DNA of 64,000 bases, from assembly GCF_000620045.1 (NCBI RefSeq), contig NZ_JHVH01000008.1, positions 62,001 to 126,000 on the forward strand. Reading direction: 5' to 3'. Position 1 is the first letter of the stretch, and every line of letters starts with the position of its first letter. The position numbers were made by a program, and so were the translations under genes. Shown here in pieces: positions 1-64,000 of this stretch. This stretch comes from Halomonas halodenitrificans DSM 735 (GTDB taxonomy: Bacteria; Pseudomonadota; Gammaproteobacteria; Pseudomonadales; Halomonadaceae). The notes under the pieces are model-generated. The model was not told the DNA's origin. It saw nothing but the letters and a program-made list of their open reading frames with translations, and did no database searches.

Positions 1-1
1 G

Positions 2-481
2 GCTCGCCACCTGCACGCGGCGGGAGCGCAGCTCGTGCTGACCGACGTCAACCGTCAGGCCCTTGCCCTGCTCGCCGAAGAGCTGGGCGCAGAGGCGGTA
101 GCCCCGGAGGCCATCTTCGATGCCGACGTTGATCTCTTCGCTCCCTGCGCCATGGGGGCCGTGCTGGACGAAGACATAGTCGAACGACTCAAGGCCAGGG
201 TCATTTGCGGAGCCGCCAACAATCAGCTGGCCACCCCCGAAATCGCCGACCGGCTGATGGCTCGCGGCATCCTGTATACGCCGGATTATGTAGCCAATGC
301 CGGCGGGGTCATGGATATCGCCGGACAGCGACTCGATGGTCACGACCATGATGCGGCGATGCGGCGGATCGAAGGCATCGGTACGACGCTCGACGAGCTC
401 TTCGCCCGGGCCGCCCGCGAAGACTCCAGCCCGGCTCAGATAGCCGACATCATGGCCCGGGAGCGTTTCGGACGCGGCTGA
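2..481 (+). CDS. Leucine/Glu/Phe/Val dehydrogenase, C-terminal fragment (5' end outside window)
   Basis: The reading frame is open from base 2, so the gene starts before the window and only about 159 C-terminal residues are visible. They begin inside the Rossmann NAD-binding domain (ARHLHAAGAQLVLTDVN) and contain the family signatures APCAMGAVL, CGAANNQL and YVANAGGVMD. These are typical of leucine dehydrogenase-type enzymes, which oxidatively deaminate branched-chain amino acids to 2-oxo acids with NAD+. The catalytic lysine and substrate-binding N-terminal domain lie off the window, so exact substrate choice (Leu, Val, Phe or Glu) cannot be read. The gene converges on the YihY gene and ends in a hairpin. 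Confidence 0.85.
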   Translation, partial: ARHLHAAGAQLVLTDVNRQALALLAEELGAEAVAPEAIFDADVDLFAPCAMGAVLDEDIVERLKARVICGAANNQLATPEIADRLMARGILYTPDYVANAGGVMDIAGQRLDGHDHDAAMRRIEGIGTTLDELFARAAREDSSPAQIADIMARERFGRG

Positions 482-510
482 GGGCCGGCGTCCAGAACAC
501 CGGCCCTCAG
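478..510. terminator. Inverted repeat at the end of the dehydrogenase gene
   Basis: An 11-bp perfect stem (CTGAGGGCCGG with CCGGCCCTCAG) and an 11-base loop start on the dehydrogenase stop codon. There is no T-tract. It probably acts as a terminator or 3'-end stabiliser. Its right arm touches the left arm of the next hairpin. Confidence 0.5.
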
Positions 511-550
511 CCCCGGAGGGCGACGTCAGGAGGCGTCGCCCTCCGGGGCT
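509..550. terminator. 17-bp inverted repeat straddling the YihY stop codon
   Basis: A perfect 17-bp stem (509-525 with 534-550) has an 8-base loop that contains the YihY stop codon at 526-528. The right arm is therefore the last codons of YihY. It probably serves as a terminator for both convergent genes, although no T-run follows on either strand. Confidence 0.5.
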
Positions 551-1485
551 GGTGTCTCCATCAGCTCGCGCTTGACCACCACGGCAGAGTTGCGCGGCAC
601 CAGGCGCTTGCCTCGCGCCAGGAGGTGGCAGCGAGTAAAGGCGGCGCCAAACAACAGAATCAGCGATGAGTAGTAGACCCACAGCAGGATCATCACCACC
701 GACCCCGCCGCACCATAGGTGGACGCGGTGGCCGTATGCGACAGATAGAGTGCAATCATCGAGCGACCGATCGCAAACAGCAGCGCCGTGACCACGGCCC
801 CCACCACCACGTCCCGCCAGTCAAGCACCACATCCGGAAGAATCTTGAAGATGGTCGCGAAGAGCGCGGCAATCAGGACCAGGGAGACGAGAAATTCCGC
901 TCCCGTCGTCAGCAGGCCCATATAGGGCAACAAGGTGTCGGCGGCTTGCAGGGCGGCACGCAGCATGACGCCCAGCACCAGGGAGACCAGCAGGATGAAG
1001 CCGATCGAAAGCACCACGGTCAGCGACAGCAGGCGGTTCTTGATAAACACCAGGGCGCTGTTGGCGCTGGGGCGAGCCGTCACTCCCCAGATGGTATTCA
1101 GGGAGAACTGCATCTGGGCGAACACCGTGGTAGCACCCACGGCCAAGGCGCCGAACCCCAGCAGCGTGGGAAGCAGCCCCGACTCCTGGATGCGTGAATG
1201 GGCTACGGCCTGTTCGATGGCGGTGGCGGCCTCCGGGCCCATGGTGCCCTGCAGCTGCGCGACGATCTGACCCTGGGCGGCTTCTTCGCCGAGGACCAGG
1301 CCGATCACGGTGACCGCGATGATAACGGTGGGCGCCAGTGAGAACAGCGTGTAGAAAGCCAGGGATCCCGCGTAGCTGAAGGCATTGCGCTCCAGCCATA
1401 GCTGAATCGCACCCTGCATCACGCGCCACCAGAACATGATCCCGGCCTTGAGCCGGCTGGGCGTCAGCTTTCTCGGATCGAACAT
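526..1485 (-). CDS. YihY/BrkB-family inner membrane protein
   Basis: A predicted 319-residue polytopic inner membrane protein. The segment from about residue 25 has the YihY/BrkB signature SYAGSLAFYTLFSLAP, followed by about five further hydrophobic stretches and a charged C-terminal tail. The family was once called ribonuclease BN, but that was a misassignment and its function is not settled. The start at 1485 (MFDPRKL) was chosen because GGGGA lies six bases upstream. A longer in-frame extension to 1680 would run through the nadM start region and has no family-like sequence. It is divergent from nadM with about 106 bp between starts. Confidence 0.85.
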   Translation of the reverse strand: MFDPRKLTPSRLKAGIMFWWRVMQGAIQLWLERNAFSYAGSLAFYTLFSLAPTVIIAVTVIGLVLGEEAAQGQIVAQLQGTMGPEAATAIEQAVAHSRIQESGLLPTLLGFGALAVGATTVFAQMQFSLNTIWGVTARPSANSALVFIKNRLLSLTVVLSIGFILLVSLVLGVMLRAALQAADTLLPYMGLLTTGAEFLVSLVLIAALFATIFKILPDVVLDWRDVVVGAVVTALLFAIGRSMIALYLSHTATASTYGAAGSVVMILLWVYYSSLILLFGAAFTRCHLLARGKRLVPRNSAVVVKRELMETPAPEGDAS

Positions 1486-1591
1486 CGCATTCCCCGCATC
1501 CCTGTGATTTAGGCACAGGATACCCGAAGCCTGCCCGGGGCGTCTTGCTGTCACCCGCTGGACATTGCAAGCCACTGAGGAGAAAAACATA

Positions 1592-2716
1592 ATGGGGCCG
1601 TCATCATCATCTGGGCCCATCATGACTCCTTTCACGGACGCCAATTCGGAGAGCCCCGATTTCGACTGCCTGGTCTTCATCGGACGCTTTCAGCCACCCC
1701 ACCTGGGCCACCTTGCCGTGATCCACGAGGCCCTGAAGCGTGCCCGACAGGTGATCGTCATGGTGGGGTCGGCATGGCAGGCGCGATCGCTGCGCAATCC
1801 GTGGCGCTTCGAGGAGCGTCGCGCCATGCTGCGCAGCGCCTTCGATGCCGACGATAATGAACGCCTGGCCATCGTGCCGCTGCTCGATGCCCTCTACAAC
1901 AATGATGTCTGGGTGCGTGACGTACAGCGCAAGGTGCGTGATATTGCCAGCCCACTGGAGGCACGCCTGCCGCGTATTGGCTTGATCGGGGCGAACCGGG
2001 GCCAGTCCAGCTATTACCTTACGCTGTTTCCCCAGTGGGAATCGGTCAGTGTTCCCCTGGTGGAAGGCATCTCCGCCAGCCAGATCCGCGAGAGACTGTT
2101 TCATTCCTCCCCGTCGGCCGGCGACTATCTCAGCACCGGTGCATCCCATGACCTGCCTCCCGGTGTCGTCGATACCCTGTGTGACTTCTGCGCCGGGTAT
2201 GATTATCGCCAGTTGATCGAGGAACAGGTGCTGCTGGATCAATATCGCAGTGCCTGGGCCCAGGCGCCCTACCCGCCCATCTTCGTCACCGTCAACGCGG
2301 TGGTGGTGCAATCCGGCCACGTGCTGCTGGTGCGCCGCACCGCGGCTCCCGGCAAGGGGCTCTATGCGCTGCCCGGCGGCTTTATCAATCCCCATGAACG
2401 GCTGCTGGATGCCTGCCTGCGAGAACTTCGTGAACGCGTGCGTCTCAAGGTGCCGGAACCGGTGCTGAAGGGGTCACTGCGGGGACAGCGGCTGTTCGAC
2501 GAACCCCATCGGAGCTGGCGGGGGCGGACCCTGGCAGAGGCCTTCTACTTCGCGTTGCGACCCGAACAGCAGCTACCCCGGCTGAAGCCGGTCCAGGGCG
2601 GCGATCATGCCCGCTGGGTGGCACTCGCCGATCTCGATCCGGAGAGTCTGTTCGAGGACCACTTCTTTATCATCCAGGATTTCCTGGGCCTGCCCGCCGA
2701 TTTCGGCAGCTCCTGA
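1592..2716 (+). CDS. nadM: Bifunctional NMN adenylyltransferase / Nudix-domain protein
   Basis: The 374-residue protein joins two domains of NAD metabolism. Residues about 25-200 form a nucleotidyltransferase with GRFQPPHLGH (residues 31-40, the HxGH ATP-binding motif) and the late motif GISASQIR, expected to make NAD+ from NMN and ATP. Residues about 220-374 form a Nudix domain with GGFINPHE, normally an ADP-ribose pyrophosphatase in this fusion family (Synechocystis Slr0787 type). The Nudix box reads RELRER where the rule is REUxEE, so one metal-binding Glu is replaced by Arg (residue 282) and hydrolase activity is doubtful. Start 1592 has AGGAG nine bases upstream; the in-frame ATG at 1622 is an alternative. 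Confidence 0.9.
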   Translation: MGPSSSSGPIMTPFTDANSESPDFDCLVFIGRFQPPHLGHLAVIHEALKRARQVIVMVGSAWQARSLRNPWRFEERRAMLRSAFDADDNERLAIVPLLDALYNNDVWVRDVQRKVRDIASPLEARLPRIGLIGANRGQSSYYLTLFPQWESVSVPLVEGISASQIRERLFHSSPSAGDYLSTGASHDLPPGVVDTLCDFCAGYDYRQLIEEQVLLDQYRSAWAQAPYPPIFVTVNAVVVQSGHVLLVRRTAAPGKGLYALPGGFINPHERLLDACLRELRERVRLKVPEPVLKGSLRGQRLFDEPHRSWRGRTLAEAFYFALRPEQQLPRLKPVQGGDHARWVALADLDPESLFEDHFFIIQDFLGLPADFGSS

Positions 2717-2810
2717 CATCACGACCAGCCGCGAGCAGGGCCGTGACAGGAACCGCGACCGGAACGGCGCACTCGAGCACCGAACCCGAGCGTCGCGCCC
2801 AGCGGCGGGA

Positions 2811-3728
2811 TCAACCCTGCAGGAAGTCGCGGGGTAGCTTCTGCATCTGCTTCCAGAGCTTTTCGACGCCGGGCTTGTGAACCAGGGAACAGCGATATAG
2901 CCGGATCTCCAGCGGTATATCCCACTTCTCGTCACCGGCGCGAACCAGACGCCCCTGCTTCAATTCCTGGCGGATGCAGAAGTCGGGGATCCAGGCCAGG
3001 CCCATGCCCTGCATCACCATGCCCTTGAGGCCCTCGGCCATGGCCGTTTCGTACACGGTACGTAGCCGCAGGCGCAGCGGATCGTTCTTGAGTAACATGC
3101 GCACGCTGCGACCCAGGAAAGCGGCTTGGGTATAGGCGAGGTAGGGAATCGACTCTTCCCCCTCCAGGGAGAAGCGTGGTTCACCATCCTCGTCCGGGAG
3201 GCATACAGGGGCCATCTTGACCTGGCCGATGGAAAATGACGGGAAGACCTCGGAGTCGAGCTGCATGGTGGCATGGGGATCATGATAGGCCAGCATCAGA
3301 TCACAGTTGCCCTCCCGCAGCACGTGGATCGCCTCGCCCACGTTCATTGCCAGCAGTCGAGTGGGGAGTTCACCGATGCCCTGCTGAAGGCGCGAGATCC
3401 AGGGCGGAAAGAAGCTTAGCGCCAGGGAATGAGCCGCGACGATATCCAGCGCCTCGTTGGCCATGGCAAGCCCCCGCAGATGCCCGAGACTCTCGTTGAG
3501 TTGCTCGACCAGGTTACGGGCGGTGACCAGAAAGAGCTGCCCTTCCGGCGTCAGCCCCACCGGTGTGGTGGAACGATCCACCAGAGTGGCACCGACCGCC
3601 TGCTCCAACGAGCGAATGCGACGACTGAAGGCGGGCTGGGTCACATGACGCTGGCGCGCCGAAGCGGAAAAGCTGCGCGTATTGGCTAGAGCAACGAAGT
3701 CCTCTAGCCACTTGGTCTCGAGGTTCAC
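2811..3728 (-). CDS. LysR-family transcriptional regulator, HypT-like
   Basis: A 305-residue LysR-type regulator. The N-terminal winged helix-turn-helix begins NLETKWLEDFVALANTRSFS and continues VTQPAFSRRIRSLEQAVG; an effector-binding domain follows. The opening and the AAHSLALSFFPPWI stretch resemble E. coli HypT (YjiE), a regulator activated by methionine oxidation under hypochlorite stress, but assignment to that role is inference. The GTG start at 3728 has GGGAG five bases upstream; an ATG at 3776 lacks an equivalent site. It lies 65 bp downstream of cls on the same strand with an A/T-rich gap that could hold its own promoter. Confidence 0.8.
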   Translation of the reverse strand: MNLETKWLEDFVALANTRSFSASARQRHVTQPAFSRRIRSLEQAVGATLVDRSTTPVGLTPEGQLFLVTARNLVEQLNESLGHLRGLAMANEALDIVAAHSLALSFFPPWISRLQQGIGELPTRLLAMNVGEAIHVLREGNCDLMLAYHDPHATMQLDSEVFPSFSIGQVKMAPVCLPDEDGEPRFSLEGEESIPYLAYTQAAFLGRSVRMLLKNDPLRLRLRTVYETAMAEGLKGMVMQGMGLAWIPDFCIRQELKQGRLVRAGDEKWDIPLEIRLYRCSLVHKPGVEKLWKQMQKLPRDFLQG

Positions 3729-3793
3729 CGCGACTCCCGGTTCGGAGTGTGAATAACGGCCGGACTCGCCGACCACCGCAACTAATTAATATA

Positions 3794-5212
3794 TCACTGA
3801 ATTGGAGCCATCAGGTAGGCGGCTCGGGATATCAGCTTGCGCCATAGCGGACGCGAGGTGATCTCCTCGACCTCGATCCGGCGACAGTCTCTGAAATCCT
3901 TTTCGAGCATGCTGTGGACCTGGGCGGCGAACTGACGATCCGGCAGGAAGGCCGTGATCTCGAAGTTCAACCGGAATGACCGATTATCGAGATTGACGGT
4001 GCCCACACAGGCCGAGGCGTCATCGATCAGCATCACCTTCTGATGCAGGAAGCCGGGCTGATAGCGGTAGACCTTGACCCCGGCGCGGAGCATATCGGGA
4101 AGAAAGGAGAAGGCGGAGAGAAAGACCAGCAGATGGTCGGGACGCTCGGGGATCATGATCCTTACGTCGACCCCCCGCATGGCCGCCAGGCGCAGGGCAT
4201 CCTGCACCCCCTGATCGGGCACGAAGTAGGGACTGGTGACCCAGAATCTTTCCCGGGCACTATGTATCGCATGCTGAACAAGCAGGCCGGCGGTGTCCTG
4301 ATTGTCAGCCGGCCCCGAGGGCACGATCACCACATTATGACACTCCTCGCAGGTCTGGGTGGGCTTCCAGGAGAGATTGATCAGCTCGCCGGTCGCCCAG
4401 TGCCAGTCTTCCCAGAAGGCTTCCTGCAGCCCCAGGGCGCTGGGACCCACAAGCTTGAGGTGAGTATCACGCCAGGGGCCATGACGTGGATGCTGGCCCA
4501 GGTACTCGACGCCGACATTGAAGCCACCGAGCCACCCTTCCTTGCCATCCACCACCAGGATCTTGCGATGGTTGCGGAAATTGATCTGGAAACGATGCTT
4601 GAAACCACGCGAGGAGCGAAAGGCACTCACCTCGATGCCCTCCTCCACCAGGCCCCGCAGGAAATCGTCGTTGAGCTTATGACTGCCTATCTCGTCATAC
4701 AGAAAGTAGACCCTGACCCCCCGCTCGGTGGCCCCCTTGAGGTGTCGCTTCAGCTTGGCACCCAGCGCATCGTCGCGCACGATAAAGAATTGCACCAGGA
4801 CATACTCTTCGGCCCTGTCGATACCGTCGAAGAGGCTCTCGAAGGTCGCCTGGCCATCGACCAGCAGCTCGGCGCGGTTGCCACTGGTCAGCGGCATCTG
4901 GGCCAGCTGCTCCACGGCGCGCACATCGGGATCGTGGACATCCGTGAGGTAGGGGTCGATATGCGAGCGATAGCGGGCCAGCACTCGGCGTAATATGCTG
5001 TCGCGCTGTCCTCGAGCGGTGACATAACCATAGAAGCGTGGCTGGCCGAAGATCCAGTAGGCCGGCACGGCGAGATAGGGAAAGGTGAGCAGCGAGAGAA
5101 TCCAGGCGACGGCACCCTGGGAGGTGCGGCTGGACAAGAGCGCCAGTACCGCCGAGAGAACTCCCAGCACGTACATCGTAAAGATCGCAAGCCCGATCAG
5201 CCAGGACGTCAT
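3794..5212 (-). CDS. cls: Cardiolipin synthase (phospholipase D family)
   Basis: A 472-residue membrane-bound enzyme expected to condense phosphatidylglycerol molecules into cardiolipin. Two N-terminal transmembrane segments (MTSWLIGLAIFTMYV and a second near residue 40) precede two HKD phospholipase-D motifs: HRKILVVDGKEG near residue 215 and HQKVMLIDDAS near residue 390. The length matches the ClsA group. Start 5212 was chosen because GGGAGAG lies just upstream and the protein then begins at the first membrane helix; an upstream extension to 5371 runs back toward the fumarase terminator. Cardiolipin content often matters for salt adaptation, but the sequence shows no specific control site. 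Confidence 0.93.
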   Translation of the reverse strand: MTSWLIGLAIFTMYVLGVLSAVLALLSSRTSQGAVAWILSLLTFPYLAVPAYWIFGQPRFYGYVTARGQRDSILRRVLARYRSHIDPYLTDVHDPDVRAVEQLAQMPLTSGNRAELLVDGQATFESLFDGIDRAEEYVLVQFFIVRDDALGAKLKRHLKGATERGVRVYFLYDEIGSHKLNDDFLRGLVEEGIEVSAFRSSRGFKHRFQINFRNHRKILVVDGKEGWLGGFNVGVEYLGQHPRHGPWRDTHLKLVGPSALGLQEAFWEDWHWATGELINLSWKPTQTCEECHNVVIVPSGPADNQDTAGLLVQHAIHSARERFWVTSPYFVPDQGVQDALRLAAMRGVDVRIMIPERPDHLLVFLSAFSFLPDMLRAGVKVYRYQPGFLHQKVMLIDDASACVGTVNLDNRSFRLNFEITAFLPDRQFAAQVHSMLEKDFRDCRRIEVEEITSRPLWRKLISRAAYLMAPIQ

Positions 5213-5331
5213 GAGCTCTCCCTGCAAGGTAATGATCACCGGCATCGCCGGGGCACCTCGGCACCGACTCTTCGGCGCATGAAAGGCACCCTCGTGATAC
5301 CCCATGTATCGTGGGGAGCATACCCAAACCA

Positions 5332-5361
5332 CAGAGGCCCCGCCAGGTGGCGGGGCCTCTG
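5332..5361 (-). terminator. Terminator after the fumarase gene
   Basis: A perfect 13-bp stem (CAGAGGCCCCGCC / GGCGGGGCCTCTG) has a 4-base loop. On the minus strand it is followed by TGGTTTGGG, a weak T-tract. It lies 16 bp past the fumarase stop and upstream of cls. Confidence 0.75.
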
Positions 5362-5377
5362 GCATCATCACCCGACG

Positions 5378-6883
5378 TCACGCACGCTCGGCGATGATCT
5401 CCTTCCACTTGGCGGGACCCGTCTGGTGTACCGAGGTACCCTGGCTGTCGACCGCCACGGTCACCGGCATGTCCTCTACCTCGAACTCGTAGATGGCCTC
5501 CATGCCCAGGTCCTCGAAGCCCACCACGCGAGCCTTCTTGATGGCCTGAGCCACCAGGTAGGCGGAGCCGCCAACGGCCATCAGGTAGATGGCCTTGTTG
5601 TCGCGGATCGCCTCGATGGCCGCTTCGCCACGCTCGGCCTTGCCGACCATTCCCAGCAGGCCCGTTTCCTCGAGCATGGTGCGCGTGAACTTGTCCATTC
5701 GTGTGGCGGTGGTCGGGCCGGCCGGGCCCACGACCTCATCGCCTACCGGGTCCACGGGCCCCACGTAATAGATAAAGCGTCCTTGCATATCCACGGGTAA
5801 CGGCTCGCCCTTGGCGATCATGTCGACCATGCGCTTGTGGGCGGCATCGCGGCCGGTGAGCAACTTGCCGTTAAGCAGCAGGGTATCGCCGGGCTGCCAG
5901 GTCTGCACTTCCTGTGGCGTCACGTTGTCGAGATCGACCCGCTTGACGTTATCGCCCGCCTCGCGCGTGACCTCCGGCCAGTCCTCCAGCCGGGGTGCCG
6001 GCAGCGCCGCCGGGCCCTTGCCATCCAGGGTAAAGTGGGCGTGGCGTGTGGCGGCGCAGTTGGGAATGATCGCCACCGGCTTGTTGGCCGCATGAGTAGG
6101 ATAGTCCCTGACCTTGATATCGAGCACCGTGGTCAGGCCACCCAGGCCCTGGGCGCCGATGCCGCTCTGGTTGACGCGGTCGAACAGCTCCAGGCGCAGT
6201 TCCTCGGCACGGCTGGAAGCGCCGCGCGCCTGCAGCTCCTGGATGTCGATGGGGTCGAGGAGCGCCTCCTTGGCGATTTCCATCGCCTTCTCGGCGGTCC
6301 CCCCGATGCCGATACCCAGCATTCCCGGGGGGCACCACCCTGCCCCCATCCTGGGCAGCTGCTCCATGACCCAATCGACCACGTTGTCGGACGGGTTGAG
6401 CATGGCGAACTTGGACTTCGCTTCGCTACCGCCCCCCTTGGCGGCGACATGCACCTCGACGGTGTCGCCGGGGACGATCTTGTGATGAATGATCGCCGGC
6501 GTATTGTCACCGGTGTTCCTGCGGGCGCCGTCCGGGTCGGCCAGCACCGAGGCCCGCAGCACATTGTCGGGAAGCTGATAGGCGCGACGCACCCCCTCAT
6601 TGACCATGTCGTCGAGGCTCATGTCGGCCTCCCAGCGGACATTCATGCCCACATGGACGAAGACGGTAACGATGCCGGTATCCTGGCAGATGGGGCGATG
6701 ACCCAGGGCGCACATCCGTGAGTTGATCAGGATCTGGGCAATGGCATCCTTGGCGGCCGGGTTCTCCTCGCGCTCATGGGCCTGGGCCATGGCATCGATG
6801 AAATCCTTGGGGTGGTAATAGGAGATGTACTGCAGGGCATCGGCAACGCTCTGGATCAGGTCGTCCTGACGAATCACGGTCAT
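5378..6883 (-). CDS. fumA: Fumarate hydratase, class I (iron-sulfur type)
   Basis: A 501-residue single-chain class I fumarase that interconverts fumarate and L-malate in the TCA cycle using a 4Fe-4S cluster. The alpha-type region carries ICQDTGI and GAGWCPPGMLGIGIGG, and NCAATRHAHF supplies the third cysteine. The C-terminal beta-type domain has the swivelling-domain signature YYVGPVDPVGDEVVGPAGPTT. Start 6883 (MTVIRQDD) has AAGGAG about ten bases upstream. The enzyme class is oxygen- and iron-sensitive, unlike FumC. A strong hairpin follows the stop codon. Confidence 0.93.
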   Translation of the reverse strand: MTVIRQDDLIQSVADALQYISYYHPKDFIDAMAQAHEREENPAAKDAIAQILINSRMCALGHRPICQDTGIVTVFVHVGMNVRWEADMSLDDMVNEGVRRAYQLPDNVLRASVLADPDGARRNTGDNTPAIIHHKIVPGDTVEVHVAAKGGGSEAKSKFAMLNPSDNVVDWVMEQLPRMGAGWCPPGMLGIGIGGTAEKAMEIAKEALLDPIDIQELQARGASSRAEELRLELFDRVNQSGIGAQGLGGLTTVLDIKVRDYPTHAANKPVAIIPNCAATRHAHFTLDGKGPAALPAPRLEDWPEVTREAGDNVKRVDLDNVTPQEVQTWQPGDTLLLNGKLLTGRDAAHKRMVDMIAKGEPLPVDMQGRFIYYVGPVDPVGDEVVGPAGPTTATRMDKFTRTMLEETGLLGMVGKAERGEAAIEAIRDNKAIYLMAVGGSAYLVAQAIKKARVVGFEDLGMEAIYEFEVEDMPVTVAVDSQGTSVHQTGPAKWKEIIAERA

Positions 6884-7035
6884 GGGCAAGGAGCTCCTTA
6901 ACTGGTCGGCACGCCCGCCTTCAGGTGGCATTTGTCTGCCGGAGAGCGGGCTCTCGCAGGGGCATTATACCCTACCCCCCGGCCTGTCGACATCGATGCC
7001 GCTAAAGTTGGCCGATGTGATGGGTGCGATGCTAG

Positions 7036-7057
7036 ATAACGGTATAAATATCGTTAT
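7036..7057. promoter_or_regulatory. Quasi-palindrome in the fumarase upstream region
   Basis: ATAACG (7036-7041) and CGTTAT (7052-7057) bracket an A/T-rich core. Nine of eleven positions per arm are symmetric. A minus-strand TTGACT lies nearby, about 180 bp before the fumarase start. It may be an operator or promoter element; the regulator cannot be named. The rest of 6884-7137 shows no gene. Confidence 0.3.
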
Positions 7058-7137
7058 GCGAGTCAACATTTACCCGCCGGTAGCCGAAACCAAGGGCCCC
7101 AAGGACCCTGATCCCGGTCTTGCAAGGCCAAGGCGCG

Positions 7138-9159
<2,022 letters not shown>

Positions 9160-9229
9160 GGTGACTCCGCGTAGTTACTCCAGGTCGTGCAACGGCCCCG
9201 GCGGGCGTTGCCGAACACTCGACCCCGGA

Positions 9230-9646
9230 TCAGGCCGGCGTCACGGCCCGCGTGCTTACCTCCACCGTGGCGCTGGTCATCAAACGGTGGATCGGGCACT
9301 TGTGGCTGATGTCCTCGAGGCGCGCGATCTGTTCCGGGTCGGAAATACCGTGGAAGTTCATCACCACCTCGAGGCGATAGGTACCCTGGCGCTCCTCGCT
9401 GTCATCACGGTGTACCTTCACGCTGATTCCCTCGAGGGGCCACTCCTTGCGGCGGGCATACATCATCGAGGTAATCGCCTTGCAGGCACCCAGCGACAGA
9501 TCGAAGTAGTCGTGAGGGTCGGGGGCCGTCTCCTCGCCGCCATAGGCCTCCGGCACGTCGACAAACAGATCTTCGAAGTCATCGAGTTCCACTCGTTGAC
9601 GAAAGATATGGTTGCGTACGCTCTCGATCTCAATGGTCTTCTTCAT
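9230..9646 (-). CDS. OsmC/Ohr-family protein
   Basis: A 138-residue OsmC-fold protein. The two conserved cysteines are present in GACKAITSMMYARRK (near residue 54) and HKCPIHRL, the layout of thiol-dependent peroxidases that reduce organic hydroperoxides. It is closer to the YhfA-like OsmC subgroup than to classic Ohr, so the physiological substrate is uncertain. Start 9646 has GGAGAG eight bases upstream. It lies just upstream of uvrB on the same strand with a 70-bp gap. Confidence 0.85.
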   Translation of the reverse strand: MKKTIEIESVRNHIFRQRVELDDFEDLFVDVPEAYGGEETAPDPHDYFDLSLGACKAITSMMYARRKEWPLEGISVKVHRDDSEERQGTYRLEVVMNFHGISDPEQIARLEDISHKCPIHRLMTSATVEVSTRAVTPA

Positions 9647-9700
9647 GCAAGTTACTCTCCATTCACTTCAGGGCCGTCGCAGATGGCAACACCGCTCCGC

Positions 9701-9898
9701 TCACTTGACGTCGATGGGAAGCCCCAGGGCCTTTACCGCCTTGATCAGCGCCTCGCGTCGAACACGCCCTTCCACCTCGGCACCGTGACGCCCCACCTCG
9801 GCGCTGTCGACACCGTCGAGCATCATCAACGCCGTGGTGATGCGGTTGACCTGGTCGGCGTCGACTACGCCCTCGAAGTTCAGCGATTGATGTGCCAT
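9701..9898 (-). CDS. Small HMA-fold (heavy-metal-associated-like) protein without CxxC
   Basis: A 65-residue protein with the beta-alpha-beta-beta-alpha-beta pattern of copper-chaperone HMA domains: LNFEGVVDADQVNRITTALMMLDGVDSAEV followed by a second strand and helix. The metal-binding CxxC is replaced by residues around GVVDADQV, so canonical Cu(I) binding is unlikely. Start 9898 has AGGAG seven bases upstream. It may share a transcript with the OsmC gene 54 bp downstream. The family call is by fold pattern only. Confidence 0.6.
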   Translation of the reverse strand: MAHQSLNFEGVVDADQVNRITTALMMLDGVDSAEVGRHGAEVEGRVRREALIKAVKALGLPIDVK

Positions 9899-10034
9899 GA
9901 CGTGACTCCTGGCTGGCATGGATCAAGCGGCGAGTCTAGCACGCCCCGGCCCCGGACAGCAGCGGTTGCAATGTCGCACCGGCGCCCACATGTATCGGGT
10001 ATACCAACACTTTTCCCGATACGACGAGGCTCTC

Positions 10035-11072
10035 ATGCACGACTGGATTACCGGGCTGGGCGCACGCGCGCTCGCCGACGACCGTATCACCTTCGACGGC
10101 CAGGATGACGCCCGTCGAACGCTGGACGGCACGGCCGTGACCCCCCTCGTTCAGTTCGGTGTGCTCGATGTGCTGGGCGCCGACGCCGAGAAATTCCTCC
10201 AGGGCCAGGCGAGCGCCCAACTGACGCTCGTCAAGGGAGACTTCGCCCCGCTGACCGTGTTCTGCAGCCCCAAGGGGCGCATACTGGCCAACGCCCAGTT
10301 GATGCGCATCGCCGAGGAGCACTATCGCCTGGTGCTCCACCGCGACCTGGTCGAGCCCCTGGCCGCACATCTGGGCAAGTTTGCCGTCTTCTACCGGGTC
10401 GAGCTCAAGACCCGGGATGACCTGGCGCTGATCGGCCTGATCGGCCAGGAAGCCGGCGCCCTCGCCGAGGTGCGGCTGGATACGCCGCCCCCGTCGGCCT
10501 GGCACCAGGCCGGCGATGCCGATACACAGCTGCTTGCCCACCCGGGGCCTCGCCCGCGACTGCTGGCCATCCTGCCCACCGAGCAAGCCACCGAGCTCTG
10601 GCCACGCCTGACGGAGCAGGCCACGCCGGTGGGCAATGCCGTCTGGTCCCTGCATGACATCCAGGCCGGCCTGGCCTGGCTGACCTCACACCATCGCGAT
10701 GCGCTCCTGCCCCAGATGATCAACTGGGAGGCGCTGGGCGGCATCAGCTTCAAGAAGGGCTGCTACACCGGGCAGGAGGTCGTGGCCCGCGCGCATTTTC
10801 GGGGACAGGTAAAGCGTCGCCTGATGCGCGGCCAGCTCGAGGGCGACGCCTTGCCGGAGATCGGCAGCGCGGTACTCGACCACCGTGACAAGGCCGTAGG
10901 CGAAGTGCTCGCCACGGAGCTAGATGCCTATGACCAGGCCGAGGTGCTGGTGGTGCTGAGCACCAAGGAGGACATCGGTCCGCTCAGCGTGGCCGGCCAG
11001 ACCCTCAAGGTGTTGAAGCTGCCCTACCCCGTCGAACGCCTCGACCCGGAAACCCTGCACGACCGGGGCTAG
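10035..11072 (+). CDS. ygfZ: tRNA-modifying / Fe-S assembly protein YgfZ
   Basis: A 345-residue GcvT-fold, folate-binding protein. The YgfZ signature KGCYTGQE is intact near the C-terminal third (GGISFKKGCYTGQEVVARAH), including the conserved cysteine needed for activity. In E. coli YgfZ supports the activity of several Fe-S enzymes such as MiaB. Start 10035 (MHDWITG) has GAGG six bases upstream; the upstream in-frame extension to 9918 overlaps the divergent HMA-like gene and lacks homology. It is transcribed alone and converges on the tatD gene. Confidence 0.92.
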   Translation: MHDWITGLGARALADDRITFDGQDDARRTLDGTAVTPLVQFGVLDVLGADAEKFLQGQASAQLTLVKGDFAPLTVFCSPKGRILANAQLMRIAEEHYRLVLHRDLVEPLAAHLGKFAVFYRVELKTRDDLALIGLIGQEAGALAEVRLDTPPPSAWHQAGDADTQLLAHPGPRPRLLAILPTEQATELWPRLTEQATPVGNAVWSLHDIQAGLAWLTSHHRDALLPQMINWEALGGISFKKGCYTGQEVVARAHFRGQVKRRLMRGQLEGDALPEIGSAVLDHRDKAVGEVLATELDAYDQAEVLVVLSTKEDIGPLSVAGQTLKVLKLPYPVERLDPETLHDRG

Positions 11073-11109
11073 GCGCCGGCGGGTCGTCGATGCCGGTTAC
11101 GCCTGCCGG

Positions 11110-11871
11110 CTAGGCCAGCCTGAACAGCCGGCGCGTCGTCGCGTCGGCACTGGCCGCCACCTCCTCCACGGCCTGGTGCCGCAGCGCCGCTACCGCCCGA
11201 CACACTTCGGCGACCCGCGCCGGCTCGTTACGCTGGCCCTGATGGCCGGCAAGCGGCATGTCGGGGCTATCGGTCTCCAGCACGAAGCCATCGTCGGGCA
11301 GGCTCTGTACGGCGCGGTGCAGCCGCCTCGCGCGGTCGAAGGTTACGGCTCCCCCCAGTCCGAGGACAAAGCCGAGATCGAGAAACCGCCTGGCCTGCTC
11401 GGGCGATCCCGCGAAGGCATGGATCAACCCCCCGGCGGGAAGCGCCAGCTGGCGCAGCCGTTTGGCCACCTTGTCATTGGCCTGGACGCAGTGGACCACC
11501 GCCGGCAGGCCATGCGCCCTGGCGAGCCTGAGCTGGGCATCGAAGAGCCGCCACTGGGCCTCGAGAGTCTCGGGAAAGCGGGCATCGATGCCGCACTCTC
11601 CTACCGCCACCACCTGGGGATTGTCGTCCAGCGACCGGGCCAGGGCATCGATATCCGCATCGCAATGGGCATCCATAAAGTAGGGGTGCAGCCCCAGGCA
11701 GGGACTGATCGCGTCGCGCTCACCCAGCGCCAGCACTCCCGACCAGCGGACGCGGGTCGTGCCGGGCACGACGAAATGCTGCACTCCTGCCGCCCGGGCC
11801 CGGGCGATGACCGCCTCTCGATCGGCGTCGAAGTCGGGGAAGTCCAGATGGCAGTGGGCATCGATCAACAT
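11110..11871 (-). CDS. TatD-family metal-dependent hydrolase
   Basis: A 253-residue TIM-barrel metallohydrolase. Metal-binding motifs in order are IDAHCHLDF at the N-terminus, GLHPYF, VGECGID, HCVQAND, HAFAGS and the terminal ETDSPDM. These place it in the TatD group, closest to the YjjV branch; members act as 3'-5' exonucleases or deoxyribonucleases, but the natural substrate here is unknown. It starts 12 bp after the prfC stop codon, so the two are very probably co-transcribed; no strong Shine-Dalgarno is visible, suggesting coupled translation. Confidence 0.88.
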   Translation of the reverse strand: MLIDAHCHLDFPDFDADREAVIARARAAGVQHFVVPGTTRVRWSGVLALGERDAISPCLGLHPYFMDAHCDADIDALARSLDDNPQVVAVGECGIDARFPETLEAQWRLFDAQLRLARAHGLPAVVHCVQANDKVAKRLRQLALPAGGLIHAFAGSPEQARRFLDLGFVLGLGGAVTFDRARRLHRAVQSLPDDGFVLETDSPDMPLAGHQGQRNEPARVAEVCRAVAALRHQAVEEVAASADATTRRLFRLA

Positions 11872-11883
11872 GAGTCGTAAGCG

Positions 11884-13473
11884 TCAGTGCTCCCGGGTCG
11901 CCTGGAAGCGAATCTCCGGCCAACGCTCCTGGGTCATCTGCAGGTTGACCCGCGTCGGGGCGATATAGGTCAGGTAGCCGCCGCCGTCGATGGCCAGATT
12001 GGCACTCGCCTTGCGCTTGAACTCCTCGAGCTTCTTGGCATCGTCGCAGTAGATCCAGCGCGCCGTATTGACGTTGACGCCCTCATAGATGCAGTCGACC
12101 TTGTACTCCTCCTTGAGGCGATGGGCGACCACGTCGAACTGCAGGGTACCCACGGCACCGAGAATCAGGTCGTTGTTGTCCAGCGGCATGAATACCTGGG
12201 TGGCCCCCTCCTCGGAGAGCTGCTGCAGGCCCTTCTGGAGTGCCTTCATCTTCAGCGGGTCCTTGAGACGCACCCGCTTGAACAGCTCCGGGGCGAAGTG
12301 CGGGATACCGGTAAATCGGATGTCTTCGCCCTGAGTGAAGGTATCGCCGATCTGGATGGTACCGTGGTTATGCAGGCCGATGATGTCACCGGGCCAGGCC
12401 TCTTCCACCTGGGCGCGATCGGAGGCCATGAAGGTCAACGCGTCCGCTATCTTGACGTCCTTGCCGATCCGCACATGGCGCATCTTCATGTTCTTCTCGT
12501 ACTTGCCCGAACAGACGCGCAGGAAGGCGACCCTGTCGCGGTGCTTGGGGTCCATGTTGGCCTGGATCTTGAACACGAAGCCGGTAAAGCGCCCGTCGTC
12601 GGCTTCCACATTACGCAGGTCGGTGTCGCGCGGCTGGGGGGGCGGCGCATACTCGACGAACCCATCGAGCATCTCGCGCACGCCGAAATTACCCATGGCG
12701 GTACCGAAGTACACCGGCGAGAGCTCGCCCCGGCGGTAGGCCTCCAGGTCGAACTCATGAGAGGCGCCGCGGACCAGCTCCACCTCCATGCGCAGCTCCT
12801 CGGCCTGGTCTTCGCCCAGCACGGTATCCACCTCGGGATTGTCGAGCCCTTCGATGCACTTGTCGTCGGGAATACGGTTACCCTGGCCCTGGGTATAGAG
12901 ATGGATCGTATCGTTGTAGAGGTGATAGACCCCCTTGAAGTGCCGGCCCATGCCAATGGGCCAGGTCATTGGCGCACACTGGATATTGAGCACCGTCTCG
13001 ACCTCATCCATCACCTCGATGGGGTCGCGAATATCGCGATCCATCTTGTTGATAAAGGTCAGGATCGGCGTGGTACGCAGCCGGCACACCTCCATCAGCT
13101 TGATGGTGCGCGCCTCGACGCCCTTGGCCCCGTCGATCACCATCAAGGCCGAATCCACCGCCGTCAGGGTCCGGTAGGTGTCCTCCGAGAAGTCCTCGTG
13201 GCCCGGGGTATCGAGCAGGTTGACCACTCGTCCACCATAGGGAAACTGCATCACCGAGGTGGTCACCGAGATACCGCGCTCCTGCTCCATCTTCATCCAG
13301 TCGGAAGTGGCATGGCGGTCGTTGCGCTTGCTCTTCACCGAGCCGGCCATCTGAATGGCATTGCCGAACAACAGCATCTTCTCGGTGATGGTGGTCTTGC
13401 CCGCATCCGGGTGCGAGATGATGGCAAAGGTACGTCGAAGCCCGGTCTCATGGGCCTGTATCAGGTCTGACAT
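11884..13473 (-). CDS. prfC: Peptide chain release factor 3
   Basis: The 529-residue GTPase recycles RF1 and RF2 from the ribosome after peptide release and has the same length as E. coli RF3. GTPase motifs are SHPDAGKTT (residues 20-28), the switch-I region with [15 protein letters not shown] and NKMD, followed by the translation-factor domains and the RF3 C-terminal domain. The ATG at 13473 (MSDLIQ) was chosen; a TTG at 13485 would add four residues, and neither has a strong Shine-Dalgarno. It leads an operon with the tatD-family gene. Confidence 0.97.
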
Positions 13474-13616
13474 TAGGGTCGCCAATTTGTACTCGACGCG
13501 GCACCCGGTGAATACCGGGCGGCATCGAGAAAGGAGTTTGGCGCATATTCTACGCCCTCACCGGGGCGAAATGTAGGCCGAACGCGCTATCATGGCCCAG
13601 ACGTCAAGGAGCCCAT

Positions 13617-14894
13617 ATGCCCACCACGCAGCCACTTCCGCTCTCCACCCCCAACCGCAACCTGGTCCGCCTGACGATCGTGCGTGGCATCACCTGGACC
13701 GGGTTTCTCGCCGCCATCATCTTCGGGGTCGAGGTGCTCGACTTCGAGCTCGAGGTGGCCGCGGTGATCGGGGTCGTGCTGATCATGGCGGTGATCAACC
13801 TGGCAACCTGGTGGCGCCTGGGTCGACACCGTGCCGTCACCGACGGCGAATACCTGCTCCACCTGCTGGCCGACGTTGCCGGCCTGACATCCCTTTTCTA
13901 CTTTACCGGCGGCGCCAGCAACCCCTTTATCACTTATTACCTGGTACCGGTCACCATCGCTGCCGCCACCCTGCCATGGCGCTGCGCCTGGATCATTGCC
14001 GCGACCTCCATGGCCGGTTACAGCGCTCTACTCGCCTTCCACCACCCGGTGCCCCAGTTGACCGGTGGCCATTACGGCCCCGCCGAGAGCCTGAACCTGC
14101 ATATACTGGGCATGTGGCTCAACTTTGCCCTCTCCGCGGGCCTGGTCACCTTTTTCATCTACAAGATGGCTCACGCCCTGCGCAGCAGGGAACAGGCGCT
14201 GTCGCGGACCCGCGAGGCGGCCCTGCGCAATGAACAGGTGCTGGCCGTTGCCACCCAGGCCGCCGGCACCGCGCATGAGCTGGGGACTCCGCTCTCCACC
14301 ATGGCGGTGCTGCTCTCCGAAATGCGGGAGGAGGCCGGCGAACAGCCCATGCTGCTGAAGGATATCGACCTTCTCCGCCGACAGGTGGACACCTGCAAGT
14401 CACGGCTGCAGCAACTGGTGGAAAGCGCCGACCGTCGGCGCATGGCAAGGCCTCAGATCACGGATGCCGAGCTCTGGGTGGCTGGAGTGGTACAGCGCTG
14501 GCTGGTGCTGAGACCCGACGTCAACCATCTCATGGAGGTAGCCGAACATCGCAAGCGCGCCAGGCTCGCGGTGGACACCACCCTTGAACAGGCATTGATC
14601 AACCTGCTCAATAATGCCGCCGATGCCAATCCCGACGATATCGCCATCAGACTCGACTGGCACGACAACGAAGTGATCATCGACATCCGGGACCATGGCC
14701 CCGGGGTGGCCCTGTCCATTGCCGATCAGCTGGGCGAAACCTTCGTCTCCACCAAGAGCAAGGGGATGGGCATCGGGCTGTTCCTGACCCATGCCACCAT
14801 CAACCGCTTCGGCGGTGGCGTCAGCCTATATAATCACCCCGAGGGTGGCACCCTGACCGAGGTCGTGCTGCCACGCGCGGCCGCCAACGAATGA
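13617..14894 (+). CDS. RegB/PrrB/RoxS-type redox sensor histidine kinase
   Basis: A 425-residue sensor kinase. About six transmembrane helices fill residues 20-185, with the quinone-sensing heptad GGASNPF at 98-104 that marks the RegB family. The phosphoacceptor box is AHELGTPLSTMAVL with His220. The ATPase domain has NLLNNAADA, DHGPGV and the G2 box KGMGIGLFLTHA. These kinases sense the redox state of the quinone pool and govern respiratory, carbon and nitrogen genes. The ATG at 13617 has AAGGAG five bases upstream. The response regulator starts 28 bp after it. Confidence 0.93.
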   Translation: MPTTQPLPLSTPNRNLVRLTIVRGITWTGFLAAIIFGVEVLDFELEVAAVIGVVLIMAVINLATWWRLGRHRAVTDGEYLLHLLADVAGLTSLFYFTGGASNPFITYYLVPVTIAAATLPWRCAWIIAATSMAGYSALLAFHHPVPQLTGGHYGPAESLNLHILGMWLNFALSAGLVTFFIYKMAHALRSREQALSRTREAALRNEQVLAVATQAAGTAHELGTPLSTMAVLLSEMREEAGEQPMLLKDIDLLRRQVDTCKSRLQQLVESADRRRMARPQITDAELWVAGVVQRWLVLRPDVNHLMEVAEHRKRARLAVDTTLEQALINLLNNAADANPDDIAIRLDWHDNEVIIDIRDHGPGVALSIADQLGETFVSTKSKGMGIGLFLTHATINRFGGGVSLYNHPEGGTLTEVVLPRAAANE

Positions 14895-14922
14895 ACTCAT
14901 CCACCATCCAAGCGAGAGCCCC

Positions 14923-15462
14923 ATGCCAGACACGCCCCAACGCATGCTGATCATCGACGACGACGAGATGTTCTGCCATGTACTCGACCGCGCCATGACG
15001 CGCCGTGGCCATGAGGTCGTGGTTGCCCGCGACGCCCAGGAGGCTCTGTCCCTGGCGCGTCAGCATCGTCCGACTCTGGCGACACTGGATCTCAAGCTGG
15101 AACACGAGTCAGGTCTCAAGCTGCTTCCGGAGCTTCTGGAAGTGGTTCCGGCGTGCCGGATCGTGATCCTGACCGGTTACTCCAGCATCGCCACGGCCGT
15201 GGAAGCGATCAAGCTGGGAGCGGTCAATTACCTGTGCAAGCCGGCCGATGCCGACGAGGTGCTCGCCGCCTTCGAGAAGGATGACGGCGATCCGCAGATA
15301 GAGGTGGCCGAGCAGCCGCCCTCCATCAACCGAATCGCCTGGGAGCATATCCAGAAGGTGCTCCAGGAGCACGACGGCAACATCTCCGCCACCGCCCGGG
15401 CCCTGGGCATGCACCGACGCACCCTGCAGCGCAAGCTACAGAAGCGGCCGGTGCGGCGGTAA
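14923..15462 (+). CDS. RegA/PrrA/RoxR-type response regulator
   Basis: A 179-residue two-domain regulator. The receiver has the acidic pocket IDDDE, phosphoacceptor Asp56 (TLDLKLE) and Lys106 (YLCKP). The C-terminal 35 residues form a Fis-like helix-turn-helix (NISATARALGMHRRTLQRKLQKR), the nearly invariant DNA-binding end of the RegA family. It is the partner of the kinase just upstream and most likely controls aerobic respiration and redox balance. It ends only 7 bp from the convergent 3-hydroxybutyrate dehydrogenase gene, with no terminator hairpin between them. Confidence 0.94.
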   Translation: MPDTPQRMLIIDDDEMFCHVLDRAMTRRGHEVVVARDAQEALSLARQHRPTLATLDLKLEHESGLKLLPELLEVVPACRIVILTGYSSIATAVEAIKLGAVNYLCKPADADEVLAAFEKDDGDPQIEVAEQPPSINRIAWEHIQKVLQEHDGNISATARALGMHRRTLQRKLQKRPVRR

Positions 15463-15469
15463 GCCGGGC

Positions 15470-16237
15470 TTACTGCGCCGTCCACCCCAGATCGATATTC
15501 CAGCTCGCACCGGTGACGGCGCCGGCCGAATCCGACGCCAGGTAGGCCACCAGTTCGGCGACCTCGACCGGCTCGATCAGGCGCTTGACGGCGGCATTCT
15601 TGAGCATGATCTGTTCGATCACCTCCTGTTCCTGCATGCCGTGCATCTGCGCCTGATCGGCGATCTGGTTGTCGACCAGCGGGGTCTTGACATAGGCCGG
15701 GCAGATGGCATTGGCCGTGATGCCCTGGCCGCCACCCTCCAGCGCCGCGGTCTTGGTCAGGCCGATCATGCCGTGTTTGGCACTGATATAGGCCGACTTG
15801 CCCGGCGAGGCCACCTGGGCGTGTACCGAGGCGATATTGACGATGCGGCCCCAGCCATTCTCGCGCATGGAAGGCCAGACGGCCTGGCTCAGCAGGAAGG
15901 GGGCGGTCAGCATCAGGTCGATGATCTGACGCCACTTCGCTTCCGGAAATGTCTCGATGGGCGATACATGCTGGATGCCGGCGTTGTTGACCAGGATGTC
16001 CACCCGCCCGAAACGCTTGATGGCCTCGGCCACGGCCGCCTGGCAGGCCTCCCCATCCGTCAGGTCGGCCTGGAAGAAGCTGGCACCGGCTTTCTCCGCC
16101 ACCTCCCGGCCCGCGGGGTTGAAGTCCACCGCCAGCACCTGATGGCCCAGCTTACAGAAATGGCGAACCACCGCCTCACCGATACCGCTGCTGGTGCCGG
16201 TGACAAGGGCGACACGGGGGGTAACGGACGCTGACAT
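15470..16237 (-). CDS. bdhA: 3-hydroxybutyrate dehydrogenase (SDR family)
   Basis: A 255-residue short-chain dehydrogenase. It has TGTSSGIG (13-20), NNAG, the catalytic Ser137-Tyr150-Lys154 set (YISAK) and the family phrases GIQHVSPIETFP and HGMIGLTKT. These are characteristic of D-3-hydroxybutyrate dehydrogenases, which oxidise 3-hydroxybutyrate to acetoacetate with NAD+. Start 16237 has AAGGAG six bases upstream. Together with scoAB about 4 kb away this would allow use of 3-hydroxybutyrate from PHB breakdown. Confidence 0.88.
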   Translation of the reverse strand: MSASVTPRVALVTGTSSGIGEAVVRHFCKLGHQVLAVDFNPAGREVAEKAGASFFQADLTDGEACQAAVAEAIKRFGRVDILVNNAGIQHVSPIETFPEAKWRQIIDLMLTAPFLLSQAVWPSMRENGWGRIVNIASVHAQVASPGKSAYISAKHGMIGLTKTAALEGGGQGITANAICPAYVKTPLVDNQIADQAQMHGMQEQEVIEQIMLKNAAVKRLIEPVEVAELVAYLASDSAGAVTGASWNIDLGWTAQ

Positions 16238-16350
16238 GGGCAACTCCTTGCTGAATAAGTGGGGCTTGCGGGTAGATAGCCGAAAAACGTGCTGCACGAC
16301 CAGCATAAGGGGATACCGCTATGCCACGCCACCCCGAATGAGGCGGCGAA

Positions 16351-16809
16351 TCACTCGCCGCCAGGCGCGCCGTCCCGAGATTCTTCTTGGCGTACCATGA
16401 CCCGCTCCATCATCCGCTGGGCCAGCCGGCTGGCATCCTGACGCGAGGCCACATCGCCGAGGTCATCGAGCAGAACCAGGCGCCAGCAGCCGACCCCTTC
16501 GCCCAGCGTCACGGCTTCCATGGGGTAACGGCCGGAGGGCAGCGACAGACTGCAATGCTCCCCGGCGGCAGGCATGGATGCCTCCGGCTCGGCAGGCAGC
16601 ATCACCAGCCAGAGTGATACCGGCGTGACCAGCGCCCCCACCAGCTGCTCGCCATGTTCGGGCAGGCGATAACACTGAAAGCACAGCGCATCGGCGGCCA
16701 GCCGTGGGTTGAACTGGGGCAGGGTCTTGGACTCCCGCAGATGGCTGGCGGTCCAGGCCTCGGCGAGTCGCCGCAGGCGTTGATACTGTTCCGGCGTCAG
16801 GGCATGCAT
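16351..16809 (-). CDS. HybE-like protein (hydrogenase-chaperone family fold)
   Basis: A 152-residue protein. The middle matches the pattern of the [NiFe]-hydrogenase chaperone HybE/HupJ family: NPRLAADALCFQCYRL, VGALVTPVSLWLVMLP and LSLPSGRYPMEAV. No hydrogenase gene is in the window, so the role is open; it may be an orphan family member. ATG 16809 (MHALTPEQ) has GGAG six bases upstream, and an ATG four codons earlier overlaps that site. It lies 113 bp upstream of bdhA on the same strand. The family call comes from motif memory. Confidence 0.5.
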   Translation of the reverse strand: MHALTPEQYQRLRRLAEAWTASHLRESKTLPQFNPRLAADALCFQCYRLPEHGEQLVGALVTPVSLWLVMLPAEPEASMPAAGEHCSLSLPSGRYPMEAVTLGEGVGCWRLVLLDDLGDVASRQDASRLAQRMMERVMVRQEESRDGAPGGE

Positions 16810-17013
16810 GGGTCTCTCCATATCCACATAGCGGTGCCAGTACGGCCGTTCATGCGGGTCTCGAGTGGTTGGTGGCGTCCTGGCACAGGGCATGATATAG
16901 CGACGCGAAGGATCCGCCCATCCAAGCGCGTGTCCTTTTGCCAGGCCGACAGGGTATGGCAATGGTTGACTATAACAAGGGTTGAGAACGCAGGATGATA
17001 GAGCGATGACACC

Positions 17014-17235
17014 ATGACACGAAACGTACTGATTATTGAAGATAATCGCAGTATCGGCGAACTGGTGGGGATGCATATGACCGACCTTGGCATGCATCCG
17101 ATGCTATACGAACTGGGCGATTCCGGGCTGGAACGCTTTCTTCAAGGCGGTATAGACCTGGTCATCCTCGACCTGATGCTGCCCGGAATGGACGGTCTCT
17201 CCCTGTGTCGGGAGATCCGCGCCAGGCCCGGTTAG
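17014..17235 (+). pseudogene. Truncated response-regulator receiver domain
   Basis: A 73-codon frame encodes the first two thirds of an OmpR-type receiver: VLIIEDNR acidic pocket, [25 protein letters not shown] with the phosphoacceptor Asp. It then stops at TAG 17233-17235 before the conserved Thr and Lys and without any DNA-binding domain. The following bases, in another frame, encode the C-terminal half of MsrB, so this is the left side of a deletion or recombination scar. No Shine-Dalgarno of note precedes the ATG. It is probably non-functional as a regulator. Confidence 0.75.
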
Positions 17236-17459
17236 AAAGGGAGGACAACACCTTCTTCATGAAGCGCACCGAGATCCGCAGCCGATACGCCGACTCCCAC
17301 CTCGGGCATGTGTTTAACGACGGCCCGGAGCCCACGGGGCTGCGCTACTGCATGAACTCCGCGGCGCTACGCTTCATCCCCCTGGAACACATGGAAGAAG
17401 AAGGTTACGGCGCCCTGGTGAGTCAGGTGACAGAAGACCGCCAACACGGCGCCAACTGA
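17235..17459 (+). pseudogene. msrB: Truncated methionine-(R)-sulfoxide reductase MsrB, C-terminal half
   Basis: The frame encodes [21 protein letters not shown], then [26 protein letters not shown], the C-terminal half of MsrB with the catalytic Cys (RYC) and the conserved His residues. The N-terminal half, including the CxxC zinc-binding cysteines, is missing and is replaced by the receiver fragment in a different frame. An internal ATG at 17259 could give a 66-residue peptide, but its nearest GGAGG is about 15 bases away. Read as a remnant. Confidence 0.8.
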
Positions 17460-17572
17460 CAGGATCACTCGTCGGCCCCAGACCAGCCATCGGCGCCAGC
17501 CCGACAAACTGCTAGGCTGGTGGCACACGCCATCCAGCCCAGCAAACCCAGTCCAGCGCAAAGAGCCCCACC

Positions 17573-18394
17573 ATGACCGATAACGAACGCCTGCAGCATG
17601 CCCTGGCGATTGCCCTGGAAGCGGGGGAACATATCCGCCAGGCACGCGATCACCAGGATTTCGGCCACCGCTACAAGGCCGGCGAGGAGCTGGTGACCGA
17701 TATCGACGTGGCGGTGGATCGCCTGATCCGCGACCGCCTGGATGCGGCCTTTCATGGCGAGGCTCGCCTCAGCGAGGAGCTCTCTCCCGACCGCAGAGCC
17801 CTGGCGGTCGAGGGCCCCCTTTGGGTCGTCGACCCCATCGACGGCACCGTCAACTTTGCCCACGGCCTGGCCCATGTGGCCGTCTCCATCGCCTGGCTGG
17901 AGCATGGAGAGACCCGTATCGGCGTCGTCCACGCTCCCTTCCTCGGCGAGACCTACACGGCGATCCGCGGCGAGGGTGCCTGGCGCAACGATCTGCCGAT
18001 TCACGCCAGCCGCCGCAAGGAGCTGAGCCGCAGTCTGGTCGCCACCGGCTTTCCGTACCGCCGCGACAGCCGGCCACCGCTGATGCGGCGACTGGGCGCC
18101 GTGCTCGATCATTGCCAGGACGTGCGCCGCAACGGTTCGGCGGCCCTGGACCTCTGCGATGTGGCCTGCGGCCGCCTGGATGCCTACTACGAGAGCGTGT
18201 CTCCCTGGGACTTCGCGGCCGGCTGGCTGATTGCCGGCGAAGCCGGTGCCCGTACCGGCCATCTCTATCCCTGCCCCGAGGGCATCCCCGCGGCCCTCTA
18301 CGGAGAGAATCTGCTCGTCTCGAGTCCCGGCATTCACGCCGAGCTGGGCGAGTTGCTGCGGCGTGCCGATGCCGGAGAGCTGGAAAGCCCCTAG
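17573..18394 (+). CDS. Inositol monophosphatase-family phosphatase
   Basis: A 273-residue Mg2+-dependent phosphatase of the IMPase/SuhB/CysQ family. The metal sites are SEEL (67-70), DPIDGTVNF (87-95) and SPWDFAAGWLIAGEAG near residue 210. Candidate substrates are inositol-1-phosphate, related sugar phosphates or 3'-phosphoadenosine nucleotides; the sequence does not decide. Compared with SuhB it keeps the whole catalytic core. ATG 17573 has AAAGAG seven bases upstream. It stands alone, with a 160-bp gap before grxA. Confidence 0.88.
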   Translation: MTDNERLQHALAIALEAGEHIRQARDHQDFGHRYKAGEELVTDIDVAVDRLIRDRLDAAFHGEARLSEELSPDRRALAVEGPLWVVDPIDGTVNFAHGLAHVAVSIAWLEHGETRIGVVHAPFLGETYTAIRGEGAWRNDLPIHASRRKELSRSLVATGFPYRRDSRPPLMRRLGAVLDHCQDVRRNGSAALDLCDVACGRLDAYYESVSPWDFAAGWLIAGEAGARTGHLYPCPEGIPAALYGENLLVSSPGIHAELGELLRRADAGELESP

Positions 18395-18426
18395 GTCGAT
18401 GGCCGAGCAGGCCGCCATCGCCAGGT

Positions 18427-18454
18427 ATTGAGACTCTCAATAGACATTCTCAAT
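18427..18454. promoter_or_regulatory. Palindrome and repeated half-site upstream of grxA
   Basis: ATTGAGACTCTCAAT (18427-18441) is a perfect 7-1-7 palindrome. The half-site TCTCAAT recurs at 18448-18454, exactly 13 bp on. It lies about 100 bp before the glutaredoxin start, where an operator would be expected. The spacing only loosely resembles a Fur box, and the binding protein is unknown. Confidence 0.35.
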
Positions 18455-18553
18455 GGCCCGGCTCGCCAGGGCCTATTGGCCAGAATCTGGCCTATCACCG
18501 ATAATGGGCGCCCCTGATATTTTCATCCGCGCCCCTGGCGCCCAGGAGTTTCC

Positions 18554-18829
18554 ATGTTCGTGACCATCTATGGCCGCCCCGGCTGCCCCTTCTGCGTCTT
18601 TGCCAAGGACCTCGCCCAGCGCCTCGAGGCCGGCGGCGCCATAGAGGGCTTTCGTTATGTCGACATGTACGCGGAAGGGCTGACCAAGGCCGACCTCACG
18701 GTTAAGGTAGGCCAGACCGTGCATACCGTGCCCCAGGTGTTCCTCGATGCCACCCCGGTGGGCGGCTTCTCCGAATTCGATCAGTACGTACGCGAACACG
18801 GCCTGTTGGCCACCGCTCCAGCCAACTGA
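18554..18829 (+). CDS. grxA: Glutaredoxin, GrxA type
   Basis: A 91-residue dithiol glutaredoxin. The active site CPFC is at residues 10-13 (IYGRPGCPFCVFAKDLAQRL), with the cis-proline motif HTVPQVFLD and the GGFSEFDQYV glutathione-binding end. GrxA-type proteins reduce ribonucleotide reductase, PAPS reductase and OxyR. ATG 18554 has CCAGGAG about six bases upstream. A palindromic candidate operator lies upstream. Confidence 0.9.
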   Translation: MFVTIYGRPGCPFCVFAKDLAQRLEAGGAIEGFRYVDMYAEGLTKADLTVKVGQTVHTVPQVFLDATPVGGFSEFDQYVREHGLLATAPAN

Positions 18830-18928
18830 GATCCCCACCGCTCGGCCGCGTGGTCCGGGCGTTGAAAGCTCTCTACCCTCGGCGCCTATACTTCCTGCCA
18901 GTCCACGACGACAAGGGAAGCGCTTTCG

Positions 18929-19696
18929 ATGCAGAGAGCAGAGTTCATTCAGCAGTTATGGCTGGATTTCATCCATCAACACCCGAAGATCGGTGGGCTG
19001 CGGTTGTGGGCGCCGAATGCCCCGGCCGAATACCTTGCCCTGCTGACTCTCAACCACAGTGATCACGGCATGGACGCCCTGCTTCCCTCACTCGAGCATT
19101 TCGGTTACCGCATCCGACACCGCCACGCCATGGCCGACCGTGGGCTGCTGGTCAACCTGCTGTCCCCACCACAGGAGGGTCCCTGGTTCGCGGTCGCCGA
19201 ACTCCAGACGGGAACCCTGCCCCGACACGCCAGGGCATTGCTCGAGAACCTCGTCGACCTGGCCCCCCAGTCGGCCCACCGAGGGCCCAACCGACTGTGT
19301 CGTGGCCGCCCCTGGCCCATGCCCGACTGGGATAGCTATCAGACCCTGTACCAGGCTCACCCCCTGGCGGCGGCGCTTGCCATCAACGGCCCTCGCCTCC
19401 ATCACGTCGGCTATGATTGCCAGCGCCTGGGTACCGCCCTGGAGGACCTGCACCGCGGAATGGAAGACGCCGGCTTTGCCGGGACGGCGGACCGCCAGCA
19501 TGGCCTCTTCCCCATTTCCCCGCTGATTCAGTACCGCTTCTATCCTGGCGGGTCGCATCCCCTGCCGTTCGCCGAGGGTGACGAGCACCGAGTCGAGACC
19601 GGGGGGGTCGCGCTGGTACAGAAATCGGTGGGTGCCGACCAGGAACGGGCGGTCGAGCTGCTGCTGCCCCACCATACCCGCTGCGAGATCAACTGA
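18929..19696 (+). CDS. VOC-like protein, possible DUF1338 family
   Basis: A 255-residue soluble protein of uncertain function. Two repeat-like halves carry putative metal ligands: LNHSDHGMDALL early, LHHVGYDC in the middle, and EHRVETGGVALVQK late. This H-H-E pattern and the phrase FPISPLIQYRFYPGG suggest the vicinal-oxygen-chelate-like DUF1338 family, some members of which (HglS) are Fe(II)-dependent 2-oxoadipate dioxygenases. It is much shorter than HglS, so the substrate is unknown. ATG 18929 is preceded by AGGGAAG about ten bases upstream. It converges on scoB. Confidence 0.5.
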   Translation: MQRAEFIQQLWLDFIHQHPKIGGLRLWAPNAPAEYLALLTLNHSDHGMDALLPSLEHFGYRIRHRHAMADRGLLVNLLSPPQEGPWFAVAELQTGTLPRHARALLENLVDLAPQSAHRGPNRLCRGRPWPMPDWDSYQTLYQAHPLAAALAINGPRLHHVGYDCQRLGTALEDLHRGMEDAGFAGTADRQHGLFPISPLIQYRFYPGGSHPLPFAEGDEHRVETGGVALVQKSVGADQERAVELLLPHHTRCEIN

Positions 19697-19701
19697 GCGT
19701 C

Positions 19702-19722
19702 ATCCACAGAATTTGTGGATAA
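19702..19722. other. Inverted repeat containing a perfect DnaA-box sequence
   Basis: ATCCACA (19702-19708) and TGTGGAT (19714-19720) form an inverted repeat. The right arm with the next two bases, TGTGGATAA (19714-19722), is the exact complement of the DnaA consensus TTATCCACA. It is a single box in a convergent intergenic space. Confidence 0.5.
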
Positions 19723-19748
19723 CGCTGTGCAACACTGGCGCTATTGCC

Positions 19749-19771
19749 CCGCCGCATCGACTCTGCGGCGG
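19749..19771. terminator. Hairpin between convergent genes
   Basis: A perfect 8-bp stem CCGCCGCA / TGCGGCGG with a 7-base loop lies between the VOC-like gene and scoB. No T-run follows on either strand. A weak terminator is possible. Confidence 0.4.
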
Positions 19772-19793
19772 ACGGTCACAAAATCATCGCCGA

Positions 19794-20453
19794 TCAATCG
19801 AAGGTCATTTCCGGCACGTGGTCGGGCACGACCAGCGTGCCGGCCGTCAATGACTCGATCTCTTCCACGGAGACCCCAGGGGCACGCTCCCTGAGGTGGA
19901 AGGCGCCGTCCTTGATCTCGAGGTAGGCAAGATCGGTCAGCACGCGGTTGATGCAGCCGGCACCGGTAAGCGGCAGGTTACAGGACTCGAGAAGCTTGGA
20001 TTCACCGTGCTTGGAGGCATGAGTCATGGTGCAGATGATGTTCTCCGCGCCGGCCACCAGGTCCATGGCGCCTCCCATGCCCTTGATCAGCTTGCCGGGG
20101 ATCATCCAGGACGCGATGTTGCCGTTCTGGTCGACCTCGAACGCCCCCAGAACGGTCAGATCCACGTGTCCCCCGCGGATCATGCCGAAGGATTCCGCGG
20201 AGTCGAAGATCGCCGCGCCGGGCCGCGCCGTCACGGTCTGCTTGCCGGCGTTGATCATGTCCGGGTCGACTTCCTCCTCGGAGGGAAAACGCCCCATGCC
20301 GAGCAGGCCGTTCTCGGACTGCAGCATCACGTCGATGCCCTCGGGGATATAGTTGGCCACCAGGGTGGGGATACCGATGCCGAGGTTGACGTAGAAGCCA
20401 TCTTCCAGCTCACGCGCCACGCGCATTGCCATCTGTTCGCGAGTCAGTGCCAT
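19794..20453 (-). CDS. scoB: 3-oxoacid CoA-transferase subunit B
   Basis: A 219-residue beta subunit of succinyl-CoA:3-ketoacid CoA-transferase. The signature SENGLLGMG supplies the catalytic glutamate (Glu47) that forms the CoA thioester intermediate; the opening LGIGIPTLVANYIP and the MDLVAGA stretch are also typical. With subunit A it would transfer CoA between succinyl-CoA and acetoacetate. Start 20453 (MALTREQ) has AGAGG eight bases upstream. The longer frame reading back to 20882 is an overlap artefact with scoA. Confidence 0.93.
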   Translation of the reverse strand: MALTREQMAMRVARELEDGFYVNLGIGIPTLVANYIPEGIDVMLQSENGLLGMGRFPSEEEVDPDMINAGKQTVTARPGAAIFDSAESFGMIRGGHVDLTVLGAFEVDQNGNIASWMIPGKLIKGMGGAMDLVAGAENIICTMTHASKHGESKLLESCNLPLTGAGCINRVLTDLAYLEIKDGAFHLRERAPGVSVEEIESLTAGTLVVPDHVPEMTFD

Positions 20454-20511
20454 CTTGTTGCCTCTTTGTTCGATGAGAAACGGTCGGTGGGAAACGGTCG
20501 TGATGCACGCC

Positions 20512-21213
20512 TCAGGCGTCGCGCACGGTACGCTTCTCGATGCGCTTCTCGAAGGATCCCTTGATGATGCGATCGACATAGATTCCCGGGGTGTGAATCT
20601 GGTCGGGATGGAGCTCGCCCGGCTCGACGATCTCCTCGACCTCGACCACGGTGATCCTGCCGCAGGTCGCCGCCAGCGGATTGAAGTTCTGGGCGGTGTC
20701 GCGATATACCACGTTACCGTAGCGATCGGCCTTCCAGCCCTTGACGATCGCGAAGTCCGCGTGGAACGCCTCCTCGAGGATATGCGGGCGGCCATTGAAC
20801 TCGCGAACTTCCTTGCCCTCGCCGATGGGCGTGCCGTACCCCGTGGCGGTGTAGAACGCCGGGATCCCCGCGCCGCCGGCACGCATCTTCTCGGCCAGGG
20901 TACCCTGGGGCGTCAGGACGACCTCGATTTCCTCGTTGAGCATCTGCTGCTCGAACAGCGCGTTCTCGCCCACATAGGAGGCATGGATGCACGAGATCTG
21001 CTTGTCCTCCAGCAGCAGGCCCAGGCCGAAGCCATCGACGCCGCAGTTGTTGGAGAGCACGGTCAAATCCTTAACGCCGCGACGCTTGATCTCGGCGATC
21101 AGGTTCTCGGGAATGCCGCAGAGGCCGAAGCCACCGGCAGCGACGGTCATGCCGCTCTCGATGCCTGCCATCGCCTCTTCGTAGGAGTTAACGCGCTTGT
21201 CGAATCCGGCCAT
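20512..21213 (-). CDS. scoA: 3-oxoacid CoA-transferase subunit A
   Basis: A 233-residue alpha subunit of the same transferase. It has the CoA-binding glycine motif [13 protein letters not shown] (residues 27-39), [32 protein letters not shown] and the REFNGRPH stretch. Start 21213 has GAGG seven bases upstream. It is first in the scoA-scoB operon, with a 58-bp gap, and is divergent from a LysR-type gene that may control it. The job is likely entry or exit of acetoacetate, alongside 3-hydroxybutyrate dehydrogenase. Confidence 0.94.
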
Positions 21214-21403
21214 TGGGGCGCCTCATGTCGTTTGGCTGACGTACTCGGGAATGTGGCTAGAGTACTCGGGGAAAAGAAGGGACTCGGGAAGAATCGTGGG
21301 CCTGTCGAGGCCCTGAGTCCAGTGTTACCCCGGGAAATATATTTGTTAAGTTTGTTTTTTTTATCCTTTAATCTATAAGACTCATTAATCACACCTTCGT
21401 CGC
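21214..21403. promoter_or_regulatory. Divergent control region scoA / LysR gene
   Basis: This 190-bp gap includes the most A/T-rich stretch in the area (about 21338-21395, with a T8 run). On the minus strand TTAACA and TAACAC, 16 bp apart, could be a scoA promoter. A LysR operator would be expected here; no single T-N11-A site can be singled out. Confidence 0.35.
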
Positions 21404-22378
21404 ATGCCTGTTTCGAGCGCCCTTGCCATGACCACCAAGCAGCTCCGCGCCTTCCTCGCCGTCGCCCAGACCCTGAGCTTTACCCAGGCCTGCGAGCACC
21501 TGCACCTCTCACAGCCGGCCCTGAGCCTGGCGATCAAGGGGCTCGAGGAGAGCCTTGGCGGCCGACTGCTGACCAGGACCACGCGCAGCGTTCGCCTGAC
21601 GCCCGAGGGCGAATCGCTGGTCCCGCTGGCCAAGCGGCTAGTGGCCGAATGGGACAACACCGAAGAGCTCATGCGCCAGCGCTTCACCTTGCAGATGGGC
21701 CGACTCGGCGTCGCCGCCATGCCTTCCTTCGCCAGCAACCTCCTGCCTACCGCCCTGATGGCTTTTCGGCAGCGCTATCCGCGCGTCAACATCACCGTGC
21801 ATGACGTCATCAACGAGCAGGTCATCGACATGGTGCGTAACGGCCAGGTGGAGCTGGGTATCGCCTTCGAACCCGAGGCCACGGGAAGCCTCGCCTTCAC
21901 CCCCCTGTTCGATGACCGCTTCGTCGCCGTGGTGCCGCCCCGCTCGCTGCTGGCCAGGCAGGCCACACTGCGCTGGGAAATGCTGCTGACTCACGACTTT
22001 ATCGCCCTCCAGCGCCCCTCCATGGTGCGTCGCCTGCTGGAGCGGCAGCTGGCAACCGAAGGCATGTCCCTGCCGACCGCCTTCGAGAGCCATCAGCTTG
22101 CCACGGTGGGTCGCATGGTCGCCAGCGGCCTGGGGGTCAGCGCGGTTCCTTCGCTATGCCGCCGTCAGATGGAGGAGCTCGGTGCCTGCTGCCTGACACT
22201 GGAAACGCCCGCCATCGAACGAGCCGTGGGCATCCTCACCCACGGTGAACTCTCCACCGCGGCCCTGGCCCTGAAGGAGGTCATCGTCGAGAGTCAAAAC
22301 GCTCCTGCCGGCCCCTCAAGCGTCAATGAGACGGATACGTTGCCCCGGGCGCTGGGCAGGCGCCCGACGATCCTTTAG
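21404..22378 (+). CDS. LysR-family transcriptional regulator
   Basis: A 324-residue LysR regulator. The winged helix-turn-helix reads LRAFLAVAQTLSFTQACEHLHLSQPALSLAIKGLEESLGGRLL, and an effector domain follows up to about residue 300, with a short extra tail. The start could be ATG 21404 or 21428; neither has a clear Shine-Dalgarno, and 21404 is given. Its divergent placement next to scoAB makes it the best candidate regulator of that operon, with a ketone-body or CoA-ester effector, but that is inference. Confidence 0.88.
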   Translation: MPVSSALAMTTKQLRAFLAVAQTLSFTQACEHLHLSQPALSLAIKGLEESLGGRLLTRTTRSVRLTPEGESLVPLAKRLVAEWDNTEELMRQRFTLQMGRLGVAAMPSFASNLLPTALMAFRQRYPRVNITVHDVINEQVIDMVRNGQVELGIAFEPEATGSLAFTPLFDDRFVAVVPPRSLLARQATLRWEMLLTHDFIALQRPSMVRRLLERQLATEGMSLPTAFESHQLATVGRMVASGLGVSAVPSLCRRQMEELGACCLTLETPAIERAVGILTHGELSTAALALKEVIVESQNAPAGPSSVNETDTLPRALGRRPTIL

Positions 22379-22417
22379 CATTGCCCAGATTCTCACCAAC
22401 GACCCATGGAGAGCGGC

Positions 22418-23287
22418 ATGTCGACCCTCAGGGGCATTGTCAGCCTGCTGTTGCTTACTCTGACCACGCTGATCTGGGGGGTCCCCCTGCTCATGATGAC
22501 GCTGGTGAAATTGCTGACCCCCGGGCATCGATGGCGCCTGGCGGTCCTCAAGGTGATCAACGCCATCGCGCTTAACTGGATCGGGCTCAATCTGTGGTGG
22601 ATGCGACACTGGCTGAAACCGCAGCTGGACATCGAGCTGCCCGAAGGCCTCTCTCGCCGGCGCGGCTGGCTGGTGCTCTCCAACCACCGCAGCTGGACCG
22701 ATATCTTCGTGCTCTTCTTCGCCATGCACCGGCGCATCCCCATGCCACGCTTCTTCCTCAAGCGGGTCTTGATCTGGGTGCCGATCGTCGGGCTGGCCTG
22801 GTGGGCCCTCGAATATCCCTTCATGCGCCGCATGACCGCCGAGCAGCGTGCCCGTCACCCTCACCTCGCTCGCCGCGACCAACAGGCCACGGAGCGCATG
22901 TGTGACCGGGCCCGGGAGATGCCCATCGCCATCTTCAACTTCGTGGAAGGCACACGCTTCACCCCGGTCAAGCATGCCGCCCAGGGGGCGCCTTATCGGC
23001 ACCTGCTGCGGCCTCGTGCAGGCGGCGTCGCCCAGGTGCTGAACCTGCTCGGCGACCAGCTCGCCGGCATCATCGATGTCACCCTCCACTACGACAATCC
23101 GAACCCGAGCTTCTGGGGCTACCTGTGTGGCCATGAGGGTCGCATCGTGATGCAGACCCGTATCCTGTCGATCGAGGACTGGATGCACAACGGTAACTAC
23201 CAGGATAACGCCAGCGACAAGGAACGCTTCCAATCATGGATCAATGCGCTTTGGCACCAAAAGGACGAACGTCTCTCGCACTTCTGA
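22418..23287 (+). CDS. Lysophospholipid acyltransferase-like protein (YihG type)
   Basis: A 289-residue membrane acyltransferase of the PlsC superfamily. After one N-terminal helix it shows NHRSWTDI (the NHx4D catalytic motif) and NFVEGTRFTP (the FxEGTR phosphate-binding motif). The E. coli homologue type YihG is an auxiliary 1-acyl-glycerol-3-phosphate acyltransferase. ATG 22418 (MSTLRG) has GGAG six bases upstream; an ATG four codons earlier overlaps this site. Its last 52 bases overlap the start of the next gene, suggesting translational coupling. Confidence 0.88.
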   Translation: MSTLRGIVSLLLLTLTTLIWGVPLLMMTLVKLLTPGHRWRLAVLKVINAIALNWIGLNLWWMRHWLKPQLDIELPEGLSRRRGWLVLSNHRSWTDIFVLFFAMHRRIPMPRFFLKRVLIWVPIVGLAWWALEYPFMRRMTAEQRARHPHLARRDQQATERMCDRAREMPIAIFNFVEGTRFTPVKHAAQGAPYRHLLRPRAGGVAQVLNLLGDQLAGIIDVTLHYDNPNPSFWGYLCGHEGRIVMQTRILSIEDWMHNGNYQDNASDKERFQSWINALWHQKDERLSHF

Positions 23288-24171
23288 TCGGCCTGTTGGT
23301 ACTGCTCCTCGCCGGCTGCGCCGCCCAGCAGAAGGACGGTGCCACACGTGATGCGGCCGAAGCCTCCCGCCGCGGTAGCTGGGTTATCGTGCAGCGTGGC
23401 GATACCCTCGGCACCCTGGCACAGCGCGCCGGCGTGCCCCTGGAGCGGCTGCAGCGCTTCAACCCGGGCGCCGACTCCCGACGCCTGGCGGTGGGCCAGC
23501 GACTGCTGATGCCGACCCAGCGTGAACGCGCGCCCTACCAGGGTCCCTATCGCTATCAGGTGCGTGCCGGGGATACTTACACGAGTATCGCTCGACGCTT
23601 CAAGACACGTGCTTCGCGCCTGCAGAAGGCAAATCCCGGCGTTGCCTCGACCCAACTTCGCGTCGGACAGCTGATCAAGGTACCGCTATCGTCTGGCGGT
23701 GCGGCCCGCGCGTCGGCTTCCGGAGGAAGTTCCGGGTCGAGTGGATCGAAGCCCGCGCGACGCGCGAGCCTTCCGGACCCCGGCGATCTGCCGGGCTCGG
23801 CTCGCCGCTGGCCCTGGCCGCTGGACGACTACCGTATCGTGCGTGCCTATGGGGCCGACAGCCGCGGCACCCTCCAGCCCATGCTGCTGGCTACCGACAA
23901 GGGGGCCACGGCCAAGGCCGTGGCGGCCGGTGAGGTACGCTATGCCGGCAGCATGCGCCAGCTCGACCAGGTGGTCATCGTTCACCACGCCGATAACCTG
24001 CAGAGCGTCTATGCCCAGTGCAAGCGACTCATGGTGAAGGATGGCAGCACCGTGAAGCCGGGCGACCCGCTCTGCGAGGTGGGCTACAGCAGCGCCACCG
24101 AACGTCATGACCTGCTGTTCGACCTGCGCCACGGCGGCAAGCCGGTGAATCCGCGCCGTGTCCTGCGCTGA
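23236..24171 (+). CDS. Lipoprotein with two LysM repeats and a degenerate M23/LytM domain
   Basis: A 311-residue predicted outer-membrane lipoprotein (lipobox LLAGC, Cys28). Two LysM peptidoglycan-binding repeats follow at about 49-92 (WVIVQRGDTLGTLAQRAG) and 106-150 (YQVRAGDTYTSIARRF). A Ser/Gly linker leads to an M23-like domain. The expected metal ligands are lacking: the first His is absent in QPMLLATDKGA and the last motif reads HDLLFDLR instead of HxHFE. It therefore resembles the non-catalytic LytM factors NlpD and EnvC, which activate cell-wall amidases during division. The ATG lies inside the upstream acyltransferase gene. Confidence 0.85.
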   Translation: MDQCALAPKGRTSLALLIGLLVLLLAGCAAQQKDGATRDAAEASRRGSWVIVQRGDTLGTLAQRAGVPLERLQRFNPGADSRRLAVGQRLLMPTQRERAPYQGPYRYQVRAGDTYTSIARRFKTRASRLQKANPGVASTQLRVGQLIKVPLSSGGAARASASGGSSGSSGSKPARRASLPDPGDLPGSARRWPWPLDDYRIVRAYGADSRGTLQPMLLATDKGATAKAVAAGEVRYAGSMRQLDQVVIVHHADNLQSVYAQCKRLMVKDGSTVKPGDPLCEVGYSSATERHDLLFDLRHGGKPVNPRRVLR

Positions 24172-24184
24172 GGGGCTCACCGGC

Positions 24185-24772
24185 GTGCTGGAAACGCCTC
24201 CGTTATGGGTCAAACCGGGATTTCTGGCCCGGGTCGAGGCCGATCACCTGCTGGCCCACCTGGACCAGTGCCTTGACTGGCAACGGCCCAGGCTTCACCT
24301 GTATGGCCGACAACACCTCATCCCACGCCGCCAGGTTTGGATGGGGGACCCCGATGCCCGCTACCGCTACTCCGGCCAGGGCTTCCTCCCCGTCCCCTGG
24401 CATCCGCCGATCGCGGACCTGAGAGACCGGGTCGTCAACGCGGTTGACGCCGCGGGAACCGCCCCACGCTTCAACAGCGTCTTGATCAACCGCTACGCCG
24501 ACGGCAACGACCGCATGGGCTGGCATAGTGACGACGAGCCCGAACTTGGCGGTGACCCGCAGATTGCCGCGGTCAGCCTGGGCGCCGAGCGTCCGCTGCG
24601 CTTTCGCTGGAAGAACCGCCAGGCCCCGGCCTTCAACCTCTGGTTATCCCACGGGAGTCTCCTGGTGATGGGTCCGGGGGTCCAGTCGCGGCTTCAGCAT
24701 GCCCTGCTGCCCCGACGCATCCCGGGCCTTCGCATCAGCCTTACCTTTCGCCATGTCCTGCCCCGGGGGTGA
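24185..24772 (+). CDS. AlkB-like 2-oxoglutarate/Fe(II)-dependent dioxygenase
   Basis: A 195-residue AlkB-family dioxygenase. Iron ligands are HSD (His114, Asp116) and His172 (LQHALLPR), and the 2-oxoglutarate-binding arginines lie in RISLTFR at the C-terminus. The body also has FNSVLINRYADG and SLGAERPLRFR, resembling the ALKBH2/3-like bacterial branch that repairs methylated bases in DNA. The GTG at 24185 has GAGGGG eight bases upstream; a GTG at 24158 inside the previous gene would add nine residues. It is probably co-transcribed with the preceding lipoprotein gene. Confidence 0.88.
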   Translation: MLETPPLWVKPGFLARVEADHLLAHLDQCLDWQRPRLHLYGRQHLIPRRQVWMGDPDARYRYSGQGFLPVPWHPPIADLRDRVVNAVDAAGTAPRFNSVLINRYADGNDRMGWHSDDEPELGGDPQIAAVSLGAERPLRFRWKNRQAPAFNLWLSHGSLLVMGPGVQSRLQHALLPRRIPGLRISLTFRHVLPRG

Positions 24773-24856
24773 TCCTCAAGCTTGCCTCGCGGCGCATGCC
24801 CGAATGGATAACGGTATATAAACTGTCAGTCTGCCGAAACCGGTACCATCCAAACG

Positions 24857-24886
24857 ACGGAAGGCGCCCCTCGGGGCGCCTTCCGT
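24857..24886. terminator. Bidirectional terminator-like hairpin
   Basis: A perfect 14-bp inverted repeat (ACGGAAGGCGCCCC / GGGGCGCCTTCCGT, 2-base centre) sits between the convergent alkB-like and symporter genes. There is no long T-tract, but position and stability support a two-way terminator. Confidence 0.7.
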
Positions 24887-24908
24887 CACTCTGCCAGAGG
24901 CCAGCGGA

Positions 24909-26315
24909 TCACGACTTGTCGTGGTCCAGTTCCTCTCCCGGCAGCACCTCTTCGCCATTGAAGTAGGCGCGAGCCAGCTTGATGACCACCGGCGACAGCA
25001 GCGCCAGGGCGATCAGGTTGGGAATCGCCATCATGGCGTTGAAGGTGTCGGCCATCAGCCAGATAAGCCCCAGGTTGGCCAGGGCACCCAGCGGAATCGC
25101 CAGCACGAACAGGACCCGATAGAGCGTGATGGAACGGGTGCCGAACAGGAACTGGAAGCACTTCTCGCCATAGAAGGACCAGCCCAGGATAGTGGTGAAG
25201 GCAAACACCGTCAGCGCCAGCGATACCACCTCGTTACCCAGGCCCGGCAAGGCCGCATCGAACGACAGCGCGGTCAGTGAGGCGCCCGCCTCGCCGGTTT
25301 TCCACACGCCGGCGGTCAGGATGACCAGGGCGGTAATGGAGCACACGACGATGGTATCGATAAAGGTACCCAGCATCGCGATCAGGCCCTGGCGAACCGG
25401 ATTCTTGGTCTGCGCCGCGGCGTGCGCGATGGGGGCACTCCCCAGGCCCGCCTCGTTGGAGAAGATCCCGCGGGCCACGCCGAAGCGGATGGCCGCCATC
25501 ACCGCCGCACCGGCAAAGCCACCGGCGGCGGCATGCGGATTGAACGCGTAGGTGAAGATCATGCCGAAGGCACCGCCGACCTGATCGGCATTGACCACCA
25601 GCACGACCAGGCCCGCGATCACGTAGGCAATCCCCATGACCGGCACCAGCTTGCCTGCCACCTTGGCGATACGCTTGATGCCACCGAGAATCACCGCGCC
25701 GGCCAGCACCATGATTACCACACCGGTAATCCAGTGGGGCAGCCCGAAGGTGCTGTCGAGAGCGTCGGCCACGGAGTTGGACTGGACGGTGTTGCCGATG
25801 CCAAAGGCGGCGACGGCGCCGAAGAAGGCAAAGGCCCCACCCAGCCACAGCCACTTACGATCCAGGCCATTCTTGATGTAATACATCGGGCCGCCGATAT
25901 GGAAGCCGGTGCTATCGGTTTCCCGGAAGCGAACCGCCAGCACCGCCTCGGAAAACTTGGTGGCCATGCCCACCAGGGCGGTGATCCACATCCAGAACAC
26001 CGCACCGGGACCGCCCAGGGCGATGGCAGTTGCGACACCGGCGATGTTGCCGGTACCGATGGTGGCCGACAGCGCCGTCATCAGCGCGTTGAAGGGCGAA
26101 ATCTCGCCATCTTCCTCGCTCTTCGGCTTGCCGTCCGGGCTGTGCTTGCTGTCCCGCCCCTGCCACATCAGCTTGAAACCCTCTCCAAGCTTGCGGATCG
26201 GCATGAGCTTGAGGCTGACCTGTAGATAGATGCCTACCCCGAGCAACAGGATCAGCATCAGCGGCCCCCATACCACGCCGTTGATGGCACTAAAGATCGT
26301 ATTCAAGGTTTCCAC
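24909..26315 (-). CDS. Alanine/glycine:Na+ symporter (AGCS family)
   Basis: A 468-residue inner-membrane transporter with about ten or more hydrophobic helices. The AGCS signature is visible: SPFNALMTALSATIGTGNIAGVATAI, followed by GGPGAVFWMW and GGPMYYI. It should import alanine or glycine with sodium. A charged insertion (about residues 54-70) and the acidic C-terminus (EELDHDKS) are soluble. The GTG start at 26315 has AGGGAG six bases upstream. Being divergent from gcvH-gcvP suggests a role in glycine supply; no glycine riboswitch was found upstream of it. Confidence 0.92.
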   Translation of the reverse strand: METLNTIFSAINGVVWGPLMLILLLGVGIYLQVSLKLMPIRKLGEGFKLMWQGRDSKHSPDGKPKSEEDGEISPFNALMTALSATIGTGNIAGVATAIALGGPGAVFWMWITALVGMATKFSEAVLAVRFRETDSTGFHIGGPMYYIKNGLDRKWLWLGGAFAFFGAVAAFGIGNTVQSNSVADALDSTFGLPHWITGVVIMVLAGAVILGGIKRIAKVAGKLVPVMGIAYVIAGLVVLVVNADQVGGAFGMIFTYAFNPHAAAGGFAGAAVMAAIRFGVARGIFSNEAGLGSAPIAHAAAQTKNPVRQGLIAMLGTFIDTIVVCSITALVILTAGVWKTGEAGASLTALSFDAALPGLGNEVVSLALTVFAFTTILGWSFYGEKCFQFLFGTRSITLYRVLFVLAIPLGALANLGLIWLMADTFNAMMAIPNLIALALLSPVVIKLARAYFNGEEVLPGEELDHDKS

Positions 26316-26887
26316 GTCGTTCTCCCTAAGCGATTATTATTGTGCACTGGGTTCAGGTATCCCCTCGCCCGGCAATCAATGACTGGCCCGATCCTGCCTT
26401 CATGATGAGAGAATCGGGCGCCGTGGCAACAGCACAGGATTCACCACGACCCGCGGCGCCGGACACATAAAACACAGCGCAAGCCCGCGTAACATAGCGG
26501 ATTTTATGGCCGTTGCACCACCCAAACGAGCAATACGAGTAAAAGAGCGAGCGCCCGGAGCCGGCCATGAGTTTCCGATGGGAAACCTGGGGCCTGCGCC
26601 TCTACCGACCTTCCGGGCGCATGCACACGCCGATTCGCCCCTCGACCGGCCATGATCCTGCAGACTGTATTGACGCCATGACATCGCCCGCGCGTGTAAT
26701 CTTCGCTATACACCGGCTTACCCGCCCATCCAGCCCATGCCGGGGGTGGACGGAAAGCCCACTAGGCGCCACCCTGCACCATGAGACCTCGGTCCACGCT
26801 TGCGAGAAGCGCTGAGGACTCGCCAAACGCTGCCAATGGCGGTAGCATTCGTTCCGCCCGGAAAAACTTTTCTTATAGGAAAATTCG
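26316..26887. other. 572-bp intergenic region between the symporter and gcvH
   Basis: This stretch must hold the divergent promoters of the symporter and gcvH. No glycine-riboswitch core was recognised. A TTGACG (26670-26675) with TGTAAT 19 bp downstream is a weak plus-strand promoter candidate. An 82-codon frame at 26567-26815 with CGGAG upstream has no protein-like composition and is not called. The gcvH ribosome site TAGGA lies eight bases before its ATG. Confidence 0.4.
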
Positions 26888-27280
26888 ATGAGCTCTATTC
26901 CTGCCAATCTGCGCTTCGCCGACAGCCATGAGTGGGTCCTGGATAATGGCGACGGCACCGTGACCATCGGCATCAGCGACCATGCCCAGGACTCCCTGGG
27001 TGACGTGGTCTTCGTCGAACTTCCCGAGGTAGGCCGCACCCTCGAGCTCAAGGACGAGTTCGGCGTGGTCGAGTCGGTGAAGGCGGCCTCCGATCTCTAC
27101 GCCCCGGTGGCCGGCGAGATCATCGAAGTCAACGAAACCCTGGAAGACGCCCCCGAGACGCTGAACGAGTCGCCCTACGAGGATGGCTGGATCATGAAGG
27201 TGCGCCTCGAGGACGCCACCCAGATCGACGACCTGCTGGATGCCGACGGCTACGAGGCCGTGGCCAGCGCCGACGAGTGA
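26888..27280 (+). CDS. gcvH: Glycine cleavage system H protein
   Basis: The 130-residue lipoyl carrier protein shuttles the methylamine group of glycine between the P, T and L proteins. The lipoylated Lys65 lies in GVVESVKAASDLY, and GIPN-end features such as LNESPYEDGWIMKV are intact. The length is standard. The start has TAGGA eight bases upstream. gcvP follows after 99 bp; gcvT is not adjacent, so it must be elsewhere in the genome. Confidence 0.97.
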   Translation: MSSIPANLRFADSHEWVLDNGDGTVTIGISDHAQDSLGDVVFVELPEVGRTLELKDEFGVVESVKAASDLYAPVAGEIIEVNETLEDAPETLNESPYEDGWIMKVRLEDATQIDDLLDADGYEAVASADE

Positions 27281-27293
27281 TCTCTCCTTGATG

Positions 27294-27316
27294 CCTCCGG
27301 CCTGTGGGGCCGGAGG
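27294..27316 (+). promoter_or_regulatory. Hairpin between gcvH and gcvP
   Basis: A 9-bp stem CCTCCGGCC / GGCCGGAGG with a 5-base loop lies 14 bp after the gcvH stop. With no T-run it is more likely to protect or process the mRNA, giving more gcvH than gcvP, than to end it. Confidence 0.4.
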
Positions 27317-27379
27317 TAACACGCATTACCGCGCCGCGCCGCTTGGCGACCGGCCCCAACATTACCGACAGGGTGTTAC

Positions 27380-30274
<2,895 letters not shown>

Positions 30275-30325
30275 TTCCGTCGAAATCTCATCGACGGCGC
30301 TTCACGGTAAGTGGCGTCACTGGCA

Positions 30326-30355
30326 ACGGGCCCCGCTTCGGCGGGGCCCGTCATT
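30326..30355. terminator. UUCG-capped terminator after gcvP
   Basis: An 11-bp stem ACGGGCCCCGC / GCGGGGCCCGT is closed by a ttcg tetraloop and followed by CATTTTC on the plus strand. It ends gcvP and may also serve the convergent LysR gene. Confidence 0.82.
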
Positions 30356-30373
30356 TTCAGGCGGCGGACATGG

Positions 30374-31297
30374 CTAGAATGCAGGCCCCAACTCCGACGT
30401 GTCACCGTAGCCATGCAGTGCCAGGCGACGCTGTTCACGAAAGTCTTCCAGCAGTCGCACATAACGCCGCGGCATCTCGCTGCCCGCCCGGGTCACCCGA
30501 TACAGTGTCTCGTGCACCGCCACGGGCAGCTCCAGCGCCTTGACCTGACGCTGCCAGGGCGAGGTCTCCAGCACCGGGCGCGACACCACCGTGAACCCCA
30601 GCCCCCGGGCCACGGCATCCATCACCATGCCTACCTCGTTGGTATATCCCTGGCGCCGGAAATGGCTCATGGAGCGAAATTCCCCGGGGAAGTTGCCCCG
30701 CAGCAGGGCACTGGCATGGTTCAGGCCATCGAAGTAGCTGATAAATCCGATCCCCATCAGCTCGGCCAGCCCACTACCGACGAAGTCCGCCGGGACCACG
30801 AGACACAGTGGCTCGCGATGCCAGGGCGCCACGTCCAGATCGGGATGACGCATGGGTTCGGTCACGATGCCCAGGTCATAGCGGCCCGCCAGTACATCCT
30901 GGGAGATCTCCTGGTTGAAGGCGAAGGTGTAGCTTACCGTCAGCCCCGGATACATCTGCTGCTGGCCGAGCAGGAACGGATAGAGCATCGCGCCCACGCT
31001 ACCCGGCGAGGCCAGTCGGCAGTCGCCCGAATAAGTGGAATCGGCATCCAGCGAGTGGCGGAACTGCTCATGCTCGGCGAACAGCTTGAGGGCGTAGTCG
31101 TAGGCCCGCCGCCCCGCCTCGGTCAGGGTAAAGCGCCGCCCGTGGCGCTCCAGCAGCGACTTGTCCAGATAGCGTTCAAGCTTGCGCACATGCTGACTGA
31201 CCCCGGGCTGGGTCATCTCCAGCCGGTGCGCGGTCTGGGTAAAGCTACCGGTCTCGACCAGGGTGATAAAGGTACGAAAGTACAACGCATTGAACAT
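30374..31297 (-). CDS. LysR-family transcriptional regulator
   Basis: A 307-residue LysR regulator. The helix-turn-helix region is FRTFITLVETGSFTQTAHRLEMTQPGVSQHVRKLERYLDKSLL, with a wing ending FTLTEAGRRAYDY. The effector domain contains AGRYDLGIVTEP and is complete. The ATG at 31297 has only a weak Shine-Dalgarno. It is divergent from ppnN with a 100-bp gap, so control of ppnN or of itself is possible; target and effector are unknown. Confidence 0.88.
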   Translation of the reverse strand: MFNALYFRTFITLVETGSFTQTAHRLEMTQPGVSQHVRKLERYLDKSLLERHGRRFTLTEAGRRAYDYALKLFAEHEQFRHSLDADSTYSGDCRLASPGSVGAMLYPFLLGQQQMYPGLTVSYTFAFNQEISQDVLAGRYDLGIVTEPMRHPDLDVAPWHREPLCLVVPADFVGSGLAELMGIGFISYFDGLNHASALLRGNFPGEFRSMSHFRRQGYTNEVGMVMDAVARGLGFTVVSRPVLETSPWQRQVKALELPVAVHETLYRVTRAGSEMPRRYVRLLEDFREQRRLALHGYGDTSELGPAF

Positions 31298-31397
31298 GAC
31301 GGATCACACCACGAATGGGGGATCGATTCTAGCACTGACGCCGCGTCCGGCGTGATAGCATCGAGGATGCACATCTTCGCATGACAAGGACGCCCGC

Positions 31398-32759
31398 ATG
31401 CCCGATACCATCTCCACCCTCATTTCACCGGAAGGCAGTCTCGAGATCCTCTCCCAGCACGAGGTGGCGAGGCTGCATGACACCTCCCGCGCCGGCCTGC
31501 ACGACCTGCTGCGCTGCTGCGCCCTGGCGGTACTCAACAGTGGCTCGCCCACCGATGACGGCCTGGCCCTGATGCAGACCTATGCCGACTTCGATATCGA
31601 GGTGGTGCCCCAGGATCGCGGCATTCGCCTCAAGCTGACCAACGCCCCGGCCGAGGCCTTCGTCGACGGCAAGATGATTCGCGGCATCCGCGAGCACCTC
31701 TCCTCGATACTGCGCGATATCGTCTACGTCTATAACGAGATCCAGGGGCATCAGCGCTTCGACCTGACCACCGGCGAGGGCACGACCAACGCGGTGTTTC
31801 ACATCCTGCGCAAGGCCGGCACCCTCAAGCTCGGCATCGACCCGAGCCTGGTGGTGTGCTGGGGCGGACACGCCATCTCCCGCGAGGAGTATGACTACAG
31901 CAAGGACGTGGGCTACCACCTGGGGCTGCGCGACCTCGATATCTGCACGGGATGTGGCCCCGGAGCCATGAAAGGCCCCATGAAGGGCGCCAATGTCGCC
32001 CACGCCAAGCAGCGCCGCCACCAGGGCCGCTACCTGGGCGTCTCGGAACCCGGCATCATCGCCGCCGAGGCGCCCAATCCCATCGTCAACGAACTGGTGG
32101 TAATGCCCGATATCGAGAAGCGCCTGGAGGCCTTCGTGCGCCTGGGCCACGGCATCATCGTCTTTCCGGGCGGGGTGGGCACCGCCGAGGAGATTCTCTA
32201 CCTGCTGGGGATCCTGCTGCATCCCGACAACGCCGATATGGCCATGCCGGTCATCCTGACCGGCCCGGCCAGCAGCGCCGAGTATTTCCAGCGCATCGAT
32301 GAGTTCCTGGCCTACACTCTGGGCGATGAGGCACGCCGCCGCTATCGCATCATCATCGACGACCCCACCGAGGTGGCACGCGCCATGCGCAAGGGGGTCG
32401 ACGAGGTCGCCGAGTATCGCCGAGCGCGCCAGGATGCCTTCTACTTCAACTGGCGGCTGAATATCGACCGCCATTTCCAGGCGCCCTTCGAGCCGACCCA
32501 TGAGGCCATGGCCAGCCTGACCCTGACTCACGACCAGCCGGTACACGAGCTGGCCGCCAATCTGCGCCGGGCCTTCTCCGGCATCGTCGCCGGCAACGTC
32601 AAGGAGCAGGGCATCCGCGCCATCAAGGCCCAGGGCCCCTTCCGGCTCAGCGCCGAGCCCGAGCTGATGGCCCGCCTGGATGCGCTGCTCGACTCCTTCG
32701 TGGTTCAGGGACGCATGAAGTTAACCGGCGACTACAAGCCCTGCTATACGCTGGGCTAA
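31398..32759 (+). CDS. ppnN: Pyrimidine/purine nucleotide 5'-monophosphate nucleosidase
   Basis: A 453-residue protein, nearly the length of E. coli PpnN (YgdH). It is a LOG-family enzyme that splits nucleoside monophosphates into base and ribose-5-phosphate and, in E. coli, is stimulated by (p)ppGpp. The Rossmann core has CTGCGPGAMKGPMKGA and the nucleotide-hydrolase motif PGGVGTAEE at about residue 257-265. The extra N-terminal (NSGSPTDDG, FDIEVVPQDRGI) and C-terminal domains of the PpnN type are present. AAGGAC lies eight bases upstream. Confidence 0.92.
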   Translation: MPDTISTLISPEGSLEILSQHEVARLHDTSRAGLHDLLRCCALAVLNSGSPTDDGLALMQTYADFDIEVVPQDRGIRLKLTNAPAEAFVDGKMIRGIREHLSSILRDIVYVYNEIQGHQRFDLTTGEGTTNAVFHILRKAGTLKLGIDPSLVVCWGGHAISREEYDYSKDVGYHLGLRDLDICTGCGPGAMKGPMKGANVAHAKQRRHQGRYLGVSEPGIIAAEAPNPIVNELVVMPDIEKRLEAFVRLGHGIIVFPGGVGTAEEILYLLGILLHPDNADMAMPVILTGPASSAEYFQRIDEFLAYTLGDEARRRYRIIIDDPTEVARAMRKGVDEVAEYRRARQDAFYFNWRLNIDRHFQAPFEPTHEAMASLTLTHDQPVHELAANLRRAFSGIVAGNVKEQGIRAIKAQGPFRLSAEPELMARLDALLDSFVVQGRMKLTGDYKPCYTLG

Positions 32760-32776
32760 GCGATTGGAGGCTGCCG

Positions 32777-32838
32777 GGGGACAGTCCCCGGGATATGGCT
32801 GTCGGGGGGACTGTCCCCGGGGTATGGGGACTGTCCCC
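32777..32838. repeat. Three palindromic 13-mers GGGGAC(A/T)GTCCCC
   Basis: Copies lie at 32777-32789 (centre A), 32806-32818 and 32826-32838 (centre T), so the first is inverted relative to the other two. Parts of the flanks (CGGGRTATGG) are also repeated. It resembles a REP/RAYT-type dispersed element in the gap between convergent genes. Confidence 0.7.
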
Positions 32839-32840
32839 CG

Positions 32841-33212
32841 CTATTCCTGGGAGAGCGGCCTCACCCAGAGAGTGATGGCATGCAGCAGCAGCCCCAGGGT
32901 GGCGCCGTGGGAGATCCACAGCTCCCAGCCGACGAAGTCGCTGAACAGGCCATGCCAGGCTCCCATGCCGGCCAGGCCGGCCAGCAGGCAAAGCCCCAGG
33001 CGTCCCAGCAGGCGGGGCAGTCCAGTCCTGCCCGCCGAATCGAGAAGCCGCCACTGCAGCACCGCGACCAGGCCCACCAAGGGCAACGCCATCAGCATCA
33101 GATTGAAACGATTGCCATGGTCACCCACCAGATACCGCGGCAGCGTGGCGAGCATCACCACCACCAGGCCCACCAGCAGGCTGAGCCGTTCCGGCGTCGG
33201 CCGGGCGCCCAC
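32841..33212 (-). CDS. Small integral membrane protein, function unknown
   Basis: A 123-residue protein with about four transmembrane helices: LLVGLVVVMLATLPRYLV, FNLMLMALPLVGLVAVLQW, LGLCLLAGLAGMGAWHGLF and HGATLGLLLHAITLWV. No known motif was recognised. The GTG start at 33212 comes one base after the flavodoxin stop codon, so the two are almost certainly translated from one mRNA. The pairing may mean a membrane partner for the flavodoxin, but that is inference. Confidence 0.7.
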   Translation of the reverse strand: MGARPTPERLSLLVGLVVVMLATLPRYLVGDHGNRFNLMLMALPLVGLVAVLQWRLLDSAGRTGLPRLLGRLGLCLLAGLAGMGAWHGLFSDFVGWELWISHGATLGLLLHAITLWVRPLSQE

Positions 33213-33213
33213 C

Positions 33214-33678
33214 TCAGGCGACCTTCAACTGCTGCGAATCGATCCACTCCTCGACCCAGGGAATCGCGGCATCATCGGCCATGAAGGTCTCCATGGCATC
33301 GACCTCCAGCCGCTCTCCCAGCCGCAGGGCGCCCTGCCCCGCCAGCAGCTCGTCGAGCTGGCGGCCGGCACCGCAGAAGGTCTCACCGTAGGAGCTGTCG
33401 CCCAGGGCAATCAGGCCATAGCGCAGGGCGGCGAGCCCCGGGCTCTGCTCGGCGATGGCATTGGCAAAGGGGGCGAAGCCGCCGGGATAGTCACCGCTGC
33501 CGGTGGTGGAAACACAGAACAGCGCGAGGTCGGTATCCGCCGCGGTCAGGTCGGCCAGTGAAGGGTTCTCGAGAATGGCCACCTCATGGCCCGCCTCCTC
33601 GAACAACGGCTTGACCTGTTCGGCGACGTCCAGGGCGCCGCCATACATGGTTCCTACAAAGATCTTGAGCATCGACAT
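33214..33678 (-). CDS. Flavodoxin-like FMN protein (MioC type)
   Basis: A 154-residue short-chain flavodoxin. The FMN phosphate loop is present as VGTMYGGALDVAEQV, with STTGSGDYPGGFAPF for the isoalloxazine and ALGDSSYGETFCGAGRQLDELL. This fits MioC-like proteins, which pass single electrons, for example to biotin synthase, but the partner is unknown. ATG 33678 or 33672 could start it; AGGA is about 11 bases upstream. It is first in a two-gene unit with the membrane protein above. Confidence 0.88.
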   Translation of the reverse strand: MSMLKIFVGTMYGGALDVAEQVKPLFEEAGHEVAILENPSLADLTAADTDLALFCVSTTGSGDYPGGFAPFANAIAEQSPGLAALRYGLIALGDSSYGETFCGAGRQLDELLAGQGALRLGERLEVDAMETFMADDAAIPWVEEWIDSQQLKVA

Positions 33679-33874
33679 GTCACGGATTTTCCTGAGAATT
33701 CTAATCGAATGTTAACATGTCTCGCCGCTCCCTCGCATCCGCCGGCTACCCGGGTCGCAGCGATCCGCAAGATCTGAACATGGATCAATGGCGGGGCATT
33801 TTGTCGCAGCCAGGCCGCCTCAAGCCCGGCCTGGCCCGCGTATAATGAGGGGCTTTCCCCCTGACGGAGATGAC

Positions 33875-34084
33875 ATGCAGCAGACATTCGAGGCGTGGAT
33901 CACCCCGCTGATGATCGGTGGCCTGATCCTCTTCATGTTCTTTATCATCTGGGATCTCGCCAAGAAATCCAATGCCGGCCGATTCGGCACGATCATGCTG
34001 TTCGTGGTGCTGGGCGCGGGCATCTTCGGTTATGTCTTCAAGGTGGTCATCACCTGGGTGCTGGAGAGCGGCGGCGCCGTCTAG
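33875..34084 (+). CDS. DUF2788-family small membrane protein
   Basis: A 69-residue protein with two transmembrane helices (ITPLMIGGLILFMFFIIWDLA and TIMLFVVLGAGIFGYVFKVVI) separated by KKSNAGRFG, the layout of DUF2788 proteins of Pseudomonas and Halomonas. Function is unknown. ATG 33875 has GGAG five bases upstream; the upstream in-frame stretch from 33788 is not protein-like. A very long hairpin follows the stop codon. Confidence 0.8.
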   Translation: MQQTFEAWITPLMIGGLILFMFFIIWDLAKKSNAGRFGTIMLFVVLGAGIFGYVFKVVITWVLESGGAV

Positions 34085-34090
34085 CCCGCC

Positions 34091-34141
34091 GCCATGAACG
34101 ACAGAGGGCCACCCATGGGGTGGCCCTCTGTCGTTCATGGC
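34091..34141. terminator. 24-bp perfect hairpin between convergent genes
   Basis: Bases 34091-34114 are exactly complementary to 34118-34141 with a 3-base centre. No T-run follows on either strand. It lies 6 bp after the DUF2788 stop and 27 bp after the ihfA stop, so it may end both transcripts. Confidence 0.7.
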
Positions 34142-34168
34142 GTGGCAATGCCCAATGATGCTCAGTGC

Positions 34169-34471
34169 TCAGTGATGCTCGCCGCGATACGTCTCGACCT
34201 GACTCTTCAGCTTCTGGCCGGGACGAAATGTCACCACTCGCCGGGCGGAAATGGGGATCTCCTCTCCCGTCTTGGGGTTGCGACCGGGTCGTTCCCGCTT
34301 GTCGCGCAGGTCGAAGTTGCCGAACCCGGACAGCTTGACCTGCTCGTTTTCCCGGAGGCAGCCGCGGATCTCCTCGAAGAACGATTCCACCATGGACTTG
34401 GCCTCTCGCTTGGAGAGGCCGAGTTCAGCATGCAGGTGTTCGGCGAGCTCCGCCTTGGTCAGTGCACCCAT
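34169..34471 (-). CDS. ihfA: Integration host factor subunit alpha
   Basis: A 100-residue DNA-bending protein of the HU/IHF family. It has the signature [26 protein letters not shown] with the Pro that intercalates DNA, and it opens [21 protein letters not shown] as in IhfA. With IhfB it bends DNA at specific sites in recombination, replication and transcription. Start 34471 has AGGAGG about seven bases upstream; an upstream in-frame stretch to 34558 is not homologous. It follows pheT by 90 bp as in other gammaproteobacteria. Confidence 0.96.
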
Positions 34472-34560
34472 CCTTGCCCTCCTGTCCGGCCCCACCTCGA
34501 CGCGATCAGGGGCCGCTAGACGACCGACACCCGCCTGCTGCATCCCGCCGCAAAACATGC

Positions 34561-36957
34561 TCAGGCGCGCAACTCCGCACCCAGGTGCCGACGGGATTCC
34601 TCGACGATGGCATCGACCAACTGGTTGATTTCCTCGTCATTAAGCGTGCGCGAAGGATGCTGCCAGGTCAAGCCCAGGGCGACGCTCTTGCGACCCTCGG
34701 CCACGCCCTTGCCCTGATAGACGTCGAACAGCCGGCATTCGCTTAACCATTCGCCGGCCTGAGCCCTCAGAGTATCCAGCAGCGCCTGCACGGGCAGCGC
34801 CTCGTCGACGAGGAAGGCCAGGTCGCGACGCACTTCCGGATACCGCGACAGGGGCATGAAGGCCGGCACGTTTCCGTGGGTCAGGGCGTCCAGGCGCACC
34901 TCGAAGAGCACCGCATCGACCTTGAGGCCAAGCGTGGCACGCACCGCCGGATGCAGGGTGCCGATCCAGCCCGCCTCCTCGCCACGGTACAGTATCCGGG
35001 CACACTGCCCCGAATGCAGCGCCGGGTGCGCCCCGGGCTCGAAGCGCCATGCCTCGGCATCGCCGCCCATGGCCAACAGGCTCTCCAGGTCGCCCTTGAG
35101 GTCGAAGAAGTCCACCGAAGCGCGGTCACCCGCCCAGCCTTCCGGCTCACGCGAGCCACAGGCCAGGGCACCCAGCATGGGAACCTGGTCCAGGTCATCG
35201 AGCTCGCCGCGAAACACCAGGCCGGTCTCGAACAGCCGCACCCGGCTCTGCTGACGATTGAGGTTGTGCTGAAGGGCCCGCACCAGCCCCGGGAAGAGGC
35301 TGGCCCGCATCACCGACAGATCCGCCGAGATGGGGTTGGCCAGCACCGGCGACACCGCCTCGGGCAACAGCGTCTGCTGAAGCTCCGGTGCCACGAAGCT
35401 GTAGGTGACGGCTTCCTGGTAACCCCGGGCCACCATCTGGCGACGCAGCCGGGCCAGCGGGGTCCGCGCCTCATGATCGGGTCGCAGACCCAGGCGCGCC
35501 TGGGGACGACGCGCCGGGAGACGGTTGTAGCCGTGGATACGGGCCACTTCCTCGATCAAGTCCTCCTCGATGGCGATATCGAATCGCCAACTCGGGACGT
35601 CGGCGTGCCATTCCGACCCGTCCCACTCGCTCCCCATGCCCAGGTGCTCGAGTATCTCGCTGACCTCCTCGACGGCAAACGCCTTGCCCAGGGCCTGCTC
35701 GAGCCGTGCGCGGCGCAGGACGACCCACCGGGTCGCCGGCAGCCATGCCTCGCTGGCCACCTCCACCAGGGGACCGGCCTCACCGCCGACGATATCGAGC
35801 AGCAGCGCCGTGGCGCGCTCGGCGGCCTCACGGGCCAACTGCGGGTCGACCCCACGCTCGAAGCGGTGCGAGGCATCGGTATGCAGCCCGTAGGTGCGTG
35901 CCTGACCGGCCACCGCCAGGGGCGTGAAGAAGGCCGACTCCAGGAAGATGTCCCGGGTGCCCTCGCCGACCCCCGAGTGCTCACCGCCCATCACCCCGGC
36001 CATGGCCAGCGGGCCGCGCTCGTCGGCGATCACCAGGGTCGAGGCGTCGAGGTCGACCGCCTGCCCATCGAGCAGTACCAGGCGCTCCCCTTCCCGGGCC
36101 AGGCGCACGATGACCGCACCCTGCAGGTTCTCCCGGTCGAAGGCGTGCAGCGGCTGGCCCAGCTCGAGCATCACATAGTTGGTGACATCCACGACCGGGT
36201 CAATGCTGCGTACGCCACCCCGACGCAGGCGCTCCACCATCCACAGCGGCGTCGCGGCGGTCACATCGACGCCCTTGATCAGCCGTCCGATATAGCGCGG
36301 ACAACGCTCACCGTCCTCGACACGCACGTCAAGCGTCTCGTCATGGCTCGCCGGCACCGGGCGGCACGCCGGCCCCTGTACGGGGAGGCGATTGAGCACA
36401 CCCACTTCCCGGGCCAGCCCCTTGAGGCTCAGGCAGTCACCGCGATTGGGGGTCAGATCCACGTCGATGGCCTGGTCATCCAGCCCCAGCCAGGCGCGCA
36501 GATCCTCGCCTGTCGGCGCATCGGCGGGCAGCTCCATGATCCCCGGCGAGGTCTCTTCCGCCAGGCCCAGCTCGGAGGCCGAGCAGATCATGCCGCGGGA
36601 TTCCTGGCCGCGCAGCTTGGCCTTCTTGATCTTGAAACCCGACGCCTTGGCGTCATCGGGCAGCACGGCGCCGACCCGGGCGAAGGCCACCTTCTGCCCC
36701 GCCGCCACATTGGGGGCCCCGCAGACCACCTGTACCGGCTCGCCGCCGCCGTCATCGACCCGGCAGACGCTGAGCTTGTCGGCATCCGGGTGCTGGACCT
36801 TGTCCATCACCTCGGCGATCACGACGCCCTCGAAGACCGCCGCCACCGCTTCCACGGCATCGACCTCCAGGCCGGCCATGGTGATCTGGTCGGCCAGCGC
36901 CTGGGTCCCCAGCTGGGGGGATACCCACTCGCGCAACCAGTGTTCGGAAAATTTCAT
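34561..36957 (-). CDS. pheT: Phenylalanine-tRNA ligase beta subunit
   Basis: The 798-residue beta subunit carries the tRNA-binding OB domain (residues about 40-150, with [10 protein letters not shown] and [13 protein letters not shown]), the B3/B4 editing domain ([20 protein letters not shown]), the B5 domain and the C-terminal FDX-ACB anticodon-binding domain. Length matches E. coli (795). Start 36957 ([12 protein letters not shown]) is the family start; a longer frame running back into pheS to 37167 is not real. It is 40 bp downstream of pheS in the operon. Confidence 0.97.
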
Positions 36958-36997
36958 GACAAATCCTATCGCTGTGTTCTGCTTATCCGGTGGAGGC

Positions 36998-38053
<1,056 letters not shown>

Positions 38054-38055
38054 CT

Positions 38056-38091
38056 AAAAAAAACAGGGGAAGAGCGGCTGCTCTTCCCCTG
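38056..38091 (-). terminator. Intrinsic terminator between rplT and pheS
   Basis: On the minus strand the 12-bp stem CAGGGGAAGAGC / GCTCTTCCCCTG with a 4-base loop is followed directly by eight T residues (38063-38056). It is the best intrinsic terminator in this operon. A second 8-bp hairpin (38104-38124, one G.U pair) precedes it. Confidence 0.9.
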
Positions 38092-38143
38092 CGACGTCCA
38101 CAACTACCCGGTGATGCCGGGCAGCCGACAATGACGCTGTCTC

Positions 38144-38497
38144 TTACTGGGCAGCCTTGGCCTTCTCGACGATGGCAGCGAAGGCTGCCTTCTCGTTGAC
38201 GGCCAGGTCAGCCAGGACCTTGCGGTCGATCTCGATTCCGGCCTTCTTCAGGCCGCCGACGAAGCGGCTGTAGGACAGGCCGTGCTGACGGGCGCCGGCG
38301 TTGATACGCTGGATCCACAGGGCGCGGAACTGGCGCTTGCGCTGACGACGGTCGCGATAGGCATACTGGCCGGCCTTGATGACCGCCTGCTTGGCGACGC
38401 GAAAGACGCGGCTGCGGGCACCGTAGTAACCCTTGGCCTGCTTGAGAATCTTCTTGTGACGGCGACGGGCAACGACGCCCCGCTTGACACGAGTCAT
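38144..38497 (-). CDS. rplT: Ribosomal protein L20
   Basis: A 117-residue basic protein of the large subunit needed for early 50S assembly. It opens with the typical [28 protein letters not shown] and ends with the globular rRNA-binding half. In E. coli L20 represses its own operon by binding the mRNA before rpmI. It lies 39 bp after rpmI. Confidence 0.98.
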
Positions 38498-38536
38498 GGC
38501 TTACTCCTGACGAAAAATGGGTTCTACCAAGGGTAC

Positions 38537-38731
38537 TTAGAGGTTGGGCAACATCCGCTGGATGAGCGCCTTGTCCGCGTCGTGGATCTGCTTCATGCCA
38601 CGCAGTTGACGCTTACGCTTGGTGGACTTCTTGGTCAGGATGTGGCTACGGAACGACTGCTTGTGCTTGAAGCCGTTGGCCGTCTTCTTGAAGCGCTTGC
38701 CAGCGCCGCTGTTGCTCTTGATCTTCGGCAT
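38537..38731 (-). CDS. rpmI: Ribosomal protein L35
   Basis: A 64-residue basic large-subunit protein. It shows the family pattern [21 protein letters not shown] followed by [17 protein letters not shown]. It sits between infC and rplT as usual, and a stable hairpin lies in the 103-bp leader before it. Confidence 0.98.
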
Positions 38732-38772
38732 GAGAATAACTCCGCTCGAGGTTCTTCAGAAAACCCGAGGCC

Positions 38773-38796
38773 GACGCAAGGCCTGTACCTTGCGTC
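38773..38796 (-). promoter_or_regulatory. Leader hairpin between infC and rpmI
   Basis: A 9-bp stem GACGCAAGG / CCTTGCGTC with a 6-base loop lies about 42 bases before the rpmI start. The same place in E. coli holds the L20 repressor-binding mRNA structure, so this may be the Halomonas counterpart. Confidence 0.5.
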
Positions 38797-38834
38797 CGTT
38801 GAACCGGCCACCGGATCACTTCTTTTGGTACTGC

Positions 38835-39377
38835 TTACTGCTTCTTCTTGGGGGCGATGATCATGATCATCTGGCGACCTTCCATCTTGGGGAAGGACTC
38901 CACTGACCCGAGATCCTCGAGGTCGGCGGCGATCCGCTCCATCAGCTTGCGGCCGATGTCCTGGTGCGCCATTTCACGACCCCGGAAACGCAAGGTGACC
39001 TTGCCCTTGTCGCCCGCTTCGAGGAAACGCGTCAGGTTCTTCATCTTGACCTGATAGTCGCCCTCGTCGGTGCCAGGCCGGAATTTGACTTCCTTGACCT
39101 GAATCTGCTTCGTCTTCTTCTTCTGAGCCGCCTTCTGCTTCTTCTGCTCGAAGACAAACTTGCCGTAATCCATGATCTTGCAGACGATTGGATCGGCATT
39201 GGAGATCTGCACGAGGTCCATACCCGCCGCTTCGGCACGCTCCAGCGCATCGCTGGTAGGCACGATGCCCAGCTGTTCGCCGTCGCTGTCGATCAGGCGA
39301 ACCTGATCATCGGTAATACGCTCGTTCATGGGTGGACGCTTGTCCTGGGGGCGTCCACGTTGGTTGCTACGCTTGAT
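38835..39377 (-). CDS. infC: Translation initiation factor IF-3, starting at AUC
   Basis: The protein reads 180 residues if started at ATC (39377-39375), exactly the E. coli IF3 length. The N-terminal extension [15 protein letters not shown] is family-like, and the perfect AAGGAG (39390-39385) sits seven bases before ATC. The first ATG, at 39329, gives only 164 residues and has no Shine-Dalgarno. IF3 rejects non-AUG starts; a rare start lets it repress itself, as AUU does in E. coli. Core motifs are [10 protein letters not shown] and [12 protein letters not shown]. The AAGGAG overlaps the thrS stop codon. Confidence 0.93.
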
Positions 39378-39388
39378 GTTCCGTCTCC

Positions 39389-41308
39389 TTAGGCAATTGA
39401 CGAATGTCTCTCACCGAGTTCTTCATCGAGGCGAGCCATGAGGCTATCGACCGTCATGGTACCCAGATCTTCACCGCTGCGCGTACGCAGGGCAACCGAA
39501 TCGGCTTCGACCTCCTTATCTCCCACCACCAGGAGATAGGGAACTTTCTGCAAGGTATGCTCCCGGATTTTAAAGCCGATCTTCTCATTCCTCAAGTCCG
39601 CCTTGACGCGTAAACCGAATTTCTGCAGCCGACGCTCCAGATTCAGCACGAATTCGCGCTGGGAATCGGTGATATTGAGGATCACCGCCTGCTCGGGGGC
39701 CAGCCACAGCGGCATGGCACCGGCATAGTGCTCGATCAGGATCCCCAGGAAGCGCTCGAAGGAGCCGAGGATGGCGCGATGCAGCATCACCGGCGTCTTG
39801 CGGGCCCCATCCTCATCGACGAACTGGGCGCCCAGGCGTCCCGGCAGATTGAAATCGAGCTGCAGGGTGCCGCACTGCCAGACGCGATTGAGACAGTCGC
39901 GCAGGGAAAACTCGATCTTGGGGCCATAGAAGGCGCCTTCCCCGGGCTGGAGTTCCCACTCGAGTCCGGTCGCATCGAGGGCGGCCTCGAGGCCCGCCTC
40001 GGCACGGTCCCAGAGCTCCGGCTCGCCCATGAAGCCCTCGGGGCGCGTCGAGAGCTTGAGCTCCACGGCATCGAAGCCCAGGTCCCGATAGACCTTGAGG
40101 GTCAAGGCAATAAACGCCTCGGCCTCGGACTGGATCTGCTTTTCCGTACAGAATATATGGGCGTCGTCCTGGGTAAAGCCGCGCACTCGCATCAGGCCAT
40201 GCAGGGAGCCGGAGGGCTCGTTGCGATGGCAGCTGCCGAACTCCGCCAGGCGCAGCGGCAGGTCACGGTAGCTCTTGAGGCCCTGATTGAACACCTCCAC
40301 ATGACACGGGCAGTTCATGGGCTTGATGGCGTAGTCGCGCTTCTCCGACTCGGTGGTGAACATCAGTTCGCTGTAGTGGCCCCAGTGGCCGGACTTCTTC
40401 CACAGCGACAGGTCGACCACCTGAGGCGTCTTGATCTCCTGGTAACCATTCTCGATCTGCACCCGGCGCATATACCGCTCGAGCGCCTGGTACATGGTCC
40501 AGCCGTTGGGGTGCCAGAACACCATTCCCGGCGCCTCCTCCTGGAGGTGGAAGAGGTCCATCTTGCGCGCCAGCTTGCGGTGATCGCGCTTTTCCGCTTC
40601 CTCGAGGCGCTTGAGATAGGCCTTGAGCTGCTTCTTGTCGGGCCAGGCGGTGCCATAGATGCGCGTCAGCATGGGCTGGCTGGCATCGCCACGCCAGTAG
40701 GCGCCGGCCAGCTTGGTCAGCTTGAAGGACTTCAGGTGTCGCGTATTGGGCACATGGGGGCCCCGACACATGTCGACATATTCTTCATGATGGTAGAGAC
40801 GGATCGTCTCGCCCTCGGGGATATCGCGAACGATCTCCTGCTTGTAGGGCTCGTCGCGATGCAGGAAGGTCAGCATCGCCTGGTCGCGATCGGCATACTC
40901 GCGAACCACATCATAGCCCGTGTCGATCAGCGCCTTCATGCGCTTCTCGATGGCCTCCAGGTCCTCGGGGGTCGCCGAACGACCGAAGTCGATATCGTAG
41001 TAGAAGCCATCATCGATGACCGGGCCGATCGCCATCTTGGCATCGGGGTAGAGCTGCTTGACGGCGTGACCGATCAGGTGGGCACAGGAGTGACGAACCA
41101 CCTCGAGACCCTCGGCATCCTTGGCGGTGAGGATCGCCACATTGGCGTCACGATCGATGATATCGGCGGCATCCACCGGCACACCGTCGATCTTGCCGGC
41201 CACACAGGCCTTGGCGAGTCCGGGGCCGATATCTTCGGCCACTTGCATCACGCTCAATGGGGCATCGAAGCGTCTCTGGCTGCCGTCGGGCAGGGTCACG
41301 GTAGGCAT
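39389..41308 (-). CDS. thrS: Threonine-tRNA ligase
   Basis: The 639-residue class II synthetase attaches Thr to tRNA-Thr. Domains in order: TGS-like N1, the editing N2 domain ([16 protein letters not shown]), the catalytic core ([13 protein letters not shown], motif 2 region [31 protein letters not shown] with the zinc Cys) and the C-terminal anticodon domain. Start 41308 (MPTVTLPDG) has AAAGGA eight bases upstream; the frame reading back to 41368 runs through the leader hairpin. It heads the thrS-infC-rpmI-rplT-pheST-ihfA operon. Confidence 0.97.
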
Positions 41309-41331
41309 GAAGGGGGTCCTTTCGCGCAGTG

Positions 41332-41352
41332 GTGGCCCATACGAAAGACCAC
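41332..41352 (-). promoter_or_regulatory. thrS leader hairpin mimicking the tRNA-Thr anticodon arm
   Basis: In the mRNA, GUGGUCU pairs with GGGCCAC (two G.U pairs) and presents a 7-base loop UUCGUAU. The loop holds U33, anticodon CGU and A37 at tRNA positions. It ends 23 bases before the thrS start and just upstream of AAAGGA. E. coli ThrRS represses its own mRNA by binding such a CGU loop. Confidence 0.65.
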
Positions 41353-41510
41353 GTGTCGCAGTGAACAAGAGAATGGAGGCGTGCCGTCAACCGGAGCCCG
41401 GCCATCGCCGTAATAAATCGAGATAAAGGCGAGACGGTGCCGAGCCGTGCCGGAAGACGCGACGCAATACGATAGCAAAGCCACAGGCCCGATGCCAGAT
41501 GATACACGCA

Positions 41511-41536
41511 ACAGGGGCGCCCGAAGGCGCCCCTGT
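41511..41536 (-). terminator. Terminator hairpin after the OmpA-like gene
   Basis: An 11-bp stem ACAGGGGCGCC / GGCGCCCCTGT is closed on the minus strand by a TTCG tetraloop, 41 bp after the gene's stop codon. The T-tract is poor (TTGCGTGT). Confidence 0.65.
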
Positions 41537-41576
41537 CAATGAGCCCGGAAGGCTCGCGGTGATCATCAGCCCTGGA

Positions 41577-42230
41577 TTACTGGCTCATGATCTCCACACG
41601 ACGGTTCATGGAACGGCCGGCGTCGGTTTCGTTGGTCGCCACCGGACGCTCTTCACCGTAACCCACGGTGTTCATGCGGTTACCGGCAACGCCTTCGCTC
41701 ATCAGGTAGCTGCGAACGGAGTCGGCGCGGTCCTGGGAGAGACCCAGGTTGTACTCGTTGCTACCCACGGCATCGGTATGACCGGCGATGGTCACGCGAA
41801 CCTCGGGGTTGTTGTTGAGCGTGCTAGCCACCTGGTTCAGCTCGGAAGCGGCACCCGGACGCAGCTCGGCAGAGTCGAACGCGAAGGTAACATCGCTTTG
41901 CAGGGTTACCGGCTCGAAGGCGGGCTCGGGCTCGGGCTCCGGCATCGGCGCGGGCTCGGCCACCGGCTCCGGGGTATCGGCACACAGCGCGGCACCGAGT
42001 GCAGCACCGGCAGTACCACCCAGCGCCGCACCAGTGTCCTCATCGGACTCACTGCTGCTGGCGTAGCCGATACCGCCACCGATCACGCCGCCGGCCAGGC
42101 CACATACCATCGGATGCTGGTACCAGGGCTTGTCGACGGAGGACGTGGTGTTGGTGTTAGATGTGGCGCAGCCTGAGAGGCCGACCACCAGAGCAGAACC
42201 GAGCAGCAAGCCAGTCGTGGACTTCTTCAT
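41577..42230 (-). CDS. OmpA-domain lipoprotein with glycine-zipper segment
   Basis: A 217-residue lipoprotein. The signal peptide ends in the lipobox LSGC (Cys21). A glycine-rich segment (GLAGGVIGGGIGYA and GAALGGTAGAALGAAL) and a Pro/Glu spacer precede the OmpA C-terminal domain, which binds peptidoglycan: VTIAGHTDAVGSNEYNLGLSQDRADSV with the conserved Asp and Arg. It is likely an outer-membrane lipoprotein anchored to the cell wall. Start 42230 has AAGGAG seven bases upstream. The 262 bp above it should carry its promoter; no clear boxes were read. Confidence 0.9.
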   Translation of the reverse strand: MKKSTTGLLLGSALVVGLSGCATSNTNTTSSVDKPWYQHPMVCGLAGGVIGGGIGYASSSESDEDTGAALGGTAGAALGAALCADTPEPVAEPAPMPEPEPEPAFEPVTLQSDVTFAFDSAELRPGAASELNQVASTLNNNPEVRVTIAGHTDAVGSNEYNLGLSQDRADSVRSYLMSEGVAGNRMNTVGYGEERPVATNETDAGRSMNRRVEIMSQ

Positions 42231-42492
42231 GTGAAACTCCTTCTCTTTTCTTTTATCGCTCCAGGGTAGGCAAACGCTTGCCGCCTTCCCAGATGATCCC
42301 GACGATCGGATGTTGCAATCTATGTTGCTTCATCCATAACGTGACCCGGCATCCCAAGGGAGAAGTTACCGGCCACGACACGCTGCCAAGCTTGAAGTAA
42401 CTCGGCAGATCTTTCAATCGTCTATGACGAGACTAGCAGAAAAATGCCCAAATCGCACAGTGTTCGATAAAGCACTCGTTCGAGCACAAGCC

Positions 42493-42960
42493 TCAGTGCA
42501 GACTCGCCGGCCAGTCACGCTTGAACTGCAAGGCGGCGCGCGCCGCCTCGAGAATGCTCTCACGGTACTCTTCCTCGACGGCGAAGCGCTCCTTGTCCTC
42601 CTTGAAGCGCTCCTTGGAGCTCAGGTCGTGGCGCGCCTGGTGGGTATGCAGGTGACGCGTTCGCTCATGGACCTCGCCGAAGGGACGGAAACTGTCGCGC
42701 TCCATCAGGCGCGAATCGAGGATCTCGAGCAGCACCTTGCAGCGCCACGCCCCCTCGGTAATGTCGACCTGCTCCTGGAGCAGCGCCGAGGCCACCAGCT
42801 CCAGGTTTTCCAGGCACTTTTCGTGGGCTCGCCGTAATTCATCCTGCTGGCTGGCCTGGCGCCGGCGGACTTCACGCCACAGGGTGAAGGCATAGGCGCC
42901 GAGGCCGGCGATAATTACCAGGGCCAGGCCGGCAAGCATCAAGGCAGTCGTGGAATTCAT
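42493..42960 (-). CDS. DUF2489-family membrane-anchored protein
   Basis: A 155-residue protein with a single N-terminal helix (LMLAGLALVIIAGLGAYAF) followed by a highly charged cytoplasmic domain. The domain contains CLENLELVASALLQEQVDIT and RTRHLHTHQARHDLS, the DUF2489 pattern known in Pseudomonas and related genera. Function is unknown. ATG 42960 (MNSTTALM) is the family-like start, with only a weak GGGG upstream. It lies 126 bp downstream of cyoE, in the place that a Sco1 gene often fills in related oxidase clusters. Confidence 0.75.
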   Translation of the reverse strand: MNSTTALMLAGLALVIIAGLGAYAFTLWREVRRRQASQQDELRRAHEKCLENLELVASALLQEQVDITEGAWRCKVLLEILDSRLMERDSFRPFGEVHERTRHLHTHQARHDLSSKERFKEDKERFAVEEEYRESILEAARAALQFKRDWPASLH

Positions 42961-43086
42961 CGGAAGACCCCGTGGCATCACAGAACATGGACCTGGGATT
43001 CTACCCCCTTGCCGGCCACGACCCAATGCTACGCCGCCGAAGCGAGTGGCCCACGCCCCCTGCTCAGCCTCACGGCACGCCGCCAA

Positions 43087-44040
43087 TCACTGGATGGCCG
43101 GCGCCAGCCACAGCGCCCAGGCCTGGGCATAGTGGTCCAGCAGCAGCACCCCGAAAAGCCCCAGGATGTAGCGAATCGAGAACCAGAAGGCGGCCAGGGG
43201 AGCCTTGGGATCCCGACCCCGCCAGACTCGGTAGTTCCAGAACATGAAGCGCGCATTGAGCGCCATCACGCCAACCAGATAGACCGCACCACTCATGCCG
43301 ATCACGAAGGGCAACAGGGTCACCGCTACGGTCAACCAGCCGTAGAGCCACACCTGCAGGCGCGTAAAGGCTTCACCATGGGTCACCGGGAGCATCGGTA
43401 CACCGGCACGGGCATATTCGTCGCGCTTGTGCAGCGCCAGCGCCCAGAAATGCGGCGGCGTCCAGGCGAAGATGATCAGTACCAGCAGCAGTGGCTCGGC
43501 CCCTACCTGACCGGTCACTGCGGTCCAGCCCAGTAGCGGCGGAGCGGCGCCCGCCACTCCCCCGATCACGATGTTCTGGGGAGTCGCGTGCTTGAGAAAG
43601 GCCGTATAGACCAGCGCATAACCGAGCAACGACCCCAGGGTCAGCCAGGCCGTCAGCGCATTGACCTGCCACACCAGCAGCCCCAGCCCCGCCAGCGACA
43701 GCAGGGTGGCCCAGCCCAGTGCGATACCGCCCGGCATGCGTCGAGAGGCGAGCGGGCGCCGCGAGGTGCGCACCATCATGGCATCCAGGCGCCGGTCCAC
43801 CACATGGTTGAAGGCCGCCGCCCCGCAGGCGGTCAGGCCGATACCGGCCAGCCCGAAGACGATTACCCCGGGCGACGGCAGTACCGGCTGTGCCAGCGCC
43901 ATGCCCACCAGGGCACAGACCAGCATCACCACCACCACCCGCGGCTTGCACAGGGTGACCAGGTCCCGCCACCCCCAGCGACCCAGCGAGGAGGAAGAAA
44001 GCGCGGTGACGCGAAATTCGGTTGTCAGTGAATCAGACAT
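43087..44040 (-). CDS. cyoE: Protoheme IX farnesyltransferase
   Basis: A 317-residue UbiA-family membrane protein that converts heme b to heme O, the first step toward heme A for the aa3 oxidase. The first aspartate motif NHVVDRRLDAMM and the HKRDEYARAGVPMLP loop are intact, and about nine helices are present. AAGGAG is seven bases upstream. Its start overlaps the ctaA end by 8 bp, so the heme O and heme A synthases are translated together. Confidence 0.95.
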   Translation of the reverse strand: MSDSLTTEFRVTALSSSSLGRWGWRDLVTLCKPRVVVVMLVCALVGMALAQPVLPSPGVIVFGLAGIGLTACGAAAFNHVVDRRLDAMMVRTSRRPLASRRMPGGIALGWATLLSLAGLGLLVWQVNALTAWLTLGSLLGYALVYTAFLKHATPQNIVIGGVAGAAPPLLGWTAVTGQVGAEPLLLVLIIFAWTPPHFWALALHKRDEYARAGVPMLPVTHGEAFTRLQVWLYGWLTVAVTLLPFVIGMSGAVYLVGVMALNARFMFWNYRVWRGRDPKAPLAAFWFSIRYILGLFGVLLLDHYAQAWALWLAPAIQ

Positions 44041-45100
44041 GGACCCACTCCTTCTTCTGTCGGGATGATTGACAAGAGGTGGTAGAAGCCGGCGCCAGGC
44101 AACGCCATCGCCAGGCGGCCAGCGCCAGACTCAGGGCCAGCGCCACGGCACCCGCGGTATGCAGCAGCGCCAGCCATAGCGGCAGCCACAGCAACACATT
44201 GGCGATTCCCAGCAGGAACTGCACGATGTAGGCACTCCCCAGACCCGCCAACCAGGGCCGCATCGCCGGCTCACGCCAGGCATGCAGCACCAGTGCCATC
44301 AGTGCCATCCCCAGCGCCAGCGCCCCCAGGCGATGCCCCACCTGAATGGCACTACGCGCCTCGGCATGCAGCTGGCCATGCAGGTAATTGGGGCCCACAC
44401 CCTGGGAGAGATGAAAGCCCTCGCTCCAGTCCATGGCCGGCCACCACGCGCCGTTGCAGGTGGGAAAGCCCTGGCAGGCGATGCCGGCGTAGTTGCTCGA
44501 CACCCAACCGCCCAGTGCCAGCTGGGCCACCAGCAGCATCGCGGCGATACCCCATAACGGCGTCAGGCGGCAACGCGGCGACGCCACGCCACCCGGCGCC
44601 AGGTGGCCGTTCGCGCAGCGGCGCAGGCGTAGATGCAGCCACAGGAATACCAGCATCACGCTGAATCCGCCCAGCAGATGCAGCGTCACTACCTGGGGCC
44701 ACAGCTTGAGCGTGACGGTGAAGGCGCCAAATGCTCCCTGCAGCATGATCAATCCCAGAAGCGCCAGGGAGAGACGCCAGGGATAGTCGGCCCGGCGGCG
44801 CAGCGGCCAGCCCAGCAACACCAGGGCGATCACCAGCAACCCCAGGGCGGAGGCCACATAGCGATGGACCATCTCCATCCAGGCCTTGGCGCTCACCAGC
44901 GGCGATGCCGGGCTATGCGCCAGGGCCCGCCCCTCATCGGGCACCACCAGGGCGCCGTAGCAACCCGGCCAGTCCGGACACCCCAGCCCGGCATCCACCA
45001 GGCGCGTCCAGGCGCCCAGCAGAATCACCCCCATCGTGAACACAACGCCCGCCAGGCCGAGGCCCTTGAGCAGGGTCAATCGCCGCTGTGCCGCCTGCAT
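44033..45100 (-). CDS. ctaA: Heme A synthase
   Basis: A 355-residue eight-helix membrane enzyme of the CtaA/Cox15 family that oxidises the heme O methyl group to give heme A. It has the paired cysteine loops GCPDWPGCYG and ACQGFPTCNG, plus the conserved histidines HRYV, HLLGG, HRLGA and HTAG. Start 45100 (MQAAQRRL) has GGAGG eight bases upstream. It is co-transcribed with cyoE downstream and the small SURF1-linked gene upstream. Confidence 0.94.
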   Translation of the reverse strand: MQAAQRRLTLLKGLGLAGVVFTMGVILLGAWTRLVDAGLGCPDWPGCYGALVVPDEGRALAHSPASPLVSAKAWMEMVHRYVASALGLLVIALVLLGWPLRRRADYPWRLSLALLGLIMLQGAFGAFTVTLKLWPQVVTLHLLGGFSVMLVFLWLHLRLRRCANGHLAPGGVASPRCRLTPLWGIAAMLLVAQLALGGWVSSNYAGIACQGFPTCNGAWWPAMDWSEGFHLSQGVGPNYLHGQLHAEARSAIQVGHRLGALALGMALMALVLHAWREPAMRPWLAGLGSAYIVQFLLGIANVLLWLPLWLALLHTAGAVALALSLALAAWRWRCLAPASTTSCQSSRQKKEWVHV

Positions 45101-45152
45101 CGCCCCACCTCCCTTCGCATCCAAGCTTCACCTACGCGCTTCGCGCACGCGC

Positions 45153-45704
45153 CTAATGCCCCGCCAATTCCTGGCCGGCCCGCCAGGGCGCCTCCGGGTT
45201 CATGCGCAGCAGGCGCCCCAGGTCTTCCTTCACCGCATAGGGATCCACTCCGGGCGCATAGCCAAGCACCACCCGTCCTCGAGGGTCGATCACCCATAAC
45301 CGTCCAGGCTTCAGCCAGGCCGGGCGCCGGGCCCACCGGGTGACCACCGCACCGGGCAGGGCCTCGGCGGTGCCGCCCACACGAAGCCGGCTGACCCTGG
45401 GTGCCTCGCTGCCCAGGGCCCGATGCAGCCGCCACCATTGATTACTGAGCGCGTCACAGCGCGCGGCGCAGTCGAATGCCAGCACCCAATCTCCGGACAC
45501 TTCCGGCGCCACTGGCAGGCTCAGCGGCCACTCGGTCAGCACCGGCACCCCCGGGGCGAGCTCCCCGTGAGCCGTACGCCCCTCGGGGATACCCACCCGC
45601 CCCAGGGCCATCACCGTGGCCACCAGCACCGGCAGCGAGAGAAACAGCAGCAGGGCCGACAGCTTGAGCCGGCCATGACGTGCGGCGTGGACGCTTGTCA
45701 TCAT
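45153..45704 (-). CDS. Membrane-anchored protein of the oxidase assembly cluster
   Basis: A 183-residue protein with one N-terminal helix (SALLLFLSLPVLVATVMAL) and a periplasmic domain. The domain has a thioredoxin-like or Sco-like flavour (WVLAFDCAARCDALSNQWW, then PGRLWVIDPRGRVVLGY) with an unusual CAARC. The same slot between SURF1 and ctaA holds a conserved unknown gene in Pseudomonas. It may help mature CuA or heme centres, but this is not shown. The ATG at 45704 overlaps the surf1 stop (ATGA). Confidence 0.7.
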   Translation of the reverse strand: MMTSVHAARHGRLKLSALLLFLSLPVLVATVMALGRVGIPEGRTAHGELAPGVPVLTEWPLSLPVAPEVSGDWVLAFDCAARCDALSNQWWRLHRALGSEAPRVSRLRVGGTAEALPGAVVTRWARRPAWLKPGRLWVIDPRGRVVLGYAPGVDPYAVKEDLGRLLRMNPEAPWRAGQELAGH

Positions 45705-46435
45705 GGGCCCTCCCCGGGCGAGTCATCGGCATGAGTCGGGTGGCGATACCGGCGCCGGCCCCCGATGACCATCACCACCAGCGCCGCCAGTGCCAGCCCC
45801 CACCACTGAACCGCATAGCCGAGGTGGCGGCTGGGCGGCATGACACTGGGAGACCACCAGCCGGGCAGGACCCCGGGGCCGCTCTCGAGATGCAGCCAAC
45901 CGGCGTGGGCGAAATCGAGGTCCCAGGCATCCAGCTGGATACGCTGCAGCCGCGCGCCCTCCCGGTTGGGGCCGAACAGCGGTGCCCCCTCGCCTGCCCG
46001 CTGCCAGCGACCACGCAGCGTGACCCGGCCCCGGGGCGTGGCCACGCTGGGGTCGGCCCGGCTCGTGCCGGTCTCCAGGAATCCGCGCTGCACCAGCCAT
46101 AGCCGGCCATCATCGCCGCGCAGCGGCGTCAGGGGCGCCACGCCCAGCCGCCCCTCATGGGTGCGGTTATCGAGAAACAGGGTCTCGTCGGCCAGATACT
46201 CGCCGGTCAATGTCAGGTGGCTGCCCTCCGGGGGTAACTGCCGAGGCGCGGTAAGCGCAGGGGCCGCTTCCAGCCGCGCCAGATAGGCACGCTTGTCCGC
46301 ACCGCGCTCCCACTGCCAGAGGCCCAGTACCAGCCCCAGCGCCACCACCACCGACCAGAGCGCCCACCACAGGCGTTGCCGGCACCGTCCACGGCGGGCA
46401 TGCTGGGTAACATCAACGTCCAAGGAGTGTTCCAT
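45701..46435 (-). CDS. SURF1-family oxidase assembly protein
   Basis: A 244-residue protein with a helix at each end: LWWALWSVVVALGLVLGLWQW and the closing AVQWWGLALAALVVMVIG. The SURF1 motifs GEYL, FLDNRTHEGRLG and LVQRGFLE are visible. SURF1 helps insert heme A into cytochrome c oxidase subunit I. The ATG at 46435 has only AGGA 12 bases away; it shares two bases with the ATG of the divergent DUF2909 gene. A TTG four codons on is an alternative start. Confidence 0.85.
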   Translation of the reverse strand: MEHSLDVDVTQHARRGRCRQRLWWALWSVVVALGLVLGLWQWERGADKRAYLARLEAAPALTAPRQLPPEGSHLTLTGEYLADETLFLDNRTHEGRLGVAPLTPLRGDDGRLWLVQRGFLETGTSRADPSVATPRGRVTLRGRWQRAGEGAPLFGPNREGARLQRIQLDAWDLDFAHAGWLHLESGPGVLPGWWSPSVMPPSRHLGYAVQWWGLALAALVVMVIGGRRRYRHPTHADDSPGEGP

Positions 46436-46625
46436 GCTGCTCAAGGTCCTGATTGCCCTGGTATTCCTGGCCATGCTGGCGAGCCTGGCCGCCGGTGCCG
46501 GCTTCCTGCTCCGCGACGATGCCGCCTCGCGGCGCCTGCTGATCTCTCTCAAGCTGCGGGTGGTACTGGCCGCCACCCTGCTGGCCCTGCTCTTCTATGG
46601 CTTCTATGCCGGCACCCTCGCCTGA
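46434..46625 (+). CDS. DUF2909-family twin-helix membrane protein
   Basis: A 63-residue protein made of two helices (LLKVLIALVFLAMLASLAAGAGFLL and LRVVLAATLLALLFYGFYAGTLA) joined by a charged loop DDAASRRLLISLK. AAGGAG lies six bases before ATG 46434, inside the surf1 coding region. It is encoded opposite the cox genes, between ctaE and surf1, as a small gene is in Pseudomonas. Function is unknown. Its ATG overlaps that of surf1 within CATG. Confidence 0.78.
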   Translation: MLLKVLIALVFLAMLASLAAGAGFLLRDDAASRRLLISLKLRVVLAATLLALLFYGFYAGTLA

Positions 46626-46671
46626 GCCCCGCGCCGCCTCAAGAGCCCCGCAGGCCTCGGAAGACATAAGC

Positions 46672-47529
46672 TCAGAAGACATAGACGAAAAGAAAGAGCC
46701 CGACCCACACCACATCCACGAAATGCCAGTACCAGCAGGCCGCCTCGAAGCCAAAGTGGTCCTGGGCGGCGAAGTGGCCGCGCAGGATACGCAGCAGCAT
46801 CACCGTCAGGATGGTGGCCCCGACAATCACGTGGGCTCCGTGGAAGCCGGTGAGCAGGAAGAAGGTCGAGCCATAGATCCCCGCCTCGAGAGTCAGGCCG
46901 TAATGATGGTAGGCCTCGTAATACTCCACGCCCTGAAGGGCGATAAAGGTGAACCCCATCAGCACGGTGACCAGCAGCCAGTTGCGCGTGGTCTGGCGCA
47001 GACCTTCCTTGAGGCCCTCGTGGGCCACGGTCAGCGTGATGCTGGAGCCCACCAGGAGCAGGGTGTTGGCCAGGGGCAACTGCCAGGGGCTCAGCACCTC
47101 ACGGGCCCCCGACACGTCGCCCGGGGGGTCCAACAGCGGCCAGCTGGCGGTAAAGTCCGGCCACAGCAGGGCCGCCACCCCCTTGGCCCCCTCGCCGTCC
47201 AGCCAGGGCAGCGCGAAGGTGCGCACATAGAAGAGCGCGCCGAAGAAGGCCCCGAAGAACATCACCTCGGAGAAGATGAACCAGGCCATGCCCTGGCGGA
47301 AGGAGCGATCCATCTGGGCATCATAGAGGCCGCTGCGTGACTCCTTGATCACGTCGCGAAACCATAGCCCCATCACGGTCAGTAACGCCACGAACCCCGC
47401 CGCCATCATCAGGCCATTCAGCCCATGCACCAGGATCATCCCGAATCCGACCAACATCGTGCCCAATGCCAGGGAGCCCAGGATCGGCCACTTGCTGGTT
47501 GCGGGAACGTAATAGCTGCCACCACTCAT
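46672..47529 (-). CDS. ctaE: Cytochrome c oxidase subunit III
   Basis: A 285-residue seven-helix subunit without redox centres. It has FIFSEVMFFGAFFGALFY, LLLVGSSITLTVAHEGL, GFHGAHVIVGA and the closing YWHFVDVVWVGLFLFVYVF, all typical of the aa3 family. It starts by ATGA overlap with the ctaG stop (GGAGG eight bases before), so both are coupled. It stabilises subunit I and supports proton uptake. Confidence 0.96.
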   Translation of the reverse strand: MSGGSYYVPATSKWPILGSLALGTMLVGFGMILVHGLNGLMMAAGFVALLTVMGLWFRDVIKESRSGLYDAQMDRSFRQGMAWFIFSEVMFFGAFFGALFYVRTFALPWLDGEGAKGVAALLWPDFTASWPLLDPPGDVSGAREVLSPWQLPLANTLLLVGSSITLTVAHEGLKEGLRQTTRNWLLVTVLMGFTFIALQGVEYYEAYHHYGLTLEAGIYGSTFFLLTGFHGAHVIVGATILTVMLLRILRGHFAAQDHFGFEAACWYWHFVDVVWVGLFLFVYVF

Positions 47530-48125
47530 GCCTCACCTCCTTTATCGCTGCTCGCGCGTGCCTGAAGCGCGGGCTCATCCCGAGCGATCGGATACAGGGT
47601 ATAGACCAGGGTTACGGTGCTGACATCGGCCGGCAGGTCCCGGGTCAGCTGGAAAATCAGGGGAAACTCGACCCGCTCCCCCGCCTGCAGATGCTGTTCC
47701 TGGAAGCAGAAGCAGGCCAGCTTGCGTAGATACAGGTTGGCGCGCGCCGGCGTCACGCTGGGAACGGCCCGCCCTCGAATGGCGGTGTCCGCCGTATTAT
47801 GGAAGGCGAAACCCACCTCGGCGCTCTGCCCGGGGTGAACGCGGATCTGGCGTGTCTCCACCTCGAGGTTCCATGGCAGGCCGGCACTGGTGCGCGTCAC
47901 GAACTGCACGCTAACGGCACGCGACTGATCCACCTCCTCGGCGACCAGCGGCTGGCCCTGGGTGTCCACCTTGCCGTTGAGCCCGGTCACCTCGCAGAAG
48001 ACGTCGTAGAGCGGCACCAGGGCGAAGGCGAAGGCAAACATGCCGGCCAGGGCGAAGAGGGTCCGGGTCACCGTTCGCCGAACGCCGCTCGCTCTCTGGG
48101 TCTGCGTGTGCTGATGCTTGTTCAT
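47526..48125 (-). CDS. ctaG: Cytochrome c oxidase assembly protein CtaG/Cox11
   Basis: A 199-residue copper chaperone that delivers Cu to the CuB site of subunit I. One N-terminal helix (LFALAGMFAFAFALVPLYDVFCEVTGLNGK) precedes an immunoglobulin-like periplasmic domain with the copper motif CFCF (KLACFCFQEQ). ATG 48125 has GGGGAG seven to eight bases upstream; two GTGs just before it are alternatives. It sits between ctaD and ctaE, as in Pseudomonas. Confidence 0.94.
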   Translation of the reverse strand: MNKHQHTQTQRASGVRRTVTRTLFALAGMFAFAFALVPLYDVFCEVTGLNGKVDTQGQPLVAEEVDQSRAVSVQFVTRTSAGLPWNLEVETRQIRVHPGQSAEVGFAFHNTADTAIRGRAVPSVTPARANLYLRKLACFCFQEQHLQAGERVEFPLIFQLTRDLPADVSTVTLVYTLYPIARDEPALQARASSDKGGEA

Positions 48126-48155
48126 CACCACTCTCCCCGGGTCGACAGGCGACCC

Positions 48156-49790
48156 TTATTTCGACTCATGGCGAAAGGTGGGTGGATGCTCGAAGGTATG
48201 CAGCGGGGCCGGACTCGGCACGCTCCACTCGAGGTCCTCGGCGCCCTCCCAGGCCTTGGCCGGCGCCTTCTCGCCGCCCCGCACGCACTTGATGATGAGC
48301 CACACGAAGAGCAGCTGGGAGGCGCCGAACAGAAAGCCCCCCAGGCTCGACGCCAGGTTGAAGTCCGCGAACTGCAGGGCGTAATCGGGAATGCGCCGCG
48401 GCATGCCGGCAAGCCCGGCGAAGTGCATCGGGAAGAACGTCAGGTTGACCCCGATCACCGACAGCCAGAAGTGCCACTGGGCCAGCCTCAGGTTGGGATA
48501 GTGGCCAGTCCACTTGGGCAGCCAGTAGTAAGCCGCGGCGAGGATGGCGAACAGCGCCCCCGGCACCAGCACATAGTGGAAGTGCGCCACCACGAAGTAG
48601 GTGTCGTGATACTGGAAGTCCGCCGGCGAGATGGCCAGCATCAGCCCGGAGAAGCCCCCGATGGTGAACTGCACCACGAAGGCCAGGGCAAACAGCATGG
48701 GCGGCTCGAAGCTGATCGACCCGCGGAACATGGTGGCCACCCAGTTGAACACCTTCACCCCGGTGGGCACGGCGATCAGCATGGTGGTGTACATGAAGAA
48801 CAGCTCGGCGGTCAGCGGCATGCCCACGGTAAACATGTGGTGGGCCCAGACCATGAACGACAGGATCGCGATGGCCCCGGTGGCGTAGACCATGGAGGCG
48901 TAGCCGAACAGCCGCTTGCGCGAGAAGGTCGGAATGATCGCCGAGACGATCCCGAAGGCCGGCAGGATCATGATGTAGACCTCGGGATGCCCGAAGAACC
49001 AGAACAGATGCTGGAAGAGCACCGGATCCCCTCCCCCGGCGGCATTGAAGAAGCTGGTGCCGAAGTTGATGTCCATCAGCATCATGGTCACGGCCCCGGC
49101 CAGCACCGGCATGACCGCAATCAGCAGGAAGGCGGTGATCAACCAGGTCCAGCAGAACAGGGGCATATCCATCATCCGCATGCCCGGCGCGCGCAGGTTA
49201 AGCACCGTGGCGATGATATTGATGGCCCCGAGGATCGAGCTGATACCGGCAATATGCAGCGAGAGGATAAAGAAGGTGGTGGACGGCGGCGCATAGGTGG
49301 TGGAGAGGGGCGCATAGAAGGTCCAGCCGAAATTGGGGCCACCGCCGGGCATCAGCAGGGTGCTGAGCAGCAGGGTAAAGGCCACCGGCAGCAGCCAGAA
49401 ACTGAAGTTGTTCAGCCGTGGCAGCGCCATGTCCGGCGCCCCGATCTGCAAGGGTATCATCCAGTTGGCCAGCCCCACGAAGGACGGCATGATGGCACCG
49501 AACACCATGATCAGGCCGTGCATGGTGGTCATCTGGTTGAAGAACTCCGGCTCCACCAGCTGCAGCCCCGGCTGGAAAAGCTCGGCGCGCACCACCATCG
49601 CGAAGGTTCCGCCGATGAAGAACATCGTCAGCGAGAAGATCAGATAGAGGCTGCCGATCTCCTTGTGATTGGTGGTCAAGAGCCACCGCTTGATGCCGTA
49701 GCGCGGGGCGGGATGCGCCGCCGCCTGACCACCGGCATTGGCGGTAGAGCTCTGCTCGACGGGGTGATGCAAGGGCAGCTTGGGCGCCAT
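48156..49790 (-). CDS. ctaD: Cytochrome c oxidase subunit I
   Basis: The 544-residue catalytic subunit carries heme a, heme a3 and CuB. Twelve helices are expected. The signature HPEVYIMILPAFGIVSAI (His-Tyr crosslink), the CuB pair in VWAHHMFTVGM, and the heme histidines in AHFHYVLVPGALF are present, as is MHGLIMVFG near the N-terminus. The Glu/Lys/Asp proton channels of type A1 oxidases look intact. GGGAG lies seven bases upstream. It follows ctaC by 75 bp. Confidence 0.97.
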   Translation of the reverse strand: MAPKLPLHHPVEQSSTANAGGQAAAHPAPRYGIKRWLLTTNHKEIGSLYLIFSLTMFFIGGTFAMVVRAELFQPGLQLVEPEFFNQMTTMHGLIMVFGAIMPSFVGLANWMIPLQIGAPDMALPRLNNFSFWLLPVAFTLLLSTLLMPGGGPNFGWTFYAPLSTTYAPPSTTFFILSLHIAGISSILGAINIIATVLNLRAPGMRMMDMPLFCWTWLITAFLLIAVMPVLAGAVTMMLMDINFGTSFFNAAGGGDPVLFQHLFWFFGHPEVYIMILPAFGIVSAIIPTFSRKRLFGYASMVYATGAIAILSFMVWAHHMFTVGMPLTAELFFMYTTMLIAVPTGVKVFNWVATMFRGSISFEPPMLFALAFVVQFTIGGFSGLMLAISPADFQYHDTYFVVAHFHYVLVPGALFAILAAAYYWLPKWTGHYPNLRLAQWHFWLSVIGVNLTFFPMHFAGLAGMPRRIPDYALQFADFNLASSLGGFLFGASQLLFVWLIIKCVRGGEKAPAKAWEGAEDLEWSVPSPAPLHTFEHPPTFRHESK

Positions 49791-49865
49791 GGTGAATCTC
49801 CCTGATCTTCGCTGTTCTAGGCTCGTGACGGGGAAGCCGTGGCCGGGAAAAAGCCGTGGCCGAGG

Positions 49866-50984
49866 CTAGTCGGCCAACCGCTCGGCGATGTCCGACGGCT
49901 GAATGACGTCACCGGTCTCGTTGCCCCAGGCGTTGCGTTCATAGGTGATCACGGCGGCAATTTCCACCGGGCTCAGGGTGTTGCGGAAGGCCGGCATGGC
50001 GGCACCCGAGACCCCGTTGATCACGGTCTCGACATGCCGCTCGCGCTCTTCCATCAGCGCCTGGTTGCCCGCCAGGGCCGGGAAGGCCGGCGCGTTGCCG
50101 CCCCCATCGGGCTGGTGACAGGAGGCGCAGACCGCGTTGTAGCTCTCCTCGCCCCGGGCCATCAGCTCCTCCAGGCCCCACTCCCGGTCGACGCCCGAGG
50201 CCTCCTGGGCGGCGGCCTCCTTGCGCTCGGCCAGCCACTCATCGAACGCCTCTTCCTCCATGGCATGCACCACGATGGGCATGAAGCCGTGATCGATGCC
50301 ACACAGCTCGGCGCACTGGCCGCGATAGACGCCGGGCTCGTTGATCCGCACCCAGTTCTCGTTGACGAAGCCGGGAATGGTGTCCTGTTTGACGGCCAGG
50401 TCCGGCACCCACCAGGAGTGGATGACGTCGTCGGAGGTCATCAGGAAGCGCACCTTGCGATCCACCGGCAGCACCAGGGGCTCATCGACCTCCCGGAGGT
50501 AGTGCTCGCCGCGCTCGCCCTCGCCGCGCACCGTCTCACGGGGGGTGCCCAGGTTGGAGGTGAAGGCGACATCCTCGCCGAGGTACTCATAGCGCCAGCG
50601 CCACTGCTGGCCGATGATCATCACATCCAGGTCGGCATCGGCCGGGTCATACATCTTCTTGAGGGTGGCGGTGGCGGGCACCGCCATGCCGACCAGGATC
50701 AGCAGGGGTATCGCCGTCCAGATCACTTCGACCAGGGTGTGCTCGTGGAAGTGTGACGCCTTGACGCCCTTGGAATGACGAAAACGGAACAGGGAGTAGA
50801 ACATCACCCCGAACACCAGCACGCCGATGACCACACAGATCCAGAAGATGGTCATATGCAGTGAGTGAATCTCGCGACTGACGTCGGTGACACCCACGGG
50901 CATATTCCAGCCATTGGCCATGGCCAGCGTCGTCGTCAGGGGGACGACCAGGCAACCCGCAATCCACACGATACACGTGCGCAT
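49866..50984 (-). CDS. ctaC: Cytochrome c oxidase subunit II with fused cytochrome c domain
   Basis: The 372-residue subunit passes electrons to subunit I. A signal peptide (to about residue 23) and two helices precede the CuA domain: His189 and the CAELCGIDHGFM motif (Cys224, Cys228, His232, Met235). Residues 278-372 form an added c-type cytochrome with CASCH (286-290) and a distal Met in AMPAFRN, making this a caa3-like subunit II. AAGGAGGAGG lies upstream of ATG 50984. It is followed by ctaD and preceded by a small DUF2970 gene. Confidence 0.95.
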   Translation of the reverse strand: MRTCIVWIAGCLVVPLTTTLAMANGWNMPVGVTDVSREIHSLHMTIFWICVVIGVLVFGVMFYSLFRFRHSKGVKASHFHEHTLVEVIWTAIPLLILVGMAVPATATLKKMYDPADADLDVMIIGQQWRWRYEYLGEDVAFTSNLGTPRETVRGEGERGEHYLREVDEPLVLPVDRKVRFLMTSDDVIHSWWVPDLAVKQDTIPGFVNENWVRINEPGVYRGQCAELCGIDHGFMPIVVHAMEEEAFDEWLAERKEAAAQEASGVDREWGLEELMARGEESYNAVCASCHQPDGGGNAPAFPALAGNQALMEERERHVETVINGVSGAAMPAFRNTLSPVEIAAVITYERNAWGNETGDVIQPSDIAERLAD

Positions 50985-51141
50985 AGGCGCCTCCTCCTTG
51001 CTAGTTGTCGTGGCTTGTTATTGTCAGATTGCGCGCTAGCCGCACGCGGGTGATTCGATCCGTTTCGCTATGCCTGACATTGAGTGTAGACACCCGGGCT
51101 GCGACACACTGACGCAAGCCCCAGCATCGCCAACGCCACTT

Positions 51142-51315
51142 TCAACGGGCCGCCGCCACGGCGACCAGCGCCACCACTCCCACCAATGCCAACCCCATCA
51201 GGATACCCACCGCCACGAAGGCCACGGGGCGGCCCTTCTCGAAGTCCTCACGACGGCGGGCATCCTTCTGTACGCCGAAGAAGGCCGCCAGTACCGACTT
51301 GATCACGCTCCACAT
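51142..51315 (-). CDS. DUF2970-family small membrane protein
   Basis: A 57-residue protein: a short amphipathic start (MWSVIKSVLAAFFGVQKDARRREDF) and one helix (VAVGILMGLALVGVVALVAV). This matches DUF2970, commonly found beside cytochrome oxidase genes. AAGGAG lies six bases before ATG 51315. It is the first gene on the strand leading to ctaC, 157 bp upstream of it, so it may be the head of the oxidase operon. Function is unknown. Confidence 0.75.
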   Translation of the reverse strand: MWSVIKSVLAAFFGVQKDARRREDFEKGRPVAFVAVGILMGLALVGVVALVAVAAAR

Positions 51316-51453
51316 CGCCCACTCCTTCTTGACATGCATCAAAGGAGACCGCTCCAGCACCGCCCTCCCGCTTCCCGTCTCCTACACTCTAGTCAACATC
51401 ACGACGCGCATGCCGCATCCTTAACCCGCTGGCGTATCAACCAGGAGGTCACC

Positions 51454-51783
51454 GTGTCCCAGAATCCCTTTGATAATCCGATGCTCGAATGGTGGCAGCA
51501 ACAGTGGCCGAAGGGGGTAAATCCCATGGTCCGCCTTCAGCAGGCCTGGCTGGAGAACCTCGCCGAGGCCCTGCAATTCGAGGCGGAATTCCTGATGGCC
51601 ATCGCCCAGAGCGGCGAGAGAATCGCCAGGACCTTCGACGGCCCCCAGCCCACGACCCCGGAAGAGGTAAAGGCCTATTATGAAGCGCTGGTGAAGGAGA
51701 TGAGCGACGCTCAGATGAAAAGCCTCGAGCAGGCCTCACGGCTTAGCCACGACTTCCGCAAGCGACTGTGGGAGAAGATCTAG
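51454..51783 (+). CDS. Small soluble helical protein, function unknown
   Basis: A 109-residue protein starting at GTG 51454 with AGGAGG five bases upstream, a near-perfect site. The sequence is helical and charged: NPMLEWWQQQWPKGVNPMVRLQQAWLENLAEALQFEAEF, ending SRLSHDFRKRLWEKI. It has no signal or membrane segment. Length and amphipathic helices are loosely phasin-like, and the organism may make PHB, but no motif proves that. A hairpin follows it. The frame upstream of 51454 is not coding. Confidence 0.65.
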   Translation: MSQNPFDNPMLEWWQQQWPKGVNPMVRLQQAWLENLAEALQFEAEFLMAIAQSGERIARTFDGPQPTTPEEVKAYYEALVKEMSDAQMKSLEQASRLSHDFRKRLWEKI

Positions 51784-51814
51784 CCAGTCGACACCAACCG
51801 CCGACCCAATGATC

Positions 51815-51834
51815 AGGCGCCCTTCCGGGCGCCT
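51815..51834. terminator. Hairpin between convergent genes
   Basis: An 8-bp stem AGGCGCCC / GGGCGCCT with a 4-base loop lies 31 bp after the unknown gene's stop and touches the lrgB end. TGTCAG follows on the plus strand. It is a modest terminator. Confidence 0.55.
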
Positions 51835-51836
51835 TG

Positions 51837-52571
51837 TCAGTTACCCAGGCCGAAGAGGCGGGTCATCACCGGCAGCAGGAAGGCGGTAAGAAGGCCCGTG
51901 AGGCCCATGGCCAGGCCCGAGAAGGCGCCGGCCACGGCGCCGATACGGGCGAAGGCCTGGGCGGTACCGAAGCCATGGGCCGTGAGTCCCAAGGCAACCC
52001 CCTGCACCGCCGGGTCCTGAATCCGCAGCAGGCGAAAGACCCAGGGCGACAACGCGCAGCCGATGGAGCCCGTCAGCAGCACCAGCCCCGCCGCCAGGGA
52101 GGGAATGCCGCCGATCTGTTCGGCCACCCCCATGGCAATGGGGGATGTGACCGAGTGTGGCGCCAGGGAGAGCACCGTCTCCAGGCGCGCGCCCATCGCC
52201 AGGGCGATGCCCAGGGTGCTGGCCACCGCCGTGACGATGCCCAGCAGACAGGCCATCGTGAGCGGACCCAGCAGGCGCCGGACCCGCTCTCGATGGTCAT
52301 ACAGGGGTATCGCCAGGGCCACGGTGGCCGGCCCGAGCAGGAAGTGAATGAACTGCGCCCCCTCGAAGTAGGTAGCGTAATCCATGTCCACCAGCATCAG
52401 CAGGCCGATCAGGATGGCGATGGACAGCGTCACCGGATGCACCAGCGGCGTTCCCCCAAGCGCGCGGTTGATGCGCACCGCCAGGCCGAATACCAGCAGC
52501 GTCATCAGCAGCGAGAGCAGCGGATTACCGGAGAGATAGACCCACAACTGATCCAGCGTCGTGAAGCTCAT
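51837..52571 (-). CDS. lrgB: LrgB/CidB-family membrane protein
   Basis: A 244-residue protein with about seven helices. LrgB motifs are visible: FLLGPATVALAIPLYDHRE, LAPHSVTSPIAMGVAEQIGG and GLTAHGFGTAQAF. The family (with LrgA) is an antiholin-like or metabolite transport pair; E. coli YohK is a homologue. Start 52571 overlaps the lrgA stop by four bases (ATGA). The long frame reading on to 53060 merges this gene with lrgA in another frame and is not real. Confidence 0.88.
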   Translation of the reverse strand: MSFTTLDQLWVYLSGNPLLSLLMTLLVFGLAVRINRALGGTPLVHPVTLSIAILIGLLMLVDMDYATYFEGAQFIHFLLGPATVALAIPLYDHRERVRRLLGPLTMACLLGIVTAVASTLGIALAMGARLETVLSLAPHSVTSPIAMGVAEQIGGIPSLAAGLVLLTGSIGCALSPWVFRLLRIQDPAVQGVALGLTAHGFGTAQAFARIGAVAGAFSGLAMGLTGLLTAFLLPVMTRLFGLGN

Positions 52572-52927
52572 TGCCCTTCCCCTCCCCGGCGCCGATTGAG
52601 CCGATCCAGCGCCCAGGCCGTGACGGCCAGGGTCAGCCCCGTCGACACCATCAGAGTGACCAGAATCGACCACAGGTCGCGCCCGATAAGCGCAAAATGC
52701 ACCATCAGCCCCACTCCCGCCGGCACAAACAACAGTGTCAGGTAGCGCAGCAATCCCTCCCCCGCCATGCGCAGGCCAGTCGGTACCCGCCCCATCACCA
52801 GCAGCCCGACCAGCAGGATCACCATGCCAAACACCGGCCCCGGAACCGGTAGCGTCAGGCCACGCGCCACCATCTCCCCCAGAAACTGGCAAGCCAGCAG
52901 CACGCTCATTCCCATGATCAACGGCAC
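52568..52927 (-). CDS. lrgA: LrgA/CidA-family membrane protein
   Basis: A 119-residue protein with four helices, the usual LrgA size. It shows CQFLGEMVARGLTLPVPGPVFGMVILL and LTLLFVPAGVGLMVHFAL. The GTG at 52927 is taken because GGAG lies seven bases upstream; ATGs at 52915 and 52909 would shorten it slightly, and the frame upstream to 53029 is not homologous. It is first in the lrgAB pair, divergent from the tRNA-Pro gene. Confidence 0.82.
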   Translation of the reverse strand: MPLIMGMSVLLACQFLGEMVARGLTLPVPGPVFGMVILLVGLLVMGRVPTGLRMAGEGLLRYLTLLFVPAGVGLMVHFALIGRDLWSILVTLMVSTGLTLAVTAWALDRLNRRRGGEGQ

Positions 52928-53053
52928 GACGACTCTCCTCTGCGAACCGGACAACGCCCCACACGCTGCGCCAATCGCGAACATCATAGAGCATGTCCCG
53001 TGTACACCCCAGCTGCCCTGCCCAAGCATCTGAAAAGAAAGTGTAAAAGAGGC

Positions 53054-53082
53054 TTTTCATTTGCCGGCTAACGCGCTAGTAT
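53054..53082 (+). promoter_or_regulatory. Promoter candidate for tRNA-Pro
   Basis: TTTTCA (53054-53059) and TAGTAT (53077-53082) are separated by 17 bp. They are followed by the GC-rich discriminator ACGCCTCG typical of stringently controlled stable-RNA promoters. It lies about 53 bp before the mature tRNA. Confidence 0.55.
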
Positions 53083-53135
53083 ACGCCTCGTTCTCGGGAG
53101 ACAGGCCGCACGGCCCAGAAACCGAAAACGCGAGT

Positions 53136-53212
53136 CGGAGCGTGGCGCAGCTTGGTAGCGCGTTGCAATGGGGTTGCAAAGGTCGCAGGTTCGAATCCTG
53201 TCGCTCCGACCA
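53136..53212 (+). tRNA. tRNA-Pro (anticodon GGG)
   Basis: The 77-base sequence folds as a cloverleaf: acceptor CGGAGCG / CGCTCCG, D arm with AGCTTGGTAGCGC, anticodon stem TTGCA / TGCAA around ATGGGGT (anticodon GGG at 53170-53172), T arm with GGTTCGAATCC, and an encoded CCA end. It reads CCC and, by wobble, CCU proline codons. It is a single-gene unit with its own promoter candidate and terminator. Confidence 0.97.
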
Positions 53213-53224
53213 GAAAACACTAGC

Positions 53225-53264
53225 AAAAACGGCCACTTAGCTCATAGAGCAAGTGGCCGTTTTT
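53225..53264 (+). terminator. Strong intrinsic terminator after tRNA-Pro
   Basis: A 14-bp stem (53225-53238 with 53251-53264) ends in five T residues. The 12-base loop can pair further (GCTC with GAGC). It starts 13 bases after the tRNA CCA. Confidence 0.92.
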
Positions 53265-53342
53265 CGTTGGACTCATTTCAGGTGGTAAAGAGACAGCCAA
53301 TACGGGTGCCGGTAACAGAGCCCGCCCCGATCAAGAAAGATA

Positions 53343-53585
53343 TCAACCCAAAAAGGCGTCGATGCCTTCTTCGCTGACCGCCTCATGCACCGCCTCCAGG
53401 GCGGCCTGATCGCTGACGAAGCGATCGTCCCAGACGTGAGAGGCACCGTCCTCGTTGACGACCTCCAACACCCAGTCGGGCTCCCCTTCCAGGCGGTAGA
53501 TTTCGACCTGAAGCGTGTGGCCATCATAGGTGACGGCCTGGCTCACAGGGCTCTGGATCAGTTCGGGCTCGTACTCTGTGCTCAC
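53343..53585 (-). CDS. Small acidic protein, function unknown
   Basis: An 80-residue acidic protein starting at GTG 53585 with GGAGAG six bases upstream. The sequence suggests a small beta-rich domain (VTYDGHTLQVEIYRLEGEPDWVLEVVNEDG) and a C-terminal helix (DQAALEAVHEAVSEEGIDAFL). No family was recognised. It lies 34 bp downstream of the next unknown gene on the same strand, so they may form a pair. Confidence 0.65.
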   Translation of the reverse strand: MSTEYEPELIQSPVSQAVTYDGHTLQVEIYRLEGEPDWVLEVVNEDGASHVWDDRFVSDQAALEAVHEAVSEEGIDAFLG

Positions 53586-53619
53586 AAGACTCTCTCCAGC
53601 ATCGTGGTCGCTGGCCAGT

Positions 53620-54081
53620 TTACGCCTCGGACGCTCCTAGCACCATCAGCCGCCCGGCGCTCTCTTCCAGCTCCTGAACGATGCGCTCCATGGCCTCGAT
53701 GCGGGCGTCGAGGTAGTCCTGGGCCTCATCATCGGTGGCATGGCGACTATCCAGGCGCGCCTGGCTGATGGCACTCTTCAGGGCCTGGGCCATATCCCGC
53801 AGGCTACCGGCACTGCGCTGGGCCTGGGCGGCGTTCTCGAGCTCGGCGTCGGCGCTATGGCGGAAGAAGATGGGCACGACGCTGTCGTCGGCATCGAAGT
53901 CGATAGCATCGCGCAGCGCTACCTGTACCGAGCTGTAGCCGCCATCTCCGGTGCCATTGGCGGCGCTGTCGCGCACCACCTGCTCGGCATGGTCGAGAAC
54001 ACGCCATTCATAGGGCTCATCGCCGTAGACCTCGATGCGGCCGGCTTCATGGGGGCGATCGATGCAGTGCTGGACCTTCAT
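53620..54081 (-). CDS. Soluble protein, function unknown
   Basis: A 153-residue acidic protein starting at ATG 54081 (MKVQHCIDRPHEAG) with GAGGA seven bases upstream. The first half looks like a beta-rich domain (GRIEVYGDEPYEWRVLDHAEQVV). The second half is a long helix (AQDYLDARIEAMERIVQELEESAGRLMV). No known motif was seen. It is in line with the DUF4236 gene 131 bp upstream and the 80-residue gene downstream. Confidence 0.65.
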   Translation of the reverse strand: MKVQHCIDRPHEAGRIEVYGDEPYEWRVLDHAEQVVRDSAANGTGDGGYSSVQVALRDAIDFDADDSVVPIFFRHSADAELENAAQAQRSAGSLRDMAQALKSAISQARLDSRHATDDEAQDYLDARIEAMERIVQELEESAGRLMVLGASEA

Positions 54082-54212
54082 AACAGCTTCCTCCCGAGGG
54101 GCATCCCGGCGCCAGCGGAATGCCATGGCGCCCTTGTTATCAACTGATTCCAGATTATCAAGAAGCTGGTGGCACCACCTTGACCGGGCTCAGCTCCAGC
54201 CGCAACGGAGAG

Positions 54213-55445
54213 TCAAATAAGTTTAAGCGGCTCGATATCGCGAAAGATTCCAGTCTTGGTCATGTCGCGGCGCAGGGTAAAGGTTTCCAGGGCAGCCACC
54301 GGGTCGACCCGGTCGAGGCTGTCGAACTGAATCCCCTCCCACTGCTCCCGGGTGACCTTGACGCTGTAGAGGTACTGTTCAAACTCGCCACCGGTGGCCG
54401 GGTCGATAGCCTGGCGATAGCCCGAGACGCGCGCCTCCTCGACCCCGGGCAGTCGGGCAAACACCGCCCCCAGCACGCGAAAGGCGATGCCGTGCACGTG
54501 GTCACGGTAGAGCTCGCGCTGGCGGGTGGCACTTAACCGGCGAGGCGAAAGCTTGAGCTGCTTGGGCGGCATGGCCCAGTACTGATCCGGTATTTCCCCT
54601 TCGCCGGGCAGGTCGATATCCACCGCAATGGTCGAGATATCGCTGCCGAGGTCGAAATCGACCAGCGTTTCCCGCGGCCACTCGATTTCCTCGAGCCGTT
54701 CGCGCAGGGTGGCCTCCATGGCATCCGGATCATCCCACACCCCATCGCTCTCGCGGCGGAACCGGGAGAACTCGGCGGCATCGTGTTCGGCCTTGCGCCA
54801 CTCCCAGGCGCGGTAACGCTCGTCAAACTCCGTCTTGAGGCGGGCATTGCGCGCCTCGAGGCGGCGCCGGGCCGGTGGCCACAGCGTATGCCACCATGCC
54901 GGCGGTTGTGGCTGGAACGGCGGCGGAGGCGCCTGGGCAAACTCACTGACCACATAGCCGTTGGATTCGGGTGATGGCGTCTGTTCATGCAGCCGACCCA
55001 GCCGGTCGAGATCCGCATTCAGCCGGTCGCAATAGGCCTGCAACTGCTCGCGCAGGCCCTGCTCGGCGTGGCGGCGCACGACTCTTGCCTCGGCATCGCT
55101 CATGGGCGTGCCATCGCCGTGGAAGTAGCGAACCTGGCCGCTGTCGTCGACTTCCAGCGCTACCGCCAGGCTGCCACCTTTGCCCAGCAGCGCCTCGAGG
55201 TTCGCGGCTTCGCTGCGCCGGGAGCCACTCGCTCCCTTGCGCTGGCCTTGTGCCTTGCCGCTGCCATCGAGCTTCCGGCGATAGGCCAGGCCGGTACAGG
55301 GTACCCCCGCATGCCCATGCACACCACCGGGCCCCACGCTGAGGCTGGCCCCCCGCGGCCCCACGGAAAGGCCGAGCCCCCGCTTGCTGAGATTGAGGCG
55401 AACGCCGGGCGCCAGGCGGATACGGCGCTGGAAACGAAAGGCCAT
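54213..55445 (-). CDS. DUF4236-domain protein
   Basis: A 410-residue protein. The first 55 residues match DUF4236: [38 protein letters not shown] and the [10 protein letters not shown] end, a small glycine-rich beta domain. The rest has long charged helices (about 125-240) and a C-terminal domain with [31 protein letters not shown]. Function is unknown. The start has an AGAGA upstream of ATG 55445. It is downstream of rmuC on the same strand with a 70-bp gap. Confidence 0.75.
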
Positions 55446-55515
55446 GTCGGTTCTCTAAAGTCCCTGTCTCTGTTCACTACACGCCAGTCTATCCCGACTC
55501 GCCCCTTCGGGGCAT

Positions 55516-56949
55516 TTAACGCTCGTCCCCGGTGGCCGATTCCACCTCCGGTGCGGGAGCGACGGTTCCCACTTCCAGCCTGGCCCGCTCCAGCACCTCC
55601 GCGGGGAGTTCCTTTTTCACCGCCACACCCAGCTCACGAAACTCGCTGGCCTGCTTGACCAGGTTACCGCGGCCGTTGACCAACTGCCCCAGCGCCTTGT
55701 CGTAGCTTTCTCGAGCGCCGTCGAGCTTCTTGCCCACGTCCTGCATGCTCTCCAGAAAGGAGGCGAGCTTGCTGTGAAAACGCTCGGCTTTCCTGGCCAG
55801 TTCGGCGCTGTGGCGACTCTGGTTCTCGAACCGCCAAAGCTGGCTGACGATGTTCAGGCTGGTGAGCAGCGTGGTGGGTGTGGCCACCAGGACGTTGCGC
55901 TCGATGGCCCGCTGATAGAGGGTCGCATCGTGGCGCAGCGCCTCGATATAGGCCGACTCCACCGGAATAAACATGATTACCACTTCCGGGGAGTTAAGGC
56001 CCGGCAGGTCATAGTAGTGCTTGTCGGCCAGCTCCTCGATGCGTGCGCCCACGGCGCTGGCATGGTCGGCCAGCGCCCGCTGGCGGACCCACTCATCCTC
56101 GGCGTTGACGTACTCGAGATAGGCGGCGAGTGAGGTCTTGGCGTCGATCACCAGATGACGCCCCTCGGGCAGGTAGACCAGCGCATCGGGACGACGCTTG
56201 CCCTGCTCGGTAGTGAAGCTCTTCTCGCGCTGGTAGTCCTCCCCCGCGCGTAGCCCCGCACTGTCCAGCACGTTCTCCAGCATCAACTCACCCCAGTTGC
56301 CCTGCACCTTCTTCTGCCCCTTGAGGGCTTCGGTCAGTTGGGCGGCCTGGTCGGTGATATCGCGATTGAGCTGCTGCAGGTGCTTGAGCTCGGTGGTCAG
56401 GCTGGCCCGCTGGGCGGTCTCCTGGGTATGCAGGGTCTCGACCTTGTCGCGGAAACCCTTGATCTCCTCCTGGAACGGCTTGAGCAGCCCCTCCAGGCTG
56501 CGCTCGGAGAGGGATGTGAAGGCCTTGCCCTTCTGCTCCAGCAGCTCGTTGGCGAGATTCTCGAACTCCACCTTGAGCTGCTGTTTGCTGTCTTCCACCC
56601 AGGCCAGCTGACGGGCGAAATGGGCCTCCTTCTCTTCCATCCGAGTGGTCAGCTCGCCGTGGGTCTGCTTGAGCGCATAGTAGGCGTCACGGAAGCGATC
56701 GAGTTCGCGGGCCCGGGCCTCGACGGCCTCGCGTTGAGTCTCCACCTCGCCCTCCGCCACCTGCAACGCCACCGCCTGTTCCCGGCCTTCCAGCTGCTGG
56801 GCGTGAAGCGCATCCCGTGCGGCATCCAGCTCGCGGCGAGTGCCGGTGATCCGACCCTGCTGGAGGGTAAAGGCGGCCAGAAAGCCCAGTAGAAGCGCTA
56901 TCAGGCCGGTCATGACATGCTGCATATCGAGCTGTTGGAGGAGTTCCAC
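55516..56949 (-). CDS. rmuC: DNA recombination protein RmuC
   Basis: A 477-residue RmuC protein. One N-terminal helix (VMTGLIALLLGFLAAFTL) is followed by a long coiled coil (about 40-220) and the RmuC core with QGNWGELMLENVLDSAGL, PDALVYLPEGRHLVIDAK and PEVVIMFIPVESAY. The DxK-type residues in the latter suggest a nuclease-like fold; RmuC limits recombination at inverted repeats. The GTG at 56949 has a weak Shine-Dalgarno; ATG 56925 and 56913 are alternatives. It starts 74 bp after the Mks operon ends. Confidence 0.93.
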   Translation of the reverse strand: MELLQQLDMQHVMTGLIALLLGFLAAFTLQQGRITGTRRELDAARDALHAQQLEGREQAVALQVAEGEVETQREAVEARARELDRFRDAYYALKQTHGELTTRMEEKEAHFARQLAWVEDSKQQLKVEFENLANELLEQKGKAFTSLSERSLEGLLKPFQEEIKGFRDKVETLHTQETAQRASLTTELKHLQQLNRDITDQAAQLTEALKGQKKVQGNWGELMLENVLDSAGLRAGEDYQREKSFTTEQGKRRPDALVYLPEGRHLVIDAKTSLAAYLEYVNAEDEWVRQRALADHASAVGARIEELADKHYYDLPGLNSPEVVIMFIPVESAYIEALRHDATLYQRAIERNVLVATPTTLLTSLNIVSQLWRFENQSRHSAELARKAERFHSKLASFLESMQDVGKKLDGARESYDKALGQLVNGRGNLVKQASEFRELGVAVKKELPAEVLERARLEVGTVAPAPEVESATGDER

Positions 56950-57023
56950 GGTAGCGTTATCCGAATAGGGAATTCAGGGTGTGACGGCGTCAAGGTGCCG
57001 ACTCAGCGAGACATGACAGGCCG

Positions 57024-57920
57024 CTAGGCATGGAGCGCTATCCGCTCCCAGTGCTCGGCGCTGCCCAACCACTGTTGACGCAGGCCCCGCTGCTCGCCCA
57101 ACAGAATCGCCAGGGGGCCGACCAGCGGGTGCCCGTCGGGCAATCCGGCGGCGTGGGCGCGCAGTCGTGGCTGGTCGCCGAGTTGCTCGGCCGGCTGGTG
57201 CTGGGCATTGGCCCGCTCGGCAAGCATGGCCAGCGGCGGTATCAGCAAATGTGTGGCGCCGCTTGAAAGCGCGAGCCCCACTCCCTTGGCATCGAAGTCG
57301 CCCAGGTAGAGATGCGGCTTGCCGCCTCGGGCCCAGGCCTCGGCCAGCCTGGCGAAGCCGCCGCTGTAGTGGTAATCGCCACGGTAGAGCACCAGCACGG
57401 CGCCCCAGGGGTCCAGCGCCGGAATCGCCGGCGAGACGTCATAGAAACCATCCAGGTTCTCGACCTGCACCAGCGCCTCGAAGGCGTCGAGATCGATATC
57501 GCGCCAGTCGACATCCACCATCTCGCGCTCGCGCTCGATCAGCCCGGCTCGCTTACCCTGCCCCGGCAGGCTGGCCAGCACCCGCTGCTCCCGGGGCGTT
57601 TCGCGCACCGGCTTGGCCTCGCGATTGCCATACGCCGCCTGCTCCGCCGTGCTCAGGCCGGCGAGGTCGACGGCCAGGGCGGGCTCGCCCAGGTCGACCA
57701 GGGTCTCGTCGATCCGGCCGAGCAGCTCGGCGTCCAGCCGCAGGTGACGATGGGAGAGCCGCGCCCCCAGCTCGATGTCCTGGGCCTGACACCAGTCGAC
57801 GATGGCGTTGATGACGGGGCCACGCCTTTTCTCGATACTGGGTCGAGTCGCCAGCTCCCCGAGGGTATCGCGGAGCAGATGACGAGCGCGGTTGGATAGC
57901 AACATCTTCGATAGCAGCAT
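57024..57920 (-). CDS. mksG: Toprim nuclease-like subunit of the Mks/Wadjet system (MksG/JetD type)
   Basis: A 298-residue protein, last in the Mks operon. An N-terminal winged-helix-like part is followed by a Toprim-type core: Glu154 in VQVENLDGF and the DxD-like Asp208/Asp210 in LYLGDFDAKGVG, the metal-binding layout of topoisomerase VI-like and JetD nucleases. In Wadjet systems this subunit cuts DNA that the SMC motor has looped. ATG 57920 has GAGG six bases upstream and lies 7 bp after the kleisin stop. Similarity to known JetD is by motif, not search. Confidence 0.72.
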   Translation of the reverse strand: MLLSKMLLSNRARHLLRDTLGELATRPSIEKRRGPVINAIVDWCQAQDIELGARLSHRHLRLDAELLGRIDETLVDLGEPALAVDLAGLSTAEQAAYGNREAKPVRETPREQRVLASLPGQGKRAGLIEREREMVDVDWRDIDLDAFEALVQVENLDGFYDVSPAIPALDPWGAVLVLYRGDYHYSGGFARLAEAWARGGKPHLYLGDFDAKGVGLALSSGATHLLIPPLAMLAERANAQHQPAEQLGDQPRLRAHAAGLPDGHPLVGPLAILLGEQRGLRQQWLGSAEHWERIALHA

Positions 57921-57927
57921 GGAAACC

Positions 57928-59163
57928 TCACGCGAGTTGCACGACGACGTCGTGGATCAGCCTCAGATGATTATAGGGGCTGGCCTGGGTTTCCTGCTGG
58001 CTCAGGCGAAAGGCGCGCTGTTCGTTGCGGGGCAGTCCCTGGAACTCGGCGATCACCTGGAACAGCCAGATCTCCTCGTCCCATTCAAGCTCGCCTGCCT
58101 GCCGATATTCCAGGGCGCTCAGCGCCTCGTCGCCGTCCACCACCGCGAGATAGAAGCGCTCCACCTCCTCCTTGAGCGCCTGTTGGCGTGCGGCGACCCG
58201 GGCGTCTTCCTGGGGGGCGGCAACGCCGGCGGCGGTTACCGGCTCCGGACGCGACGCGGGCCGCGGCAGCCGATGCAACAGCTCGGTGAGCGCGCGGCTA
58301 TCGGGATGGTGATCCAGGGCGGCGGCGCCGGCGGCGACCAGCGGCGTGGCCTGGTTGACCAGCGCCGGCACCTCGCCGCGCCGGGCATAGTTGCCGGGCA
58401 CGAAGCCGGGATGCTCGCGCAGGAAGCCGGCCATGCCGGCCACCAGGCGGCTGCGCGACTGCTGCTGGCGGAAACGCGCCATCAGCTCGACCAGTCGCCG
58501 CTGCACCTCGCGCAGGCTGGTGTAGTGCTGGGTCAGCTGATGCTGCAGGCCGCTGACCAGCAGCTTGCGCAGGGCGCCGTCGCTGCCCACCAGCTCGATC
58601 AGCTCGTCGAAGTCGATCAGTGCCAGGCCATCGAGCAGGCGCACGATCTGCTTCTGGGCGCGCTCATTCTCGCGGATCTTGTCGCCCAGGCGGCTGACGA
58701 AGCCGAAGTCGCCGTTGAAGCGTCGCCACAGGCTATCGATGGCGTCGGCGAAGCGGCCGTTGAGGTCATCCACCTCCTGGCGAAGCCGCAATAGCTGCTG
58801 CTCCTGGCGCCAGTACTCTCCACCGTCCCGAGCCTCGCGGTAGCTCTGTACCAGGCTGCGCAAGAGCTCCAGGGTCTCGGCCACATCGGCGTTGACGTGG
58901 CGGCGACTCTCGTCCGCGAGCATCTCGGCGACCAGCTCACGCACCTTGGGGGCGAGCTTGACCCCGCCCTGCTCGTCCGGGCGCCACAGGATGCGCGCCG
59001 CCAGCAGCCGATTGAGCGCCGTGGTGCTGAGCGTCTCCACCGGCACCTCATCCCGGGCGTAGCCGGCCATCAAGGCCTCGGCGTACTTGCCGAGCAGCGC
59101 CAGCCGCTCGACCCCGGTACTGATCAGGCGGCTCTCCAGGGCGTGTGAAGGGGCGTCGCTCAC
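57928..59163 (-). CDS. mksF: MksF/JetA-like kleisin of a condensin-like complex
   Basis: A 411-residue protein. The start has a winged-helix look (VETLSTTALNRLLAARILW). Long helices follow at 90-250 (AETLELLRSLVQSYREARDGGEYW, then QQLLRLRQEVDDLNGRFADAIDSLWRRF) and end in a C-terminal winged-helix-like region. This is the pattern of bacterial kleisins that bridge the two SMC heads. The GTG at 59163 overlaps the mksE stop (GTGA), so synthesis is coupled. Assignment rests on gene order and secondary-structure pattern. Confidence 0.7.
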   Translation of the reverse strand: MSDAPSHALESRLISTGVERLALLGKYAEALMAGYARDEVPVETLSTTALNRLLAARILWRPDEQGGVKLAPKVRELVAEMLADESRRHVNADVAETLELLRSLVQSYREARDGGEYWRQEQQLLRLRQEVDDLNGRFADAIDSLWRRFNGDFGFVSRLGDKIRENERAQKQIVRLLDGLALIDFDELIELVGSDGALRKLLVSGLQHQLTQHYTSLREVQRRLVELMARFRQQQSRSRLVAGMAGFLREHPGFVPGNYARRGEVPALVNQATPLVAAGAAALDHHPDSRALTELLHRLPRPASRPEPVTAAGVAAPQEDARVAARQQALKEEVERFYLAVVDGDEALSALEYRQAGELEWDEEIWLFQVIAEFQGLPRNEQRAFRLSQQETQASPYNHLRLIHDVVVQLA

Positions 59164-59858
59164 AGCAGGCTCTCCTGGCCGCTCGGCGCCTGGTCATCCA
59201 CCGGCAGGTTCTCCTCGTCGCGGATAAAGCGAACCAGGTCGATAAGGTAGTCGACCTTGGCGGTGACCAGGTAATACTGGCGATCGGCGTGGGGCTGAAG
59301 CAGATAGCCATGCTCCTTGAGCCGCTTGAACACCTGCTTGAGCTGGGCGTCGAGCTGGTCGCTCTGGGAGCCGAAGAAGGGGTCGCTCGCCAGGCGCTCC
59401 AGGCGTTCGCGCAGGCCCTGGTGGTCCTCGCAGCGAGAGCTGAAGTCGGCGGGCTTGAGCACATCACCGGGGGCGGCGGGGCCATCCCGGCCCAGCGCCT
59501 CCTGCACCAGCTGCAGCCACTCCAGCAGCGGAAGCAGGCTGTTGACGGTCTCCGCCAGCTGACGGGAGAGTTGTTCCCGGGCGCCTTCATCCAGGGCGCG
59601 CCAGGCCAGGAAGACGACGCTTCCCTCGTGATTGGTGGCCAGCCGCCGGTTGAGCGGGCGCAGATAGGCATCGATCTGCTCCCGCGTCGCGTCATCCTGC
59701 AGGTGGCGAAACGCGCCTTCGTCGCTGACCGCACAGATAAACTCGCCGGCCAGCAGCCGCTCGATCAAGGGCCCATGGCTCACCAGGGAGCGCCCGAGCT
59801 CATGGCCTTCCGACCGTTCAGCCTCGCCGGCCGTCGCCGGCTGGATCGCTTCGCTCAT
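59160..59858 (-). CDS. mksE: MksE/JetB-like subunit of a condensin-like complex
   Basis: A 232-residue protein with tandem winged-helix-like segments, as in KITE subunits (MukE, MksE, JetB) that bind kleisin. Recognisable parts are LIERLLAGEFICAVSDEGAFRHLQ in the middle and LDAQLKQVFKRLKEHGYLLQ with YYLVTAKVDYLIDLVRFI at the end. ATG 59858 overlaps the mksB stop (ATGA), with GGAGG seven bases before. It is second in the four-gene operon. The call is supported by context rather than a diagnostic motif. Confidence 0.7.
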   Translation of the reverse strand: MSEAIQPATAGEAERSEGHELGRSLVSHGPLIERLLAGEFICAVSDEGAFRHLQDDATREQIDAYLRPLNRRLATNHEGSVVFLAWRALDEGAREQLSRQLAETVNSLLPLLEWLQLVQEALGRDGPAAPGDVLKPADFSSRCEDHQGLRERLERLASDPFFGSQSDQLDAQLKQVFKRLKEHGYLLQPHADRQYYLVTAKVDYLIDLVRFIRDEENLPVDDQAPSGQESLL

Positions 59859-62800
59859 GATGCCACCTCCTCGGCGCGGGCCTGCAGACGCTGGGCCAGG
59901 CGACTCAGGCGCGGCTCGATTCGCTTGAGCCGACGCTGAGTGGGCTCCGCCGCGTCGCGGTCGATCAGGTAACGGTTGTGAAACAGCAGCAGCACGTCCG
60001 ACTCCGGGTTGGGGAAGGCGCCGACGATATGGATACGGTTGTTGTCACAGGCGTCGAACAGCTTCTCGACGTTGTGATAGGCCAGGGTGCCGATCTCGTC
60101 GATGGGCCAGTGAATGGCGATCTCGGCCGGGCCACGCAGCAGCCGGGTAAAGGCGAGCAGGAACTTGCACAGGATCAGATAGGCCATGCCGTGGCTGGAG
60201 GACTCCAGCAGCTGGCGATCGTTGCGGATGACCAGGTCGGTACCGCCCTCGTTGAGGTGCAGCTCCAGGCGCAGCAGGCTCTCGAAGCTGTACTGCTGGT
60301 CGCTGCGCAGCAGCTCCACCACGTCGGCCAGGGTGTCGAGATAGTCGTCACCGGGGAGCGGCTGGCCGGAATCACGCCACTCGCGGTAGCGCCGGGAGAA
60401 CCGCTTGAGCGGCTCCCAGAAGCCCAGCTCGTCGATGGTGGACTGGATCTTCACCTCGGCCCGGCCGATGCCCTCGAGCTTGAGGTCGTCGGCCACCTCG
60501 TCCGACAGGCGCCGGCTCTGGGCGCTGATGCGCCGGTTGAGGTCGCTGAAGACGGTGAAGAACTTGTCGAGATCGTCGGAGAGGTTGCGCCCCTCCTGCA
60601 GCAGCTGTTCCTGCTGGCCTTCCAGCAGCTTGAGCATGCCCGCGATCACCGGCAGCAACCGGCGCGGGCTCTCGCCATCGAGTCGGGCCCGTTCGGCCTC
60701 CAGGGTGTCCTGGAAGTCGGCGCTGGCGCCCTTGATCAGCTCGGATTCCAGCGTCTCGCAGCCGCGGCGCAGGGCCTCCAGCTCACGCCCATGATCGGTC
60801 AGCCCCTGGCGCAGACGCTCGATACGCTCCTGGGTGTCCCCGGGCGCCTCGCCGAGAGGCTCGGGGGCCGCCGCCAGGGCCAGGGCCTCGAGCTTGTCGA
60901 GCAGTGGCGCCAGGGTCTCCACCAGCGTTTTGGCCGCATCCCGGCGGGCCGTGAGCTCGCTCGCCGCGGCTCGATATTCGTCCCGGGCGGCATGAAAGTC
61001 GGCCCGATGCTGGTGGCGCCGGCGCTCCAGGGCATCGCGTTCCCGGGTGAGCTCGGCGTCCTTCTCCACCAGCCGCGGCTTGCGTTCCCCCCACTCCACG
61101 CGCATGAAGCGCGTATAGGCATCGAGCTCCTCGCGGCGCCCCTCGGTGTCGCGAATGCGCCCGGCCAGCGCCTCCATGCGTGAACGCGTTTCCCGCACGC
61201 TGACCGGGTCGACGCCCTGCTCCGCCAGCTCCCGGTCGAAGGCCGCGGTGAGCTCATCACGCTGCAGGCGGTGCTCCTCCTTGTGCTCGGCCAGCTGACG
61301 CCGATGCTGCTGGACCTGCTGATCGAAGCCGGCCAGGCGGGCCTGGAAATCGGCAGTCAATTCGAGGCGCTGGGCACGGTGGCCGTCGGCCAGCGCCTCC
61401 AGCGCCTGGCGCTGCTCATCGCGCAGGGCCTGATGGGCGGCCTCCTGTTCCGCCAGCGACTCACGGCAGGCGGCCTGACGCGCCTTCTGGGCCGCCGCAT
61501 GGCGCTGCTGGCACTGGCTACGCGCCTGCAGGGCGTAATCCACCTCCTCGGCGGCCCGGCGACGCGCGGTACGGGCACGCTCGAGGCGGGCATCGGCCTC
61601 CTGGACCTTCTGGTGACCGGCCCGTAGCGCCTTCTCGGCCGCCTTCTCCTCTTCATTCGCCTCGTCCAGCGCCGCCTCGGCGGTGGCAATGGCGGCCAGC
61701 AGCTCGGCCTCCTCCTGGGCATCGTCGGGCGCGTCGATGGCGGCCAGGTCCAGCGTCAGGCCGAAGAGGTCATCGCTTGCCGTCTCGTTGAACTGGGGGG
61801 CGAGGTCACGCCGCTCCAGGAGCGCCGGCGCCACCACCTTGCCCAGGGTCTGCTCCCAGCCCGGGCGATGATGGCGCAGGAAGTGACGCAGGCTGCCCTG
61901 GGCGGGATCGCGCTGGACCTGAAGAGTCGCCAGCCGGGCCTCGGCGCGGGAGCGGCGGGCCCGGGCCCTCTCCAGTTCCTGTTCGGCGGCGTCACGCTCC
62001 TGCTTGCGCCCGTCGAGCTCGCCGCGCAGCTGCTCCATGGCCGCCGCGGCGGATGCCTGCTCGCTCTGGGCCTGATCGACCCGGACCTGGGCCTGCTCCG
62101 CCTCGCGGGCCTCCTCGGGGCTCTGGGCCGTATGCGCCAGCTGTGCCTTGAGCTCGGCCAAACGCGCCGTCACCTGCTCCAGGCGAGCGCGGTAGTCATC
62201 ATCCAGCGCCTGGCGGCGGGCCTGGTAGTCGGCGTCCAGGCGGCCCTCGGCATCGACCTGCTGGTCGCGGCAGGTGTCCTTCTCCTCACCCAGGGCATCG
62301 ATCAGCGCCTGGAGCTCGTCGCGACGCGCCTCGAGCAGGTCGCCGAGCTCCACCAGCCGCGCCTCCAACTTGGCCTTGCTCGCCTTGACCGCCTGTTGCA
62401 TCAGTTCCAGGTGGTCACGCAGCTGTTGTTGCTGTTCGCGCCACTGGGGCAGCGCCTTGAGGTCCTGCTCGAGGCCCGGCATATCGGCGGCCTCGAAGGC
62501 CTCGAACTGTTGCTGCAGATCATCCAGCACACCCCGGGTCTGGTCGAGTTCGCTGTCGAGCTCGCTGGCGCGGTCGTTAAAGGCGTCACGCTGCTCCCGG
62601 TAGGCGGCTTCCCGGGCCTGAAAGTCGCGCTGGCGCCGCTGAATCTCGGCCTCATGCTCGGCCCGGTCGCGCTCGGCGCGATGCCGATCGGCCTCCAGCT
62701 GGGGCTTCAACTGCCAGAGCGAGGCCTCCAGGTCGGCGATCTCGCGATCCCGGCGCTCCAGCTCGCCCAGCGAGCGCTGCAGGGGTTCCAGGCGCATGGA

Positions 62801-63532
62801 CTGGCGCATGCGGGCGATCCATTCCCGGGCCTTGGTGTTACGGATGCGGGTCACCGGCAGCTCGACGCCATCTTCCTCGAAGATCGCCGCCAGCATGGTC
62901 TTGAGGGTGTCCATCTTGCCCTCCTTGGCGTGTACCGCCGAGACCAGCTTCTCGATATGCCGGATGCGCTGGCCGGGGCGTACCAGGCTGAAGCGGGCGG
63001 CCACCTGACGCAGGCGCAGCCCCTCCTTGCGGTTGCCCCGGGGCTGGGTGCCCGTCTGGGTGAAGTCGTTCTGGATCACCGCGCGGTACTCGGAGGTGGC
63101 CCCCAGCTTGGGGGAGACCGACACGCCCCGCCGCCGCAGGCCGCTGGCCCACTGGGCGTAGTCCAGGGCCGTCACGCCGGCATCACTCTCGACCAGATAG
63201 TCCTCGGGGCGGTAGGCATCCCCCAGGAAGCGATACTCGACCCCACCCTCGCCGCGGCGGGTCAGCACCGCCTGGCAGACGTCTCCTTCCTCGCGGCGGT
63301 ATTCATACACGAGGTAGCTGTTGCGGTGCGGTAGATAGAAGGCGTCGAACTTGAGGCGCGTGCGCGGCACCACCCGGTTGGGCAATTCACCGTAGAACAC
63401 CGGCACCAGCCGCTGGAGGGTGGTCTTGCCCGAGGCATTGGTGCCGCAGATATTCGTGTGGCCCTCCACACTGAGTTCGACCACCCCCTCGAGGTGGCCG
63501 TGGATCATCACGATGCGTAGCAGCTGGCCCAT
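59855..63532 (-). CDS. mksB: SMC-like ATPase MksB/JetC
   Basis: A 1225-residue SMC-family motor. Walker A is GTNASGKT (30-37). Two long coiled coils (about 270-520 and 640-960) flank a hinge-like region. The C-terminal head has the signature SSSHGMAYLILC and Walker B IHWPIDEIG (Asp1145-Glu1146). Condensin-like MksB/JetC proteins use ATP to extrude DNA loops. Start 63532 (MGQLLRIVMI) has AGGG seven bases upstream; the frame reading back to 63589 adds non-homologous residues. It overlaps mksE by four bases. Confidence 0.9.
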   Translation of the reverse strand: MGQLLRIVMIHGHLEGVVELSVEGHTNICGTNASGKTTLQRLVPVFYGELPNRVVPRTRLKFDAFYLPHRNSYLVYEYRREEGDVCQAVLTRRGEGGVEYRFLGDAYRPEDYLVESDAGVTALDYAQWASGLRRRGVSVSPKLGATSEYRAVIQNDFTQTGTQPRGNRKEGLRLRQVAARFSLVRPGQRIRHIEKLVSAVHAKEGKMDTLKTMLAAIFEEDGVELPVTRIRNTKAREWIARMRQSMRLEPLQRSLGELERRDREIADLEASLWQLKPQLEADRHRAERDRAEHEAEIQRRQRDFQAREAAYREQRDAFNDRASELDSELDQTRGVLDDLQQQFEAFEAADMPGLEQDLKALPQWREQQQQLRDHLELMQQAVKASKAKLEARLVELGDLLEARRDELQALIDALGEEKDTCRDQQVDAEGRLDADYQARRQALDDDYRARLEQVTARLAELKAQLAHTAQSPEEAREAEQAQVRVDQAQSEQASAAAAMEQLRGELDGRKQERDAAEQELERARARRSRAEARLATLQVQRDPAQGSLRHFLRHHRPGWEQTLGKVVAPALLERRDLAPQFNETASDDLFGLTLDLAAIDAPDDAQEEAELLAAIATAEAALDEANEEEKAAEKALRAGHQKVQEADARLERARTARRRAAEEVDYALQARSQCQQRHAAAQKARQAACRESLAEQEAAHQALRDEQRQALEALADGHRAQRLELTADFQARLAGFDQQVQQHRRQLAEHKEEHRLQRDELTAAFDRELAEQGVDPVSVRETRSRMEALAGRIRDTEGRREELDAYTRFMRVEWGERKPRLVEKDAELTRERDALERRRHQHRADFHAARDEYRAAASELTARRDAAKTLVETLAPLLDKLEALALAAAPEPLGEAPGDTQERIERLRQGLTDHGRELEALRRGCETLESELIKGASADFQDTLEAERARLDGESPRRLLPVIAGMLKLLEGQQEQLLQEGRNLSDDLDKFFTVFSDLNRRISAQSRRLSDEVADDLKLEGIGRAEVKIQSTIDELGFWEPLKRFSRRYREWRDSGQPLPGDDYLDTLADVVELLRSDQQYSFESLLRLELHLNEGGTDLVIRNDRQLLESSSHGMAYLILCKFLLAFTRLLRGPAEIAIHWPIDEIGTLAYHNVEKLFDACDNNRIHIVGAFPNPESDVLLLFHNRYLIDRDAAEPTQRRLKRIEPRLSRLAQRLQARAEEVAS

Positions 63533-63654
63533 GTCGCGTCCCTGGTCGTTGGCATGCCCATCACCGGTCCAGTGCCGGTAAGCGCCCATGGTGCCGGAGG
63601 CGCTGCATCATCTCAATTGGGGACGGGTGATGACCCTCCCTGGTCGAGGACCCC

Positions 63655-63756
63655 CTAATCGATATAGGCCATGATGGCCTCATGTGCAGCAATCTGGGCC
63701 TCGGCTTCATGCACCAGGCGCTCGTATACTTCGCGGGATTCAATTGGCAGGGACAT
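63655..63756 (-). CDS. 33-residue microprotein upstream of mksB
   Basis: A 33-codon gene (MSLPIESREVYERLVHEAEA, then QIAAHEAIMAYID) starts at ATG 63756 with GGAGG seven bases upstream, the best ribosome site in this region. The product is one acidic amphipathic helix without a signal. It ends 122 bp before mksB. No family was recognised. It may be a leader peptide, a small subunit or an inhibitor of the SMC complex. A promoter was not identified with confidence in 63757-63938. Confidence 0.6.
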   Translation of the reverse strand: MSLPIESREVYERLVHEAEAQIAAHEAIMAYID

Positions 63757-63938
63757 GGTATTCCTCCGGGTTGATTACCCCATGAATACAAAACGATTAC
63801 GACCCTCTGCGCAATCCCCGCCAGCGGCTTTCACATTTCTTGCGGCAAGGTAACCAAGTGTTGTTGCTAACGGCACGGGGGCGTCACACTCCCTGCACCG
63901 GGCCTCCGGTGGTACCCTGATGCCCCCAGGAGGAGGCC

Positions 63939-64000
63939 ATGATCTCTCGGCTCGGCGCCCAACGCCTGCACAACACACTACAACATTTGCTGATACTCAC
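63939..64000 (+). CDS. N-terminal fragment of a plus-strand gene leaving the window
   Basis: An ATG at 63939 preceded by AGGAGGAGG opens MISRLGAQRLHNTLQHLLILT, then the window ends. The start resembles the cytoplasmic lead-in and first helix of a membrane protein, possibly an M48-type zinc protease, but 20 residues are too few to decide. It is divergent from the Mks operon. Confidence 0.6.
   Translation, partial: MISRLGAQRLHNTLQHLLIL

What the first reader, a model, noticed from the sequence alone, without database searches (positions are those of the whole stretch)
57024..63756. Condensin-like Mks/Wadjet operon with a Toprim nuclease subunit
Four minus-strand genes overlap or nearly touch: mksB/mksE (ATGA), mksE/mksF (GTGA), mksF/mksG (7 bp). 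The SMC protein has Walker A, ABC signature and Walker B, and the last protein has Glu154 and a DxD in a Toprim-like arrangement. Known Wadjet (JetABCD) and MksBEFG systems extrude DNA loops and cut circular plasmids. Here the order is SMC, E, F, Toprim rather than the F, E, SMC, Toprim order usual for JetABCD, which suggests a distinct subtype. Function as anti-plasmid defence is inferred.
Basis: partly seen in the sequence, partly recalled or inferred. Interest (0 to 1): 0.85.

Follow-up and report, generated by a model that had tools for sequence, protein, structure and literature searches.

The report
Condensin operon that repeatedly loses its nuclease
A halophilic bacterium carries a DNA-looping condensin with a built-in nuclease-like subunit resembling those that cut invading plasmids, and in its relatives the nuclease gene has been lost again and again while the condensin was kept.

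Summary
Window 57024-63589 (minus strand) encodes an SMC ATPase, a KITE, a presumed kleisin and a Toprim protein, in the order mksB-E-F-G. The Toprim call is solid by sequence: its profile aligns with type I-like JetD over 163 columns (97%, E 5e-11) and its only PDB match is JetD (7til, E 0.011). PADLOC models do not match this MksG or MksF. The order is not a local rearrangement: B-E-F holds in 89 of 89 complete Halomonadaceae loci and 7 of 7 from other families, against F-E-B-D in 22 of 22 complete type I-like loci. It marks a clade with a DUF3584 SMC and a DUF7281 nuclease-like subunit.

The unexpected part: mksG is missing or truncated in 13 of 89 loci, with at least nine independent changes on the tree and eleven different end states, while mksBEF stays open. 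Two pairs that share a breakpoint keep mksBEF under strong purifying selection (omega 0.03-0.07). In the clade that loses the gene, a glutamate proposed as catalytic in JetD is glutamine in 70 of 70 MksG. So MksBEF probably has a job that does not need the nuclease. Plasmid defence is plausible but untested. New variant of a known kind.

The parts
59855..63589 (-). mksB: DUF3584 SMC-type ATPase, 1244 aa as listed; conserved start probably Met20 (63532)
   Evidence: PF12128 771 bits over positions 1-1190 of 1191; A9 has Met20 nearly invariant
63422..63445 (-). Walker A GTNASGKT (residues 49-56)
   Evidence: read; a Walker A in MksB of 88 of 89 loci; G49, N51, G54, K55, T56 invariant in A9
60188..60205 (-). 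ABC signature-like ESSSHG (residues 1129-1134)
   Evidence: read; S1132 and G1134 invariant in 18 of 18; SSSHG in 83 of 89 loci, variants or none in the other 6
60095..60100 (-). Walker B D1164-E1165 (HWPIDEIG)
   Evidence: read; 89 of 89 loci
59160..59858 (-). mksE: KITE-like subunit, 232 aa, ATGA overlap with mksB
   Evidence: PF21980 MksE 30.5 bits, cut-off 27
57928..59163 (-). mksF: presumed kleisin, 411 aa, GTGA overlap with mksE
   Evidence: no family match over a cut-off; weak N-terminal match to MksF of the FEB(G) type; operon position
57024..57920 (-). mksG: Toprim protein of DUF7281 type, 298 aa; probable start 57905
   Evidence: PF23947 40.1 bits; hhalign to type I-like JetD 97.1%, E 5e-11 over 163 columns; sole PDB match 7til JetD
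57459..57461 (-). MksG Glu154, first Toprim acidic residue
   Evidence: 32 of 32 in A1, 76 of 76 Halomonadaceae; aligns with the JetD Glu-Asn
57291..57299 (-). MksG Asp208-x-Asp210, Toprim DxD
   Evidence: 32 of 32, 76 of 76
57072..57077 (-). MksG Gln282-Gln283; the second Gln stands where JetD and outgroup MksG have Glu
   Evidence: Q in 70 of 70 main-clade MksG, E in 6 of 6 group B; RLEQE invariant in 14 of 14 type I-like JetD

Best explanation
The operon encodes a MksBEFG/Wadjet-like complex: a MukB-like SMC dimer (MksB) closed by a kleisin (MksF) with a KITE dimer (MksE), presumably extruding DNA loops by ATP hydrolysis, and a detachable Toprim subunit (MksG) that presumably acts as its nuclease on stalled or fully extruded small circles. 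In this DUF3584 clade the motor core has a second, nuclease-independent role, probably chromosome organisation beside SMC-ScpAB, so MksBEF is retained when MksG is lost. Shown here: gene content and order, homology of the SMC, KITE and Toprim parts, conserved ATPase and metal-site motifs, recurrent absence of mksG, purifying selection on mksBEF in two pairs without mksG. Inferred: loop extrusion, plasmid cutting, kleisin identity of MksF, the chromosomal role.
For: MksG is homologous to JetD across the Toprim region. The order B-E-F(-G) is universal among complete loci of the clade. MksG is absent or truncated in 13 of 89 loci; the BEF tree needs 10 changes and starred branches force 9. End states differ, and the DNA downstream is collinear with a G-bearing sister in 9 of the 13. 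MksBEF omega is 0.030-0.068 at dS 0.24-0.40 in two G-less pairs that share a breakpoint. Walker B is intact in 13 of 13 G-less loci. Two f141 genomes have BEF with no G found and are sister to the main clade. MksG dN is at least that of MksB in 388 of 404 pairs, median ratio 2.30. ScpB is present in 29 of 29 genomes including this one, so MksBEF is an additional condensin. P. aeruginosa MksBEF organises the chromosome beside SMC (PMC7485682, abstract and passages).
Against: No functional data. MksF is not shown to be a kleisin. Selection after loss rests on only two shared-breakpoint pairs, and recombination is visible in that genus (L049/L053 mksE dS 0.02 against mksB 0.20), so a shared breakpoint could have been transferred. 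In L046, L055 and L056 the downstream DNA is not collinear with the sister compared, so a deletion is not shown there. Unpaired median omegas do not show MksG as less constrained (0.128 for G, n 212; 0.146 for B, n 408; different pair sets). Presence is patchy in the family (91 of 201 over cut-off), as expected of a defence system and less so of a housekeeping condensin. Plasmid markers do not separate G-less from G-bearing genomes.
Confidence: 0.58

Rival explanations
1. An ordinary anti-plasmid Wadjet of a further subtype: MksG is an active nuclease and the only selected function is plasmid restriction; G-less loci are recently disarmed systems on the way to loss.
For: JetD homology with intact E, D, D; patchy distribution; MksG still under purifying selection (omega 0.15-0.23 in three close pairs); short in-frame stubs in L048, L051, L052, L053, so some losses are recent.
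Against: MksBEF diverges at omega 0.03-0.07 in pairs that share a breakpoint; two f141 genomes carry BEF without G on a long shared branch; a relic motor should decay.
Confidence: 0.25
2. MksG of the main clade is no longer a plasmid cutter: the Toprim keeps its metal site but, with Glu replaced by Gln, it nicks, regulates or only binds DNA for a chromosomal condensin.
For: Q283 in 70 of 70 main-clade MksG against E in the 12 of 12 outgroup and group B proteins of A1; glutamates at this place are proposed nucleophiles in JetD (PMC10123090, passages; equivalence inferred from spacing); fast protein divergence and dispensability.
Against: The role of those glutamates is a proposal, and C. glutamicum MksG also uses Tyr258; E154, D208 and D210 are all kept; a fixed Gln may serve catalysis in its own way.
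Confidence: 0.2
3. The four genes are a mixed cluster: MksF is not a kleisin, and the Toprim protein acts apart from the SMC.
For: MksF matches no family over a cut-off and not type I-like JetA; one genome (L058) has mksG without detectable mksBEF.
Against: The four genes stay in one order on one strand in 76 of 76 loci with intact G, and DUF7281 proteins also follow an SMC in F-E-B-G loci L090 and L094.
Confidence: 0.06

Closest known systems
Wadjet type I, JetABCD (MksBEFG of C. glutamicum, JetABCD of P. aeruginosa PA14)
   Same: SMC, KITE and Toprim subunits in one operon; MksG Toprim alignable with JetD over 163 columns, with E, D, D conserved
   Different: Order B-E-F-G instead of F-E-B-D; SMC of PF12128 with only marginal PADLOC JetC scores; MksG about 300 aa and without a PF09983 match; main clade has Q for the last E of RLEQE
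MksBEF of Pseudomonas aeruginosa (chromosomal condensin without nuclease)
   Same: MksE belongs to PF21980; coexists with SMC-ScpAB; G-less loci have the same three-subunit make-up
   Different: Order mksFEB(G) is reported for Pseudomonas (PMC10123090, section read, strains PA14 and KT2440; PAO1 order recalled); SMC here is about 1190-1280 aa in Halomonadaceae ORFs against 917, 936 and 943 aa in FEB(G) loci L090, L094 and L122
Wadjet type III (JetD3)
   Same: JetD3 of L059, in the same family, matches JetD_C over its cut-off and DUF7281 just below it, over the same stretch, which links the two domains
   Different: Type III SMC is about 1480 aa, order F-E-B-D in L059, and PADLOC recognises SMC, kleisin and JetD fully

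Membership tests
Wadjet (JetABCD) | SMC ATPase with Walker A, signature and Walker B | tested here: met
   PF12128 771 bits; Walker A in 88, Walker B in 89, signature-like motif in 87 of 89 loci
Wadjet (JetABCD) | KITE subunit | tested here: met
   PF21980 over cut-off; weak JetB1 match, E 0.001
Wadjet (JetABCD) | Kleisin subunit JetA | tested here: inconclusive
   No match to type I-like JetA (0.4%), weak match to MksF of the FEB(G) type (31%)
Wadjet (JetABCD) | Toprim nuclease subunit JetD | tested here: met
   hhalign 97.1%, E 5e-11; 7til sole PDB match; homology only, activity not tested
Wadjet (JetABCD) | JetD N-terminal CAP/DUF3322 domain | tested here: inconclusive
   No such Pfam match in P0004; about 130 N-terminal residues of unknown fold; both AlphaFold2 models failed
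Wadjet (JetABCD) | Gene order JetA-B-C-D (F-E-B-G) | tested here: not met
   B-E-F-G; 22 of 22 type I-like control loci with all four genes are F-E-B-D
Wadjet (JetABCD) | Recognised by PADLOC types I-III models | tested here: not met
   P0003 and P0004 have no match; P0001 19 bits, P0002 17 bits
Wadjet (JetABCD) | Cleaves or restricts circular plasmids | not testable with these tools
   Needs bench work; marker counts were inconclusive
MksBEF condensin superfamily | MksB-MksE-MksF operon beside another condensin | tested here: met
   Operon; ScpB in 29 of 29 genomes including the own one; separate 1165-aa SMC_N protein on contig C1 of G000
MksBEF condensin superfamily | Contributes to chromosome organisation | not testable with these tools
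   Only indirect: BEF kept under purifying selection without G in two pairs

The most novel reading that the evidence does not exclude
Halomonadaceae MksBEFG is a plasmid-defence SMC complex caught turning into a chromosomal condensin: first a catalytic glutamate of the nuclease was fixed as glutamine in the ancestor of the clade, then the nuclease gene was lost independently in at least nine lineages while the motor was kept for a cellular role. [quoted passage not shown]
Probability: 0.35. Interest if true: 0.78.

Novelty: new variant of a known kind. Interest (0 to 1): 0.6.

Why it matters
A review proposes that chromosomal MksBEF arose from Wadjet by loss of the nuclease (PMC10586767, passages read), and names no transitional case in those passages. 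This clade offers sister strains that differ in having or lacking mksG, so the question can be tested directly by plasmid restriction and chromosome-contact assays in natural pairs. It also shows an SMC-Toprim operon that PADLOC models do not match, so surveys built on them would miss it. The fixed Glu-to-Gln difference gives a specific mutational test of how the JetD Toprim cuts.

Tried and rejected
AlphaFold2 of MksG, whole (pLDDT 36) and C-terminal 169 residues (pLDDT 43), failed; only five closely related sequences (74-94% identical) were admissible. No fold search was made on these models.

PF09983 (JetD_C) in the whole own genome: no match. P0004 against PDB alone: only chance matches; P0003 alone: one chance match; P0001 alone: none. 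Profiles of MksF, MksE and MksB against PDB gave coiled-coil or chance matches.

Mobile or plasmid origin: MksG not found in 72,556 plasmid records (tblastn); a pattern scan of viral contigs with P0004 found no relative. The operon lies between an M48 peptidase gene and rmuC, a position shared with L236, L240 and L032. RmuC was rejected as a fifth component: it occurs in 19 of 19 genomes searched, lay on the fetched stretch in only 5 of the loci L031-L098, and is missing beside the operon in L031.

Plasmid load: Rep_3 in 1 of 13 G-less and 4 of 13 G-bearing genomes; Relaxase in 4 of 13 and 1 of 13. Opposite directions, no conclusion.

A Wadjet SMC query (L131) against E. coli genomes found nothing.

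L199 and L200 (contig ends) and loci without all of B, E and F are not in the 89. Alignment A1 is a hand-picked 32 of the MksG hits. Alignment A2 held 2 wrong ORFs of 7, so one search is superseded by A11. Of the type I-like loci only L131 was typed with PADLOC; the others are called by homology to it.
Full report
What is there. Window 57024-63589, minus strand, holds four genes in the order mksB (1244 aa), mksE (232 aa), mksF (411 aa), mksG (298 aa). B/E and E/F overlap by 4 nt. MksB matches PF12128 (DUF3584) over nearly the whole model at 771 bits; MksE matches PF21980 (MksE) at 30.5 bits, cut-off 27; MksF has no match over a cut-off; MksG matches PF23947 (DUF7281) at 40 bits, cut-off 27. 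NCBIfam gives no match over a cut-off. PADLOC gives only marginal JetC and JetB scores and nothing for MksF and MksG.

The Toprim call. P0004 alone has no meaningful PDB match. A profile of 32 relatives (A1) has one PDB match up to E 10, JetD 7til, E 0.011, over the Toprim region. Against a profile of 14 type I-like JetD (A11), hhalign gives 97.1%, E 5e-11 over 163 columns. E154, D208 and D210 are invariant in A1 and in 76 of 76 intact Halomonadaceae copies. A type III JetD from the same family (L059) matches JetD_C over its cut-off and DUF7281 just below it, over the same stretch, which ties the two domain names together. The fold itself was not modelled.

Gene order and kinship. All 89 Halomonadaceae loci with B, E and F have the order B-E-F, followed by G where present; mksB is split in L082 and mksF in L072. 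Seven complete loci from six other gammaproteobacterial families with the same kind of SMC have it too (L085, L086, L088, L089, L119, L120, L121). Of 29 loci searched for the classical type, the 22 with all four genes are all F-E-B-D. DUF7281-type MksG also follows shorter SMCs in F-E-B-G order in L090 and L094, and the order is G-B-F-E in L095 (the F genes there are named by position). So the unusual order belongs to a clade of DUF3584 SMCs, not to this genome. The family survey found DUF7281 in 81 of 201 genomes (79 over cut-off) and PF12128 over cut-off in 91 of 201; in a class-wide draw, DUF7281 in 13 of 369 (11 over cut-off) and PF12128 over cut-off in 10 of 369. The usual condensin is present besides: ScpB in 29 of 29 genomes searched.

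Recurrent absence of mksG. Of the 89 loci, 76 have an intact mksG, 12 have none or only a stub, and 1 is truncated at 219 aa (L057). On a FastTree tree of concatenated MksBEF the label needs 10 changes, and starred branches force 9; against shuffled labels (mean 12.3-12.4) it is only weakly clustered. Changes alone cannot tell gain from loss, but stubs and collinear flanks point to loss. Alignment to a G-bearing relative shows eleven different end states: L052, L053, L045 with L049, L054, L048 with L051, L050, L055, L046, L056, L047 and L057. In nine of the 13 (L045, L047-L054) the DNA downstream is collinear with the relative from about where its mksG ends; in L046, L055 and L056 it is not, so there a deletion is not shown; L057 keeps the first part of the gene. 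Some keep an in-frame start of mksG (L048, L051, L052, L053). In L045 and L049 a bacterial globin gene stands in its place. None of the 13 genomes has a DUF7281 match at E 0.001 or better, though that search also missed the truncated copy in L057. The reverse, G in a genome without a PF12128 match, was seen in G102 (L058), and with type III SMCs in G017 and G023; G076 was cut by contig ends. Two genomes of another family (f141; L119, L120) have BEF, no DUF7281 and no JetD_C match, and are sister to the main clade with SH-aLRT 100 in a quick tree that carries long-branch warnings.

Selection. In the two G-less pairs that share a breakpoint, omega (Nei-Gojobori, own script) is 0.054, 0.030, 0.033 for B, E, F (L045/L049, dS 0.24-0.35) and 0.068, 0.043, 0.036 (L048/L051, dS 0.25-0.40); a comparable G-bearing pair (L068/L162) gives 0.077, 0.051, 0.085, and 0.234 for G. 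The 440 nt after mksF are 94.3% and 87.2% identical in the two pairs, in keeping with inheritance from one event each. Against this, mksE of L049 and L053 differs by dS 0.02 while mksB differs by 0.20, so recombination occurs. Of 404 G-bearing pairs with mksB dS between 0.1 and 0.8, MksG dN is below that of MksB in 16 (median ratios G/B 2.30, E/B 0.67, F/B 0.83; omega G/B 1.79); the pairs are not independent. Unpaired medians taken over different pair sets do not show it (G 0.128, n 212; B 0.146, n 408), and the low B median for pairs without G (0.055, n 15) is not a fair contrast for the same reason. Measured against the window's own locus, for MksB at 63-92% identity MksG lies 14-25 points lower in all 14 such loci with mksG. 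In the nine type I-like pairs with JetC at 65% or more, JetD runs from 6 points above to 10 below; at lower JetC identity the gap there reaches about 18. So the Toprim subunit of this clade diverges faster than a classical JetD at like distance, yet it is not a pseudogene.

A fixed difference in the active region. Type I-like JetD carries an invariant RLEQE near the end of its Toprim (14 of 14). Two glutamates were proposed as nucleophiles in JetD, equivalent to E349 and E351 of C. glutamicum MksG (PMC10123090, passages read); that the RLEQE pair is the one meant is my inference from spacing. L090 has EQE, the other outgroup and group B proteins in A1 have xQE (12 of 12, L090 included, have the final E), group B as a whole 6 of 6, and all 70 main-clade MksG have [RKL]QQ. 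All 13 Halomonadaceae losses lie in the QQ clade, none among the 6 group B loci.

Reading. The parts are those of a Wadjet-like SMC nuclease, and plasmid cutting remains plausible. But the motor outlives its Toprim subunit many times and, where it can be measured, stays under selection without it, so it most likely does something else as well, by analogy chromosome organisation as in P. aeruginosa (PMC7485682, abstract and passages). [quoted passage not shown] I found no paper on this clade: searches for DUF7281 and for DUF3584 with Toprim gave none, Wadjet with Halomonas gave one listing on marine biofilms that I did not open, and none of the listings shows it by title or start of abstract; most subscription papers are not in that library. 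Other papers seen only as passages: PMC4255302 and PMC10512200.

Limits. Everything on function is inference. MksF as kleisin is weak. The number of losses depends on the tree and on 89 loci from 201 genomes. Plasmid markers gave no association.

Noticed in passing
L045 and L049, directly after mksF: A bacterial globin gene (PF01152, 101 bits in L049) stands where mksG was, with its start overlapping the mksF stop; L053 seems to hold a remnant of it by eye.
   Followed up: partly
L059 8740-16543 and L060 7940-13617: Type III Wadjet in two Halomonadaceae genomes without a PF12128 match over cut-off: JetA3, JetC3 and JetD3 by PADLOC in L059, JetD3 in L060 (its 1481-aa SMC was not scanned); JetD3 of L059 bears a weak DUF7281 match.
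   Followed up: partly
L090 9270-14759, L094 1174-6567, L095 6618-12155: SMCs of 917-956 aa with a DUF7281-type MksG in F-E-B-G order, and in L095 G-B-F-E; in L090, the one tested, PADLOC gives only marginal SMC and kleisin matches and none for MksG.
   Followed up: partly
L031 around 9924; window 55524-56998: rmuC, next to the operon in the window, is missing from the same place in a close relative (94-97% identical DNA on either side).
   Followed up: no
L082 and L072: mksB is split in L082 and mksF in L072 although mksG is intact.
   Followed up: no
L058 8558-9343: A mksG-like ORF with no mksBEF within the 17 kb fetched and no PF12128 match in its genome.
   Followed up: no
L096 8598-9023, L097, L098 8080-8472: Short remnants of mksG or mksB in other genomes, possible signs of whole-locus decay.
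   Followed up: no
window 54213-55445: DUF4236 protein gene downstream of rmuC on the same strand.
   Followed up: no
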